The notes under the pieces are model-generated. The model searched no databases and had not been told where the DNA came from. It was given only the letters and a program-made list of their open reading frames with translations. Both the position numbers and the translations under genes were made by a program. 55,895 nt of DNA, taken from assembly GCA_015488885.1 (NCBI GenBank), contig WFMW01000072.1:1-55895 (forward strand). The letters are read 5' to 3'. Of the stretch, positions 1 to 55,895 are shown piece by piece. Origin of the DNA: Gammaproteobacteria bacterium. GTDB lineage: Bacteria > Pseudomonadota > Gammaproteobacteria > SZUA-229. Position 1 is the stretch's first letter; each line of letters starts with the position of its first letter.

Positions 1-195
1 CAACATTCCAGCGGCGTTATCAGTATACGATTTTACCTTGTGAATAATGTAACCCGGCAGGTGATTAAAAGCAGACAGTTTATGGCAACAGCACCTGCGC
101 CCGCCAATAATGCACAGGGTGCGGTAATGGCCTTGAATAAAGCCGCGACAATTATTAGCCATCAGCTTGTTCAGTGGCTGGATCAGGCGGAGTGA
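1..195 (+). CDS. ABC-type transport auxiliary lipoprotein, C-terminal part (partial)
   Basis: The reading frame is open from the window edge and stops at 193-195, leaving the last 64 residues. The visible part contains a strand-rich stretch, GVISIRFYLVNNVTRQVI, then KSRQFMATAPAP and an Ala-rich helix ending in SHQLVQWLDQ. This layout is typical of the C-terminal half of the PqiC/YmbA-like auxiliary lipoprotein family, which works with MCE-domain and ABC-transporter proteins in moving lipids between membranes. The lipobox and any transporter partners would lie upstream, outside the window. The family call rests on a short segment, so it is likely but not certain. Confidence 0.7.
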   Translation, partial: QHSSGVISIRFYLVNNVTRQVIKSRQFMATAPAPANNAQGAVMALNKAATIISHQLVQWLDQAE

Positions 196-229
196 AGAAA
201 TTAAAACAGAATAAACAACCATAGACTAA

Positions 230-264
230 AAGGCCATGCGTTATAACTTATAACACATGGCCTT
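230..264. terminator. Stem-loop between converging genes
   Basis: A 17-bp inverted repeat with one mismatch (arms 230-246 and 248-264) lies between the lipoprotein gene on the plus strand and the yfdX-like gene on the minus strand. On the minus strand it is followed by a TTTT run, so it suits a terminator there and could serve both genes. The two arms are almost adjacent, so the real loop must be a few opened base pairs at the tip. Confidence 0.65.
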
Positions 265-281
265 AGATACTTACTGTTTAT

Positions 282-1322
282 TTATTTATTTATTTTTTTT
301 ACTTTAACATCAGCTTCATGTTTCTTTTCTAATGTTTTAAAACTATTTAATAATTTATCATAGTATTTTTCAATCATATTATTACCCTTAACGCCATGTT
401 TAATGGCTTCTATTTGTTTATTAATATCTCTATAATCTGCTGAATGTTTATGTGTATACCCAAGTAATACAGCTTTTTGCAACTCTTCCTGCGCCATATT
501 TAAAAGTCTGGTTACCTCTTTTTTATGAGATTTATTTAATTTAGATGCCTCTACAATCATTCCTTCAGCAGTAAGCAATGGTATTGGAATAATAACCGTA
601 TTGATCTGTGTTAAGTTTAATACGTCAGTCAAAGTAGCAGAAGCAGCATCTTTTTTTCCAGCACTCAGGTCTTTAACGGCTTGTTTAACAGCTACAGGAT
701 ATAAATAGGCAGGAACCTGCTGCGTTGTTAGTGTAAGTTCATCCTGCAATGGGGTTAATATATCTATAGCCAACTGAGTTTCATTCTTTTCAAGAAGCTT
801 AATCGCAGATTTTTTTATCCACTTGATTAATTTCACATCGCCATTAAAACTCACAACAGAAGCAGTATCTGTAACAGGAATAAGATTTAATTTTGGATTT
901 TCTTTAAAAGCTACATTGAAATCGGCATCTGATTTCTTCAGAAGTTTTTTAGCTTCATTGATTTTATTTGAGCGAATTGCATGGAGCGTTAAAATTACAT
1001 TATTTAAACCACTCATAAATTCTTTTGGTGCTTTAGCTAATGCTTTTTTATGCCTTTTAACTTCTTTTCTCAGTACATCCTTAAACCTCTGCGTCTCATG
1101 CTGATTTATCTCTTTTTCAAAGTTCTTATTATCAACTTTATTTAAAAAAGAGACAAAACGATTTTCATCTACATCTTCTTCATGAGATGCATTAACAGCT
1201 GCTTTTGTTTTTTCCTGATTAAAGTTCACAGCCTTAAGATCATCGAGTGACTTTGCAAAAATCGCACCTGAACCCAATAATAATGACGTAGCAACTACTG
1301 ATTGTATTAATCTTTTCTTCAT
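282..1322 (-). CDS. YfdX family exported protein
   Basis: 346 residues. The N-terminus is a clear Sec signal peptide (MKKRLIQSV, hydrophobic core, cleavage near AIFA-KS), so the protein is periplasmic. Residues about 85-300 match the YfdX family layout: helical repeats of the type ALL...GKxxEAxxLL, a KLNLIPVTD segment, then TQQVPAYLYPVAVKQA and TVIIPIPLLTAEGMI. Function is poorly known; E. coli yfdX belongs to the acid-response EvgA regulon. The protein is very rich in Lys and Asn and its DNA is visibly more AT-rich than the phosphoketolase region. It lies downstream of the H+-ATPase gene on the same strand with a 180-bp gap. A TTTA run spans the stop codon (277-292). Family call fairly sure; role not. 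Confidence 0.82.
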   Translation of the reverse strand: MKKRLIQSVVATSLLLGSGAIFAKSLDDLKAVNFNQEKTKAAVNASHEEDVDENRFVSFLNKVDNKNFEKEINQHETQRFKDVLRKEVKRHKKALAKAPKEFMSGLNNVILTLHAIRSNKINEAKKLLKKSDADFNVAFKENPKLNLIPVTDTASVVSFNGDVKLIKWIKKSAIKLLEKNETQLAIDILTPLQDELTLTTQQVPAYLYPVAVKQAVKDLSAGKKDAASATLTDVLNLTQINTVIIPIPLLTAEGMIVEASKLNKSHKKEVTRLLNMAQEELQKAVLLGYTHKHSADYRDINKQIEAIKHGVKGNNMIEKYYDKLLNSFKTLEKKHEADVKVKKINK

Positions 1323-1502
1323 AACTTAACCCTACCTGTAAGTATTTTTACATAAAAACTATATTATAAAACTTCAAACATATGGAGTATAAATACCCCT
1401 TAGAACCCTGTTAAATCAGAACATACTCGACTATTTTCCCTGCGAAATTCTGATTAACCTCATACTGCATAAGATTCCTGTTACACAGCCATTTTAACGA
1501 AT

Positions 1503-4157
1503 CTACATTGCTTCTTCGCCAAAACGTTTTTTATAATATTTAATGATACCCATTTTTACGACATCATTAAATACAAACCATGCGAAAGCATAGCCCCAAA
1601 CAAAAATAGCCCATTCCCAACCGACTTTTGTCATCAATCCGAAACCATAAACACCAACTATTGAACCACCAAAAGCAGTAACAAAAGATGCTGCCAACAA
1701 CTGCCATGCAGGAAATGGACGCATATAAAACCAATTCGAAATCCTTGTATTAAAAATCGTATAATGGCCTGCAATGATTAGATTAATAAAAAAAAGTGTC
1801 TGTACAAAACCAAGATAAGATTTTGTGTCTTTCACATCAATCCAGCGTGGAATATCAGGTAAAAAAGCAGAAGCATCTGGATGTGATTTTAAAAATACCA
1901 TAACGATATAAAAAAGTGTAAATGAACCTAAAACCCCGGCAATACCCAGCCAGCTTGAAAGCACAAAAACACTTTTCATATCCCATCTAACAGGCTTCTC
2001 ACGCACCTTCGTATGGTCATAAGCAATCGCCATAATCGGGATATCATTAAGCAACGCAAGCAGAATAATCATAATGGCAGTGATAGGATAAAAATTAAAG
2101 ACAACAATAGCTAAAGTGATAAACAGAATTATTCTTATCGTTTCAGCAATCCTGTAGATAACATAACTTCTCATGCGCTCAAACACTACACGTGCCTGTT
2201 CAATAGCATCGACGATCACCGAAAGCCCTGGAGCCATCAGGACAATATCTGCCGCAGCTCTGGCCGCATCAGTTGCACCGCTAACCGCAATGCCACAGTC
2301 AGCTTTTTTGAGTGCTGGTGCATCATTAACACCATCTCCCGTCATACCGATAATATGACCTGCTTTCTGTAATTTATCGACAATAAAATATTTATCTTCA
2401 GGGAAGACCTGCGCAAAGCCATTGGCACTCTCAATCGCTTCAATAATCTCAGATTCATGCTGTTTAACACTACCCTCTGGCAAAGGCTGATCATCCAGTT
2501 CTTTTTGAACGAGTTTAAGAATATGATCTACTTTATGCTGTAATTGCTCTTCGGTAGTTTCAGTTTCCAGTGTCTGTACGATAGCCCGTGAAATAATTCT
2601 GGAAAGATAAAGATACTCTTTCTGGCTCTCACCTTTAAGCTCTTTAATGTTTTGAATATCATCACCGATCTCTAAAAGATTTGAGATATATCTTGCTACA
2701 GAAAGATTGTCACCCGTAACCATTTTTACTTTGACATTTTTCTTGCCAGCTTCTGCGATTGCATACCTGGAATCTTCTCTTGGCGGATCAAAAAGCGGTA
2801 TCAGTCCGACAAAATGATAGACTTCTTGATCCTTGTGTTTATAGGCAACACCAAGGGCTCGAAAACCTTTCTGTGCAAAACTCTCTACCTGTGCATAGGC
2901 AGCTTGTTTATCAAACTCCTTAGCATCGCATAACTCGATAATTACCTGAGGAGCACCTTTTGTGTATGAACTGCCAGACTGAAAAATACCTTCCGTCTTT
3001 TTATGCACAGGATCAAAAGGAACAAACTTGATCATTTTTGCCTGTATGAATTTCTCATTAAGATTATGCGCATCCAGATATTCAAAAATCGGTTTTTCAA
3101 TCGGATCATCATTTTCCTTTTTACTGGCATACGCACCGTAAAGCATCAAGTTCTCGGCAGTGTGTGAACTGACAATATAAGGTTCTGCAAGACTCATCCT
3201 GTTCTGTGTCAGGGTTCCCGTTTTATCCGAACATAAAATATCCATACCAGCGGCTTCTTCGATAGCAGAAAGTTTGGTAACAATTGCCTCTTTTGTCGCC
3301 AGCACACGGGCACCCAGAGCCATCGTTACTGTTAATACCGCTGGCATAGCTACAGGGATAGCGGCAATCGTTAAAATAAGTGCAAAAATTAATAGATCTA
3401 AAACAGGTTCATGACGTTTTAAACCGTAATAAATGATGACTGAAATTAAAACAAGGGTTACTAATATCAAAAAATCGCCGACGCGGATAACCATGGCTTT
3501 AAAATGGCCATGCTCTTCTCGTTCCGCTTTTGCAACCAGACCAACCGTCTTGCCAAAATAGGTTTCTAAAGCAGTAGCTGTTACCCTGGCTACCATTTCA
3601 CCCTGTTTGATAATTGCATTGGCATAAATGGAATCACCCGGTTTTTTATTAACAGGCAGTGACTCCCCCGTTAATGCTGATTGATCCACCTGCAAAAAAT
3701 CACTTCCACCCAGTAAATCACAGTCTGCCGGTACGACATCACCTATTTTGATTTTGATAATATCATCAGGCACGATCTCCCTGGCATCAACACTTTGCCA
3801 TTGACCTTCCCGCAAAACTAAAGCTTTTCTTGCTAATTTCTTCTTTAATACCGCTATGGCACTTAAAGCTTTGGCTTCCTGATAAAAGTCAACAAATGCA
3901 TTAATAAGTAGCATGAGCAGAATGACACTAAAATCCTCCCATCGTCTGGCGATCGCTGAAAGCACCAAAGCCACTTCAATCATCCATGGAATTGGTCCCC
4001 AGAATTTCATGAAAAGACGATGGAACCAGCTCTCCTCTTTCTCTTCGATCTCATTGTAACCATACTTTTCGAGTCGTGATCGCACCTCATCCTGAGTTAG
4101 ACCAGTAAGAGCATCCAGTTCTGAAGCTGTCGCATTGTTATTCGTGTCAGTTGCCAT
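1503..4157 (-). CDS. Plasma-membrane-type proton-pumping P-type ATPase (type IIIA)
   Basis: 884 residues. It is predicted to export H+ across the inner membrane at the cost of ATP. Visible in order: cytosolic N-terminus, M1-M2 (about 53-95), actuator-domain TGES (163-166), M4 with AIPVAMPAV (266-274), phosphorylation site SDKTGTLTQN with Asp311, nucleotide-site KGAPQ (400-404), TGDN (481-484), hinge TGDGVNDAP (606-614), then six C-terminal membrane segments. The PVAMPAV motif and overall pattern fit the fungal/plant PMA1 class rather than Ca2+ or heavy-metal pumps. About 50-60 extra charged residues lie between TGDN and the NGFAQVFPE segment (roughly 512-575) compared with fungal and plant enzymes as I remember them. 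Neighbours are a YfdX protein and the phosphoketolase operon, which suggests a pH or energy role. Confidence 0.93.
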   Translation of the reverse strand: MATDTNNNATASELDALTGLTQDEVRSRLEKYGYNEIEEKEESWFHRLFMKFWGPIPWMIEVALVLSAIARRWEDFSVILLMLLINAFVDFYQEAKALSAIAVLKKKLARKALVLREGQWQSVDAREIVPDDIIKIKIGDVVPADCDLLGGSDFLQVDQSALTGESLPVNKKPGDSIYANAIIKQGEMVARVTATALETYFGKTVGLVAKAEREEHGHFKAMVIRVGDFLILVTLVLISVIIYYGLKRHEPVLDLLIFALILTIAAIPVAMPAVLTVTMALGARVLATKEAIVTKLSAIEEAAGMDILCSDKTGTLTQNRMSLAEPYIVSSHTAENLMLYGAYASKKENDDPIEKPIFEYLDAHNLNEKFIQAKMIKFVPFDPVHKKTEGIFQSGSSYTKGAPQVIIELCDAKEFDKQAAYAQVESFAQKGFRALGVAYKHKDQEVYHFVGLIPLFDPPREDSRYAIAEAGKKNVKVKMVTGDNLSVARYISNLLEIGDDIQNIKELKGESQKEYLYLSRIISRAIVQTLETETTEEQLQHKVDHILKLVQKELDDQPLPEGSVKQHESEIIEAIESANGFAQVFPEDKYFIVDKLQKAGHIIGMTGDGVNDAPALKKADCGIAVSGATDAARAAADIVLMAPGLSVIVDAIEQARVVFERMRSYVIYRIAETIRIILFITLAIVVFNFYPITAIMIILLALLNDIPIMAIAYDHTKVREKPVRWDMKSVFVLSSWLGIAGVLGSFTLFYIVMVFLKSHPDASAFLPDIPRWIDVKDTKSYLGFVQTLFFINLIIAGHYTIFNTRISNWFYMRPFPAWQLLAASFVTAFGGSIVGVYGFGLMTKVGWEWAIFVWGYAFAWFVFNDVVKMGIIKYYKKRFGEEAM

Positions 4158-4179
4158 CTGTTCTTTCCTCAGCCACAGG

Positions 4180-4203
4180 ATAGTTTAAAAAATAGTTTAA
4201 AAA
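4180..4203. repeat. Perfect 12-bp tandem duplication
   Basis: ATAGTTTAAAAA occurs twice head to tail, just upstream of the H+-ATPase start codon at 4157. It is one of several short intergenic tandem duplications in this window. Confidence 0.9.
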
Positions 4204-4516
4204 AATTATAATTACGAGTCCCTTTTAGAATGGGTACTTCCAGATTTAATTCAATAACAATCCATATTTTTTTTATTGATCTGAGAACCAGAGTAATGAC
4301 GATTAAACTCCAGTTTTATGTCGTAGTAAAAAAGCAGCATACAATAAAGACAGGCAAATGACTGAATAATTATATAAAGGAACCCGTATCTTTATTGTCA
4401 ATTGCAGACACCAGAAAATCTATTTTATATCCTACCCATCAATATTATTTTTTGCAAACCCGCCAGCTGGGTCTGCGAATAAAAAACAAGCAGTCATCTA
4501 TTTTTTTTACCAAAAC

Positions 4517-4557
4517 TTAATCTAGATCAACTTTTTGCCGGAACGATAAAATACAAT
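4517..4557 (+). promoter_or_regulatory. FNR/ANR-type site with -10 element upstream of phosphoketolase
   Basis: TTAATCTAGATCAA (4517-4530) matches the FNR palindrome TTGAT-N4-ATCAA at nine of ten positions. A TACAAT -10 box lies at 4552-4557, which puts the start of transcription near 4564 and the centre of the palindrome at about -41, the classical class II activator position. The site suggests that the phosphoketolase-phosphorylase operon is switched on when oxygen is low. The leader would be about 130-170 nt. Confidence 0.6.
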
Positions 4558-4736
4558 AAACGTCAGAGATACTGATTAACTGACTTGTCTGCGCCAGTAC
4601 GAATCGTTTTGTTATGGAACCTTTGAAAACAAAAGCATAAAAGTTCCAGATAGAACTGCCAGATAAAATTTTCAGTACCCTGTGAGTTAAGGTGAAAATG
4701 ATCATACACGACATAAAAGCAACCAGGAAAAATTCA

Positions 4737-7139
4737 ATGACTCAAGCAGACATAACACACTCTCCAGTACCTGATACCTTAAATAATAAAGAACTTGCCC
4801 TGATACATGCCTGGTGGCGGGCGGCAAACTATCTTGCCGCCGGGCAGATTTTCCTGATGGATAATCCGCTGTTAAAACAACCCCTGCTGCCCGAACATAT
4901 CAAACCCCGCCGACTTGGCCACTGGGGTACCACACCGGGGCTGAATTTACTTTATGCACATATGAACCGCATCATCAAACGTGATGATATCAATGCTATT
5001 TTTATTACCGGCCCCGGTCATGGTGGCCCGGCACTGGTAGCCAGCACCTGGATGGAAGGCAGTTACAGTGAGCTGTATCCTGATATTTCTGCCGATGAAG
5101 CCGGGATGAAAAAACTCTTCAAACAGTTTTCCTTTCCCGGTGGCATCCCCAGTCATTGTGCACCGGAAACGCCCGGTTCCATTCATGAAGGTGGGGAACT
5201 GGGTTATTCTTTATCGCATGCTTTTGGCGCTGTTTTTGATAACCCCGATTTACTGGCATTATGTGTGGTTGGTGATGGCGAGGCAGAAACCGGGCCGCTG
5301 GCAACTGCCTGGCAGGGAAACAAATTTATTAACCCGGCTCGTGATGGCGCGGTATTGCCGGTACTGCACCTCAACGGTTACAAAATTGCCAACCCGACGG
5401 TGCTGGCGCGTATTGATGAAGCCGATTTAATTAAACTGTTTGAAGGTTATGGCTATCACCCGTACCTTGTTGCCGGTGATGAACCGATGCAGGTGCATCA
5501 GCAACTGGCTGCCACCTTCGATGCCATTATGGAAGAAATCCGTACTATCCAGAACCGGGCACGCAATGATGGCGATTTAAAACTGCCACGCTGGCCAATG
5601 ATTATATTGCGTACACCCAAAGGCTGGACCGGGCCGAAAGAAGTCGATGGCCTGAAAGTGGAAGATTACTGGCGCGCCCATCAGGTACCCATCACTGATG
5701 TCAAAACCCCTGCACATTTGCAGATTCTCGAAAACTGGATGAAAAGCTACCGACCCGAGGAACTGTTTGATAACAACGGTTCGCTGATACCTGAAATCGC
5801 TGCACTGGCACCCGTTGGCAAGCGCCGTATGGGCGCCAACCCGCATACCAATGGCGGCCTGTTATTGAAACCGCTGCATCTTCCCGATTTCGAGGACTAT
5901 GCAGTTGAAGTCAGTCAGCCCGGTGCCAGTTTAAATGAAGCTACCCGGCGTATGGGGGAGTATTTACGTGATGTCATGAAACTGAATATGCAGGCGGCCA
6001 ACTTCCGTGTTGTCGGCCCGGACGAAACCGCGTCCAATCGTCTTGGCGCTTTGCTGGAGGTGACCAACCGGGTGTGGCTGGCGGATACTTATGATTATGA
6101 TGATCACCTGGCTCCCGATGGCCGGGTCATGGAAATATTATCCGAACATACCTGTCAGGGCTGGCTGGAAGGTTATTTGCTCACTGGTCGTCACGGTCTG
6201 TTTTCCTGTTATGAAGCTTTTATTCATATTGTCGATTCGATGTTTAACCAGCACGCCAAGTGGCTGAAAGTCTGCAATGAAATCCCCTGGCGTGCGGATA
6301 TCGCTTCGCTGAATATCTTACTGACTTCCCACGTCTGGCGTCAGGATCACAATGGTTTCTCGCATCAGGATCCCGGTTTTATCGATCACGTGGTCAATAA
6401 AAAAGCCGATATTGTGCGCATTTATCTGCCCCCCGATGCCAACAGCCTGTTATGCGTTACCCACCAGTGTCTTAACTCACGCAACCTGATCAATATTATT
6501 GTGGCCGGCAAACAACCCGAACCGCAGTGGCTAACCATGGATGCGGCAATAAAACATTGCAGTACAGGCATTGGTATCTGGGAGTGGGCCAGCAATGACC
6601 AGAACGGCAAAGCTGACGTTATCATGGCCTGCTGTGGCGATGTGCCAACCATTGAAACCCTGGCAGCCGTCGATCTGCTGCACCAGCATATTCCTGCTTT
6701 GCATATTCGGGTAATCAATGTGGTCGATTTAATGACCCTGCAACCGCATGAAGAACACCCGCATGGGCTGACTGATACCGATTTTGATGCCCTGTTCGGT
6801 AATGATATTCCGGTCATTTTTGCCTTCCACGGTTACCCCTGGTTAATCCACCGGCTCACTTATCGCCGTCATTGCCATGAGCAGCTCCATGTACGCGGTT
6901 ATAAGGAAGAAGGCACCACTACCACACCTTTTGATATGGTAGTACGCAATGAACTGGATCGGTTTCATCTGGTGATGGACGTGGTGAACAGAGTGCCCTC
7001 TTTACAGGATCAGGCCGGGCATCTGCATCAGGCCATGCATGACAGACTGGTGGAACACCGCGAATACATCGACCGTCATGGCGAAGATATGCCTGCGATT
7101 CGTGACTGGAAGTGGCCGCAAAACAGCACAGGTAACTAA
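4737..7139 (+). CDS. xfp: Phosphoketolase (xylulose-5-phosphate/fructose-6-phosphate)
   Basis: About 800 residues, the usual family length. The thiamine-diphosphate enzyme splits Xu5P or F6P with phosphate into acetyl phosphate plus G3P or E4P. Visible motifs (numbered from 4737): WWRAANYL near the start, GPGHGGPA (92-99), the family signature EGGELGY (151-157), the ThDP-binding GDGEAETGP (179-187), and the conserved [17 protein letters not shown] in the second half. I chose the ATG at 4737, preceded by AGGA, because family members start a short way before the WWRAANYL block. An ATG at 4692 with its own AAGGTG is possible and would add 15 residues. The stop is 2 bp before glgP, so the two genes form an operon behind the FNR-type promoter. 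Confidence 0.96.
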
Positions 7140-7141
7140 CC

Positions 7142-9646
7142 ATGAATCCCAATCCTTATGACCTGCGCGCCGACCTGCCTGCCGAACTGGATGATCTGCG
7201 CCTGCTGGCGCTGGATTTACGCTGGTGCTGGAGCCATGCGGCGGATGCATTATGGCAGCGCATTGATGAAAACCTGTGGAAACATACGCGCAATCCAACT
7301 CTGATATTACAGACTGTTAGCCTGCAACGTCTCAACCAGCTGGTTGATGATGCCGAGTTTCGTCGCCAGCTGCAACAATTGCGCAAGGAACAGAACAGCG
7401 CGCTATCGGATCAGAACTGGTTTCAGCAAAACCATGCCGACGAATCACTGTCACCGGTGGCTTATTTCTGTATGGAATTCGGCATCAGTGAAGCCCTGCC
7501 GCTGTATTCAGGCGGGCTGGGAATTCTGGCCGGCGATCACCTTAAAACCTGTAGCGAACTGGGGGTTCCGGTACGTGCCATCGGCCTGTTGTATCAGCAG
7601 GGTTACTTTAGACAGGCATTAAACGATGCGGGTGAACAACTGGCTTTTTATCCATTCAACGACCCGTCTCAATTGCCGGTAACACCGTTGCGCACCCGTG
7701 ATGGTGAATGGCTGAGCCTGAGCATTGCCTTACCTGGCCGTGAGCTGCACTTACGCGCCTGGCAAATTCAGCTTGGCCGCGTCCTGCTGTATCTGCTGGA
7801 CAGTAACGACCCCTTGAACGATCCCGCAGATCGAGGCATTACCAGTGAGCTCTATGGCGGTGGTTCAGAACGCCGTCTGCAACAGGAAATGGTACTCGGT
7901 ATCGGCGGCTATCGTTTGTTGAAACGGCTTGAACAGACACCCGACATCTGCCACCTCAATGAAGGCCATGCAGCATTTGCTATCCTTGAACGGGCTCGGG
8001 TTTTTATGCAGCAGGCTGAAGTGGATTTTCAGACCGCACTCATTGCCACCCGCGCCGGCAATCTGTTTACCACCCACACCCCGGTCGCCGCCGGTTTTGA
8101 CCGTTTTCCAGCCGACTTACTTAAACAGTATCTGGGTAGCTGGGCCTCCGAAGCCGGAATAGACTGGCAGGATGTACTGGCACTGGGACGCAGTCAGCAC
8201 GCTGCCACTGCGGAACCTTTTAATATGGCCTGGCTGGCCATTCATGGCAGCGGTGCTATCAATGCCGTCAGCCGACTGCATGGCTGCGTCAGTCAGCAAC
8301 TGTTTCAACCGTTGTTTCCGCGCTGGCCTGGTAGCGATGTACCGGTAAGTTATGTAACCAATGGGGTACATATCCCCAGTTGGGATTCCCCGGATGCTGA
8401 CCGTCTGTGGACAGAAGCCTGTGGCAAGGAACGCTGGCGTGAAGACTTACGCGATATCGAACAGCTTATTAGCAAGTTGTCGGCTATGACTATATGGGAA
8501 ATGCGCAGCCGTAACCGTTTGCGCCTGCTTACGTGGATACGCCAGCGTCAGCCTCATCACCAGATTGTTGGCAGCAGTACAGAAATACTGCTTGACCCGA
8601 ATATTCTGACACTGGGGTTTGCCCGCCGTTTTGCTACCTACAAACGGCCCAATCTACTGTTACACGACCAGCAACGTCTGCTTGGCATTTTATCCAGCAG
8701 CGCACGTCCGGTACAGCTGGTGATTGCCGGTAAAGCGCATCCACAGGATCATGAAGGTCAGGCAATGATTCGCGACTGGATTCAGTTTATTAATCAGCAC
8801 CAACTGCAATCACGAGTAATTTTTCTGGTGGACTACGATTTGCTCACCGCTGAATATCTGGTACAGGGCGTAGACGTATGGATCAATACCCCGCGTCGCC
8901 CCTGGGAAGCCTGTGGTACCAGCGGAATGAAAGTGCTGGTCAACGGTGGTCTTAATTTTTCTGAACTGGACGGCTGGTGGGCAGAAGCCTGGCGACCGGA
9001 AGTCGGCTGGGCAATGGGCGATCGTCAGGAACATGCGGCCAGCCCCGAAATCGATGCGCAGGAAGCAGAAATTTTATACCGGACACTGGAACAGAAAGTC
9101 ATCCCCGAGTTCTACCTGCGCAACGCCCGGGGCATACCCGAGAGATGGATTGACCGCATCCGTCACAGTATGGCGGAACTCACCCCCACCTATTCCAGTA
9201 ACCGCATGGTACGTGAATACACCGAACAGTATTATCTGCCGATGGCACAACGCTATCGCAACCGTAGCGCAAATCAGGCAGCCATGGCCCGTGATATCCA
9301 TGGCTGGCAACAAACCTTGCAGCAACACTGGTCGGGATTACACTTTGGCAATGTGCTGGTCACTGAAGAAGCCCGGCAATACCATTTTCAGATCCAGTTA
9401 TATCTTGATGACCTCAATCCAGAAAGTGTTCAGGTGGAACTCTATGCTGAACCTTCTGGCACACAGTCAAGTGAACGACATACTCTACAACAGACACAGG
9501 CATTGCCAGGCTCCATCAATGGTTATCTCTATGCAATAACGATTCCGGCACGACGACCGTCAGCTGATTATACCACCCGTGTAGTGCCGGTTTACAAAGG
9601 GGTTGTCATGCCATTAGAATTAAATCTGATATTATGGCAACATTAA
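7142..9646 (+). CDS. glgP: Alpha-glucan (glycogen) phosphorylase, DUF3417-containing type
   Basis: 834 residues. A GT35 enzyme that releases glucose 1-phosphate from glycogen using phosphate. The N-terminal 110 or so residues (LRLLALDLRWCWSHAADALW) are the DUF3417 region typical of the shorter alpha-glucan phosphorylases rather than E. coli GlgP. CMEFGISEALPLYSGGLGILAGDHLK follows in a conserved block. HTPVAAGFDRF and the PLP-lysine block ACGTSGMK (Lys597) are intact, with GGLNFSELDGWW just after. A C-terminal beta-rich tail follows the catalytic core. Only 2 bp separate it from xfp, so glycogen breakdown and the phosphoketolase shunt are probably made together. Confidence 0.94.
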   Translation: MNPNPYDLRADLPAELDDLRLLALDLRWCWSHAADALWQRIDENLWKHTRNPTLILQTVSLQRLNQLVDDAEFRRQLQQLRKEQNSALSDQNWFQQNHADESLSPVAYFCMEFGISEALPLYSGGLGILAGDHLKTCSELGVPVRAIGLLYQQGYFRQALNDAGEQLAFYPFNDPSQLPVTPLRTRDGEWLSLSIALPGRELHLRAWQIQLGRVLLYLLDSNDPLNDPADRGITSELYGGGSERRLQQEMVLGIGGYRLLKRLEQTPDICHLNEGHAAFAILERARVFMQQAEVDFQTALIATRAGNLFTTHTPVAAGFDRFPADLLKQYLGSWASEAGIDWQDVLALGRSQHAATAEPFNMAWLAIHGSGAINAVSRLHGCVSQQLFQPLFPRWPGSDVPVSYVTNGVHIPSWDSPDADRLWTEACGKERWREDLRDIEQLISKLSAMTIWEMRSRNRLRLLTWIRQRQPHHQIVGSSTEILLDPNILTLGFARRFATYKRPNLLLHDQQRLLGILSSSARPVQLVIAGKAHPQDHEGQAMIRDWIQFINQHQLQSRVIFLVDYDLLTAEYLVQGVDVWINTPRRPWEACGTSGMKVLVNGGLNFSELDGWWAEAWRPEVGWAMGDRQEHAASPEIDAQEAEILYRTLEQKVIPEFYLRNARGIPERWIDRIRHSMAELTPTYSSNRMVREYTEQYYLPMAQRYRNRSANQAAMARDIHGWQQTLQQHWSGLHFGNVLVTEEARQYHFQIQLYLDDLNPESVQVELYAEPSGTQSSERHTLQQTQALPGSINGYLYAITIPARRPSADYTTRVVPVYKGVVMPLELNLILWQH

Positions 9647-9682
9647 GCCATAAAGACTGGCCACTTCTAATGATTTTAATCT

Positions 9683-10579
9683 ATGTCACACCACCATTCT
9701 CATGACGCACCGGAGTCAGGTAAACGGCTGACCATCGTTATTGCACTTAATTTTCTCATTACTGTCACCGAGGTTACAGGTGGCATAATGTCTGGCAGTC
9801 TTTCGCTGCTATCGGATGCCCTGCATAATTTCAGTGACGGTGTGGCCGTTATTATTGCCTGGATTGCAATCAGACTGCGTACCCTGCCGCGTAGTGACCA
9901 TTATACCTTTGGCTTAAAACGCGCTGAAGTATTAGCTGCCATTATCAATGCCGGCACGCTGGTGGCAATCAGCATCTATCTGTTTTATGAAGCCTGGCAG
10001 CACGTCATACACCCACAGCCCATCGCTGGTAATATCATGACGCTGGTTGCTACCATTGGCCTTATTGCCAATATAATCGGCACCTGGTTATTGCATCATG
10101 GCGCAAAACAGAGCATGAACCTGCGCGCCGTGTATCTACATCTTTTTTCAGATGCTATTTCCAGTCTTGGGGTTATACTTGGTGGCCTGGCCATCATGTT
10201 TTTCCATATCAACTGGGTAGACCCATTGCTAACAGTATTAATTGGCCTGTATGTCTTAAAGGAAAGCATACGGATTCTGTGGCATACCCTGAATTTATTT
10301 ATGCTGGCGACCCCTTCAACACTGGACTTGAATACCATAAGACAACTTATTCGTGAACAAACAGGCATCCATGATGTACATCATATTCACCTGTGGGCCG
10401 TATCGGATACAGACATTCATTTTGAAGGCCATATCACCGTCGAAGATCAGTTATTGAGCCGAGTGGGCACACTTAGAGAAAAACTCGAAAAACTGATGCA
10501 TGATCAATTCCATATTAATCATACAACCTTTCAGTTTGAGGCGATATCTGATAACTGTAAAACTGGCCAGTTACCCTGA
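9683..10579 (+). CDS. Cation diffusion facilitator (CDF) metal efflux protein
   Basis: 298 residues with six predicted membrane helices and a cytosolic C-terminal domain. It exports divalent metals such as Zn2+ in exchange for protons. The N-terminus is His-rich (SHHHSHD). The metal-site residues of the family are visible: LSDALHNFSDG in TM2 (about 46-56) and HLFSDAISSLG in TM5. The C-terminal part (IHDVHHIHLWAVSDTDIHFEGHI) is the usual dimerising fold with extra His residues. The sequence is closest to the CzcD/ZitB/DmeF branch; the exact metal cannot be read. It lies 36 bp after glgP and 18 bp before the rhomboid gene. Confidence 0.9.
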   Translation: MSHHHSHDAPESGKRLTIVIALNFLITVTEVTGGIMSGSLSLLSDALHNFSDGVAVIIAWIAIRLRTLPRSDHYTFGLKRAEVLAAIINAGTLVAISIYLFYEAWQHVIHPQPIAGNIMTLVATIGLIANIIGTWLLHHGAKQSMNLRAVYLHLFSDAISSLGVILGGLAIMFFHINWVDPLLTVLIGLYVLKESIRILWHTLNLFMLATPSTLDLNTIRQLIREQTGIHDVHHIHLWAVSDTDIHFEGHITVEDQLLSRVGTLREKLEKLMHDQFHINHTTFQFEAISDNCKTGQLP

Positions 10580-10597
10580 CAAAAAACGCTTTATAAC

Positions 10598-11239
10598 ATG
10601 ACACAATTACGGCAGCACAACACTTTGCACCCCCCGGTGATTACCTTTTTACTGATCAGCAACGTGATGATTTACCTGCTTGAACAGCTGTGGCCCAATT
10701 TCATCATTGGTCATTTTGCTCTCTGGCCACTGACACCCGACCTGATACTGGCTGGCGGCCCACTGAATAATAATTTCATGCCCTGGCAACTTATCAGCTA
10801 TGCTTTTCTACATGGCAGTGTGATGCATATTTTTCTTAATATGTATGCCCTGTGGTTATTTGGTGTCGGGCTGGAAAATCTCTGGGGTTCGCGTGTTTTT
10901 GCCATCTATTATTTTGTCTGCGCCCTCGGTGCCGGTCTCACTCAGTTAGTTGTTACCAGTATCAGTGGTGATTATTACCCTACCATCGGTGCCAGTGGCG
11001 GCGTGTTTGGTTTATTGCTGGCTTTTGGCTTATTTTTCCCCAATCAGATACTGATTTTACTGATCCCTCCTGTACCGATCAAAGCCAAATGGTTTGTTAT
11101 TATATACGGCCTTATTGAACTATGGTTTGGGGTATCGGGTACCGAAGCTGGCGTTGCGCACTTTGCCCATCTCGGTGGCATGTTGTTTGGTTTCCTGTTA
11201 ATTTTTTACTGGCATAAACATCCGCCAAAAGTAGTATAA
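10598..11239 (+). CDS. Rhomboid family intramembrane serine protease
   Basis: 213 residues, six hydrophobic helices. Cleaves membrane proteins within the bilayer using a Ser-His dyad. Visible are the L1-loop WR-like region (NNFMPWQLISYAFLHGSVMHIFLNMYALWLFG), the catalytic GASGGVFG with Ser133, and VAHFAHLGGMLFG with His191. There is no extra cytosolic domain, so it is a basic bacterial GlpG-like rhomboid lacking the N-terminal GlpG domain. The substrate is unknown. It lies between the CDF gene and the DUF1015 gene, all on one strand with short gaps. Confidence 0.92.
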   Translation: MTQLRQHNTLHPPVITFLLISNVMIYLLEQLWPNFIIGHFALWPLTPDLILAGGPLNNNFMPWQLISYAFLHGSVMHIFLNMYALWLFGVGLENLWGSRVFAIYYFVCALGAGLTQLVVTSISGDYYPTIGASGGVFGLLLAFGLFFPNQILILLIPPVPIKAKWFVIIYGLIELWFGVSGTEAGVAHFAHLGGMLFGFLLIFYWHKHPPKVV

Positions 11240-11274
11240 TCGCCGCCATTAATTTAACCATGGTGAGAACTATC

Positions 11275-12498
11275 ATGTCCTTAATTCATCCTTTTGCCGG
11301 CCTGCGCCCTGTTCCTGAACGTGCCGAAGAAGTTATTGCCCCACCCTATGACGTACTGAATACCACAGAAGCGCGTCAGCGTGCCAGTGGTCGGCCGTGG
11401 AGTTTTCTGCATATTTCCAAAGCTGAAATTGATCTGCCGGAAAACACCAACCCCTATGACCCGGTCGTGTATGCAAAATCGGCAGAAAACCTGCAAAAAA
11501 TGCTGACTGAAGGCATTTTAATGCGCGAGGATAAAGACTGTTATTATGTCTACCGTTTAATTATGAACGGCCATGCACAGACCGGCCTGGTAGCGGTTGC
11601 TTCGGTCGCCGATTATGATACCAACCGGATTCGTAAACACGAATTCACCCGCATCGAAAAGGAAGATGACCGGGTTCGGCAGATTACTGCTCTGAATGCA
11701 CAGACCGGCCCGGTATTACTGGCCTACCCGTCTCAACCGGAAATGGATGCCATCCTTGAAGCGGCAACCGCAGCCCAACCACTGGTTGATGTCACGGCCG
11801 ACGATGGCGTACAACACACCTTCTGGAAAATCGATAATACTGACACCATCAAAAAAATTACCGCTATTTTTGATGCCATGCCTGCACTGTATATTGCCGA
11901 CGGCCACCACCGTTCAGCCTCGGCTTCGCGGATTGCAAAAACCCGGGGCGGCGATGGCAATCAGAACAGCGATTATTTCCTCTCGGTTATCTACCCGCAT
12001 AAACAGATGAAGATACTCGATTACAACCGAGTCATTACCGACCTGAACGGTTTAAGCGACACCGACTTTCTTCAAAAAATACAGTCGGCCTTTACGGTAA
12101 CCGCAGAATCGGCGGAAGTGCGTCCGGCAAAAGTCACCGAATTTGGTATGTATCTTGATGGCCAATGGTATCGCCTGGCCATTCACCCCGAGCTGATCCC
12201 CGATGACCCGGTAAAATCACTGGATGTCAGCCTGCTGGCGGATAACCTGATTGAACCGGTGTTAGGCATTGCTGACCCGCGCACCGATAATCGCATCGAC
12301 TTTGTCGGCGGTATTCGTGGTCTGGGTGAACTGGAGAAACGCGTTGACAGTGGTGAAATGGCAGTGGCTTTTGCTTTCTTCCCCACCAGCATGGAAGCCC
12401 TGATGGCGGTCGCCGATGCCGGCGAAGTCATGCCGCCAAAATCCACCTGGTTCGAACCCAAACTGGCAGATGGGCTGGTTTCTCACGTACTTGATTAA
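11275..12498 (+). CDS. DUF1015 family protein
   Basis: About 407 residues from the ATG at 11275, which follows GGTGAG at good spacing; an ATG at 11260 would add five residues but has no better site. The start SLIHPFAGLRPVPERAEEVIAPPYDVL is the conserved opening of DUF1015, and IADGHHRSASASRIAK in the middle is its best-known block. The protein looks soluble and cytosolic. Its function is not established and I do not assign one. It is followed by a long perfect palindrome. Confidence 0.88.
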   Translation: MSLIHPFAGLRPVPERAEEVIAPPYDVLNTTEARQRASGRPWSFLHISKAEIDLPENTNPYDPVVYAKSAENLQKMLTEGILMREDKDCYYVYRLIMNGHAQTGLVAVASVADYDTNRIRKHEFTRIEKEDDRVRQITALNAQTGPVLLAYPSQPEMDAILEAATAAQPLVDVTADDGVQHTFWKIDNTDTIKKITAIFDAMPALYIADGHHRSASASRIAKTRGGDGNQNSDYFLSVIYPHKQMKILDYNRVITDLNGLSDTDFLQKIQSAFTVTAESAEVRPAKVTEFGMYLDGQWYRLAIHPELIPDDPVKSLDVSLLADNLIEPVLGIADPRTDNRIDFVGGIRGLGELEKRVDSGEMAVAFAFFPTSMEALMAVADAGEVMPPKSTWFEPKLADGLVSHVLD

Positions 12499-12515
12499 AG
12501 TCCGCAACAAGCCTG

Positions 12516-12551
12516 CCCTATAAAGTCAGCGCAATGTCTGACTTTATAGGG
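12516..12551. terminator. Perfect 14-bp inverted repeat after the DUF1015 gene
   Basis: CCCTATAAAGTCAG (12516-12529) and its exact complement (12538-12551) flank an 8-nt loop. It lies 17 bp after the DUF1015 stop. The stem is strong but is followed by TATACTTTC rather than a clean T run, so it may be a terminator, an RNA 3' protector or an operator for gshA. Confidence 0.55.
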
Positions 12552-12625
12552 TATACTTTCAGAATACTCTTTGCACTTAAGGCATTAGTTTTACATCATC
12601 TATCATCCGTTTAACGAGCATACCC

Positions 12626-14203
12626 TTGTACCAGCAACTTCACCAGCGCCTGGCTCGACTACACCATTCCGGTAAAGAAGAAACCCTGGCAACTTCCAGA
12701 ATCGGCCTGGAAAAAGAAAGCCTGCGCGTATCACCCAAAGGTGGTATTTCACAACAACCCAGCCCCGCCGCCTGGGGTTCCATGTTGACCAACCCGATGA
12801 TTACCACTGACTTTTCCGAAGCCCTGGCTGAGTTAATTACCCCACCCTGTGATTCGGTAACGGAAGTCATACAGTCACTTGATGATATTCAGCATTTTGT
12901 TTATCGCCATCTCGACAATGAAATTTTATGGGCAACCAGCATGCCCTGTGTGGTTGCCGGTGAAACCAGTATCCCCCTGGCACAATATGGCAGTTCCAAT
13001 ATCGCACAGATGAAAACCGTTTATCGACGTGGCCTGGGTCTGCGTTATGGCCGTACCATGCAGGTGATAGCAGGCGTACACTTTAACTATTCCTACGCCG
13101 ATGATTTCTGGTTTTATTATCAACAACTGGAAAAAGATACGGCTTCATTACAAACCTTCAAATCCACACAATCAATGGGACAGGTCAGAAACCTGTTACG
13201 TTACGGCTGGCTGGTTCCTTACCTGTTTGGCGCTTCGCCCGCTGTGTGTAAATCTTTTCTCAATGGCAAAAAAACCCTGCTGCAGGAATTTAACGACGCC
13301 ACCTATTATGAACCCTATGCCACCTCATTACGTCTGGGTAATATCGGTTATCAGAATAACAAGGAGGATATTGCCGGCATCAAGGCCTGTTACGATAATG
13401 TGGCGTGTTATGCAGACAGTCTGTTATGTGCCATCAACACCCCGCACCCTGCTTATCAAAATATCGGCGTAAAAGTTGCTGGAAAATATCAGCAGCTCAA
13501 TGCGAATATTCTGCAAATTGAAAATGAGTATTACAGTTCCGTTCGACCAAAACCTGCGTTACCAATTAACGAGCCACCAGCAATAGCATTAAAAAAACAC
13601 GGTATTCATTATATTGAACTGCGTTCGCTGGATGTCAACGCGTTTGACCCGCATGGTATCAATGCTGAACAACTGTATTTCCTCGAAGTATTTATGCTGT
13701 TCTGTCTGTTTCATGACAGCCCGCCATTAACCGACAATGAAATCAATGCGATTGATCAGAACCAGCTGCTGGTTGCTCATCAGGGGCGTAAACCGGGGCT
13801 TGTGTTACAGCGTGATAATCAACCAATAAGCCTGCAACAATGGGCCGGGGAGTTATGCCATGAAATGCTCGCCGTTGCCACATTACTCGACCAGGCAAAT
13901 TTCTGTGAGAACTATTTTTCCAGCGTCAAGTCACAGATTGCCAGCGTGCATGACCCCGACCTGACCCCTTCCGCCAGAATGCTGGCAGCCATGCGGGCAG
14001 CTGGTGAAGGCTTCTATCATTACGCCAGACGCATGTCTTTGCGTCACGCTATGTATTATAAAAAACAGGCTTTAAGTGAAAAAAAACGCCATGCATTTGA
14101 ACAACTCGCCAGAGAATCGATAAAAAAACAGCAGCAAATAGAAAACTCAGACAATACTGACTTTGATAGCTATTTATCAGCGTATTTTGCCCGTTCAGGT
14201 TAA
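12626..14203 (+). CDS. gshA: Glutamate-cysteine ligase
   Basis: 525 residues, the normal length of the proteobacterial (class I) enzyme that makes gamma-glutamylcysteine, the first step to glutathione. GLEKESLRV near residue 28 and MITTDFSEALAELITPP are the ATP/glutamate-site blocks seen in E. coli GshA. SMGQVRNLLRYGWLVPYLFGASPAVCKSF and YIELRSLDVNAFDPHGI are also conserved. The only standard start codon between the upstream in-frame stop and the first conserved block is TTG at 12626, with a weak ribosome site, so expression may be modest. gshB is not in the window. Confidence 0.93.
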   Translation: MYQQLHQRLARLHHSGKEETLATSRIGLEKESLRVSPKGGISQQPSPAAWGSMLTNPMITTDFSEALAELITPPCDSVTEVIQSLDDIQHFVYRHLDNEILWATSMPCVVAGETSIPLAQYGSSNIAQMKTVYRRGLGLRYGRTMQVIAGVHFNYSYADDFWFYYQQLEKDTASLQTFKSTQSMGQVRNLLRYGWLVPYLFGASPAVCKSFLNGKKTLLQEFNDATYYEPYATSLRLGNIGYQNNKEDIAGIKACYDNVACYADSLLCAINTPHPAYQNIGVKVAGKYQQLNANILQIENEYYSSVRPKPALPINEPPAIALKKHGIHYIELRSLDVNAFDPHGINAEQLYFLEVFMLFCLFHDSPPLTDNEINAIDQNQLLVAHQGRKPGLVLQRDNQPISLQQWAGELCHEMLAVATLLDQANFCENYFSSVKSQIASVHDPDLTPSARMLAAMRAAGEGFYHYARRMSLRHAMYYKKQALSEKKRHAFEQLARESIKKQQQIENSDNTDFDSYLSAYFARSG

Positions 14204-14240
14204 AACCTATTGATATTTTCAGGTTTCTTTTGCATAGTGT

Positions 14241-15017
14241 ATGACTGAATCTAAATCTGCGGGTTATTTATTAATGATGCGACAGCTATTTGTTTTACTA
14301 TTACTAAGCCTGGTTTCTATCACCGGTTCTGGCAGCGAGATGGATAATGCTGCTGCTGCCATGCGCGTGGGTGACTACGCCAAAGCCTATTGTATGATGA
14401 AACCACTGGCTGCCTCGGGAAATCAACAGGCCCAGTACACTATCGGCTGGATGTACCATAATGGTTATGGTTTAAGAGTCAACGACAATCTGGCACTTGA
14501 ATGGTGGCAAAAAGCTTCAGAACAGGGTAACACCGATGCCAGTTTTGCTATTGCCAGTCTATACAATCAGGGTGAAGGCGGGGTCAGTAAAAACCTGTCA
14601 AAAGCCGTGGATTATTATCTGCTGGCTGCCGCCAGCCACAATGATGATGCGATCACTATATTACGCTCCATGTTAATGCGTGATGACAAAGCTATTCAGG
14701 GACGAAAACAACAGCTTATTAATCAATATGGCGACCTGTTAGGCCCTCGTTTACAGGTAAAAGCCAACCGTCTTAATATCCGCCAGACCCCTTCACTGCA
14801 AGGTAAAATTGTTACCCGGCTGGAACATGACCAGCCGGTTATAGAATTGCACAGACAGGGTAAATGGAGCCAGGTTGGTATTATTAACAGCCCGACTGAC
14901 CAGCAGACCATTGCCTGGGCCTATAATAAATTACTTGAACCGGTTACGAATAATACCAATCAACAGGCAGATCCACACAAACCGATAACACCGACCCGGG
15001 ATACACTGAATCAGTAA
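14241..15017 (+). CDS. Exported Sel1-repeat protein with C-terminal SH3-like domain
   Basis: 258 residues. A hydrophobic stretch near residues 13-30 (MRQLFVLLLLSLVSI) is a signal peptide or anchor; translation may really start at one of the ATGs at 14274/14277. Sel1-like repeats follow: AAAAMRVGDYAKAYCMMKPLA, AQYTIGWMYHNGYGLRVNDNLALEWWQKA and ASFAIASLYNQGEGGVSKNLSKAVDYYLLAA. From about residue 170 a bacterial SH3 domain is seen (LQVKANRLNIRQTPSLQGKIVTRLEHDQ). Such proteins usually act as periplasmic scaffolds or bind the cell wall. The exact role is unknown. It stands alone between gshA and the DUF1841 gene. Confidence 0.82.
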   Translation: MTESKSAGYLLMMRQLFVLLLLSLVSITGSGSEMDNAAAAMRVGDYAKAYCMMKPLAASGNQQAQYTIGWMYHNGYGLRVNDNLALEWWQKASEQGNTDASFAIASLYNQGEGGVSKNLSKAVDYYLLAAASHNDDAITILRSMLMRDDKAIQGRKQQLINQYGDLLGPRLQVKANRLNIRQTPSLQGKIVTRLEHDQPVIELHRQGKWSQVGIINSPTDQQTIAWAYNKLLEPVTNNTNQQADPHKPITPTRDTLNQ

Positions 15018-15103
15018 CACAGGAATCAGACATAACGACTCAGCAAGTAGTCAGATGTAACCGTAACTGCTCAGACAATCATTTATTATGGTACCAACCT
15101 TTT

Positions 15104-15535
15104 ATGTTTGGCAATAATCGCAATCAGCTCCGACAGATTTTTTTCGACTGCTGGCAACTAAAACAAAGTGGTCAGCCAGCCGATACTATGCAACAAACGA
15201 TTCTTCATATTATCGACCTGCACCCACAGTACCACGCGCTGCTCAATAATAAAAACTCACTGGAAAAAGATTTCCCGGTTGAAAATGGCGAAACCAATCC
15301 GTTTCTGCACATGAGCATGCATATTGCCTTACATGAACAGCTGAGCACAAATCGACCCTCGGGTATTAACACCATTTACCGGACACTCTGCCATCAATAC
15401 GGTTCTGCTCACGATGCCGAACATCAGATGATGGAATGTCTGGGTGAAAGTATCTGGCAGGCACAACGCAACCATACCCTGCCTGATGAAAATGCCTATA
15501 TCCATTGTTTAACAAAGCTCATCCGCAATATATAA
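15104..15535 (+). CDS. DUF1841 family protein
   Basis: 143 residues, cytosolic. The opening MFGNNRNQLRQIFFDCW and the central GETNPFLHMSMHIALHEQ followed by DRPSGI-like NRPSGINTIYRTL are the hallmark blocks of DUF1841, a small helical family found mainly in beta- and gammaproteobacteria. The conserved His residues (HMSMHIALHE, CHQYG, HDAEHQMMECL) could bind a metal, but that is a guess. No function is known. Confidence 0.88.
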   Translation: MFGNNRNQLRQIFFDCWQLKQSGQPADTMQQTILHIIDLHPQYHALLNNKNSLEKDFPVENGETNPFLHMSMHIALHEQLSTNRPSGINTIYRTLCHQYGSAHDAEHQMMECLGESIWQAQRNHTLPDENAYIHCLTKLIRNI

Positions 15536-15688
15536 CCAGAGGCCTTTCGGATTTAGGTAATCGTATCGAGAGAAAGCCGTAATCAGCCATATAAAATCAA
15601 TAAGTGGATGAAAAAATGTAACAAGAGTGCTAAATATGGATAAATCAGATAAGAACGGGAATCAATTACATTTTTATCATGTTTTTAT

Positions 15689-15716
15689 GAACTTTACATC
15701 TCAGACACTTGTCTTT
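15689..15716 (+). promoter_or_regulatory. Possible ECF/sigmaE-type promoter of the HvfA-like gene
   Basis: TGAACTT with core GAACTT (15689-15694) and GTCTTT (15711-15716) are separated by 16 nt, close to the sigmaE-type pattern GGAACTT-N15/16-GTCTAA. Transcription would start near 15723, about 60 nt before the ATG at 15784. HvfA-type genes in other bacteria are often under ECF sigma factors. A small palindrome, CCCCTAAGGGG (15747-15757), lies in the leader. Similarity only. Confidence 0.35.
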
Positions 15717-15783
15717 GTTTGGGTAGTCAATGTACACTTAACACCCCCCTAAGGGGTAAAATATTTTGATCAGGAGAAAAACG

Positions 15784-16170
15784 ATGTCAACACGAACTAT
15801 GAAAAAAACCCTGTCTCTCGCCATGGGCGCTACTTTTGCTGCGGTCATTACTGCCTCACCAATAGCCAATGCTGACACCAATCCATTTGGCATGCAAAAG
15901 CTGAATAATGGTTATATGCAACTGGCCGATGCAAAATGCGGTGCCAAGATGATGAAAGAAAACGAAGGCAAGTGCGGCGCCAATAAAATGAAAAAAATGA
16001 AAATGGAACAGATGAAAAAGGAACATGAAGGCAAGTGCGGCGCGAATAAAATGAAAAAGAAAATCAATGGTAAATGCGGCTCAGGCAAGTGCGGTGCCAA
16101 TAAAATGAAAAGAATGAAAATGGAACAGATGAAAAAGGAACATGAAGGTAAGTGCGGCGCGAATAAATAA
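15784..16170 (+). CDS. HvfA-like Cys-repeat exported protein (candidate RiPP metallophore precursor)
   Basis: 128 residues from the ATG at 15784, which has a strong AGGAGA site. The Sec signal peptide ends near ANA-DT (30/31). The mature part begins with NPFGMQKLNNGY, then six cysteines at 52, 64, 85, 98, 103 and 124, all in KCG contexts; three of the motifs are EGKCG. The spacer MKKMKMEQMKKEHE is repeated and rich in Lys and Met. NPF...L..GY plus EGKCG repeats is the layout of HvfA precursors, whose EGKCG cysteines are changed by the MNIO enzyme HvfB with HvfC to copper-binding groups. Neither hvfB nor hvfC is in this window, so it is an orphan here. It could instead be an unmodified Cys/Met metal buffer. 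Confidence 0.72.
   Translation: MSTRTMKKTLSLAMGATFAAVITASPIANADTNPFGMQKLNNGYMQLADAKCGAKMMKENEGKCGANKMKKMKMEQMKKEHEGKCGANKMKKKINGKCGSGKCGANKMKRMKMEQMKKEHEGKCGANK
15967..16146 (+). repeat. Internal 63-bp duplication in the HvfA-like gene
   Basis: Bases 15967-16029 and 16084-16146 encode the same 21-residue unit (GKCGANKMKK... ending EHE). They differ at only two bases, GGC/GGT and AAA/AGA, which points to a recent in-frame duplication of the Cys-plus-spacer module. Confidence 0.85.
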
Positions 16171-16192
16171 ATTTCTGTTGCACCAATAACCC

Positions 16193-16223
16193 AAAAAAAG
16201 CCCCGCACAAGCGGGGCTTTTTT
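16193..16223. terminator. Bidirectional rho-independent terminator
   Basis: A GCCCCGC/GCGGGGC stem with an ACAA loop is flanked by seven A on the left and six T on the right. It lies between the HvfA-like gene (plus) and groEL (minus) and suits both. Confidence 0.93.
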
Positions 16224-16255
16224 ATATCCGGGTTGTTATAGCCAGGATGGTGACA

Positions 16256-17932
<1,677 letters not shown>

Positions 17933-18012
17933 TTAACGAGTAAATTACGATCATAAATTACAATCGGATCCGCGCTCTTATTACTGCTACGGAGCCGGTA
18001 ATAAAGAAGTTA

Positions 18013-18303
18013 TCAGGCAGCATTCACACCAAGAATATCTTCTTCTTTCATCACCAGCACTTCTTCACCTTCAATTTTTATTGCCTGACCGGCATACTGG
18101 CCGAACCAGACATGATCACCAACTTTAACGTCCAGCGCTCTGACTTCACCATTATCAAGCAACTTACCATTGCCGACGGCAATAATTTCACCCATCTGGG
18201 GTTTTTCAGTTGCAGAATCAGGAATAACAATACCACCAGCACTGGTGCGTTCTTCTTCCATACGTTTAACAACGACGCGGTCGTGTAACGGACGTATTTT
18301 CAT
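18013..18303 (-). CDS. groS: Co-chaperonin GroES (Hsp10)
   Basis: 96 residues, full length. The heptameric lid of Gro[28 protein letters not shown] is the canonical start with the mobile loop, and the protein ends [13 protein letters not shown] perfect CIRCE operator and a sigma70-type promoter lie just upstream, so expression should be repressed by HrcA and released on heat. Confidence 0.98.
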
Positions 18304-18351
18304 TTTTTATAATCCTCTTTAAATATAATAACTATAATGAGATTGCTAAAT

Positions 18352-18378
18352 TTAGCACTCTCCTGTGGTGAGTGCTAA
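18352..18378 (-). promoter_or_regulatory. CIRCE operator (HrcA binding site)
   Basis: TTAGCACTC (18352-18360), nine bases, then GAGTGCTAA (18370-18378) is an exact match to the CIRCE consensus. It lies 49 bp upstream of groES and directly downstream of the -10 box. Confidence 0.97.
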
Positions 18379-18405
18379 TCATAATGACGAAACGGTGGGA
18401 GTCAA
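18378..18405 (-). promoter_or_regulatory. Sigma70-type promoter of groES-groEL
   Basis: Read on the minus strand: TTGACT (18405-18400), 16-nt spacer, TATGAT (18383-18378). The -10 box touches the CIRCE element, which lies downstream of it, so HrcA would block initiation. No sigma32-type pattern was seen here. Confidence 0.7.
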
Positions 18406-18531
18406 GTATTCAGGCAATATTTTTAGCCCATTCTTACCAACCCCCAAAAGGTCAATGCTTACTCTAATAGGGATTATTAACTAAATTTCAAGCATGACAG
18501 GGCAAAATATTTATTCGGCCTGGAAAAATTT

Positions 18532-18563
18532 ATAGCGTTTCTACACAATAGCGTTTCTATAAA
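18532..18563. repeat. Imperfect 16-bp tandem duplication
   Basis: ATAGCGTTTCTACACA is followed at once by ATAGCGTTTCTATAAA. It lies just after the fxsA stop codon and is one of the recurring short duplications in this window. Confidence 0.85.
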
Positions 18564-18574
18564 ATATTCGATAT

Positions 18575-19108
18575 TTAATCCTCACGCCGACATTCCCCTT
18601 CTATGACACGACCTGTTTTTGTTTTCGGATCAGACGATGATTTTTCATGCGCTTCTTTCGTATGATGCCCCTGTATAAATTCAGCATCACCTGAATGCTG
18701 TCTGTGCACCGTGTCATCATCATAATTCGAGGAATAATATCGTCCCTGTGCCGGTACATTTACCCGCGACATAATGGCACGGATAATGACCTGACGAGTC
18801 GCCGGAATAAGACAGAGAAAACCGAGGGTATCGGTTATAAATCCAGGTGTAATCAGTAACACACCACCGACGGCCAGTACCATTCCTTCCAGCATTTCTC
18901 TGGCCGGCAACACCCCCTGAGACATACTCTGCTGCGCCCGTGCCAGCATGGACAACCCTTGATAACGTAATAGATTAATGCCAATAAAAGCGGTAAGTAA
19001 TACCAGTACAATAGTCCAGAAAGCCCCGATAATCTCACCTACTTTTATTATAAAGTAGAGTTCAACAAGAGGAACCACAATAAATAAAATTGGCCAGCTT
19101 CTAAGCAT
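18575..19108 (-). CDS. fxsA: FxsA family inner-membrane protein
   Basis: 177 residues. Four hydrophobic segments lie in the first 125 residues (ILFIVVPLVELYFIIKVGEIIGAFWTIVLVLLTAFIG, then ILLITPGFITDTLGFLCLIP), matching FxsA. In E. coli, FxsA is known for relieving F-plasmid exclusion of phage T7; its normal role is unclear. The hydrophilic C-terminal tail (about 50 residues with DDTVHRQHSGDAEFIQGHH) is variable in the family. The position beside groES is the same as in E. coli and Pseudomonas, which supports the call. Confidence 0.92.
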   Translation of the reverse strand: MLRSWPILFIVVPLVELYFIIKVGEIIGAFWTIVLVLLTAFIGINLLRYQGLSMLARAQQSMSQGVLPAREMLEGMVLAVGGVLLITPGFITDTLGFLCLIPATRQVIIRAIMSRVNVPAQGRYYSSNYDDDTVHRQHSGDAEFIQGHHTKEAHEKSSSDPKTKTGRVIEGECRRED

Positions 19109-19189
19109 ATAAATAATTTTCCTGTAGAATCAGGTGTATGGAACCTGATTGACTAAACCAGCGTGTAAGAAGTCAAATAAATTAGTACA

Positions 19190-19227
19190 TATATAGATTA
19201 AGTACGCCTATATAGATTAAGTACGCC
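19190..19227. repeat. Perfect 19-bp tandem duplication
   Basis: TATATAGATTAAGTACGCC occurs twice head to tail in the 200-bp gap between divergent fxsA and dsbD. It sits where promoters for either gene would lie, so copy number could affect expression. Confidence 0.93.
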
Positions 19228-19309
19228 TAATTACACAATAATTGATGAACCCTGCAGTGAAATCCTGTCTAACCGTAACGCAATAATCTTTCTAGCAACT
19301 AAAAAAACC

Positions 19310-21190
19310 ATGACAAAACACTTTCAAAACCTGTTTATCTTTTTTCTATTATCCTTTTTCAGTTTACCGCTACTTGCCGACAACGGCTTAAATCTTCTCG
19401 ATGGTCTCGGTGGGAATCAGGATAACATTCTCAGCCCCGACCAGGCATACAAACTCAGCATTGATTCCAGACCAGGCAAATTTACCGCTAAATGGGTGAT
19501 AGCCAAAGGGCACTATCTATATCGCGATAAAATGAAAATTATTACCAACGATGCCAGCGTTATCCCTCAATCACTTGTTCTGGCTGCCGGTGAAGCTAAA
19601 GAAGATCCTGTTTTCAAAAAAACGTTGCACGTCTATCATCATTTTACCGAAGTTACTTTACCATACCGCTATACGGGTAATGTGGCCAAAGACGTTAAAT
19701 TCAAGGTTAAATACCAGGGTTGCTCAGAAATTTCCGGAATTTGCTACCCCCCGCAAACACGTACCTTTAACGTTAAGCTCTCCCCTGTTTCTACTACACA
19801 GGCTGCTCAGCCCGTGCAGTCCGCCACCAGCCAGGCAGCAACCACCGGCAACCCAATCAAGAATAACCACAACCCCGTGTCCGAGCAGGATCGGATTGCT
19901 CAGACACTGCAAAGCGGTAACCTGTTTTTAACTCTACTCGTGTTCTTTGGCGCTGGTTTATTACTCGCTTTTACCCCCTGTGTGTTCCCGATGATTCCTA
20001 TTCTTTCAGGAATAATCGTTGGCCAGGGTGAAAAAATCACCACCCGCAAAGCCTTTTCATTATCCCTGGTATATGTTCTGGCAATGGCCGCCACCTATAC
20101 GATTGTTGGTGTCCTTGTCGGGCTATCAGGCGAAAATATCCAGGCATGGTTCCAGAACCCCTGGATTATCGGCAGTTTTTCTGCCATTTTTGTCGCACTG
20201 GCTTTTTCCATGTTTGGTTTTTATGAATTACAGATGCCAGCCAGTATTCAAAGTAAACTGACTGTCGCCAGCAACAGCCAGCAGGGTGGTACCCTGATAG
20301 GTGTCGCCATTATGGGCTTTTTATCTGCGCTGATTGTCGGCCCCTGTGTCACCGCCCCACTGGTTGGCGCACTTATTTATATTGCTAACACAGGTGATGC
20401 ACTACTCGGCGGTCTGGCTCTATTCACGCTGAGTATGGGAATGGGTACACCGTTATTAATTATCGGTGCCTCAGCCGGTAAATTCCTGCCTCATGCCGGT
20501 GCCTGGATGGATGCCGTTAAAGCGGTATTTGGCGTACTGTTACTCGGGCTGGCTATCTGGTTGCTTGAACGTGTAGCCCCAACCACATTCACTATGGCTT
20601 TATGGGCAGGTTTAATGATTGTTTCTGCTATTTATATGGGGGCCATGGAACCACTCAGCCAGGCTGGCAGCGGCTGGAAAAAATTATGGAAAGGCCTGGG
20701 TATACTGTTGTTTATCTATGGCATCATCATCATTATCGGCCTGGCTGCCGGCAACAGAAATGTCCTGCAGCCTTTAAAAGGCCTGTCCAGCGGCTCGGCG
20801 ATTTCTTCAAACGCCCAACAGACACAATTAAACTTCCAGCAAATAAAAGGTGTCGATGGCCTTAATACTGCGCTCGCTGCGGCAAAAGCAGCAGGCAAAC
20901 CGGTCATGCTGGATTTTGCTGCTGACTGGTGTGTGTCATGTAAAGAGATGCAGCATTTTACTTTCACCGACCCTGGCGTACAACAGGCTTTAAAAGACGT
21001 GGTTTTATTGCAGGCGGATGTAACCGCCAATGATGCCAGGGATACTGATCTATATAAACATTTTGGTATTATTGGTCCACCGTCAATTATGTTTTTTAAT
21101 ACTCAGGGCGAAGAACTAAAAAACTACCGTGTGGTGGGTTTTATGAAAGCAAAGCCGTTTCAACAGCACATTAAACAAGCCATTAAATAG
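19310..21190 (+). CDS. dsbD: Thiol:disulfide interchange protein DsbD
   Basis: 626 residues. It carries electrons from cytosolic thioredoxin across the inner membrane to periplasmic partners such as DsbC and cytochrome c maturation proteins. A signal peptide (1-23) leads to a periplasmic N-domain with Cys138 and Cys145 in a GCSEISGICYPP block. A central eight-helix membrane domain carries Cys224 (FTPCVFPM) and Cys346 (VGPCVTAP). The C-terminal thioredoxin domain has WCVSC (Cys541, Cys544). All six functional cysteines are present. A TlpA-like thioredoxin gene follows directly and is a plausible electron acceptor. Confidence 0.97.
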   Translation: MTKHFQNLFIFFLLSFFSLPLLADNGLNLLDGLGGNQDNILSPDQAYKLSIDSRPGKFTAKWVIAKGHYLYRDKMKIITNDASVIPQSLVLAAGEAKEDPVFKKTLHVYHHFTEVTLPYRYTGNVAKDVKFKVKYQGCSEISGICYPPQTRTFNVKLSPVSTTQAAQPVQSATSQAATTGNPIKNNHNPVSEQDRIAQTLQSGNLFLTLLVFFGAGLLLAFTPCVFPMIPILSGIIVGQGEKITTRKAFSLSLVYVLAMAATYTIVGVLVGLSGENIQAWFQNPWIIGSFSAIFVALAFSMFGFYELQMPASIQSKLTVASNSQQGGTLIGVAIMGFLSALIVGPCVTAPLVGALIYIANTGDALLGGLALFTLSMGMGTPLLIIGASAGKFLPHAGAWMDAVKAVFGVLLLGLAIWLLERVAPTTFTMALWAGLMIVSAIYMGAMEPLSQAGSGWKKLWKGLGILLFIYGIIIIIGLAAGNRNVLQPLKGLSSGSAISSNAQQTQLNFQQIKGVDGLNTALAAAKAAGKPVMLDFAADWCVSCKEMQHFTFTDPGVQQALKDVVLLQADVTANDARDTDLYKHFGIIGPPSIMFFNTQGEELKNYRVVGFMKAKPFQQHIKQAIK

Positions 21191-21216
21191 TCACCACAAA
21201 AAATAGTCACCACGAA
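21185..21216. repeat. 16-bp tandem duplication overlapping the dsbD stop
   Basis: AAATAGTCACCACAAA and AAATAGTCACCACGAA lie head to tail with one A/G difference. The first copy includes the dsbD stop codon TAG. Confidence 0.9.
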
Positions 21217-21238
21217 TTGGTAAAGTGATTAAGCAGAC

Positions 21239-21802
21239 ATGAAAAAAACATTTATTTTTCTTATGGTTATTATTGCTGGCGGCACCGGTTTTGCCCTGAA
21301 AACCACGATGACCAGACAGCCACCATCAGCTAATTCTGCTATTCATCAACACTCTGCCAGCCATTCAATCATTGGCCAGCAACGCCCTGAATTTGCCATC
21401 CGTGATCTTGACGGGAAAATGCGCAATATTAAAGAATGGAATAACAAGATTATATTATTAAATTTCTGGGCAACCTGGTGCCCGCCCTGTAAAGAAGAAA
21501 TACCCGGGTTTATTCAATTGCAGAAAACCTATGGCAAACAGCATTTTCAGATTATCGGCATCGCTGTTGATGAGGAAAATGCGGTACGCAGGTTCGTTAA
21601 AAAAACCGGCATGAATTACCCGGTAATGGCTGCCGAAGAGGAAGCTGCCGAGCTATCCAGGCGTTACGGTAATTCAGTTGGCGGTTTGCCTTATTCCGTT
21701 TTTATCAACAAAAAGCATAAAATTGTCGCCACAATCACCGGAGAACTCAGCAAAAACCGCGCAATAACCATTATGAACAAACTGGGTATTACCACTCGAT
21801 AG
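21239..21802 (+). CDS. TlpA/ResA-like membrane-anchored thioredoxin
   Basis: 187 residues. An N-terminal hydrophobic segment (4-20) anchors or exports the protein; the rest is a periplasmic TlpA-like fold. The redox site is WATWCPPC with Cys81 and Cys84. The cis-Pro region reads GGLPYSVFINKKHKIV. The family reduces specific periplasmic thiols, often apocytochrome c or other Cys proteins. It lies 48 bp after dsbD, its likely source of electrons. The natural substrate cannot be read from sequence; cytochromes such as cytochrome c1 and the peroxidase in this window are candidates. Confidence 0.9.
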   Translation: MKKTFIFLMVIIAGGTGFALKTTMTRQPPSANSAIHQHSASHSIIGQQRPEFAIRDLDGKMRNIKEWNNKIILLNFWATWCPPCKEEIPGFIQLQKTYGKQHFQIIGIAVDEENAVRRFVKKTGMNYPVMAAEEEAAELSRRYGNSVGGLPYSVFINKKHKIVATITGELSKNRAITIMNKLGITTR

Positions 21803-21948
21803 GGAAATCAGGCCAAAATTTTCGTTATTAATTCAGGTTTAACGATTATTTACTAATTTTCACCACACTACGACGAAATAGTGGACTTTTCGTTCACGTT
21901 TATGCACAATCCACACAATCAACCAACATTTATTGCAAATACACGAAA

Positions 21949-22392
21949 ATGCCTGACCTGCTAGTCATCCATGGCCCTAATTTAAACCTGCTGGGTACAC
22001 GCGAACCTGAACATTATGGTGCCGATACTCTGGATGCTATCAACCTCCGTTTACAGAACCTGGCCGAACAGCAGGGTTTTTCGCTAAGCGGCTTGCAGAG
22101 CAATGCCGAGGCAGATTTAATTACTCGTATCCATCTGGCACAAACCGATGGTACCCAATTTATTTTAATCAATCCCGCCGCTTTCACCCACACCAGTATT
22201 GCACTGCGTGACGCGATGAGTGCGGTGCAAATTCCTTTTATAGAAATCCACCTATCCAATATCTATGCACGTGAAACATTTCGTCACCATTCTTATTTTT
22301 CCGATATAGCGTTGGGTGTTATTTCCGGCCTTGGTGCACAGGGTTATGACCTTGCTTTACAGGCTGCAGTCACTTATTTAAACAAAGGTTAA
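21949..22392 (+). CDS. aroQ: Type II 3-dehydroquinate dehydratase
   Basis: 147 residues, the usual size. Third step of the shikimate pathway. The active-site blocks are complete: [19 protein letters not shown] (with the catalytic Arg/Tyr region), [16 protein letters not shown], and [20 protein letters not shown]. It lies 5 bp before accB, the order aroQ-accB-accC being common in gammaproteobacteria, so all three are probably co-transcribed. Confidence 0.97.
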
Positions 22393-22397
22393 TCCTG

Positions 22398-22856
22398 ATG
22401 GATATACGCAAAGTTAAAAAACTTATCGAACTACTGGATGAATCCGGTATTGCTGAAATTGAAATTAATGAGGGCGAAGAGTCAGTACGTATTTCTCGGT
22501 ACCCTGCCTCCGCTGCCGCCGTACCCATGCAGCAACCCTATGCCTATGCGCCTGCACCCCCAGCCCCGGCACCAGCGACAGAAACAGCCACGGAAGATGC
22601 AACTGCCAGCACCGCCATTGATGGGCACACGATCAATGCGCCTATGGTTGGTACTTTTTATACCGCCCCATCACCCGGTGCACCTGATTTTGTCAAAACT
22701 GGCGACCATATAAACGAAGGCGAGACCGTCTGTATTATAGAAGCGATGAAAATCCTTAATCAGATTGAAGCAGACAAGTCTGGTACGGTAAAAGCCATTC
22801 TGGTTGAAAATGCTCAACCGGTTGAATTTGGCCAGCCGCTGATTGTGATTGAATAA
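22398..22856 (+). CDS. accB: Biotin carboxyl carrier protein of acetyl-CoA carboxylase
   Basis: 152 residues. Carries the biotin that is carboxylated by AccC for fatty-acid synthesis. The N-terminal [23 protein letters not shown], an Ala/Pro-rich linker (about 38-72) and the C-terminal biotinyl domain with EAMKI (biotin on Lys118) are all present. It is 9 bp upstream of accC. Confidence 0.98.
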
Positions 22857-22865
22857 GGCGAAATT

Positions 22866-24206
22866 ATGTTATCCAAAGTTGTTATCGCTAATCGTGGCGA
22901 AATAGCATTACGTATACTCCGTGCCTGCCGTGAACTGGGTATAAAAACGGTGGCGGTTCATTCTGATGCTGATCGTGAATTAAAACATGTACGCCTGGCA
23001 GATGAATCAGTCTGCATTGGACCTGCCCCGTCCGAAATGAGCTACCTGAATGTACCAGCAATTATCAGTGCAGCTGAAGTAACCGATGCCATGGCTATTC
23101 ATCCCGGTTATGGCTTTCTTTCCGAAAATGCCGATTTCGCTGAACGTGTTGAAGACAGTGGTTTTATTTTTATCGGCCCGACACCTCACTCCATTCGTAC
23201 CATGGGAGACAAAGTTGCCGCCATCGAAACCATGAAAAGTGCTGGCGTACCCTGCGTACCTGGTTCAGATGGTCCACTTGGCGATGACATTGACATCAAT
23301 ACGAAACTGGCTAATAAAATTGGTTACCCCATTATTATAAAAGCGGCTGGCGGCGGGGGCGGTCGCGGTATGCGCGTGGTGCATTCCGACGCCACCCTGC
23401 AAAACTCCATTGCCTTAACCAAACAGGAAGCAGGTACTTTCTTCGGTAATAATATGGTATACATGGAAAAATACCTGGAAAACCCGCGCCATGTAGAAAT
23501 TCAGGTCCTTTCCGATGCTCAGGGCAATGCTATCCATCTGGGTGAGCGCGACTGCTCCATGCAACGCCGAAACCAGAAAGTTCTGGAAGAAGCTCCCGCA
23601 CCGGGCATCACCCCGAGACAACGTAAAAAAATCGGTCAACGTTGTGTGGATGCCTGCATTAAAATGAAATATCGTGGTGTGGGTACCTTTGAATTCCTGT
23701 ATCAGGATGATAACTTTTATTTCATCGAAATGAATACGCGTGTACAGGTCGAACACCCGGTCACAGAAATGATTACCGGCGTCGATATTATCAAGGAACA
23801 GCTATATATCGCTTCAGGTGAAAAACTACGTTACCGACAAAGTGATATTGAAATACGCGGGCATGCCATTGAGTGCAGGATCAATGCAGAAGATGCGAAA
23901 ACGTTTATGCCATCGCCGGGTAAAATTGAACATTACCATCCCCCTGGTGGCCCCGGTATTCGGGTCGATACACATATCTATGGCGGTTATACTGTGCCGC
24001 AATATTATGACTCGATGATTGGTAAACTGATTGCCTACGGTAATACCCGTGAGGTTGCCATTGCCCGTATGCAGGGCGCACTGGATGAAATCAGTATTAC
24101 CGGCATTCACACCAACATTGGTCTGCATAAAGAACTGTTACACGATGCTAATTTTCAGAAAGGTGGCACCAATATTCATTATCTTGAGAAAAAGCTGTCA
24201 TTGTAA
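22866..24206 (+). CDS. accC: Biotin carboxylase of acetyl-CoA carboxylase
   Basis: 446 residues, full length. ATP-grasp enzyme that carboxylates biotin on AccB. Visible: [23 protein letters not shown] at the start, the Gly-rich ATP loop [12 protein letters not shown], the [15 protein letters not shown] block and the active-site [14 protein letters not shown]. prmA, which follows accC in many relatives, is not here; a three-unit short repeat and the converging rsmI gene follow instead. Confidence 0.98.
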
Positions 24207-24227
24207 AGAATACATTGAGTCAGGCAA

Positions 24228-24269
24228 TCTTTATAAAAGTATCTTTATGAAAGCACCTTAATAAAAGCA
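24228..24269. repeat. Three 14-bp tandem units between accC and rsmI
   Basis: TCTTTATAAAAGTA, TCTTTATGAAAGCA and CCTTAATAAAAGCA lie in series, with two to four differences between neighbours. They fill most of the gap between two converging genes. Confidence 0.82.
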
Positions 24270-24273
24270 TTCA

Positions 24274-25122
24274 CTATGCATTTTTTATCTCCAGCGCTGT
24301 TTTATACAGGTTATTTTTATTTGCCCCCGTCATTTTCACGACCAGATTCACCGCCTGTTTAACGGGTAAATCTTCGAGCAATATTCTTAAATATATTTCT
24401 GCCTGTGCCATATCATCAACGGCTTTACCCGCCCCCTCCAGAACAATAACCATTTCACCTTTTTGCTGATATTCATCGGCATCAACAAATAATTGTAACT
24501 CCGCCAGTGTACAACGCTTGATTGTTTCAAATGTTTTAGTGATTTCACGTGCAAAACATGCGCGCCGCTGTTGACCAAAAATCGTGAGCATATCAACCAA
24601 CGTATCACTGATACGGTGGCAGGAAATATAAAAAATCATCGTTCGCTGTTCTGTCTTCAAAGCTTCGAAAAAATGCACGCGTGTGCCTTTTTTCGCTGGG
24701 GGAAAACCTTCAAAACTGAATCGATCCGTTGCCAGCCCGGCTACACTCAAGGCGGCGATAGCAGCGCAGGCGCCCGGTACTGGCACTATTTTTATCGCAT
24801 GTGCATGTGCCTGATCAACCAGCCGATAACCAGGATCATTCACCAGCGGCGTACCCGCATCAGAAATCAGCGCCAGGCTGGCACCCTGTTCAAGCTGTTT
24901 AATTAATTTTGGACTAATTCTTTCTTCATTATATTCATGACAGGCCAGCAGACGAGTCTGAATCCCCAGATGTGAAAGTAATGTCTGACTATGACGAGTA
25001 TCTTCCGCTGCAATGCAATCAACCTGTTTTAACACCTCAACCGCACGCTGACTTATATCATCAAGATTTCCAATCGGCGTTGCCACCAGATAGAGAGTTC
25101 CGGGTAAAATTTCAATTGACAT
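24274..25122 (-). CDS. rsmI: 16S rRNA (cytidine(1402)-2'-O)-methyltransferase
   Basis: 282 residues from the ATG at 25122, preceded by GGAG. A longer frame runs up to 25374, but it overlaps the start of lpoA and its extra 84 residues have no family match. The SAM-dependent tetrapyrrole-methylase fold is clear: GTLYLVATPIGNLDDIS, EDTRHSQTLL, LISDAGTPLVNDPGYRLV, PVPGACAAIAALSVAGL and FEGFPPAKKGTR. It methylates C1402 in the ribosomal decoding centre. It diverges from lpoA, as rsmI does in E. coli. Confidence 0.96.
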   Translation of the reverse strand: MSIEILPGTLYLVATPIGNLDDISQRAVEVLKQVDCIAAEDTRHSQTLLSHLGIQTRLLACHEYNEERISPKLIKQLEQGASLALISDAGTPLVNDPGYRLVDQAHAHAIKIVPVPGACAAIAALSVAGLATDRFSFEGFPPAKKGTRVHFFEALKTEQRTMIFYISCHRISDTLVDMLTIFGQQRRACFAREITKTFETIKRCTLAELQLFVDADEYQQKGEMVIVLEGAGKAVDDMAQAEIYLRILLEDLPVKQAVNLVVKMTGANKNNLYKTALEIKNA

Positions 25123-25186
25123 AATCACTCCCGCAAAACATACTAGCCTGTTCTGATGTCTGACGAATAACTTTACACATAAAACC

Positions 25187-27169
25187 TTGAATAACCCTGT
25201 TTCAATACTGTCTATTTTAAAATTACTGATTGTATGCAGCCTGTGCCTGTTATCGGCCTGCAGCACGCCACCGACAAAAGAACTGTCACCAGTGTTACCT
25301 GAGGCCAGCACATATACCGGTCTTGGTGCCACCGAACTTACCGAACTGGCAAAGCAGACCTTGCAAAAAGCCAATATGAGCAGCGGCGAAGAACGTGACC
25401 ATTTACTGCTGAAATCTGCACAGATTTTCCACTATAACCACGACTTTAACAACGCCAGTAAAACCATTTCGCTGATACCTGCTTCATCGCCACTGCACAT
25501 TCAGGCGCAGTTACTCGCTGCTCGTATTGCACTGGCTCAGAACAATCCTGAAAAAGCCATTCATTTAATGCCTGCTTTATCGGCACTGACACCCTCCCAA
25601 CAGCTTCAGGCGAAATCATTACTGGCAGATATAAACGCCGCATCAGGTTATACATTGAAAGCGATAAAAGCACGGGTTGAGCTGGAACCATTACTCGAAA
25701 CATCGGCAGCTAAACTTGATAATGACAGGCAGATCTGGCGAATACTTTCAGCCATGCCAACCAGCACACTTAATCAGACAACGACAGATGATAAACGTAT
25801 CCAGGCATGGCTTGAACTAGCACGTATTATGCGGGGTTTTACCACAAAAGGCCAAACTAATGTCAGCAATGTTAAGGATGCCGTGCTGAACTGGGAGACA
25901 CATTACCCGGAACACCCCGTAAGCCATGAGTTTGTCTCGAATTTAATGAATGATTATATCGCTACTACAGAAAAAGTTAAAAAAATAGCCATATTATTAC
26001 CTCAGCAGGGTAAATTTGCCGATGCCGCACGAACCATTAAAAACGGCTTGCTAAGTGCTTATTATGCCGACAATCACCCACCCGGTAGACCGGTGTTACA
26101 GTTCTACGATACCGCTGATGATACCGTCGCATTCAGCGCACTGTTGCAACGCGCCATTTCAGAAGGTGCAACCAATGTTATCGGGCCGCTCAATAAAAAT
26201 CTGATCAACAAGCTTTTACTACAACATAATCTCCCTGTTCCGGTGCTGGCATTAAACTATAGCGAAAATGACCAGCAGCAGGCTGAGAACCTGTTTCAAT
26301 TTGGACTCGCGCCCGAGGATGAGGCCAGACAGGTAGCAGAACTTGCAATCAAACAGGGCAAACACAAAGCGGTGATACTAAGACCAGATAATGAATGGGG
26401 GAACCGACTGCAAATGGTCTTTAGCCAAACCTTTACCTCACTGGGCGGCACGATTATCAACACCCAGGATTATGCAACGTCTTCTGCTGATTACTCACGC
26501 CCGATTCGACGCTTATTCAACCTGGATCAGAGTGCCCAGCGACACCGCAGGATAGAGAACCTTCTAGGCAGATCTTTAAAATTCACCCCCTATCGCAGAC
26601 AGGATGTTGATATGATCTTTATTGCTGCTACCTATCGTGCCGCACGTGGTATTATGCCCGCACTAAAATTTTACCGTGCAGGCAATCTGCCCGTGTATGC
26701 TACCTCCAGCGTCTACACAGGCAGTATTGATGTTAACCGAGATGCTGATTTAAACGGACTGGTATTCTGCGATATGCCCTGGGTACTGGAAAACACCAGT
26801 AGTGGCGGCTTACTAACAAAAAATCGTCAAGCACTCAAACAGATATTTAAACGTAACTGGCCTGATCAACAGGCATATACCCGTCTGTTTGCCCTGGGTA
26901 TTGATGCCTACCACCTTATTTTTAACCTGGAATATTTGCACGACAACGATTTTGCCCGTTTTCCGGGGGCAACTGGCAACCTGCAACTGGGACCATATAA
27001 TCGAATTATACGAACCCTGCTATGGGCAAAATTCATCAATGGCAAAGCTGTTTATATCAAGCCGAAAATAAAGCTGGATATAACCCCGGCACTGAATTCG
27101 ACCACCACCCCATCAACACGGATAGCGCCTGAACATGGCATGACCGCTATTAAACAACCGGTATTATAA
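25187..27169 (+). CDS. lpoA: LppC/LpoA-family outer-membrane lipoprotein, activator of penicillin-binding protein
   Basis: 660 residues. A signal peptide with lipobox LLSAC (lipid on Cys25) is followed by a TPR-like helical N-domain (about 45-250) and a periplasmic-binding-protein-like C-domain (about 265-620; KIAILLPQQGKFADAARTIKNG, ATNVIGPLNKNLI, QDVDMIFIAATYRAARGIMPALKF). LpoA reaches through the cell wall to switch on PBP1A. The only standard start that keeps the signal peptide is TTG at 25187. The neighbours rsmI, yraN and diaA are the same as in E. coli. Confidence 0.93.
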   Translation: MNNPVSILSILKLLIVCSLCLLSACSTPPTKELSPVLPEASTYTGLGATELTELAKQTLQKANMSSGEERDHLLLKSAQIFHYNHDFNNASKTISLIPASSPLHIQAQLLAARIALAQNNPEKAIHLMPALSALTPSQQLQAKSLLADINAASGYTLKAIKARVELEPLLETSAAKLDNDRQIWRILSAMPTSTLNQTTTDDKRIQAWLELARIMRGFTTKGQTNVSNVKDAVLNWETHYPEHPVSHEFVSNLMNDYIATTEKVKKIAILLPQQGKFADAARTIKNGLLSAYYADNHPPGRPVLQFYDTADDTVAFSALLQRAISEGATNVIGPLNKNLINKLLLQHNLPVPVLALNYSENDQQQAENLFQFGLAPEDEARQVAELAIKQGKHKAVILRPDNEWGNRLQMVFSQTFTSLGGTIINTQDYATSSADYSRPIRRLFNLDQSAQRHRRIENLLGRSLKFTPYRRQDVDMIFIAATYRAARGIMPALKFYRAGNLPVYATSSVYTGSIDVNRDADLNGLVFCDMPWVLENTSSGGLLTKNRQALKQIFKRNWPDQQAYTRLFALGIDAYHLIFNLEYLHDNDFARFPGATGNLQLGPYNRIIRTLLWAKFINGKAVYIKPKIKLDITPALNSTTTPSTRIAPEHGMTAIKQPVL

Positions 27170-27192
27170 TTCTGTACCAATGAACCTCGACC

Positions 27193-27573
27193 ATGAAAGC
27201 CATCCATTTAACACAGGGTGAAGCAGCCGAAAAGGCCTGTTGCCAGTTTTTAAAAAAACAGGGACTGAAACTGGTTGAAAAAAACTTTAACTGCCGTATG
27301 GGTGAAATTGACCTGATTATGCTGGATACAAATATATTGGCCTTCATTGAGGTTCGTTTCAGAAAAAATAACGCCTTTGGTGGAGCAGTAGCGAGCATCA
27401 CGACAAAAAAACAACAGAAAATTCGCCGCACCGCAGAGTTATACCTACAACAAAATACCCGCTATAAAAATGCCCGTTTTGACGTTGTAGCCATGTCCCC
27501 GGCTGCACAAACCAGTCATTTCCATCGCCCCGTCAACCCTTATACTTTCAACTGGATTAAAAATGCATTTTAA
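27193..27573 (+). CDS. yraN: YraN/UPF0102 family nuclease-like protein
   Basis: 126 residues. Restriction-endonuclease-like fold: an N-terminal helix (GEAAEKACCQFLKKQGL), then NFNCRMGEIDLIMLD and AFIEVRFRKNNAFGGA. The D...E-x-R pattern is the usual core, with ExR where many nucleases have ExK. The family's substrate and role are not settled. It lies 23 bp after lpoA and upstream of diaA, the standard order. Confidence 0.94.
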   Translation: MKAIHLTQGEAAEKACCQFLKKQGLKLVEKNFNCRMGEIDLIMLDTNILAFIEVRFRKNNAFGGAVASITTKKQQKIRRTAELYLQQNTRYKNARFDVVAMSPAAQTSHFHRPVNPYTFNWIKNAF

Positions 27574-28203
<630 letters not shown>

Positions 28204-28267
28204 TCTTTTGCTTTTAACTGACGACTGCAAACTTTTATGCTGTCAACAATGTTCATTTATCCACTGG

Positions 28268-28708
28268 TTATTTAACAACATGCAACTTAGGGCCAGCGGG
28301 TTTTCCTGGCCCCGGCCCGCGATCATCAGGACCATCATCATCTGACGTTGATGCAGTCGTTATCTGTGCATCCTTATCTGGTGAGGTACTATCAGCTTCT
28401 TCAGTAAACATCATACCCTGTCCATTTTCTCTGGCATACACAGCCAGTACAGCATCAATCGGTATATAAATGCTTTCAGATTTCCCTGAAAAACGTGCAC
28501 TGAAAGTCACCGCCTCATCGCCGAGAACTAGACCATTAACGGCCACTGGCAGAATGTTAAGAATAATTTTACCATCCTGTATATGTTCGACCGGGACGAT
28601 ACAATCAGCTACTGTGGCATCAACAAGTAGATAGGGAGTGAGGCCATTATCACAGATCCACTGATACATGGCACGAACTAAATATGGGCGACTGGATGTC
28701 ATTTGCAT
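28268..28708 (-). CDS. sspB: ClpXP adaptor SspB
   Basis: 146 residues. SspB delivers ssrA-tagged proteins to ClpXP. The folded domain (SSRPYLVRAMYQWICDNGLTPYLLVDA, AVNGLVLGDEAVTFSARFSGKSESIYIPIDAVLAVYARENGQGMMF) is typical. A disordered linker rich in Asp, Pro and Gly and a conserved C-terminal ClpX-binding tail (GPKLHVVK) end the protein. It lies 73 bp after sspA. Confidence 0.96.
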   Translation of the reverse strand: MQMTSSRPYLVRAMYQWICDNGLTPYLLVDATVADCIVPVEHIQDGKIILNILPVAVNGLVLGDEAVTFSARFSGKSESIYIPIDAVLAVYARENGQGMMFTEEADSTSPDKDAQITTASTSDDDGPDDRGPGPGKPAGPKLHVVK

Positions 28709-28781
28709 AGTAGTAAGTGTAATAGTTTTATCTATCCTTTTCTGACGATAACGCTACACCCAGAAGTCTGGGACTTTTATA

Positions 28782-29378
28782 TTACAGTCGCAATTCCCGT
28801 TCTGCTTCGGTAAGGCTTTGCTGAAAACCTTCACGATCAAACAGACGTTGCGCATAAATGTTTACTGCATCAGCCTCTTTAGGAAGCTCTATGCCATAAT
28901 GCGGTAATCGCCATAAAACCGGCGCTATGCTGGCATCAACCAGAGTCAGTTCCTCACTAAGAAAATAGGGTGTAACAGAAAATATTTCTGCAATGGACGC
29001 AATACTTTCTGTCAGTGCCTTTCTGGCTTTTGCTGCTGATTTTTCCGTTTTTGTTTCGATGATTTCAACCAGAGGATACCAGTCATTTTCAATACGAAAC
29101 AGTGCTAATCGAGTTTTTGCCCGTTGTACAGGACCTACTGGCATCAAGGGTGGATGCGGAAAACGCTCTTCCAGATACTCCATAATGACCCGTGAGTTAT
29201 ACAGTATCAACTCACGATCAACCAGAGTAGGAACACTACCATAAGGATTCAGCTCAAGTAAATCTTCGGGCAGTTTCTTTAGATCCACCTGAATACAGTC
29301 ATGTACAATATCTTTTTCTGCCAGCACAATACGCGTACGATGACACTCAATCGAGCTGGCTGTCGTATATAGATTCAT
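28782..29378 (-). CDS. sspA: Stringent starvation protein A
   Basis: 198 residues. A glutathione-S-transferase-like protein that binds RNA polymerase and adjusts transcription under stress. The N-domain (SSIECHRTRIVLAEKDIVHDCIQVDLKKLPEDLLELNPYGSVPTLVD) and LILYNSRVIMEYLEERFPHPPLMPVGP match SspA closely. The catalytic GST residues are not kept, as usual. It follows the bc1 genes by 85 bp on the same strand; petABC-sspA-sspB is a common gammaproteobacterial order. Confidence 0.95.
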   Translation of the reverse strand: MNLYTTASSIECHRTRIVLAEKDIVHDCIQVDLKKLPEDLLELNPYGSVPTLVDRELILYNSRVIMEYLEERFPHPPLMPVGPVQRAKTRLALFRIENDWYPLVEIIETKTEKSAAKARKALTESIASIAEIFSVTPYFLSEELTLVDASIAPVLWRLPHYGIELPKEADAVNIYAQRLFDREGFQQSLTEAERELRL

Positions 29379-29463
29379 TAAATTTCCATTTGGTTATGCT
29401 AAAAAGAATGCGCCAGCACAACCATGTGACTGTGCTGGCGACAATGACGACCAAAACGTCATC

Positions 29464-30246
29464 CTAGTGATGGACGTCCTTCCAGTACTCTTTTTTCAAC
29501 ATATAGGCAAAAACAAACAGAATAACCAGGAACCCAAGCACTTTCCACCCCATTGAGCGGCGTACATTTTGTATAGGCTCAGCCAGGTAAACCATAAAGT
29601 TCACCAGGTCAGCTGTGTACTTATCAAATTGAACCTGATTTAGATTACCGGGTACAACAATTTCCATATGATCAATGACATTTGCCTTTACGCCATCTTC
29701 CTGCACAATCGTCTTATATACGGCTTTCTGCAAACCCTGCTGCTTCCAGAGAATATTCGGCATACCTACTTTAGGAAATACCGCATTATTGGCTCCGGTA
29801 GGACGGCTGGGATCAATGTAAAAGCTACGCAGGTAGGTATATAACCAGTCTGCACCACGTGCACGGGCTTCTACTGAAAGATCAGGCACTGTCGTGCCAA
29901 AGGCTCTTTTCTGATAAGCAGCATCCATGGCAACCTTCATTACCGCACCAATTTTTGTTGGAGCGCCTTTGGCATCACGCGTAAATATCATCATCTTACG
30001 CACGTCGCTTTTGCTCATATCAAGATCTTTGGCAATACGGTTAAAGCGCATAAATTTTGCTGAATGACAACTGAAACAGTTTTCTGCAAAAATCTTTGCA
30101 CCACGTCGTAATGAAGCCTTATCACTAATATTGATAGGTGCTTTATCCAGATGCACACCTTCTTCAGCAAATGCAGGTACAGAACCCGCCAGTGAAAAAC
30201 AGGCCAGTAAACTGGACATAAATAGAGTTAGTAAAGTCTTTTTCAT
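29464..30246 (-). CDS. petC: Cytochrome c1 of the bc1 complex
   Basis: 260 residues. A signal peptide (1-27) leads to a periplasmic heme domain with NCFSCH (Cys57, Cys60, His61). A C-terminal membrane helix (VLGFLVILFVFAYML) anchors it. PDLSVEARARGADWLYTYLRSFYIDPSRPTG is conserved. It takes electrons from the Rieske protein and passes them to soluble cytochrome c. Its start overlaps the end of petB by 4 bp. Confidence 0.97.
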   Translation of the reverse strand: MKKTLLTLFMSSLLACFSLAGSVPAFAEEGVHLDKAPINISDKASLRRGAKIFAENCFSCHSAKFMRFNRIAKDLDMSKSDVRKMMIFTRDAKGAPTKIGAVMKVAMDAAYQKRAFGTTVPDLSVEARARGADWLYTYLRSFYIDPSRPTGANNAVFPKVGMPNILWKQQGLQKAVYKTIVQEDGVKANVIDHMEIVVPGNLNQVQFDKYTADLVNFMVYLAEPIQNVRRSMGWKVLGFLVILFVFAYMLKKEYWKDVHH

Positions 30247-31457
30247 GATGTCACCCTATCAGGTACAGGTTTAGTGCTTTCATTTTTCGAGGTAATAAAC
30301 AGGACGATAAAGAAAGCAAAGTACAGGAAGCTGAATAAGCGCGATAACATGGTATTCGTTAATGTTACCGGGTGCATACCCAGATAAGCCAGCGCACCAA
30401 AACTGATAATAAAGATAGTAAGGTTTACTTTATAAATAGCCGAACGATAGCGAATTGATTTAACTTTACAGCGATCAATCCACGGCAGTAAGAACAATAT
30501 AACAATGGATGCACCCATCGTACCTACACCAAGTAATTTATCAGGCACAGCCCTCAATATTGCATAGAAGGGAGTGAAATACCATAAAGGTGAAATCTCT
30601 GCCGGGGTCTTCAATGCATTGGCAGGAATAAAGTTATTATCCTCCAGCAGAAAACCACCACCCGCCGGTATATAGAATATAACGATAGCGAAGAAAAACA
30701 GGAACACGACAACGCCAACAATGTCTTTAACTGTGTAATAAGGGTGGAACGGAATACCATCTAATGGAATGCCGTTTGCATCTTTATTTTTCTTGATTTC
30801 AATACCATCCGGGTTATTGGAACCGACTTCATGCAAGGCAAGAATATGGGCAATTACCAGGAAGATCAGCACCAGAGGCAGTGCAATAACATGAAGCGCG
30901 AAGAAACGATTCAGGGTTGCATCACCGATGACAAAATCACCACGAATCCAGGTCAACAGGTCATTACCAATAACAGGAATGGCACCAAATAAAGAAGTAA
31001 TTACCTGTGCACCCCAATATGACATCTGACCCCATGGCAGCAGATAGCCCATAAAGGCTTCGGCCATTAATGCCAGATAAATAAACATACCAAACAACCA
31101 CAGTAACTCACGTGGCTTCTTGAATGACCCGTATAATAGAGCCCGGAACATATGCAGATAAACCACAACAAAAAATGCACTCGCACCCGTGGTATGAATA
31201 TAACGAATCAACCAGCCATAGGGGACATCACGCATAATAAATTCAACTGAACCAAACGCCAGATGACTATCTGGCTTGTAATGCATGGTCAGAAAAATAC
31301 CTGATATTATTTGTATCACCAGCACCATTAATGCTAATGAGCCAAAAAAGTACCAGAAATTAAAGTTTTTTGGCGCATAATATTGCGCCAGATGTTCGTT
31401 CCACATCTTAGTTAACGGGAAACGATCATCGATCCAGCCTAATAAGCTACTCATCAC
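30243..31457 (-). CDS. petB: Cytochrome b of the bc1 complex
   Basis: 404 residues with eight predicted membrane helices. It binds two b hemes and carries both quinone sites. Helix B (GWLIRYIHTTGASAFFVVVYLHMFRALLYGS) and helix D (FFALHVIALPLVLIFLVIAHILALHEVGSNNP) hold the four heme His residues. The Qo-site region reads SPLWYFTPFYAILRAVPDK, a Trp-Tyr variant of the PEWY motif. It overlaps petA by 4 bp (ATGA). Confidence 0.97.
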   Translation of the reverse strand: MMSSLLGWIDDRFPLTKMWNEHLAQYYAPKNFNFWYFFGSLALMVLVIQIISGIFLTMHYKPDSHLAFGSVEFIMRDVPYGWLIRYIHTTGASAFFVVVYLHMFRALLYGSFKKPRELLWLFGMFIYLALMAEAFMGYLLPWGQMSYWGAQVITSLFGAIPVIGNDLLTWIRGDFVIGDATLNRFFALHVIALPLVLIFLVIAHILALHEVGSNNPDGIEIKKNKDANGIPLDGIPFHPYYTVKDIVGVVVFLFFFAIVIFYIPAGGGFLLEDNNFIPANALKTPAEISPLWYFTPFYAILRAVPDKLLGVGTMGASIVILFLLPWIDRCKVKSIRYRSAIYKVNLTIFIISFGALAYLGMHPVTLTNTMLSRLFSFLYFAFFIVLFITSKNESTKPVPDRVTS

Positions 31458-32065
31458 GCTTTACCTCCAGACTCACCGATAAGAATGACATCATCATTGA
31501 CATAATAATAATCAGGAACCAGCAGATTAAGTGGTGCTGGCACACCCTTAAATACTCGACCAGCCAGATCATAGCGTGAACTATGACAGGGGCAGAAAAA
31601 TCCACCTAACCAGTCAGCGCCAAGATCTTCAGGCCCGATATCCGGGCGATAGGTCGGCACACAACCAAGGTGAGTACAGATGCCAACCAGCACGAGTAAA
31701 TCGGCCTTACGTGAACGATATTCATTTTTCGCATAGGGCGGCTGCTGTGACGCAACATCAGAATTCGGGTCGCGTAAACGATCATCATTCTTAGGCAAAT
31801 CAGCCAGTTGGGTTTTAGTGCGCTTAAGCACCCATACCGGTTTACTCTGCCAACCGACCGTTAATAATCGGCCTGTTTCAAGCTTTTTAAAATTGACTTC
31901 TACAGGTGCGCCGGCGTTTTTAGCACGTTCACTTGGTTCCCAGCTTTCAAGAAACGGAACTGCAACAAACCCGGCACCAACAGCACTGACTACCGACGTA
32001 GCAGCAATCAGAAAGCGGCGGCGACCTGTATCTACCTTGTTACCAGACGTTTTGGCAGTAGACAT
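31454..32065 (-). CDS. petA: Rieske iron-sulfur protein of the bc1 complex
   Basis: 203 residues from the ATG at 32065, which has a GGAG site; a TTG 18 bp upstream is less likely. A twin-arginine-type N-terminus (GRRRFLIAATSVVSAVGAGFVAVPF) anchors the protein. The [2Fe-2S] ligands are in CTHLGC and CPCHSSRYD. It is first in the petABC operon and moves electrons from quinol to cytochrome c1. Confidence 0.97.
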   Translation of the reverse strand: MSTAKTSGNKVDTGRRRFLIAATSVVSAVGAGFVAVPFLESWEPSERAKNAGAPVEVNFKKLETGRLLTVGWQSKPVWVLKRTKTQLADLPKNDDRLRDPNSDVASQQPPYAKNEYRSRKADLLVLVGICTHLGCVPTYRPDIGPEDLGADWLGGFFCPCHSSRYDLAGRVFKGVPAPLNLLVPDYYYVNDDVILIGESGGKA

Positions 32066-32141
32066 TATGGTTATCTCCAACAAAGATAAAAAATAAGATT
32101 AAAATCTGTCAGGATTGCAAATCAGCGATGCCTGGCAGATC

Positions 32142-32173
32142 ATTACCCAGGTAGATAATTACCCAGATAGATA
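32142..32173. repeat. 16-bp tandem duplication between petA and the DegS-like gene
   Basis: ATTACCCAGGTAGATA and ATTACCCAGATAGATA lie head to tail with one G/A difference, 76 bp upstream of petA in a divergent promoter region. Confidence 0.9.
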
Positions 32174-32306
32174 ATCACAGATACCTGTGAAAAACGATTT
32201 TGCACGTTTCAAACACCGCTAAAATAACTTAAAACCATTATTTAAACTATTACTTTCATGGCAAAGTCACTTGCAAAGCGCGCATAGAATAGCGTAAATT
32301 AGCAAA

Positions 32307-32335
32307 TTAACCAAATTTAATATAACATTTATAAT
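32307..32335 (+). promoter_or_regulatory. Sigma70-type promoter of the DegS-like gene
   Basis: TTAACC (32307-32312), 17-nt spacer and a consensus TATAAT (32330-32335) lie 25 bp before the ATG at 32361. This would give a short leader of about 19 nt. Confidence 0.5.
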
Positions 32336-32360
32336 AAAAACAATAAGATAAAAAATACCA

Positions 32361-33512
32361 ATGAAGCAAAAAAACAACTATTTTAGCTATTTTCTGGGCT
32401 GGTTATCGGTCGGCCTTATTCTTGGCCTGCTATTTTTAATCTGGCAGGGAGACGTAAAAATACCATTACTCTCGAATTCCGGCTCTTTGATCGGCAATCA
32501 GAGCAACGAAATACGAACCCTTAGTTTTTCATCAGCCATTAAACAGGCGGCACCTGCCGTCGTTACCATAAAATCTCTGACCGAAGTAAAAAAAACCAGA
32601 CCCAGTGATTTAACCCCCCAACAATTACTCCAGCGTTTCCTTGCAAAGGGTTCGCCCCATGCACCTGAACACAAGTATAAAATCACCACCGCTTCAGGTG
32701 TCATTATTAGCACCAGGGGTTATGTACTGACCAATTTCCATGCCATTGCCCACCGCGATAAAATTCAGGTACTACTGAATGATGGGCGTACAAGCACGGC
32801 CAGACTTATTGGTTCAGACCCCGACACCGACCTTGCTGTATTAAAAATCAATCTAAAAAAACTGCCCACCATTACCATTGGGGACAGTGAAAAAGCCAAA
32901 GTTGGTGATATCGTACTGGCCATTGGCGACCCTTTTGCCATTGGTCAGACTGTCACTCAGGGTATTATCAGTGCAACCGGTCGAACTCGCGTGAGCACGA
33001 ATGCCTACGAAAATTTTCTGCAAACAGATGCAGCGATTAACCCGGGCAATTCAGGTGGTGCTTTAATTAATACGTCAGGTGAAATAATCGGCATCAACTC
33101 AAATATTTACACCAATACGGGTAATTATCAGGGAATCAGTTTTGCAATTCCTATCCACATGGCTCAGCAGGTATTTAATCAAATTATCAAACATGGTTAT
33201 GTTATACGCGGCTGGCTGGGTGTAGAGGGCCAGGAAATCCCCCCTCACCTGTTCCATTCCTTTGATATCAGCACATTACACGGCATTTTAATTACTGAAG
33301 TTGATCCAGACGGCCCAGGTGATAAGGCAGGCTTAAAACCAGGCGATATTATTACTAAAATTAATCAAAAAAAAATCTATAAAACTCGAGATATCATGAA
33401 GCAGGTTGCCGCAGGTAAACCCGGAGACATATTCAGGATTGAAGGTATACGCAAGCGCCAGAGTTTTATGACCAAAGCCACACTGGGCCAGCGCCCGTTA
33501 ATGAGTCAGTAA
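32361..33512 (+). CDS. degS: DegS-like membrane-anchored serine protease with one PDZ domain
   Basis: 383 residues. One N-terminal membrane helix (about 11-28), a trypsin-like domain with His127 (TNFHAIAH), Asp157 (DPDTDLAVL) and Ser231 (NPGNSGGALI), and one PDZ domain (about 275-370, GILITEVDPDGPGDKAGLKPGDII). A single PDZ and a membrane anchor are the DegS plan; DegS cuts the anti-sigma factor RseA to release sigmaE. The His loop reads NFHAI where most relatives have NNHVI. A hisC gene lies convergent beyond a heptamer repeat. Confidence 0.9.
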   Translation: MKQKNNYFSYFLGWLSVGLILGLLFLIWQGDVKIPLLSNSGSLIGNQSNEIRTLSFSSAIKQAAPAVVTIKSLTEVKKTRPSDLTPQQLLQRFLAKGSPHAPEHKYKITTASGVIISTRGYVLTNFHAIAHRDKIQVLLNDGRTSTARLIGSDPDTDLAVLKINLKKLPTITIGDSEKAKVGDIVLAIGDPFAIGQTVTQGIISATGRTRVSTNAYENFLQTDAAINPGNSGGALINTSGEIIGINSNIYTNTGNYQGISFAIPIHMAQQVFNQIIKHGYVIRGWLGVEGQEIPPHLFHSFDISTLHGILITEVDPDGPGDKAGLKPGDIITKINQKKIYKTRDIMKQVAAGKPGDIFRIEGIRKRQSFMTKATLGQRPLMSQ

Positions 33513-33520
33513 CCAACAGA

Positions 33521-33562
33521 GTTGGCAGTTGGCAGTTGGCAGTTGGCAGTTGGCAGTTGGCA
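33521..33562. repeat. Heptanucleotide tandem repeat (GTTGGCA) x6
   Basis: Six perfect head-to-tail copies of GTTGGCA start 9 bp after the degS-like stop. It is a classic slippage-prone simple repeat, but it lies in the 3' gap between converging genes, so phase variation of a protein is not expected. Confidence 0.97.
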
Positions 33563-33667
33563 GAAAATTTTAAAAAACCGGTATTGCTGATCAAGCTTTA
33601 TCTTTTATGTTTTTTAACTGTCGGCTACAAATTAAAAACGGCAAACTATTTTTTACAAACTATCTTT

Positions 33668-34741
33668 TTATATAGCTGTTTTCAGCGCCTGTAAGAAAGC
33701 GGTATTTTCATCTTCGCTACCAATCGTCACTCGCAAACAGTTTTTCAAAGAACCTGATTCTGCCTGCATATGTTTAATTAATACCCCGGCTTTTTTTATG
33801 CTATCAAATATTTTTACTGCTGGTTTATTGCAGACTCGAAACAGAATAAAATTGGCCTGACTGGGAAACACGTCCAGGCCGTCCATGGCTTGCATAGCCA
33901 TATAAACTCGCGCTCTTTGCTTACGGATTTTTTCCGCCTGTTGATCCAGCACCTGGCTGTTTTCCAGCACAAGTAAAGCCGCCGTCTGCGTTAAGACATT
34001 AATGTTATAGGGTAAGCGAATTTTATTTATCTCATTAATAATCGCTGGCGCACCACATAACAAACCCAGACGCAAGCCTGCCAGGCCCATTTTTGAAACG
34101 GTACGCATAACCAGTAAATTATCAAACTCTATCAGCCGATTCATAAAACTGGCCTGGGCAAACGGGTAATAAGCCTCATCAAGCACCACAAAACCGGGGG
34201 CCAGGCGAATAATTTCCTCAATAACTGATTCATCAAACAGATTTGCACTAGGGTTGTTCGGGTAGGCAATAAAAATAATGGCCGGTTGATGCTGCTGAAT
34301 TTGCTGACAGACACCAGCCCTGTCGAGAGTAAAATCGACCGTTAATGGCACCCCGATATAATTCAGGCCGACAAACTCGGCAATCATCCGGTACATCACA
34401 AAACCAGGTTCGAAAGACATTAAACAGGCGCCAGGATTTGCCACTGCCATAGCAAGCATCTGTATCAGCTCATCCGAACCATTACCCAGCATCACAGCCT
34501 TATCTACTGGAATGCCCATTTGTTGCCTTAATACTGCTATCAGTGCTGCTGCGGATGGATCAGGATAGCGGTTTAATGATGCCTGCGACAATCGTTTCAC
34601 CAGTGACTGTTGCAATGCTTCTGGCAAGGCGTATGGATTTTCCATTGCATCCAGTTTAATCATGCCTTCAGCATTGGCCACATGATAGGCCGCAAGTTTT
34701 TTAATTTCTGGACGTATCCAGCGTAGTAATTCGTCTGACAC
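33668..34741 (-). CDS. hisC: Histidinol-phosphate aminotransferase
   Basis: 357 residues from a GTG at 34741, preceded by GAGAAG; a TTG at 34753 lacks a ribosome site. PLP fold-type I enzyme of histidine synthesis. Visible: MIKLDAMENPYALP at the substrate loop, LGNGSDELIQ, IIFIAYPNNPSANLF, VVLDEAYYPFA, and the PLP lysine in RTVSKMGLAGLRLG (Lys217). No other his genes are in the window. Distinguishing it from related aromatic aminotransferases rests on the LDANENP-like loop. Confidence 0.93.
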   Translation of the reverse strand: MSDELLRWIRPEIKKLAAYHVANAEGMIKLDAMENPYALPEALQQSLVKRLSQASLNRYPDPSAAALIAVLRQQMGIPVDKAVMLGNGSDELIQMLAMAVANPGACLMSFEPGFVMYRMIAEFVGLNYIGVPLTVDFTLDRAGVCQQIQQHQPAIIFIAYPNNPSANLFDESVIEEIIRLAPGFVVLDEAYYPFAQASFMNRLIEFDNLLVMRTVSKMGLAGLRLGLLCGAPAIINEINKIRLPYNINVLTQTAALLVLENSQVLDQQAEKIRKQRARVYMAMQAMDGLDVFPSQANFILFRVCNKPAVKIFDSIKKAGVLIKHMQAESGSLKNCLRVTIGSEDENTAFLQALKTAI

Positions 34742-34839
34742 CGTTCTTCTCAAATAAATAAACGGCTAATTATACGTGGTTGCACCAACACTGTGGTACT
34801 TCCATCCAGCACAAATCAGAAAAAAATGGCATAAAGCAA

Positions 34840-34867
34840 CTTGAAATCCGCTTAATCAACCCTAAAT
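34840..34867 (+). promoter_or_regulatory. Sigma32-type heat-shock promoter of hsp20
   Basis: CTTGAAA (34840-34846), 13-nt spacer and CCCTAAAT (34860-34867) match the heat-shock pattern CTTGAAA-N11/16-CCCCATNT well. Transcription would start about 33 nt before the hsp20 ATG. Confidence 0.7.
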
Positions 34868-34906
34868 TATTTTACAACAATGAATCTATTTGAGGAGGAC
34901 TTAACC

Positions 34907-35347
34907 ATGAGTTTAATTCGATACAACAATCCCTGGAACCTGTTTAATCAACTGCAACGTGAGCTGGTTAACCCGGAACTTGGTAAATTAAATGATGATG
35001 ATGCCAGTGTTGCCACGGCCAACTGGGCACCTTCCGTTGACATCAGTGAAAATGATAAAGCATTCACACTGGTTGCCGATATCCCTGGTGTTAACCCTGA
35101 TGATATTGATATCTCTATGGAAAAAGGCGTGTTAACCATTAAAGGCGAACGTAACACTGAAAATATTGAAGAAAAAGAGAACTACCGTCGTGTTGAACGG
35201 CAAAGCGGTTCTTTTTACCGTCGCTTTACCCTGCCAGATAGTGCTGATGCAGAAAAAATTGCAGCAAAATCTGAACATGGTGTTTTGACTATTACAATTC
35301 CCAAACAGGAGGTTGCTGTATCTCGTCGCATAGAGATTCAGCATTAA
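34907..35347 (+). CDS. Small heat-shock protein, Hsp20/alpha-crystallin family
   Basis: 146 residues from the ATG at 34907, which has a strong GGAGG site; the ATG at 34880 would add nine unrelated residues. An ATP-independent holdase. The alpha-crystallin domain (about 40-135) contains WAPSVDISENDKAFTLVADIPGV, GVLTIKGER and the FYRRFTLPDSAD block. The C-terminal anchor motif for oligomers is present only loosely (VAVSRRIEI). A sigma32-type promoter lies upstream and a terminator downstream, so it is a single-gene unit. Confidence 0.95.
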   Translation: MSLIRYNNPWNLFNQLQRELVNPELGKLNDDDASVATANWAPSVDISENDKAFTLVADIPGVNPDDIDISMEKGVLTIKGERNTENIEEKENYRRVERQSGSFYRRFTLPDSADAEKIAAKSEHGVLTITIPKQEVAVSRRIEIQH

Positions 35348-35371
35348 GCTTACTAACATTTTTCCACATCA

Positions 35372-35411
35372 AACCCCGGTATATTTGTTATACAATGTAC
35401 CGGGGTTTTTT
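35372..35411 (+). terminator. Rho-independent terminator of hsp20
   Basis: AACCCCGGTA (35372-35381) pairs with TACCGGGGTT (35398-35407) around a 16-nt loop, and a T run follows. It lies 24 bp after the hsp20 stop. Confidence 0.9.
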
Positions 35412-35456
35412 ATTTCTACCACATCCATCGTTACCCCCTGAACCAGCAGGAACACA

Positions 35457-36287
35457 ATGAGCATAAAAAAAACCATTCTTATTACCGGCTGTTCTTCTGG
35501 TATAGGGTATTGTGTTGCCAAAGCTTTGTATAAGCGAGGCTACCGTGTTTTCGCAACCGCGCGCAGACAGGAGAGTGTTGACGCCTTACTGGCCGAAGGC
35601 ATGGAAAGCCTGTTGCTGGATTTGACTGACTCCGCATCCATCAACGTAGCATTTAATGAAATCATGACACGAACGGGGGGACAGCTGTTTGCTTTATTTA
35701 ATAATGGCGCCTACGCGATTCCCGGTGCCGTAGAAGATTTAACCCGGCAAGCGCTGCGCACCCAGTTTGAAACGAATGTGTTCGGCTGGCATGAATTAAC
35801 CACCCTGGTCATTCCAGTCATGCGACAACAGGGTTATGGTCGTATTATCCAGAACAGTTCGGTACTGGGTTTTGTGGCCATGCCATTTCGGGGTGCTTAT
35901 AACGCCTCAAAATTTGCCATTGAAGGTTTAAGCGATACCCTGCGGCTAGAACTTGAAAATTCCGGCGTTTCTATCAGCCTGATTGAACCCGGCCCGATTC
36001 TAAGCCGGTTTCGGCAAAATGCGTTACAGGCACTGAAAACACACATTGATATTGAACACAGTATTCACCAGGAAAAATATCAGGCCGTGCTGACCAGGTT
36101 AAAGAAACAGGGTGCTGTTATGCCTTTTACACTACCGCCTGAAGCCGTATTAAAACGGGTTATTCACGCGCTGGAGTCCAGCCATCCCAAACCACGTTAT
36201 GCGGTAACCTTTCCTACTTACCTGTTTGCCTTTTTAAAACGCATCCTGACCACCCGAAAACTGGATTATCTGTTAGGACGCATCTAA
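35457..36287 (+). CDS. Short-chain dehydrogenase/reductase (SDR)
   Basis: 276 residues, classical SDR. The cofactor motif TGCSSGIG (11-18), the structural NNGAYA, the catalytic Ser (NSSVLGF) and YNASK are all present. ARRQESV after the second strand suggests NADP preference because of the Arg pair. The long C-terminal part, with helices around VLKRVIHALESSHPKPRYAVTFPTYLFAFLKRIL, resembles E. coli YbbO-type enzymes. The substrate is unknown. It stands alone between hsp20 and the peroxidase. Confidence 0.9.
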   Translation: MSIKKTILITGCSSGIGYCVAKALYKRGYRVFATARRQESVDALLAEGMESLLLDLTDSASINVAFNEIMTRTGGQLFALFNNGAYAIPGAVEDLTRQALRTQFETNVFGWHELTTLVIPVMRQQGYGRIIQNSSVLGFVAMPFRGAYNASKFAIEGLSDTLRLELENSGVSISLIEPGPILSRFRQNALQALKTHIDIEHSIHQEKYQAVLTRLKKQGAVMPFTLPPEAVLKRVIHALESSHPKPRYAVTFPTYLFAFLKRILTTRKLDYLLGRI

Positions 36288-36446
36288 ACAAAAACCGGCT
36301 TTACACCTATACCCCCTTGTTGTCGTGAACCCCATTATTGTAAAATGCATACAGGGATACCTCAATCAAGTCTAATCTAACGCCTGAACATGTATTTTTA
36401 GATACATTCTATATATGTTTCCTAATTTTTCTAGCGAGCAATAACA

Positions 36447-37481
36447 ATGACCATATCCAGCAAACAAATTACCATGGCAGTTACCCTGCTTATGTCCAGT
36501 ATCACAGCACATGCCATGCAGGCTCTGCCTGGCACACCACCTGTTCCAGCAGACAATCCGCTGTCAGCAGCCAAAATTGAACTCGGCAAACAGCTGTTTT
36601 TTGATCCACGGCTATCAGTAAACGGTACAATTTCCTGTAACTCCTGTCACAATGTTATGGCTGGTGGCACGGATAACCGCAATGTTTCCATTGGCGCAAA
36701 AGGACATAAGGGCAGCCGCTCGGCACCAACCGTCTGGAATGCCGCTTTTCTCTCCGCTCAATTCTGGGATGGCCGTGCAGCCACGCTTGAAGATCAGGCA
36801 AAAGGCCCGATTCTTGCCAACGTTGAAATGGGCATGCCAGATAAAAAAACAGTGGTGAATCGTATCAAAACCATCCCCGGTTATGTACAAAGTTTCAAAG
36901 CGGTATTTGGTGGCAAAAAACCAGTAACCTTTGACAACATCATCAAAGCCATTGCCACCTACGAAAGAACCCTGATCACTATCAACAGCCCTTTTGACCG
37001 TTATATGCGTGGCGACACCTCAGCCATGTCTGACGCTGCTATTCAGGGCATGAAAAAAGTGCAGGCTACTGGATGCACTGGTTGCCACAGTGGCGTTAAT
37101 TTTGCCGGCCCAGAACTTCCAGTCGGCACTGGATTTTATCAAAAATTCCCAGTATATCCCGGTAGTAAATATGACAGGAAATACAAACTTACCGCTGACA
37201 AAGGACGTTATAAAGTAACAAAAAACAAAGCAGATATGAATATGTGGCGAGTACCAACCTGGCGTAATATATCCTTGACTGCCCCCTATTTTCACAACGG
37301 CTCAGTGAAAGATCTGGGTGAAGCTGTTCGAGTCATGGCCAGAACCCAATTGAACAAAACCCTGAGTAAGCAGGATGTCGATGATATTGTTGCTTTCCTC
37401 AACAGCCTGACCGGAGAGTTCCCGGCACAGACATTGCCACGACTGCCTGACTATAAAAACGGGACACTGGTTCTTCCATAA
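36447..37481 (+). CDS. Di-heme cytochrome c peroxidase
   Basis: 344 residues. A signal peptide (about 1-24, ITAHA-MQ) exports the protein to the periplasm. Two c-type hemes: CNSCH (Cys64, Cys67, His68) and CTGCH (Cys210, Cys213, His214). The pattern LGKQLFFDPRLSVNGTISCNSCH, GHKGSRSAPTVWNAAF and FWDGRAATLEDQAKGPI is that of CcpA/MauG-type peroxidases, which reduce H2O2 with electrons from cytochrome c. It probably draws on the bc1 chain coded nearby. Heme attachment needs reduced cysteines, which links it loosely to dsbD and the TlpA protein. Confidence 0.96.
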   Translation: MTISSKQITMAVTLLMSSITAHAMQALPGTPPVPADNPLSAAKIELGKQLFFDPRLSVNGTISCNSCHNVMAGGTDNRNVSIGAKGHKGSRSAPTVWNAAFLSAQFWDGRAATLEDQAKGPILANVEMGMPDKKTVVNRIKTIPGYVQSFKAVFGGKKPVTFDNIIKAIATYERTLITINSPFDRYMRGDTSAMSDAAIQGMKKVQATGCTGCHSGVNFAGPELPVGTGFYQKFPVYPGSKYDRKYKLTADKGRYKVTKNKADMNMWRVPTWRNISLTAPYFHNGSVKDLGEAVRVMARTQLNKTLSKQDVDDIVAFLNSLTGEFPAQTLPRLPDYKNGTLVLP

Positions 37482-37491
37482 TACTGCGCAA

Positions 37492-37542
37492 CAAACCCTG
37501 GCAGGTTATCCAACCTTCATTGGTTAAACCAGCCAGGGTTTG
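37492..37542. terminator. Long stem-loop between the peroxidase gene and clpB
   Basis: Arms 37492-37507 and 37527-37542 are complementary over 16 bp with one mismatch (CAAACCCTGGC... and ...GCCAGGGTTTG), and the loop holds a small AACC/GGTT stem. It lies between converging genes and probably terminates both, although no long T run follows on either side. Confidence 0.65.
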
Positions 37543-37572
37543 CACTGTACCCCAACACCGTAATGTATCGCT

Positions 37573-40203
37573 TCAATATACCACTTCCTGTAAAACTTCC
37601 TGTTTGGAGAAAGCCAGTTCGCCATCCTGCGCATCGACCACAATGGTATCACCGGCAAGATACTCGCCCCGTAATAACATTTGTGCCAGCGGATTTTCCA
37701 GATACTGCTGAATCGCCCGCTTCAACGGTCTGGCACCATATACCGGATCAAAACCCAGTTGCCCGATGGTATCATAAGCAGCATCGGTTAATTGCAGACT
37801 GATCTCTTTCTCATGCAACCGTTTATCCAGCTGGTTAATCTGGAGACGGGCAATTTCACGAATCTGCTCACGACCCAGTGGATGAAATACCACGGTCTCA
37901 TCAACACGGTTAATAAATTCAGGACGGAAATGCTGCGACACCACATCCATAACAACTTTTTTCATCTCGGTATATTTTCCGGCACTGGCCAGTTCCTGAA
38001 TCTGCTGCGACCCCAGATTGGAGGTCATAATAATCACCGTATTTCTGAAATCGACGGTTCTGCCCTGGCTATCGGTAAGACGGCCATCGTCCAGCACCTG
38101 CAACAGAATATTGAATACATCGGGATGCGCTTTTTCAATTTCATCCAGCAATACCACCGAATAGGGTTTGCGCCGGATGGCTTCGGTCAACATACCGCCT
38201 TCTTCATAACCGACATAGCCCGGTGGCGCACCGATTAAACGGGACACCGCATGTTTTTCCATGTATTCCGACATATCAATGCGCACCATGGCATCTTCCG
38301 TATCAAACATGAATTTTGCCAGTGCTTTGGTAAGTTCGGTTTTACCGACCCCGGTGGGACCAAAAAACATAAAGGAGCCACTGGGCTTGCTCGGGTCAGA
38401 CAAGCCTGCTCGGGCACGACGAATGGCATTAGCCACCGCTGTCACGGCCTCTTTCTGTCCGATAACCTGTGCGCCAATTTCTTCTTCCATGCGCAACAGT
38501 TTCTGCTGTTCACCTTCGAGCATTTTACTCACAGGAATACCTGTCCAGCGCGAAACGATTTCTGCAATTTCATCACTATCGACTTTATTGCGTAATAAAT
38601 GTGTGGTGGCTGCATGCTCTTCATCGTTACCTGTCGATTCGTCGGTCACCGCTGCTGCTCTGGAAATTTTTGCTTCCAGTTCAGGAATTTTGCCATACTG
38701 TAATTCAGACATCCGTGCCAGATCCCCGGCACGACGTGCGGTTTCCAGTTCCAGACGGGCAGACTCCAGCTCCTCTTTAAGCTGTTTGGAACCCATAACC
38801 AGTGATTTTTCTGCCGTCCACTGCTCTTCATAATCACGGTATTCTTTTTCCAGTTTTGAGAGTTCTTCTTCGAGTATTTCCAGGCGCTTCAGAGTAGCTT
38901 TATCGGTATCTTTTTTTAATGCTTCACGTTCAATCTTCAATTGAATAATACGTCGATCCAGCCGATCCATAACTTCGGGTTTGGAATCCAGCTCCATACG
39001 AATCCGGCTGGCCGCTTCATCGACCAGGTCAATGGCTTTATCCGGTAACTGACGACCACTGATATAACGGTGTGACAGGGTTGCTGCGGCAACAATTGCC
39101 GGGTCGGTGATTTCCACCCCATGATGAATTTCATAACGTTCTTTCAGACCGCGCAAAATAGCCACGGTATCTTCGACACTGGGTTCATCCACCATGACTT
39201 TCTGGAAACGACGTTCCAGTGCGGCATCTTTTTCAATATACTTGCGATATTCATCCAGCGTGGTGGCCCCCACACAATGTAACTCACCACGCGCCAGTGC
39301 CGGTTTCAGCATATTGCCTGCATCCATCGCGCCTTCACCACCCCCGGCACCGACCATGGTATGTAATTCATCAATGAACAGAATGACCTGGCCTTCCTGT
39401 TTGGCCAGATCATTCAGCAGGGCTTTTAAACGTTCTTCAAATTCACCACGGAATTTTGCCCCGGCAATTAACATACCCATATCCAGTGACAATATACGTT
39501 TGTTTTTCAGCCCTTCAGGGACTTCGCCATTAAGTATACGCTGTGCCAGACCTTCAATAATGGCGGTTTTACCCACCCCTGGTTCGCCAATTAAAACCGG
39601 GTTGTTTTTTGTCCGCCGCTGCAATACCTGTATGGTGCGACGAATTTCTTCATCACGACCAATGACTGGATCCAGCTTGCCCTGCTGGGCACGTTCGGTT
39701 AAATCAATGGTATATTTTTCCAGTGCCTGACGATTGTCTTCGGCATTCGGATCATCAACGCTCTGGCCGCCACGTACCTGCTCAATCGCCTGTTCCAGGC
39801 GTTTTGTATCACCACCAAGCTGGCGCAACATATTGCCCACGGTAGTCTGGCTGTCAAGCAAAGCCAGCAGAAATAATTCGCTGGAAATATATTTATCTTT
39901 ACGTTTTTGCGCCAGTTTATCGGTCTGGTTTAACAGCCGACCCAGCTCATTGGATATCTGTACATCACCCTGATGGCCCTGCACCTGTGGCATGGATGCC
40001 AGCAACTGATTAAGCTGATTTTTCAACGCATCCGCCTGTACCCCGGTAGCAGTGAGCAAATGCATGGCGGTACTACTGTCCTGTTCCAGTAAAGCGGCAA
40101 GTAAATGCACCGGTTCAATGAACTGGTGGTCTTTACCCACGGCCAGCGATTGTGCATCAGCCAGTGCTGACTGAAAGCGGCTGGTAAATTTATCTGTTCT
40201 CAT
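37573..40203 (-). CDS. clpB: ATP-dependent disaggregase ClpB
   Basis: 876 residues. Works with DnaK to dissolve protein aggregates. Order: Clp N-domain (1-145), first AAA+ with GEPGVGKT (206-213), coiled-coil middle domain (about 405-525), second AAA+ with GPTGVGKTE and the pore loop [13 protein letters not shown]. All Walker and arginine-finger regions look intact. It is about 19 residues longer than the E. coli protein, mostly in an Ala/Asp/Glu stretch after the middle domain. A sigma32-type promoter lies 32 bp upstream of the ATG. Confidence 0.98.
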
Positions 40204-40234
40204 AATATAGGCTCCAAAATGGCATTTACTGTAT

Positions 40235-40262
40235 ATATGCGGCTATTTATATTAATCTCAAT
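40235..40262 (-). promoter_or_regulatory. Sigma32-type heat-shock promoter of clpB
   Basis: On the minus strand ATTGAGA (40262-40256), a 13-nt spacer and CCGCATAT (40242-40235) fit the heat-shock pattern, with seven of eight positions matching in the -10 box. The spacer is the same length as in the hsp20 promoter. Confidence 0.65.
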
Positions 40263-40372
40263 AGAGCGGTATAAATACATTTAAACCTGTTGACATCTTT
40301 GCATGGTGCAGCCATTTTACCCATAAAATCCTGTGAGCCTCTGAATAAATCTCACATCAGACTTTGACAGAA

Positions 40373-40400
40373 ATAAAAAAGGCCACCCTGAGGCAGCCTT
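40373..40400 (-). terminator. Terminator after the rhodanese gene
   Basis: On the minus strand AAGGCTGCC pairs with GGTGGCCTT around a TCAG loop (the TG pairs opposite as a small bulge), and TTTTTT follows. It separates the rhodanese operon from clpB. Confidence 0.75.
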
Positions 40401-40401
40401 A

Positions 40402-40429
40402 AATGATAATTCAGGAATGATAATTCAGG
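40402..40429. repeat. Perfect 14-bp tandem duplication
   Basis: AATGATAATTCAGG occurs twice head to tail directly after the rhodanese stop codon and beside its terminator. Confidence 0.93.
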
Positions 40430-40437
40430 AAAAACTA

Positions 40438-41127
40438 TCAGTTACTGGCGATTCTCATTGTATGCGGAACAATTATTTTCAGCCCAAGTGTCTGCCACAT
40501 TTTCATACCAGCACGATAATAACTGATTTTATCAGCGGGATAACCGGCTTTTAACAAGCCCTTGATCGCTCGTGGTGATTGATTACAATGCGCATTGTCA
40601 CACCACAACAATACTTCTTTTGCCTGGCTAAAATCCCATTGATCGGTTTTATCATTACCCTGAAACAGACCCAGCTTTTCTACCAGACGCAATAGCGGGT
40701 TAACATGATTTCGCTTTACACCACCCAGTTGTTCCAGAACCCGTACCAGTGATTTATCGGACAGAGGTTTTTCAAAGGTTGTATAAGGAATATTAATAGA
40801 ATCAGGAATAGTCCCCCGTTTATGTTGCTCGGGTCGTCGTGTATCTACGATCATTGCGCGGCCAGAGTGAATCGCTGTTTGCATAAATTTAAACACATCA
40901 AGTTCAGCAACATTGTGTACCCGCTTATCTATTTTTATCTGCTCAGGACAGGCCGGTGAACAGGGGAAATAAGCTGTCACGGAAGACGTTGTTGTGGAAG
41001 AATCTGTTGCAGTAAAAACCGGCATACTTCGATTAACTTGCCTGTTGGCAGATGCTCCTTTTGCCTGTACTGCACTTACTGTCAATATTACAGTTAAAAA
41101 AGTTAACGCAAATAAAAGTTTTTTCAT
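40438..41127 (-). CDS. Exported rhodanese-like protein
   Basis: 229 residues with a Sec signal peptide (1-22, SAVQA-KG), so it is periplasmic. The rhodanese fold has VDTRRPEQHKRGTIPDSINIPY and a putative active-site loop LLWCDNAHCNQSPRAI, in which Cys181 is followed by a CxxxxR pattern with a second Cys176 nearby. A CSPAC pair lies at 56-60. Such proteins move sulfane sulfur or handle thiols or metals in the periplasm; the exact role is unknown. A small exported protein gene lies 12 bp upstream on the same strand. Both sit between pgeF and clpB, which are often neighbours elsewhere. Confidence 0.82.
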   Translation of the reverse strand: MKKLLFALTFLTVILTVSAVQAKGASANRQVNRSMPVFTATDSSTTTSSVTAYFPCSPACPEQIKIDKRVHNVAELDVFKFMQTAIHSGRAMIVDTRRPEQHKRGTIPDSINIPYTTFEKPLSDKSLVRVLEQLGGVKRNHVNPLLRLVEKLGLFQGNDKTDQWDFSQAKEVLLWCDNAHCNQSPRAIKGLLKAGYPADKISYYRAGMKMWQTLGLKIIVPHTMRIASN

Positions 41128-41139
41128 TCTACGCTCCCG

Positions 41140-41523
41140 TTATTTGAGAAGTTCGAGGATATCCTGATGGACATCTTCCAGATCAGGTTTAACCGCTTTA
41201 CGATACTGATAATAAACGGTGGTTTTGTCGCTGGCATTTAACCTGTTGTATATAACATAGGTACCATAAAATCGCTGCTCAAGCATCAGTTCAAATTCAT
41301 CCTGAGGAAGCCCGGATGGTAATAAAAGGCCATTGGTTTTTCCCTTCCATTTCCAGTTTGAAACCGGTGTATTAGCAGCAAGTTTTACCGATGACGACTG
41401 TTTTGAAATAGCTGATTTTTGTGGTGCAGATAATTTCAGTTTTGAATTAGCTGCCCATATTGGCAATGCATACAAAGCCAGAATAAGCAGAACATTACCA
41501 GCAAAACAGCGCTTAAATGCCAT
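41140..41523 (-). CDS. Small exported protein of unknown function
   Basis: 127 residues. A signal peptide (1-24, PIWA-AN) is followed by a Lys/Ser-rich linker and a compact C-terminal region, NWKWKGKTNGLLLPSGLPQDEFELMLEQRFYGTYVIYNRLNASDKTTVYYQYRKA. There are no cysteines in the mature part. I do not recognise the family. It is 12 bp from the rhodanese gene, so the two are probably co-expressed and may act together. Confidence 0.7.
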   Translation of the reverse strand: MAFKRCFAGNVLLILALYALPIWAANSKLKLSAPQKSAISKQSSSVKLAANTPVSNWKWKGKTNGLLLPSGLPQDEFELMLEQRFYGTYVIYNRLNASDKTTVYYQYRKAVKPDLEDVHQDILELLK

Positions 41524-41705
41524 TATTGCAAGGCCCTCAAAAAAATAAAAAGGTGATAATTCAGTGCATTTACACTGTTAGAGAGCGGGTCTCAAAACAG
41601 ATAACAGGGAAATATAAAAGCATCCCAAAATGAGTTATAGCATAGAAATAATAATTTGTTGGGAAACTGACAGAATTGGTTGAATTCTCAACCAGATTAC
41701 CTCGG

Positions 41706-41735
41706 ATATTTCATGGCGCGATTGCGGTGAAATAT
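41706..41735. repeat. Palindrome downstream of pgeF
   Basis: ATATTTCA (41706-41713) and TGAAATAT (41728-41735) flank a 14-nt GC-rich loop. A second, smaller hairpin, TGGTTGA-ATTC-TCAACCA, lies at about 41677-41694. Neither has a T run. The rest of the 217-bp gap before the small exported protein gene shows nothing else. Confidence 0.45.
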
Positions 41736-41740
41736 TCGGA

Positions 41741-42511
41741 TTAAGTGGACAATGGCTGTAACCAGATAAGACTGGCCATGCGTCCAGTTTCACCATCACG
41801 ACGATAGGAGTAAAAACGTTCTGCATTATTAAAGGTACACAGATTACCCCCATAAAATGCCCGTACTCCTGTGGTTTTAAGCATAATAGTGGCAAGTTGA
41901 TAAATATCACATAAATAATGGCCGGGGTCCGTTTTTTTAAAAGCCAGCCCCGTCTGCCGGTTTTTATGGTAAAAAAGCTGGCGAACGTCCTCCCTCACTT
42001 CAAAGGCTGCCGGGCCGATGGCCGGCCCGAACCAGACCAGTAAGTCGGCAGGTTTAGCATACATCTGCAATACTGTTTGTTCCAGTATGCCGCCTAGTAA
42101 ACCCCGCCAGCCAGCATGCGCCACGGCGACTTCGTTACCCGCACGGTTACAGAAAAATACCGGCAGGCAGTCTGCCGTCAATACTGCGCAAACCGTACCG
42201 GCTTTACGTGTCACACTGGCATCGGCATCAACGTTTGCTGATGACGAAACTTTATCGGCGTACACTACTGTATTACTATGCAGCTGATTTAACCATACCG
42301 GCGCTGATGGCAGCCTGGCCAGCGCCATCAGGTGGTGTCGGTTTGCCTGCACGCTCGCCATATTATCGTCGGTATGCAAAGCCAGATTGAAAGCAGCATA
42401 ACGACCAGGACTACACGCTCCCGGCGCATAACGGGTGGTGGTCAACCCATGAACCATTGAAGGTGCTGGCCACTGCGGTAAAATCAGGCAGCTATTAGCT
42501 TCAGTCTGCAT
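41741..42511 (-). CDS. pgeF: Peptidoglycan editing factor PgeF (laccase-domain protein)
   Basis: 256 residues from the ATG at 42511, which overlaps the rluD stop by 11 bp; the longer frame up to 42613 lies inside rluD and has no family match. The metal-binding blocks are present: YAAFNLALHTDD, ADCLPVFFCNRAGNEVAVAHAGWRGLLGGILE and the C-terminal DIYQLATIMLKTTGV. PgeF removes wrongly placed L-Ser from cell-wall precursors, and family members also act on purine nucleosides. Overlap with rluD suggests coupled translation. Confidence 0.95.
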   Translation of the reverse strand: MQTEANSCLILPQWPAPSMVHGLTTTRYAPGACSPGRYAAFNLALHTDDNMASVQANRHHLMALARLPSAPVWLNQLHSNTVVYADKVSSSANVDADASVTRKAGTVCAVLTADCLPVFFCNRAGNEVAVAHAGWRGLLGGILEQTVLQMYAKPADLLVWFGPAIGPAAFEVREDVRQLFYHKNRQTGLAFKKTDPGHYLCDIYQLATIMLKTTGVRAFYGGNLCTFNNAERFYSYRRDGETGRMASLIWLQPLST

Positions 42512-43466
42512 GATGCTGCTGAAAATCCGCATCCATGGCTTTGAGTAAATGGCACATATCATCGGGTAATGGTGCTTCAAAATGGCAGCTATCACCACGC
42601 AGAGGGTGCTCAAACATTAACCGGCTGGCATGTAATGCCTGACGATTGAACTGTTGCAAACATAGACGAAAAGACGCCTCGGCACCGCCAGGCAGGCGCT
42701 GGCGACCGCCATAAACCGGGTCGCCAACCAGCGCATGATGCAGGTGACTCATATGTACACGAATCTGATGAGTGCGCCCGGTTTCCAGTTGTACTCGGAT
42801 ATGGCTATGTGCTCGAAAGCGTTGAATCAGGCGATAATGGGTCACCGCATGGCGCCCGTTTTCACGTATTGCCATACGAATACGATCATGCGGGTGACGG
42901 CCAATGGGCTGCTCAACACTACCACCGCCGGTTAAAACACCCTGAACAATCGCCTGATACTCGCGCAACACATCATGTTGCTGAATGCGTTTAGTCAGAT
43001 AATGGTGTGCCACCAGACTACGGGCAACCACCATTAAACCACTGGTATCTTTATCCAGCCGGTGCACAATACCTGCACGTGGGATTTCCCCTAGCTCCGG
43101 TGCATAATACAGTAAACCATTCTGTAAAGTACCGCTGTAATGCCCTGCCGCAGGGTGTACCACCAGACCAGCCGGTTTATTAATAACGATAATAGCTTCG
43201 TCTTCAAATATGACATTCAAAGGCACAGGTTCCGCCTGGCAGGGCATTTGAGCAGGGATGGGCTGGATGTTTAGCTGTATCTGCTCGCTACCAGTGACTT
43301 TTATCTTCGGCTTGCTCGATTTACCATCCAGCAATACCTGGCCTTGTAGAATCCAGCGCTTCAGGCAGCTTCTGGAATAATCAGGAAATAGCTCAGCCAG
43401 CACCACGTCCAGTCGTTTGCCAGCATCCGCATCCGTTAAATTTTGTATTTTTATCTCTTCAGCCAT
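42501..43466 (-). CDS. rluD: 23S rRNA pseudouridine synthase RluD
   Basis: 321 residues. An S4 RNA-binding domain (about 14-70) precedes the synthase domain with the active-site HRLDKDTSG (Asp138). It makes pseudouridines in helix 69 of 23S rRNA (1911, 1915, 1917 in E. coli). The order bamD (divergent), rluD, pgeF, clpB matches E. coli apart from the inserted pair before clpB, which supports RluD over RluC or RluA. Confidence 0.96.
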   Translation of the reverse strand: MAEEIKIQNLTDADAGKRLDVVLAELFPDYSRSCLKRWILQGQVLLDGKSSKPKIKVTGSEQIQLNIQPIPAQMPCQAEPVPLNVIFEDEAIIVINKPAGLVVHPAAGHYSGTLQNGLLYYAPELGEIPRAGIVHRLDKDTSGLMVVARSLVAHHYLTKRIQQHDVLREYQAIVQGVLTGGGSVEQPIGRHPHDRIRMAIRENGRHAVTHYRLIQRFRAHSHIRVQLETGRTHQIRVHMSHLHHALVGDPVYGGRQRLPGGAEASFRLCLQQFNRQALHASRLMFEHPLRGDSCHFEAPLPDDMCHLLKAMDADFQQHHAD

Positions 43467-43568
43467 AATCGTATTCGTATAATATTTAAGGATAACAGGG
43501 ATGAACTTAAGTATAATAAGTCATTCTAACCCAAACTATTTATCTTACCTGACTAGTTATCTGCAAAT

Positions 43569-44423
43569 ATGAATCACCCGGTTATTATTTTCCCCATTAT
43601 TAATTTTCAGCACAATCCTCACCGCATTGCCATTTTTCTGCGCAACAGCCTGCTCATTTTTATCAGTCTGTTACTGTTGCAGGCCTGTGCCGGGGCAGAT
43701 AAAGATGAATATGCCGGTCTTTCGGCAAAAAGATTATATAAAAATGCCCGCTCATCACTCGATGCAGCAGAATTTCAAACCGCAGCAACCACGCTTGAAA
43801 ACCTTGAGGCACGTTACCCGTTTTCACCTTATGCCAGACAGGCGCAACTGGATATTGCCTATGCCTATTATAAATTCGATGAACTTGATAAGTCAGAGGG
43901 TGCAGCCAACCGATTTATTCGCCTGCATCCACGCTCACCCCATCTTGACTATATCTACTACCTCAAGGGGCTAATTAATTTTACTCGTGGTGCCGGTTTG
44001 CTGGACAGATGGATACCACGCCAACCCTATAAACATGATCCCACTGTGATGGAAAATGCATACAATGATTTTGCCACTTTAATCCGTCGCTTCCCCAATA
44101 GTGCCTATGCCGGGGATGCCTACCAGAGAATGATTTATCTACGCAATCAGATGGCAAAAAAAGAAATTAGTGTCGCAGAATTTTATATACGCCGCGGTAC
44201 CTGGTTATCGGCGGCAAACCGCGCCAAAACTGTTATTATGCGTTATCCTGAATCCATCTGGGTAAAACGGGCACTGGAAATCATGAAGCAGTCATATACC
44301 AGGCTAAACCTGAAAAAACTCGCTGCTGATACTCAGAGTGTGATTGATGCCAATAAATCGAATCACGCAATTACCAGCATTACACCTCAACGTTATGGTA
44401 AAAAACCGCCTGCAATTCTGTAA
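43569..44423 (+). CDS. bamD: Outer-membrane assembly lipoprotein BamD
   Basis: 284 residues. Part of the BAM complex that inserts beta-barrel proteins. The lipobox is LLQAC with Cys40, followed by TPR repeats (SAKRLYKNARSSLDAAEFQTAATTLENLEARYPFSPYARQAQLDIAYAYYKFDELDKSEGAANRFIRLHP and on). DYIYYLKGLINF and the DPT region are typical. The 25 residues before the hydrophobic core are unusually long for a signal peptide, but no standard start codon lies nearer. Divergent from rluD. Confidence 0.94.
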   Translation: MNHPVIIFPIINFQHNPHRIAIFLRNSLLIFISLLLLQACAGADKDEYAGLSAKRLYKNARSSLDAAEFQTAATTLENLEARYPFSPYARQAQLDIAYAYYKFDELDKSEGAANRFIRLHPRSPHLDYIYYLKGLINFTRGAGLLDRWIPRQPYKHDPTVMENAYNDFATLIRRFPNSAYAGDAYQRMIYLRNQMAKKEISVAEFYIRRGTWLSAANRAKTVIMRYPESIWVKRALEIMKQSYTRLNLKKLAADTQSVIDANKSNHAITSITPQRYGKKPPAIL

Positions 44424-44482
44424 CGATTAATAACTATCCTGATACAGAGGAACAAACGGATATCTGCAAAAAATTTAATTAT

Positions 44483-46198
44483 TTACCGACGACGATAACC
44501 CGAGCTAATCGGATAACGCCGATCACGCCCGAAAGCTCGCGGGGTAATACGAATACCGGGCGCAGACTGACGACGCTTGTATTCATTGCGCTGTACCAGA
44601 TTGATAACTTTTATCACCGTATCGTGGTCTATACCCTGTTTAACAATAGCCTCGACCGGCCAGTCCTGTTCAACCGATAACTCAAGGATTTTATCCAGCA
44701 CAGCATAATCGGGTAAGGAATCCTGATCGACCTGGTCGGCACGTAATTCAGCACTGGGTGGCCGGGTCAAAACCCGCTGTGGAATAACCGGCGCTATTTT
44801 ATTACGGTAATGACATAATGCGTAGACGCGTGTTTTACTCACATCTTTAAGTGGCGCAAAACCGCCACACATATCACCGTATAAGGTTGCATAGCCCACC
44901 GCCATTTCACTTTTATTACCGGTGGTTAAAACCATGCGCCCGGTTTTATTCGAGATCGCCATTAACAGCACCCCTCGACAACGTGCCTGCAGATTTTCCT
45001 CGGTCACGTCTTCCGGCGCCCCGTCAAAAACAGATGTCAGTGAACTTAAGAATGTTTTAAAAATCGGTTCAATTTCCACCACATCAAAGCTTACCCCCAG
45101 TGTATCTGCTTGCTGTTTTGCATCCAGCTGGCTGATATCAGCGGTATAACGTGATGGCATCATCACCGCATGGACATTTTCAGCACCCAGTGCATCGACC
45201 GCAATCGCCAGTGTCAAAGCTGAATCCACCCCGCCAGACAACCCTATTACCACACCTTTAAACCCGTTTTGATGAACAAAATCGCCCACCCCCATAACCA
45301 GCGCCGTGTACATCATCGCCTCATCGGATAACTGAGATGGCACACTATCGGCTTCAACATAAATATTACCAGCCTCGTAGAGGACAGATAACTGTGCCGG
45401 CTGAAAAGCCGGTAAACAGGCAAGCAGTTCAGCCCGATGATTCACCACCAGCGACTGGCCATCAAATACCAGCTCATCCTGACCGCCAACCATATTAGTA
45501 TAAATAATTGCCAGCCCGGTTTCTTTTATCCGTTGCTGTAAAACAGTTAATCGCTGAGTAAATTTTTTAATATGGTAAGGTGAGGCATTTAACACCAGTA
45601 GCAGCTCGGCACCTGTCTCAGCGCTGTCCGCCACCACCCGGGGCTGCCAGACATCCTCACAGATACTTAAACCAATGCAGACACTTTTCAGGCTAACCGT
45701 TACCGTCTTGCTACCAGCAATAAAATAACGCTTTTCATCGAAAACAGAATAATTGGGCAGCGACTGTTTATAGTAGTGAGCAATAATCTTGCCGTGGCGA
45801 ACCCAGATAGCTGCGTTATACAATAGAGCTGTGTTATACAATAAATTTGTGTCATCGCACTTATTCATCTGATTACCATCACTGGCCTGATCATTATTGG
45901 CAACAACAGGCAGCCCGAATACCACATCCAGTGGTGGTAGCGCAGCAACAATACGCTGGCATTCGTGCTGACATTGCGAGATAAAACCCGGACGATGCAA
46001 TAAGTCTTCAGGCGGATACCCCACTAATGCCAGCTCAGGGAAAACCACCAGATCTGCGGCCTGAGCATACGCCTGTTCAGCCAGTTGAATAATCCTGTCA
46101 GCATTGGCACGAATATCACCCACCTGAAAACGCGCCTGTACCATGATTATTTTCAGCGTGCCCGTCTGCCTGGTAGCTGGCTTATTCTGTTTTATCAT
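44483..46198 (-). CDS. nadE: Glutamine-dependent NAD+ synthetase
   Basis: 571 residues, two domains. The N-terminal nitrilase-like glutaminase has the triad Glu55 (FPELALVGY), Lys144 (YKQSLPNY) and Cys180 (SICEDVW). The C-terminal synthetase has the ATP loop GLSGGVDSALT. It amidates nicotinic acid adenine dinucleotide, the last step to NAD+. Residues 119-130 read LLYNTALLYNAA, a duplicated six-residue unit that comes from an 18-bp tandem repeat in the DNA; the loop before it (NNDQASDGNQMNKCDD) also seems longer than usual. The reading frame is intact. Confidence 0.96.
   Translation of the reverse strand: MIKQNKPATRQTGTLKIIMVQARFQVGDIRANADRIIQLAEQAYAQAADLVVFPELALVGYPPEDLLHRPGFISQCQHECQRIVAALPPLDVVFGLPVVANNDQASDGNQMNKCDDTNLLYNTALLYNAAIWVRHGKIIAHYYKQSLPNYSVFDEKRYFIAGSKTVTVSLKSVCIGLSICEDVWQPRVVADSAETGAELLLVLNASPYHIKKFTQRLTVLQQRIKETGLAIIYTNMVGGQDELVFDGQSLVVNHRAELLACLPAFQPAQLSVLYEAGNIYVEADSVPSQLSDEAMMYTALVMGVGDFVHQNGFKGVVIGLSGGVDSALTLAIAVDALGAENVHAVMMPSRYTADISQLDAKQQADTLGVSFDVVEIEPIFKTFLSSLTSVFDGAPEDVTEENLQARCRGVLLMAISNKTGRMVLTTGNKSEMAVGYATLYGDMCGGFAPLKDVSKTRVYALCHYRNKIAPVIPQRVLTRPPSAELRADQVDQDSLPDYAVLDKILELSVEQDWPVEAIVKQGIDHDTVIKVINLVQRNEYKRRQSAPGIRITPRAFGRDRRYPISSGYRRR
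45815..45850. repeat. 18-bp in-frame tandem duplication inside nadE
   Basis: GTTATACAATAGAGCTGT and GTTATACAATAAATTTGT lie head to tail (four differences, clustered in the last eight bases). In protein this gives LLYNTA followed by LLYNAA. Confidence 0.82.
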
Positions 46199-46267
46199 AC
46201 GTAAATCATTTTTCTGTAAAGGTAAAATTGTATCATTTTAAGATTATTCCATTCGCGGAGTATCCGT

Positions 46268-48037
46268 TTGCAAAGCTCAGTTGATTTTTTTTGGAGAATA
46301 ACGACTATACTGAAAACACAGACCACCGTTTTACATAGACCACTATTTTACACAGAAAAAAACAATAATCCCGTGTTCGATACCATTAATAACTCAACGC
46401 AATATCAGCCAACAGACTGGTATCGTCTGCGTCTGTTCGGTTATTTTCGTGGTGCCCTGGCATTATTTTTTATCGCGCTCTATTTAAATGGCTGGTTACA
46501 ACAACTGGTACCAGCACAAACTATTAATGCTGGCCTGTACATTATTACCACCACGGTCTATTTAGTGGCAAGCAGTATTATTATTTTTTTAATATCACAG
46601 AAACGCCCTGGCCTCGGTATTCAGGTTGTTATCCAGACCATCATTGATATCACCATCATCATTTTGCTCATGCATGCAACAGGAGGTATTCGTTCCGGTT
46701 TGGGTATGTTGCTCATTATCAGTACCTCAATGACCAGTCTGTTTCTAAAAAGGCGTCTGACGTTATTATTTGCCGCCACTGCAACATTATCCCTTATGGT
46801 TGAGCAGGTTTTTTCGAGCCTGTCCGACACCGCAAATCAGGCAGATTTTACTCAGGCCGGTTTACTGGGGCTGTTAATTTTTGTCTCCGCTCTACTCACT
46901 ACCTATATAGCCAAACACCTGCACGAATCTGAACAAATCGCCAGGGACAAAAGCCGCCAACTGGAATCGGTTGTGCAGATGAATGAGCAAATTATTCACA
47001 AAATGCGCACTGGCATACTGGTGCTATCAGCAAATGGCAGTATACTGATGTCAAATAATGCCGCCACAGAATTACTCGGTAACACAAAAATACAGCCGCA
47101 GGCCCTGCTGAAAAATATTTCACCCACTTTGCATGATCGTTTTCTGCAATGGTCGGCGAATAAAATACAAAATCATCAACCGATTAATCAGCCAAATGGC
47201 CTACCGGATATACAACCGGGTTTCAGCCAGGTTAATCAATCTTCTAGAGACGATAGCAAGACACTGGTTTTCCTTGAAGATGCAAACCTGTTAGGACAAC
47301 GTTTTCAACAGGTAAAACTGGCATCACTTGGACGCTTAACTGCCAGTATTGCCCATGAAATTCGTAATCCACTGGCGGCAATCAACCACGCCAGCCAGCT
47401 ACTGGAAGAAAGTAATCTTGATATTGCAGATAAAAAACTCACCCATATTATTCATTCACAAACCGGTCGGCTTAACCGTATTGTGGAAAATGTACTGCAA
47501 CTGTCGCGACAACAACGAGGCCATATTGAAGCGGTTAAGCTGTTAAACTGGTTACAGCAATTTCGTGAAGAATTTTACCGCACTCAGGGGCTGCATGCTT
47601 ATCAAATGCCGATTCAGATCCAGCCTGAATCATTGACTATTTTATTTGATCCCGGCCAGTTGCATCAGGTTTTATGGAACCTGTGTACCAACTCACTTAA
47701 CCATGCCAACCATGATAAGACCAATATTATGATCAATATACGCGGTGGCATCGACACAGAACAGGCACAACCCTATATTGATATTATTGATAATGGCCCC
47801 GGTATTGATGAATCGACGCAAAGCCATATTTTTGAACCTTTTTTCACTACTCATACTAAAGGAACCGGACTGGGTTTATACATAACCAGAGAAATAGTTG
47901 AAACCAATCGTGCTAAAATACGCTATATAAATTTACCTGCTGGTGGCACCTGCTTCCGCATTTATTTTATGCAAGCTACTGATGCGCCGCTTCCTGATCT
48001 TATACTGAATAGCAACTCACCAAATAGTAAAAATTAA
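46268..48037 (+). CDS. pilS: Sensor histidine kinase PilS
   Basis: 589 residues. Six predicted membrane segments lie within about residues 55-210, as in PilS. A PAS-like region (IIHKMRTGILVLSANGSILMSNNAATELLG) follows, then the His box SIAHEIRNPLAAINHASQLL and the ATPase boxes (NLCTNSLNHAN, DNGPGIDE, FFTTHTKGTGLGLYI). Its partner is PilR, 5 bp downstream; the pair controls type IV pilin with sigma54. The TTG at 46268 has a GGAG site. The N-terminal 40 residues vary and include a 17-bp imperfect repeat in the DNA. No pilin gene is in the window. Confidence 0.92.
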   Translation: MQSSVDFFWRITTILKTQTTVLHRPLFYTEKNNNPVFDTINNSTQYQPTDWYRLRLFGYFRGALALFFIALYLNGWLQQLVPAQTINAGLYIITTTVYLVASSIIIFLISQKRPGLGIQVVIQTIIDITIIILLMHATGGIRSGLGMLLIISTSMTSLFLKRRLTLLFAATATLSLMVEQVFSSLSDTANQADFTQAGLLGLLIFVSALLTTYIAKHLHESEQIARDKSRQLESVVQMNEQIIHKMRTGILVLSANGSILMSNNAATELLGNTKIQPQALLKNISPTLHDRFLQWSANKIQNHQPINQPNGLPDIQPGFSQVNQSSRDDSKTLVFLEDANLLGQRFQQVKLASLGRLTASIAHEIRNPLAAINHASQLLEESNLDIADKKLTHIIHSQTGRLNRIVENVLQLSRQQRGHIEAVKLLNWLQQFREEFYRTQGLHAYQMPIQIQPESLTILFDPGQLHQVLWNLCTNSLNHANHDKTNIMINIRGGIDTEQAQPYIDIIDNGPGIDESTQSHIFEPFFTTHTKGTGLGLYITREIVETNRAKIRYINLPAGGTCFRIYFMQATDAPLPDLILNSNSPNSKN

Positions 48038-48042
48038 CAGCT

Positions 48043-49398
48043 ATGACAGCAAAAAAAGTACTAATTGTTGATGATGAAGCCGACCTGTGTGAACTGATCG
48101 AAATCACCTTAATGCGTATGGGAATAAACGCACAATCAGCCCTCAATCTTACCGACGCCAGATTATTATTTGATAACGAAAATTTTGATTTATGTATTAC
48201 CGACATGCGCCTGCCGGATGGTAATGGCATTGAGCTGGTTGAATATGTACAGCAGCAACATCCAGAAACCCCCATTGCCGTACTTACCGCGCATGGCAAT
48301 ATGGAATCGGCAGTCAGAGCACTGAAAGCCGGTGCCTTTGATTTTGTCTCCAAACCAGTAGATATTCAGATTCTACGAAATCTGATTGCTACCGCCACCA
48401 GTAAACTGCCGCAGAAACACCAGAACAACTCAGATAAAACGATAAAAAACACCATTACCGGCCGCTCACCCACCATCGAAACCTTAAGAAAAACCATCTT
48501 TAAACTGGCTCGCAATCAGGCACCTGTATTCATCCACGGTGAATCCGGTTCAGGTAAAGAACGTGTTGCTCGCATGATTCACCAGCAGGGAGCACGCTGT
48601 AAGCAGGCTTTTGTCCCGGTTAACTGCGGCGCCATCCCGGCAGAATTAATGGAAAGTGAGTTTTTTGGCCATATAAAAGGCAGCTTTAGCGGTGCTCATG
48701 CCGATAAACAGGGGCTGTTTCAGGCAGCCAACGGCGGCACCCTGTTTCTGGATGAAATTGCAGAACTGCCGTTAAACATGCAGGTAAAATTATTACGCGC
48801 TATCCAGGAAAAGTCTATCCGCCCGGTTGGTGCCACCGGGGAAATACCCGTTGATACACGCATTCTCAGTGCCAGCCATAAAAATTTGCTTACTCTGGTT
48901 GCCGAAGGCCGATTCAGAGAGGATCTCTACTACCGCATTAACGTGATTGAGCTCACCGTACCTGCCCTGCGTGAACGGGTCGAAGATATTCCGCTGTTTG
49001 TCGATCAGTTACTCGACACACTCACCCTTAAAGGCGCGCTACCCCAGAAACCGGTAATAGAAAAAAACGCCCTGATTGCACTTATGGCATACCCGTTTCC
49101 TGGCAATGTGCGTGAGCTGGAAAATATACTGGAACGCGCCACCGCATTATGTGACAGCAACACTATTACCAAAGCAGACCTGCAGCTAAAACAAAACCCA
49201 CAACCAGCAGAAGAAATCAGGACTATCCATCATTCAAACACACCACTAGAACAAACCATGGATCTGGCCGGGCAGGAAAAAACCAGTATTATGCAGGCAC
49301 TTGAAAAAACTCGCTGGAACAAAACTGCCGCAGCAAAATTACTTGGCCTGAGTTTACGCCAACTACGTTACCGCCTGCAAAAACTTGAGATTGAATAA
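48043..49398 (+). CDS. pilR: Sigma54-dependent response regulator PilR
   Basis: 451 residues. A receiver domain (1-115, phosphorylation at Asp54 in CITDMRLPDG) is followed by an AAA+ domain with Walker A GESGSGKE (166-173) and a sigma54 loop, GSFSGA (213-218). The usual loop is GAFTGA; GSFTGA-like forms are common in PilR, and the Ser in place of Thr is conservative. A Fis-type helix-turn-helix (RWNKTAAAKLLGLSLRQLRYRL) ends the protein. Partner of PilS in the same operon. Confidence 0.94.
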   Translation: MTAKKVLIVDDEADLCELIEITLMRMGINAQSALNLTDARLLFDNENFDLCITDMRLPDGNGIELVEYVQQQHPETPIAVLTAHGNMESAVRALKAGAFDFVSKPVDIQILRNLIATATSKLPQKHQNNSDKTIKNTITGRSPTIETLRKTIFKLARNQAPVFIHGESGSGKERVARMIHQQGARCKQAFVPVNCGAIPAELMESEFFGHIKGSFSGAHADKQGLFQAANGGTLFLDEIAELPLNMQVKLLRAIQEKSIRPVGATGEIPVDTRILSASHKNLLTLVAEGRFREDLYYRINVIELTVPALRERVEDIPLFVDQLLDTLTLKGALPQKPVIEKNALIALMAYPFPGNVRELENILERATALCDSNTITKADLQLKQNPQPAEEIRTIHHSNTPLEQTMDLAGQEKTSIMQALEKTRWNKTAAAKLLGLSLRQLRYRLQKLEIE

Positions 49399-49432
49399 TT
49401 CAACCAGTTCCAGACAGAAAAACTTATATCTG

Positions 49433-52156
49433 TTAAGCGTAGCTGCCAGCATCATTATCGACAGTCACCGGCCTGATAGTCACCGCAACGACCTTATATT
49501 CTGGCGTCATAGCCTCCTGATCAAAAACACCTGAAGTGAGGTGGTTGATCGCAATCTCTGGATAATGGAAGGTCGTGTAGAGGACACCAGGCATCATCTC
49601 CTCACTGATTTCACAATGCAGACGGGTTGTGCCTTTCGATGAGGTAACTTCAACATAGCTTCCATGTTCCATACCCTCACGTTGTGCATCAAACGGATTA
49701 ATTAATAACACATCATGCTCTACCAGCTCCCGATTAGGTGTACGTCGAGTCATCGAGCCACAGTTATAGTGCTCTAACAGGCGACCAGTAGTAAGTATGT
49801 AGGGAAACTCGCCAGCATGATCTTCCAGCTCGGGGCTTTCCTGGAAAGCGTAATACCTGAACTGACCTTTGGGCAGTTTAAAGGCTTGCTGATGCAATAT
49901 TTGTGTATCACTACCATCTGCAAATACCGGCCACTGTTTACCATTGGCCCCCAGATTTTCCCAGCTGACACCTTCAAAAAACGCTACCACCCGGGAGATT
50001 TCATCAAGTAATTCACTCGCATCATAATCATTTTGAGGATAGCCCATGCGTTGCATCATAGTGCAGATAATCTGTCCATCAGGACGGGTTCCCGGCAAAG
50101 GCTCTATCACCTGATTAACCCTTTGTACACGCCGTTCACCATTAGTGAAAGTACCATTTTTTTCCATAAATGACGCTGCTGGCAACACCACATCAGCCAT
50201 TTCACAGGTTTCTGTCATAAATAATTCCTGCACGATCAATAGATCGAGCATACTCAGTGAAAATTTTACCTCGCAGGAATCTGGATCAGTCTGTAGCAAA
50301 TCTTCCCCCATAACCCAGAGCGCTTTCAGATTACCACCCCGGGCAGCAGCAAACATTTCCGGTATTCTCAGACCCACTTCTCCGGGCACATCAACACCCC
50401 AATGGCGTTTGTAGTGCTGTTGCACCTGCGGGTCGGTAACATCCAGATACCCGGCACCCTGATGAGGTTGCACGCCCATATCAGCTGCGCCCTGAACATT
50501 ATTCTGACCACGTAAAGGATTGACACCCGTACCCGGCTTACCAACATTACCGGTCATCATAACCATCGAAGCAATCATCATAATGGCACGACTACCCTGG
50601 AAATGTTCGGTAACGCCCAGACCATGAAACTCCATCGCACGCTCCGCCCGTCCATAAATCAGCGCACATTGCTCGGCAGCATCCATTGCAACACCGGTTA
50701 AGGCCGCTAACTGTGTCATATCTTGAGCCAGTACTCTGACTTTAAAAGCCGCAAAACCTTCGGTACGTTCCGCGATAAAGGCTTCATTAATCAGACCATG
50801 TTGAATCAGATAAAAGCAGATCATATTCAGCAACGCCACATTGGTGCCCGGGCGTGGTTGCAGATGCAGGCGTGCATATTTACTCAGCTCTATCTTACGC
50901 GGGTCGATGACAATCAAATCAGCACCCGCAAGAGCTGCCTGCTTGATGCGAGCACCGGTGACTGGATGAGCATCGGTAGGATTAGCGCCAATAATTAGAA
51001 TACAATCAGCCAGCGGTATTTCGTCAATAGAGTTGGTGGCTGCGCCTGTACCAAAGACCTGCTGCATACCGTAAGCAGTAGGCGCATGACAGACCCGTGC
51101 ACAGCCATCAATGTTATTGGTACCAATAACTGCCCGCATAAATTTCTGCATCAGATAGTTTTCTTCATTGGTACAGCGTGCGGAGGAAATCCCGGCAATA
51201 GCATCCGGGCCATGCTGATTACTGATTTTTTTCAGGCGTGTGGCGATATAATCTATCGCCTCCTCCCAGCTAACCCTGACATGCCGACCGGCCTTTTTGA
51301 TTAATGGTGAAGTCAAACGATCCGGGTGATCAACGAAGCCGAAGGCATAACGACCTTTAACACAGGTATGCCCCGAATTAACCTCCGCATTTTCCACGCC
51401 GGTAATCGCCTTAACTTTTTCATCCTGTAATTTTACTTCCAGCTGGCAACCGACGCCACAATAGGTACAGGTGGTTATCTGACTACGCTCAGGAATGATT
51501 GATCTGGAATGGTAACGATCATTGATAGCATTGGTAGGACAGGTTTGTACACAACGTCCACAGGACACACAGCCTGCCTCGGAAAAAGTACTGGCCTGGC
51601 CCTGAATAATATGACTCTTTATGCCGCGATTAGCCATCGCCAGCACAAACTGACCCTGGACTTCATCGCAAACACGAATGCAGCGATAACAATGAATACA
51701 TTCAGCCGGCTCAAAATGAATATAGGTGTGACTGTCTTCTTTACAACCTGGTTCCGTTGTATGTGGATAGCGACTGCTGCTGACATTATATTCGGCCAGC
51801 ATCTGCTGAAAAGGACTGGGTGTTTCATCCTCTGCGGCAAACACTTTATTGGCGGGATAATTAGCCACCAGCATTTCAAGAATATTTTTACGGACATTGC
51901 TAATCCGTGCCGATTGCGTCTGGATATACTGCCCGGCTACAACCGGAGTATGACAGGATGCCAACAGACGACCATTGCTGTTTTCATCTTGTGAAACTTC
52001 AACCAGACACATCCGGCAGGCACCAAAGGGTTCTAACACCGGATCATGGCAAAGCACCGGAATTTCCCTGCGACTGACGTGTCTGCACACAAAGTCATAG
52101 ATGCTTTCACCAGCAATGATATCGCAGGCATTGCCATTAATGTAAGCGATCGTCAT
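49433..52156 (-). CDS. fdhA: NAD-dependent formate dehydrogenase, molybdenum/tungsten catalytic subunit
   Basis: 907 residues. Oxidises formate to CO2. Order: NuoG-like [2Fe-2S] domain (Cys36, 47, 50, 68), two [4Fe-4S] ferredoxin clusters (Cys153-163 and Cys196-206), an FdhF-type [4Fe-4S] site (Cys230, 233, 237, 265), and the bis-MGD domain with the metal ligand Cys356 in GCARVCHAPT. Cysteine rather than selenocysteine is used, so no SECIS element is needed. The C-terminal molybdopterin-dinucleotide domain (PYILTTGRLLEHYNCGSMTRRTPNREL) is complete. It overlaps the flavin subunit gene by 4 bp. Confidence 0.95.
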   Translation of the reverse strand: MTIAYINGNACDIIAGESIYDFVCRHVSRREIPVLCHDPVLEPFGACRMCLVEVSQDENSNGRLLASCHTPVVAGQYIQTQSARISNVRKNILEMLVANYPANKVFAAEDETPSPFQQMLAEYNVSSSRYPHTTEPGCKEDSHTYIHFEPAECIHCYRCIRVCDEVQGQFVLAMANRGIKSHIIQGQASTFSEAGCVSCGRCVQTCPTNAINDRYHSRSIIPERSQITTCTYCGVGCQLEVKLQDEKVKAITGVENAEVNSGHTCVKGRYAFGFVDHPDRLTSPLIKKAGRHVRVSWEEAIDYIATRLKKISNQHGPDAIAGISSARCTNEENYLMQKFMRAVIGTNNIDGCARVCHAPTAYGMQQVFGTGAATNSIDEIPLADCILIIGANPTDAHPVTGARIKQAALAGADLIVIDPRKIELSKYARLHLQPRPGTNVALLNMICFYLIQHGLINEAFIAERTEGFAAFKVRVLAQDMTQLAALTGVAMDAAEQCALIYGRAERAMEFHGLGVTEHFQGSRAIMMIASMVMMTGNVGKPGTGVNPLRGQNNVQGAADMGVQPHQGAGYLDVTDPQVQQHYKRHWGVDVPGEVGLRIPEMFAAARGGNLKALWVMGEDLLQTDPDSCEVKFSLSMLDLLIVQELFMTETCEMADVVLPAASFMEKNGTFTNGERRVQRVNQVIEPLPGTRPDGQIICTMMQRMGYPQNDYDASELLDEISRVVAFFEGVSWENLGANGKQWPVFADGSDTQILHQQAFKLPKGQFRYYAFQESPELEDHAGEFPYILTTGRLLEHYNCGSMTRRTPNRELVEHDVLLINPFDAQREGMEHGSYVEVTSSKGTTRLHCEISEEMMPGVLYTTFHYPEIAINHLTSGVFDQEAMTPEYKVVAVTIRPVTVDNDAGSYA

Positions 52157-53763
52157 TGGCTTAGCTCCGGGCTAAAATACTCAGCCAGTTCAGTAGAAAA
52201 ATACTGTAGACAATTACGCACAGGCAGGGGCAACCCACCACCTAAAGCACATAAAGAGCCAAACGCCAGAGTATCGAGTAAATCAGCAAATAACTGTTGA
52301 TCAATTTTTTTACCTGTGGCCGCCGCTGCCAGCAAATCGGCACCTTTTGCAGTACCCAATCGGCAGGGATTACATTTACCGCAGGACTCATGTGCCATAT
52401 AGCGGAATAAATGCTCAAGGAAATCTCGAACAGGGTAATCGTCGGGAATACACACCATTCCCCCATGCCCCAGAGCAAAACCAGCCTGCTGCATGGATTC
52501 AAAATCAAGATTCAATTCCACCATTTTATCCAATGGCAGTACACAACCCAGTGGGCCGCCAACCTGAATCGCCTTGACCGGATTTTTAAAGCCACCGGCA
52601 TATTGCCTGACCAGAGCATTCAGATTCATACCCATCTCCACTTCATACAGGCCGGGGCGTGTAAACTGGGCATCCAGCGAAAGTAATTTCGTTCCCTTGC
52701 TTTTATCAGTACCAATTTGGGCATAAGCTGCCCCTCCATGTTCCAGAATCCAGGGAATACAGGCAAAGGTTTCAACATTAGAAACCAGTGTAGGCTGACC
52801 CCAGAGACCATAACTTGCAGGATAGGGTGGGCGAGCACGAACGTCAGGACGCAAACCTTCAATCGAATTTAATAGCGCAGTTTCTTCCCCACAGACATAG
52901 GAACCGGCACCAGGAATAATACTGAATTCGAAGCGCTGGCTGATCTCATTGTCCAGCTGATTAAATTCTTCAATCGCAGTTTGAATGATGGCAATGGCCT
53001 CAGGATATTCCTGACGGATATACAACACGCCCTGTTCAGCACCACAGGCAAGACCGGCAGCATACATACCCGCCAGCACTTTATGTGCCTGTTCCTCAAG
53101 TAAGTAACGATCAGAAAAAGCACCCGGATCACCCTCATCCGCATTACAGACAATATATTTTTCCGCCGCCTTTTCAACTGCACAGGCTTTGAGCTTGGAA
53201 GCGAACGGAAAACCTGCCCCCCCACGGCCACGCAAACTGGAGAGCCGTAACTGCCCGTGAACATCCTCCACACTGCGTGCATAACGATAAAGTGACTCAA
53301 AATCAGATATTTGCGTTGTTAAAATCGGGGTCTCACAGAGTCTGTAAACAGGCATGGGAACCACCTTGAATTCACCCTCCACATTGGCCCTGGTTATCCG
53401 TTTATTTTCGGTGACCTGTTGTAATAAACCACCCCCCTGATAGCAATAACCGACACACCGACAATCACCGTGATCGGCACAATTTTCTGATGCGCTGGTG
53501 CTACTGCCATTAAGCAGGCATGCCGTGCCTTTGCAGACCCATTGTTTCTTACCTGTATTATCAGAATGCAAAAAATCATAAAAGGTAGCTGTTCCATAGA
53601 GTGCCGCCTCGCCGACAAGAGAGTCTTTGCCCAGAGCTGCAATATCAGCAGATAACGGAGCACCCTGGCTTGCTGCAGAATGCTGCAGGGCTGTCAATAA
53701 ATTCTGCCTGGCAGCTGATCTGGAACATAACTTATGACTTAAACCACGAATATTTTTCGACAC
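52153..53763 (-). CDS. Formate dehydrogenase NADH-forming flavin subunit (NuoE-NuoF fusion)
   Basis: 536 residues from a GTG at 53763 with a very strong GGGGAGGA site. The N-terminal 120 residues are NuoE-like, with [2Fe-2S] cysteines at about 77, 82, 103 and 107. The rest is NuoF-like: FMN loop LRGRGGAGFPFASK (177-190), NADH/FMN block NADEGDPGAFSDRYLLE, CGEETALLNSIEGLRP, and the [4Fe-4S] site SCGKCNPCR (Cys461, 464, 467). It passes electrons from the catalytic subunit to NAD+. The two genes form an operon; a small delta subunit and fdhD are not present next to them. Confidence 0.94.
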   Translation of the reverse strand: MSKNIRGLSHKLCSRSAARQNLLTALQHSAASQGAPLSADIAALGKDSLVGEAALYGTATFYDFLHSDNTGKKQWVCKGTACLLNGSSTSASENCADHGDCRCVGYCYQGGGLLQQVTENKRITRANVEGEFKVVPMPVYRLCETPILTTQISDFESLYRYARSVEDVHGQLRLSSLRGRGGAGFPFASKLKACAVEKAAEKYIVCNADEGDPGAFSDRYLLEEQAHKVLAGMYAAGLACGAEQGVLYIRQEYPEAIAIIQTAIEEFNQLDNEISQRFEFSIIPGAGSYVCGEETALLNSIEGLRPDVRARPPYPASYGLWGQPTLVSNVETFACIPWILEHGGAAYAQIGTDKSKGTKLLSLDAQFTRPGLYEVEMGMNLNALVRQYAGGFKNPVKAIQVGGPLGCVLPLDKMVELNLDFESMQQAGFALGHGGMVCIPDDYPVRDFLEHLFRYMAHESCGKCNPCRLGTAKGADLLAAAATGKKIDQQLFADLLDTLAFGSLCALGGGLPLPVRNCLQYFSTELAEYFSPELSQ

Positions 53764-53864
53764 TGGAATCCTCCCCTTACAACAAAAATTGATGAACAGA
53801 AGTTTGTCAATATATTCATATTACCAGAATTGAATCACCCAAAACTGTTTGATTTAGCCTCAGA

Positions 53865-53896
53865 TAATGCCTTAGCCCAATAATGCCTTAACCCAA
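53865..53896. repeat. 16-bp tandem duplication upstream of the formate dehydrogenase operon
   Basis: TAATGCCTTAGCCCAA and TAATGCCTTAACCCAA lie head to tail with one G/A difference, about 100 bp upstream of the operon. The same size and mismatch type occur at 32142-32173. Confidence 0.92.
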
Positions 53897-53931
53897 ATAT
53901 TTCATGGTAACGCTATAATTTTTGCTTAATA

Positions 53932-54132
53932 TCATGAATTGACAAGATGAATATGATTTGAGGTAACAATATAGTTCAACACACATAGATCATATCGCTT
54001 CTTTGCCTCAAACAACCAGTGCAACCAGCACTGGCGGTATTTCACAAACTTCAGCAAAAATTCCTGCTTATGGCAGCGGTGGGTGATGTGCCAGATATGA
54101 CCGGGCAAAAAATGTCGATGGGCGCGTGGCAT
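53932..54132 (-). pseudogene. Truncated REP-associated (Y1/HUH) transposase
   Basis: 66 codons remain: MPRAHRHFLPGHIWHITHRCHK is the usual start of this IS200-like/RAYT group, and SNHIHLV near the end is the HUH metal-binding motif. Translation stops three residues after it. Complete members run to about 200 residues or more and carry the catalytic Tyr further on, which is missing here. No continuation is seen in other frames down to 53764, so this is a deletion remnant and cannot be active. Confidence 0.78.
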
Positions 54133-54164
54133 GGGCTTCTCTCCTTAAAGTAGTGGTTTTACCC

Positions 54165-54207
54165 CTAAAACAGGCGGTTTAAGCCTGAAATTCATGCCTG
54201 TTTTAAG
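54165..54207. repeat. Palindromic element beside the transposase remnant
   Basis: AAAACAGGC (54167-54175) pairs with GCCTGTTTT (54196-54204); an internal GCCTG (about 54184-54188) can instead pair with CAGGC, so two hairpins compete. It lies directly upstream of the transposase remnant, where REP-type palindromes are often found. Confidence 0.5.
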
Positions 54208-54223
54208 TGTTTTTTATTTTTAT

Positions 54224-54397
54224 TCAATCACTTATCGTGGGCGACCCCAATGCACCTTTATTTCCAACAGAAGCGGTTAGTTTCAGTCGGTGACAATTTA
54301 TCACCAACTGGTTTCCTTCCTTACCAAACCGCTGTTTCAGCTTATTCCAGTACTTCCTGGCTGTTTGATAATCAGCCTGAATAACAGGGTCTACCAT
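54224..54397 (-). pseudogene. Bro-N (phage antirepressor) domain fragment
   Basis: A stretch of about 45 residues, YQTARKYWNKLKQRFGKEGNQL followed by VINCHRLKLTA, matches the core of Bro-N domains (typically ...ARKYW..LK.RL..EGNE..TNC..LKL...DGK). The domain is cut off at both ends: the frame upstream runs into the zeta-like gene, and after the LKLTA block it continues as an unrelated tail to a stop. There is no start codon of its own that makes sense. It is a relic of a phage-type or BRO-family gene. Confidence 0.68.
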
Positions 54398-54417
54398 TGA
54401 ATTGTTATTACACGCGG

Positions 54418-55029
54418 TTATCCTTCTGGCATATTTTTTAAAGCTACAGATGCTAAAGGCTTCGCCCATGTGGGCAGCTCTTGCTTCTCTATACACACAC
54501 TGCCATCCTTAACAACAAATAACTTCTTTATACCTGGCTTCCCTCCGCAAATAGGCGCTGAGTTATCATACACTTGCACCTCAGCACACCCCGGTAACAA
54601 GATCATCATGTTATGGCGTGATCGGGTAAACCGTTCATGGATTTTAGCTTCAGGGATATCATGACCACCTTGAGATACACGGTGCCGGACACGCTCAATA
54701 TGTAGCTCGACAGATGACAATCCAATATAGAAAATACGGATGTGTATGCCTTTTGTTATAGCATTTTGAAGCTTTTGCGTGATGCTATTCCCTCCCAGAG
54801 TTGTTTCAAAGGTGTAATCCGAATCGTGCTTTATCGCATTGAGTAAATGATCAAGTCCCATCTGCCAGGCTTTAGCGTTTGCATCATATTGTACAAGTTG
54901 AGGGTCTTCAGCTCGTAGCTGCCGTGCAACTTCATCGGGATTGAAATATTCACCGCCCACCTCTCGTAACCAGGCACCCGCAATCGAACTTTTGCCTGCG
55001 CCGTTAACCCCTGCGATCACTGTAATCAA
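54418..55029 (-). CDS. Zeta-toxin-like P-loop kinase
   Basis: 203 residues. The Walker A loop is AGVNGAGKSS (6-15), followed by YFNPDEVARQLR and a TFETTLGG block, all typical of zeta-like proteins. Zeta toxins phosphorylate UDP-sugar cell-wall precursors; many chromosomal homologues are annotated only as P-loop ATPases. RVRHRVSQGGHDIPEAKIHERFTRSRHN is the conserved second half with basic residues for phosphate binding. The start is TTG at 55029. A putative antitoxin gene ends 8 bp upstream. It appears complete, ending just before the Bro-N relic. Confidence 0.8.
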   Translation of the reverse strand: MITVIAGVNGAGKSSIAGAWLREVGGEYFNPDEVARQLRAEDPQLVQYDANAKAWQMGLDHLLNAIKHDSDYTFETTLGGNSITQKLQNAITKGIHIRIFYIGLSSVELHIERVRHRVSQGGHDIPEAKIHERFTRSRHNMMILLPGCAEVQVYDNSAPICGGKPGIKKLFVVKDGSVCIEKQELPTWAKPLASVALKNMPEG

Positions 55030-55037
55030 GGCAAGCC

Positions 55038-55472
55038 CTACCCCTTATAGGCGTTATTGAGTTCTTCCTCCGATACCTCAAATAAAGCATCAGTGGCCTG
55101 GCGGGAAGCCGGTGAGGCAATGTGTTGGAATAGATGATCGTATTCACTCATGGCCTGAGTTAATTCTAGCTCACGAACCTTTTCAACGAGTTCTGCATAA
55201 TGTTGTTTCATGTCTAATATCGCCTGATACTGATCAACACCAATAACGACTGCTGCATCAGATTTGCGTAGCTTGAGCTTGAGAATGCTTTGCTCTTTGG
55301 TCATTTGGTTCAGTGAGGATTCGATATGACGTCCAAACTCGCCACTTCCCTTACAGAAAATCGAAGTTAAAGGAGCGAGACACTTTAAAGAAGCCAAATC
55401 ATTCAGTGCTTTCGATACCAGTGTGCTAACAGCCGGTGTAGATCGAGCGTTTTCAATGCGTTGTGTAACCAT
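55038..55472 (-). CDS. Putative antitoxin of the zeta-like toxin
   Basis: 144 residues with a strong GGAGGG ribosome site. Residues about 70-95 (LKLRKSDAAVVIGVDQYQAILDMKQHY) resemble the Phd/YefM antitoxin pattern, in which a DNA-binding N-part is followed by ..VVV...EYEAL. The C-terminal part (EYDHLFQHIASPASRQATDALFEVSEEELNNAY) is acidic and helical, as antitoxin tails often are. The first 60 residues are unlike Phd proteins. It is the first gene of the pair, the normal antitoxin-toxin order. It is not the small epsilon antitoxin of classical systems. The role is inferred mainly from position. Confidence 0.55.
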   Translation of the reverse strand: MVTQRIENARSTPAVSTLVSKALNDLASLKCLAPLTSIFCKGSGEFGRHIESSLNQMTKEQSILKLKLRKSDAAVVIGVDQYQAILDMKQHYAELVEKVRELELTQAMSEYDHLFQHIASPASRQATDALFEVSEEELNNAYKG

Positions 55473-55748
55473 GCGTAACCCTCCTGTTTTTCAAATAGTC
55501 TAACATGTAAGTGCCTCTACTGCCACTTCCAGCCTTATCCAATATGAAATGAGTCTGAAAACAACTTAAAAACTAAAAGCAGACACCCATTTTTACATTT
55601 TTCAGAGTCAGCTATTATCTGAATTGAGTTACCCTGACCAGGAAATACCCTCAGGCTTTAAAAACAGCAATATTATTCTGTTTTTAATTCAGGCCCTGGT
55701 GCGGTAATGATAAAAGAAGGCGATAAAAAAAGATTGCTGGGTATTTTT

Positions 55749-55895
55749 TTATGCGGCAATAGAACAATAATGACGACGCGATGCCGCCATGCCCTTGAGC
55801 CAGCGTTTGTGGCAGTGATGTGCAAAGTCTTCAAGTTTGTCGGTACCTCCGGCGGCTGTTCCATACTGCTGATTAAAGCTCTGGATATGTTCCAG
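55749..55895 (-). CDS. Unrecognised protein, C-terminal end (partial)
   Basis: An open frame enters from the right edge and stops at 55749-55751, giving 48 residues: it includes QSFNQQYGTAAGGTDKLEDF and ends HHCHKRWLKGMAASRRHYC plus four residues. The end is rich in His, Arg and Cys. I do not recognise the family, and too little is visible to name it. The 276 bp between this stop and the antitoxin gene show AT-rich DNA with no clear signal. Confidence 0.5.
   Translation of the reverse strand: MEHIQSFNQQYGTAAGGTDKLEDFAHHCHKRWLKGMAASRRHYCSIAA

Follow-up and report, generated by a model that had tools for sequence, protein, structure and literature searches.

A divergent HvfA-family copper-RiPP precursor gene separated from its probable maturation enzymes by a broken hvf cluster

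Introduction

The captophorins or Buf_EGKCG-oxazolins, such as fontiphorin and gonophorin, are a class of EGKCG precursors matured by an MNIO and a DUF2063-RRE partner, and are recognized by 5-thiooxazoles on their cysteines (a shift of -4 Da per cysteine, with absorbance near 305 nm) and by copper binding. In the oxazolin system of nontypeable Haemophilus influenzae (NTHi), the HvfA precursor bears a Sec signal, KCG/EGKCG repeats and six modifiable cysteines in three AEGKCGEGKCG motifs, and one operon joins its gene to those for the HvfB-type MNIO, the HvfC partner and the DoxX protein HvfX. HvfBC converts HvfA cysteines to copper-binding 5-thiooxazoles, a finding that corrects the oxazolone/thioamide assignment, and favours HvfA still bearing its Sec signal (PMC13097082, PMC13419390). 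In hvf systems the precursor gene usually adjoins those for MNIO and partner, although such adjacency does not define the system: stand-alone precursor genes have been reported for the EGKCG class, and the suggestion has been made that they are served by enzymes from a different locus or by none (PMC12452194); EGKCG precursors in genomes that have neither MNIO nor partner are rare (PMC12452194).

Here we analyse a 55,895-nucleotide stretch of gammaproteobacterial DNA (contig C72, hereafter the window), in which an earlier note made from the sequence had described an HvfA-like copper RiPP precursor without its enzymes. Judged from gene content and order, the window's hvfA is of the published stand-alone type with enzymes at a different locus, and the break that separated them is well resolved.

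Results

The features of the locus are collected in Table 1. By inspection, the Sec-type signal of P0001, the hvfA product, comprises the n-region MSTRTMKK, a hydrophobic stretch and a cleavage site between ANA and D, and it aligns with the signals of relatives; besides this signal and its cysteines, P0001 contains NPFGMQKLNNGY. All six cysteines (residues 52, 64, 85, 98, 103 and 124) lie in KCG and three of them in EGKCG. When the 96-residue mature part was shuffled 100,000 times, no shuffle reached six KCG (maximum 4). The Sec signal, NPF...L..GY motif and six KCG cysteines, three as EGKCG, on which the earlier note was built are confirmed. Downstream, groEL is the convergent neighbour of hvfA. 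The inverted repeat between the two genes was read from the sequence and is absent from the terminator-scan listing.

Table 1. Coordinates of features at the hvfA locus in the window.
Feature	Position	Strand	Evidence
DUF1841 gene, upstream neighbour of hvfA, conserved in relatives	15104..15535	+	PF08897 E 6e-53; synteny, many loci
ECF-sigma-like promoter element GAACTTTACATCTCAGACACTTGTCTTT, kept upstream of hvfA in relatives	15689..15716	+	motif search
Hairpin ACCCC-CCTAA-GGGGT in presumed 5' leader of hvfA	15743..15757	+	sequence
Ribosome binding site AGGAGA of hvfA	15772..15777	+	sequence
hvfA, HvfA-family (EGKCG/KCG repeat) copper-RiPP precursor, P0001, 128 aa; frame intact from ATG at 15784 to TAA at 16170	15784..16170	+	NF050137, orthologues
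Sec-type signal peptide spanning residues 1-30, with cleavage predicted at ANA/DTNPF	15784..15873	+	inspection, alignment with family members
63-bp tandem repeat encoding EGKCGANKMKKMKMEQMKKEH units	15964..16167	+	TRF score 254, 3.4 copies
Inverted repeat GCCCCGC-ACAA-GCGGGGC with A and T tracts on its flanks, likely hvfA/groEL terminator	16200..16217	.	sequence

We then assessed family membership. P0001 scored 41 bits against the NCBIfam HvfA-family domain model NF050137 (KCG repeat; E 1.1e-10, cut-off 19.5) and 34.8 bits against the strict HvfA equivalog NF050188, short of its cut-off of 95. Six precursors served as controls, five of them belonging to intact hvf clusters and the sixth to a genome that lacks MNIO; all exceeded the NF050137 cut-off and all failed the equivalog (27.9-54.2 bits), and because clustered relatives miss the NF050188 cut-off too, we do not claim the strict equivalog for P0001. 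Matches to P0001 at E<=1e-8 were found in 36 of the 54 genomes of its order when its own genome is counted (35 of 53 when it is not), the best HvfA-family orthologues share 53-65% identity with it, and the alignment with relatives spans the signal, NPFGM..L..GY and the KCG sites. A domain model exceeded, an equivalog missed and orthologues aligned thus mark P0001 as a divergent HvfA-family precursor. As read from its sequence, it is an ordinary member of the family in an unusual gene arrangement; NF050137, the orthologues and synteny support its earlier identification as an HvfA-like copper RiPP precursor, and the proposed comparison with HvfA profiles succeeded for the domain model and not for the equivalog. 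No Pfam family matched P0001 above cut-off, and the Buf1 bufferin domain PF10048 (DUF2282) was therefore not detected; weak matches to zinc finger and Sfi1 families were judged to be chance. With P0001 as query, a scan of named genomes yielded no relative, and the nearest HvfB proteins in a scan with the HvfB of the window's genome came from uncultured Gammaproteobacteria, Thiotrichaceae-like and similar MAGs.

Neither an MNIO nor a DUF2063 gene was found beside hvfA in the window. The 72-contig draft assembly to which it belongs (100% complete, 0.25% contamination) contains exactly one MNIO, HvfB (NCBIfam NF003818, 431 bits, cut-off 360), and exactly one DUF2063 protein, the DUF2063-RRE partner HvfC (NF050145, 320 bits, cut-off 142), both on contig C17, where HvfX (DoxX; NF050144, 234 bits, cut-off 80) is also encoded. 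The genome search that the earlier note had proposed thus returned one enzyme of each kind, and its phrase 'without its enzymes' describes the surroundings of hvfA but not the genome. The hvfX-hvfB-hvfC genes occupy about 11.0-13.3 kb of C17 (G000:C17), in the order ccoI-ccoS-hvfX-hvfB-hvfC-small lipoprotein-like gene followed by hyp146 and TetR on the opposite strand, and no precursor gene was found inside the operon. We found no KCG precursor other than P0001 and no DUF2282 bufferin (PF10048) in the genome, leaving the lone HvfBC without another recognized substrate. Residues N175, D242 and H244, essential in NTHi HvfB (PMC13419390), correspond to N187, D230 and H232 in the HvfB of the window's genome when mapped via the 3BWW alignment, and by sequence its HvfBC looks functional.

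In relatives, orthologous clusters (HvfB identity 66-84%) follow, with small variations, the order rnf genes-nth-DUF1841-hvfA-(FMN glutamate-synthase-like)-hvfX-hvfB-hvfC-hyp146-TetR-ABC transporter. The window's genome holds this order in three pieces: rnf-nth on C50, without DUF1841; DUF1841-hvfA in the window on C72, now beside groEL; and hvfX with the genes that follow it on C17, now behind ccoI-ccoS. Both neighbours named in the earlier note, groEL and DUF1841, are confirmed. DUF1841 is not an unrelated gene: in relatives it stands next to hvfA, and that is the ancestral arrangement. The genes on the far side of groEL (groES, fxsA and dsbD) are common to the window and its relatives, whereas hvfA does not lie by the groEL of relatives, indicating that the hvfA-groEL arrangement of the window is derived. 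Gene order thus indicates that the hvf cluster, together in many close relatives, is broken here between hvfA and hvfX, and that its enzymes sit elsewhere in the genome because it broke apart in the window's lineage.

DUF1841 also stands beside hvfA in distant Gammaproteobacteria (loci L144, L146, L154 and L173), and our literature search found no mention of DUF1841. A 500-aa FMN-binding glutamate-synthase-like protein, named from its sequence, is kept between hvfA and hvfX in the window's family, at loci L105, L106, L119, L122, L112 and L114. No close orthologue of this middle-gene protein was found in the window's genome; an FMN-binding glutamate-synthase-like protein on contig C16, considered as the displaced middle gene, has 44% identity and was judged a paralogue.

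The motif GAACT-N15..18-GTC[TA]TT lies upstream of both hvfA and hvfX in the window's genome (GAAC-N17/18-GTCTTT), with the strict-form element GAACTATAAATCGGTTTTTCAGTCTTT (GAAC-N17-GTCTTT) 86 bases ahead of hvfX on C17. We take the GAAC and GTC boxes and their spacing to resemble an ECF sigma promoter. Of 88 hvfA upstream regions, 46 contain a looser motif, GAA(A)CT-N13..17-GTC (shuffle mean 0.6, maximum 3), and 24 contain the strict form (0.02 in shuffles), an enrichment that is descriptive only because the motif was picked after viewing those regions. The hvfX upstreams were checked after the motif had been chosen on the hvfA regions, and either form is present in 22 of 61 distinct hvfX upstreams, that of the window's genome included. 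Matching elements before hvfA and hvfX, of a motif that in relatives is strongly enriched ahead of hvfA and often present ahead of hvfX, suggest that both halves probably retained ancestral promoters and that the two pieces are probably co-induced. In Cupriavidus, copper induces the related gig operon, whose control by the ECF factor RpoQ is supposed but unproven (PMC10304878).

Comparison of window positions 15735-15775 with the hvfA upstreams of L008, L011, L068, L077, L081 and L090 showed that in many relatives leader hairpins differing in sequence (CACCC..GGGTG, GCCAC..GTGGC, AGCCGCC..GGTGGCT) follow TAGACTCAG at an equivalent position. A hairpin whose sequence changes while its place stays suggests that structure close to the 5' end of the mRNA is conserved. 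Loci L031, L044 and L097 form a second hvfA class, in which the conserved element upstream is a different one, TGTAAGGAAT..GCGACTACC, and may be a further ECF promoter.

The core of P0001 has a Met fraction of 0.136; across 88 other precursors the median is 0.016, and two of the 88 equal or exceed the P0001 value. Nearly identical KMKKMKKEGKCG spacers (CGAEKMKKMKKEGKCGEGKCGANKMKKM) and a DUF1841 neighbour are found with the HvfA of a Thiohalobacter sp. MAG (L144), which, unlike the window, has hvfB, hvfC and hvfX directly downstream and keeps EGKCGEGKCG tandems. The Met/Lys spacers, earlier called unusual, are thus extreme in Met content, but they are not a new feature, since they also occur in an intact hvf cluster. 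P0001 has three EGKCG and a single KCGxxKCG tandem pair (KCGSGKCG, Cys98/Cys103), compared to medians of 6 EGKCG and 2 tandem pairs in relatives; four of its six cysteines are isolated and the Glu of EGKCG is missing at three of six. Unlike NTHi HvfA, P0001 has mainly single KCG sites, its spacers are long and Met/Lys-rich, and its enzymes are encoded at a separate locus; compared to the captophorins it has fewer tandem repeats, and the cluster from which it comes, still whole in many close relatives, has been split. Modification of AKCGA-type substrates has been reported once. FonBC modified a two-repeat substrate and left a one-repeat substrate unmodified (PMC13097082), and because Cys98/Cys103 is the sole tandem pair, modification of all six P0001 cysteines is uncertain and partial modification is plausible. 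The extent of EGKCG tandem repeat that HvfBC requires could thus be probed naturally with P0001.

Discussion

We favour, at a probability of roughly 0.83, the reading that P0001 is the hvfA product of a dispersed hvf system and is modified in trans by HvfBC from a separate locus, which the earlier note had offered as one alternative. Modification in trans is adopted here because a diffusible enzyme pair needs no gene adjacency. Ribosomally made P0001, its Sec signal still on, would be bound by HvfB-HvfC in the cytoplasm, and HvfB, a multinuclear iron oxidase, would turn at least some KCG cysteines into 5-thiooxazoles, after which modified P0001 would leave via Sec and buffer Cu(I) in the periplasm. 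The oxazolone/thioamide ligands named previously are outdated, as oxazolin is now assigned 5-thiooxazoles (PMC13097082, PMC13419390). The ancestral cluster would have split between hvfA and hvfX with both pieces retaining the ECF-type promoter element, and since both pieces are probably induced together, the pathway could operate in trans. The sequence comparisons show that precursor and enzymes belong to the hvf families, that MNIO and DUF2063 are each present in one copy, that the ancestral order is split and that the promoter elements match; from these we infer that P0001 is modified, how far, that it binds copper and buffers it in the periplasm, and that the two loci are co-regulated. A seemingly orphan copper-RiPP precursor may thus be explicable by a broken cluster whose halves retain matching promoter elements.

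Less likely is a copper buffer of two chemistries, in which HvfBC in trans modifies only Cys98/Cys103 or another subset, with leftover thiols and Met-rich spacers acting as second, unmodified ligands. The window's lineage would then be on the way to an HvfA that no longer depends on modification, a direction suggested by relatives in which HvfB and HvfC are lost and HvfA is retained. Also unlikely is the reading that P0001 has drifted from HvfBC and is an unmodified thiol/thioether buffer whose Met/Lys-rich spacers and free cysteines bind Cu(I) directly. Its extreme Met fraction, its one tandem pair and the several relatives holding hvfA in genomes without MNIO or DUF2063 would suit such a buffer, but a functional-looking HvfBC is retained in a genome with no other recognized substrate for it, the promoter elements of hvfA and hvfX match, and the Met/Lys-rich HvfA of L144 sits within an intact cluster.

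We consider it very improbable that hvfA survives only as a decaying leftover of the cluster's break-up and that hvfXBC serves another, unrecognized substrate: although hvfA is detached from the operon, with expanded repeats and reduced EGKCG tandems, its frame, ribosome binding site, promoter element, signal peptide and NPF..GY segment are all kept, and the genome yielded no other KCG or DUF2282 precursor. Least credible is an assembly artefact, with C72 and C17 as chimeric contigs that hide a true order identical to the ancestral one. Relatives do show that order and the genome is a 72-contig draft, but two independent chimeric joins would be needed precisely at gene borders (hvfA/groEL and ccoS/hvfX), groEL-groES-fxsA-dsbD past the join is syntenic with relatives, and a third contig carries nth-rnf but no DUF1841. 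Were it true, the conclusion that HvfBC acts on P0001 would be stronger, not weaker.

Among the 46 precursor genes of the window's family, 20 lie within 6 kb of an MNIO gene, 14 have an MNIO elsewhere (some of these possibly at contig ends) and 12 sit in genomes that gave no MNIO hit. DUF2063 and MNIO were not found in four precursor-bearing genomes that are 95-99% complete (G003, G004, G005 and G023), of which G003 has a weak precursor match under the model cut-off. Such near-complete genomes, with HvfA and without MNIO and partner, provide a natural experiment on whether an unmodified precursor is functional at all. In G004 (L112, G004:C13) and G023 (L114, G023:C2), DUF1841-hvfA-middle gene-hvfX-hyp146-TetR is present with only hvfB and hvfC missing, and the hvfA of G004 retains its KCGEGKCG tandem repeats.
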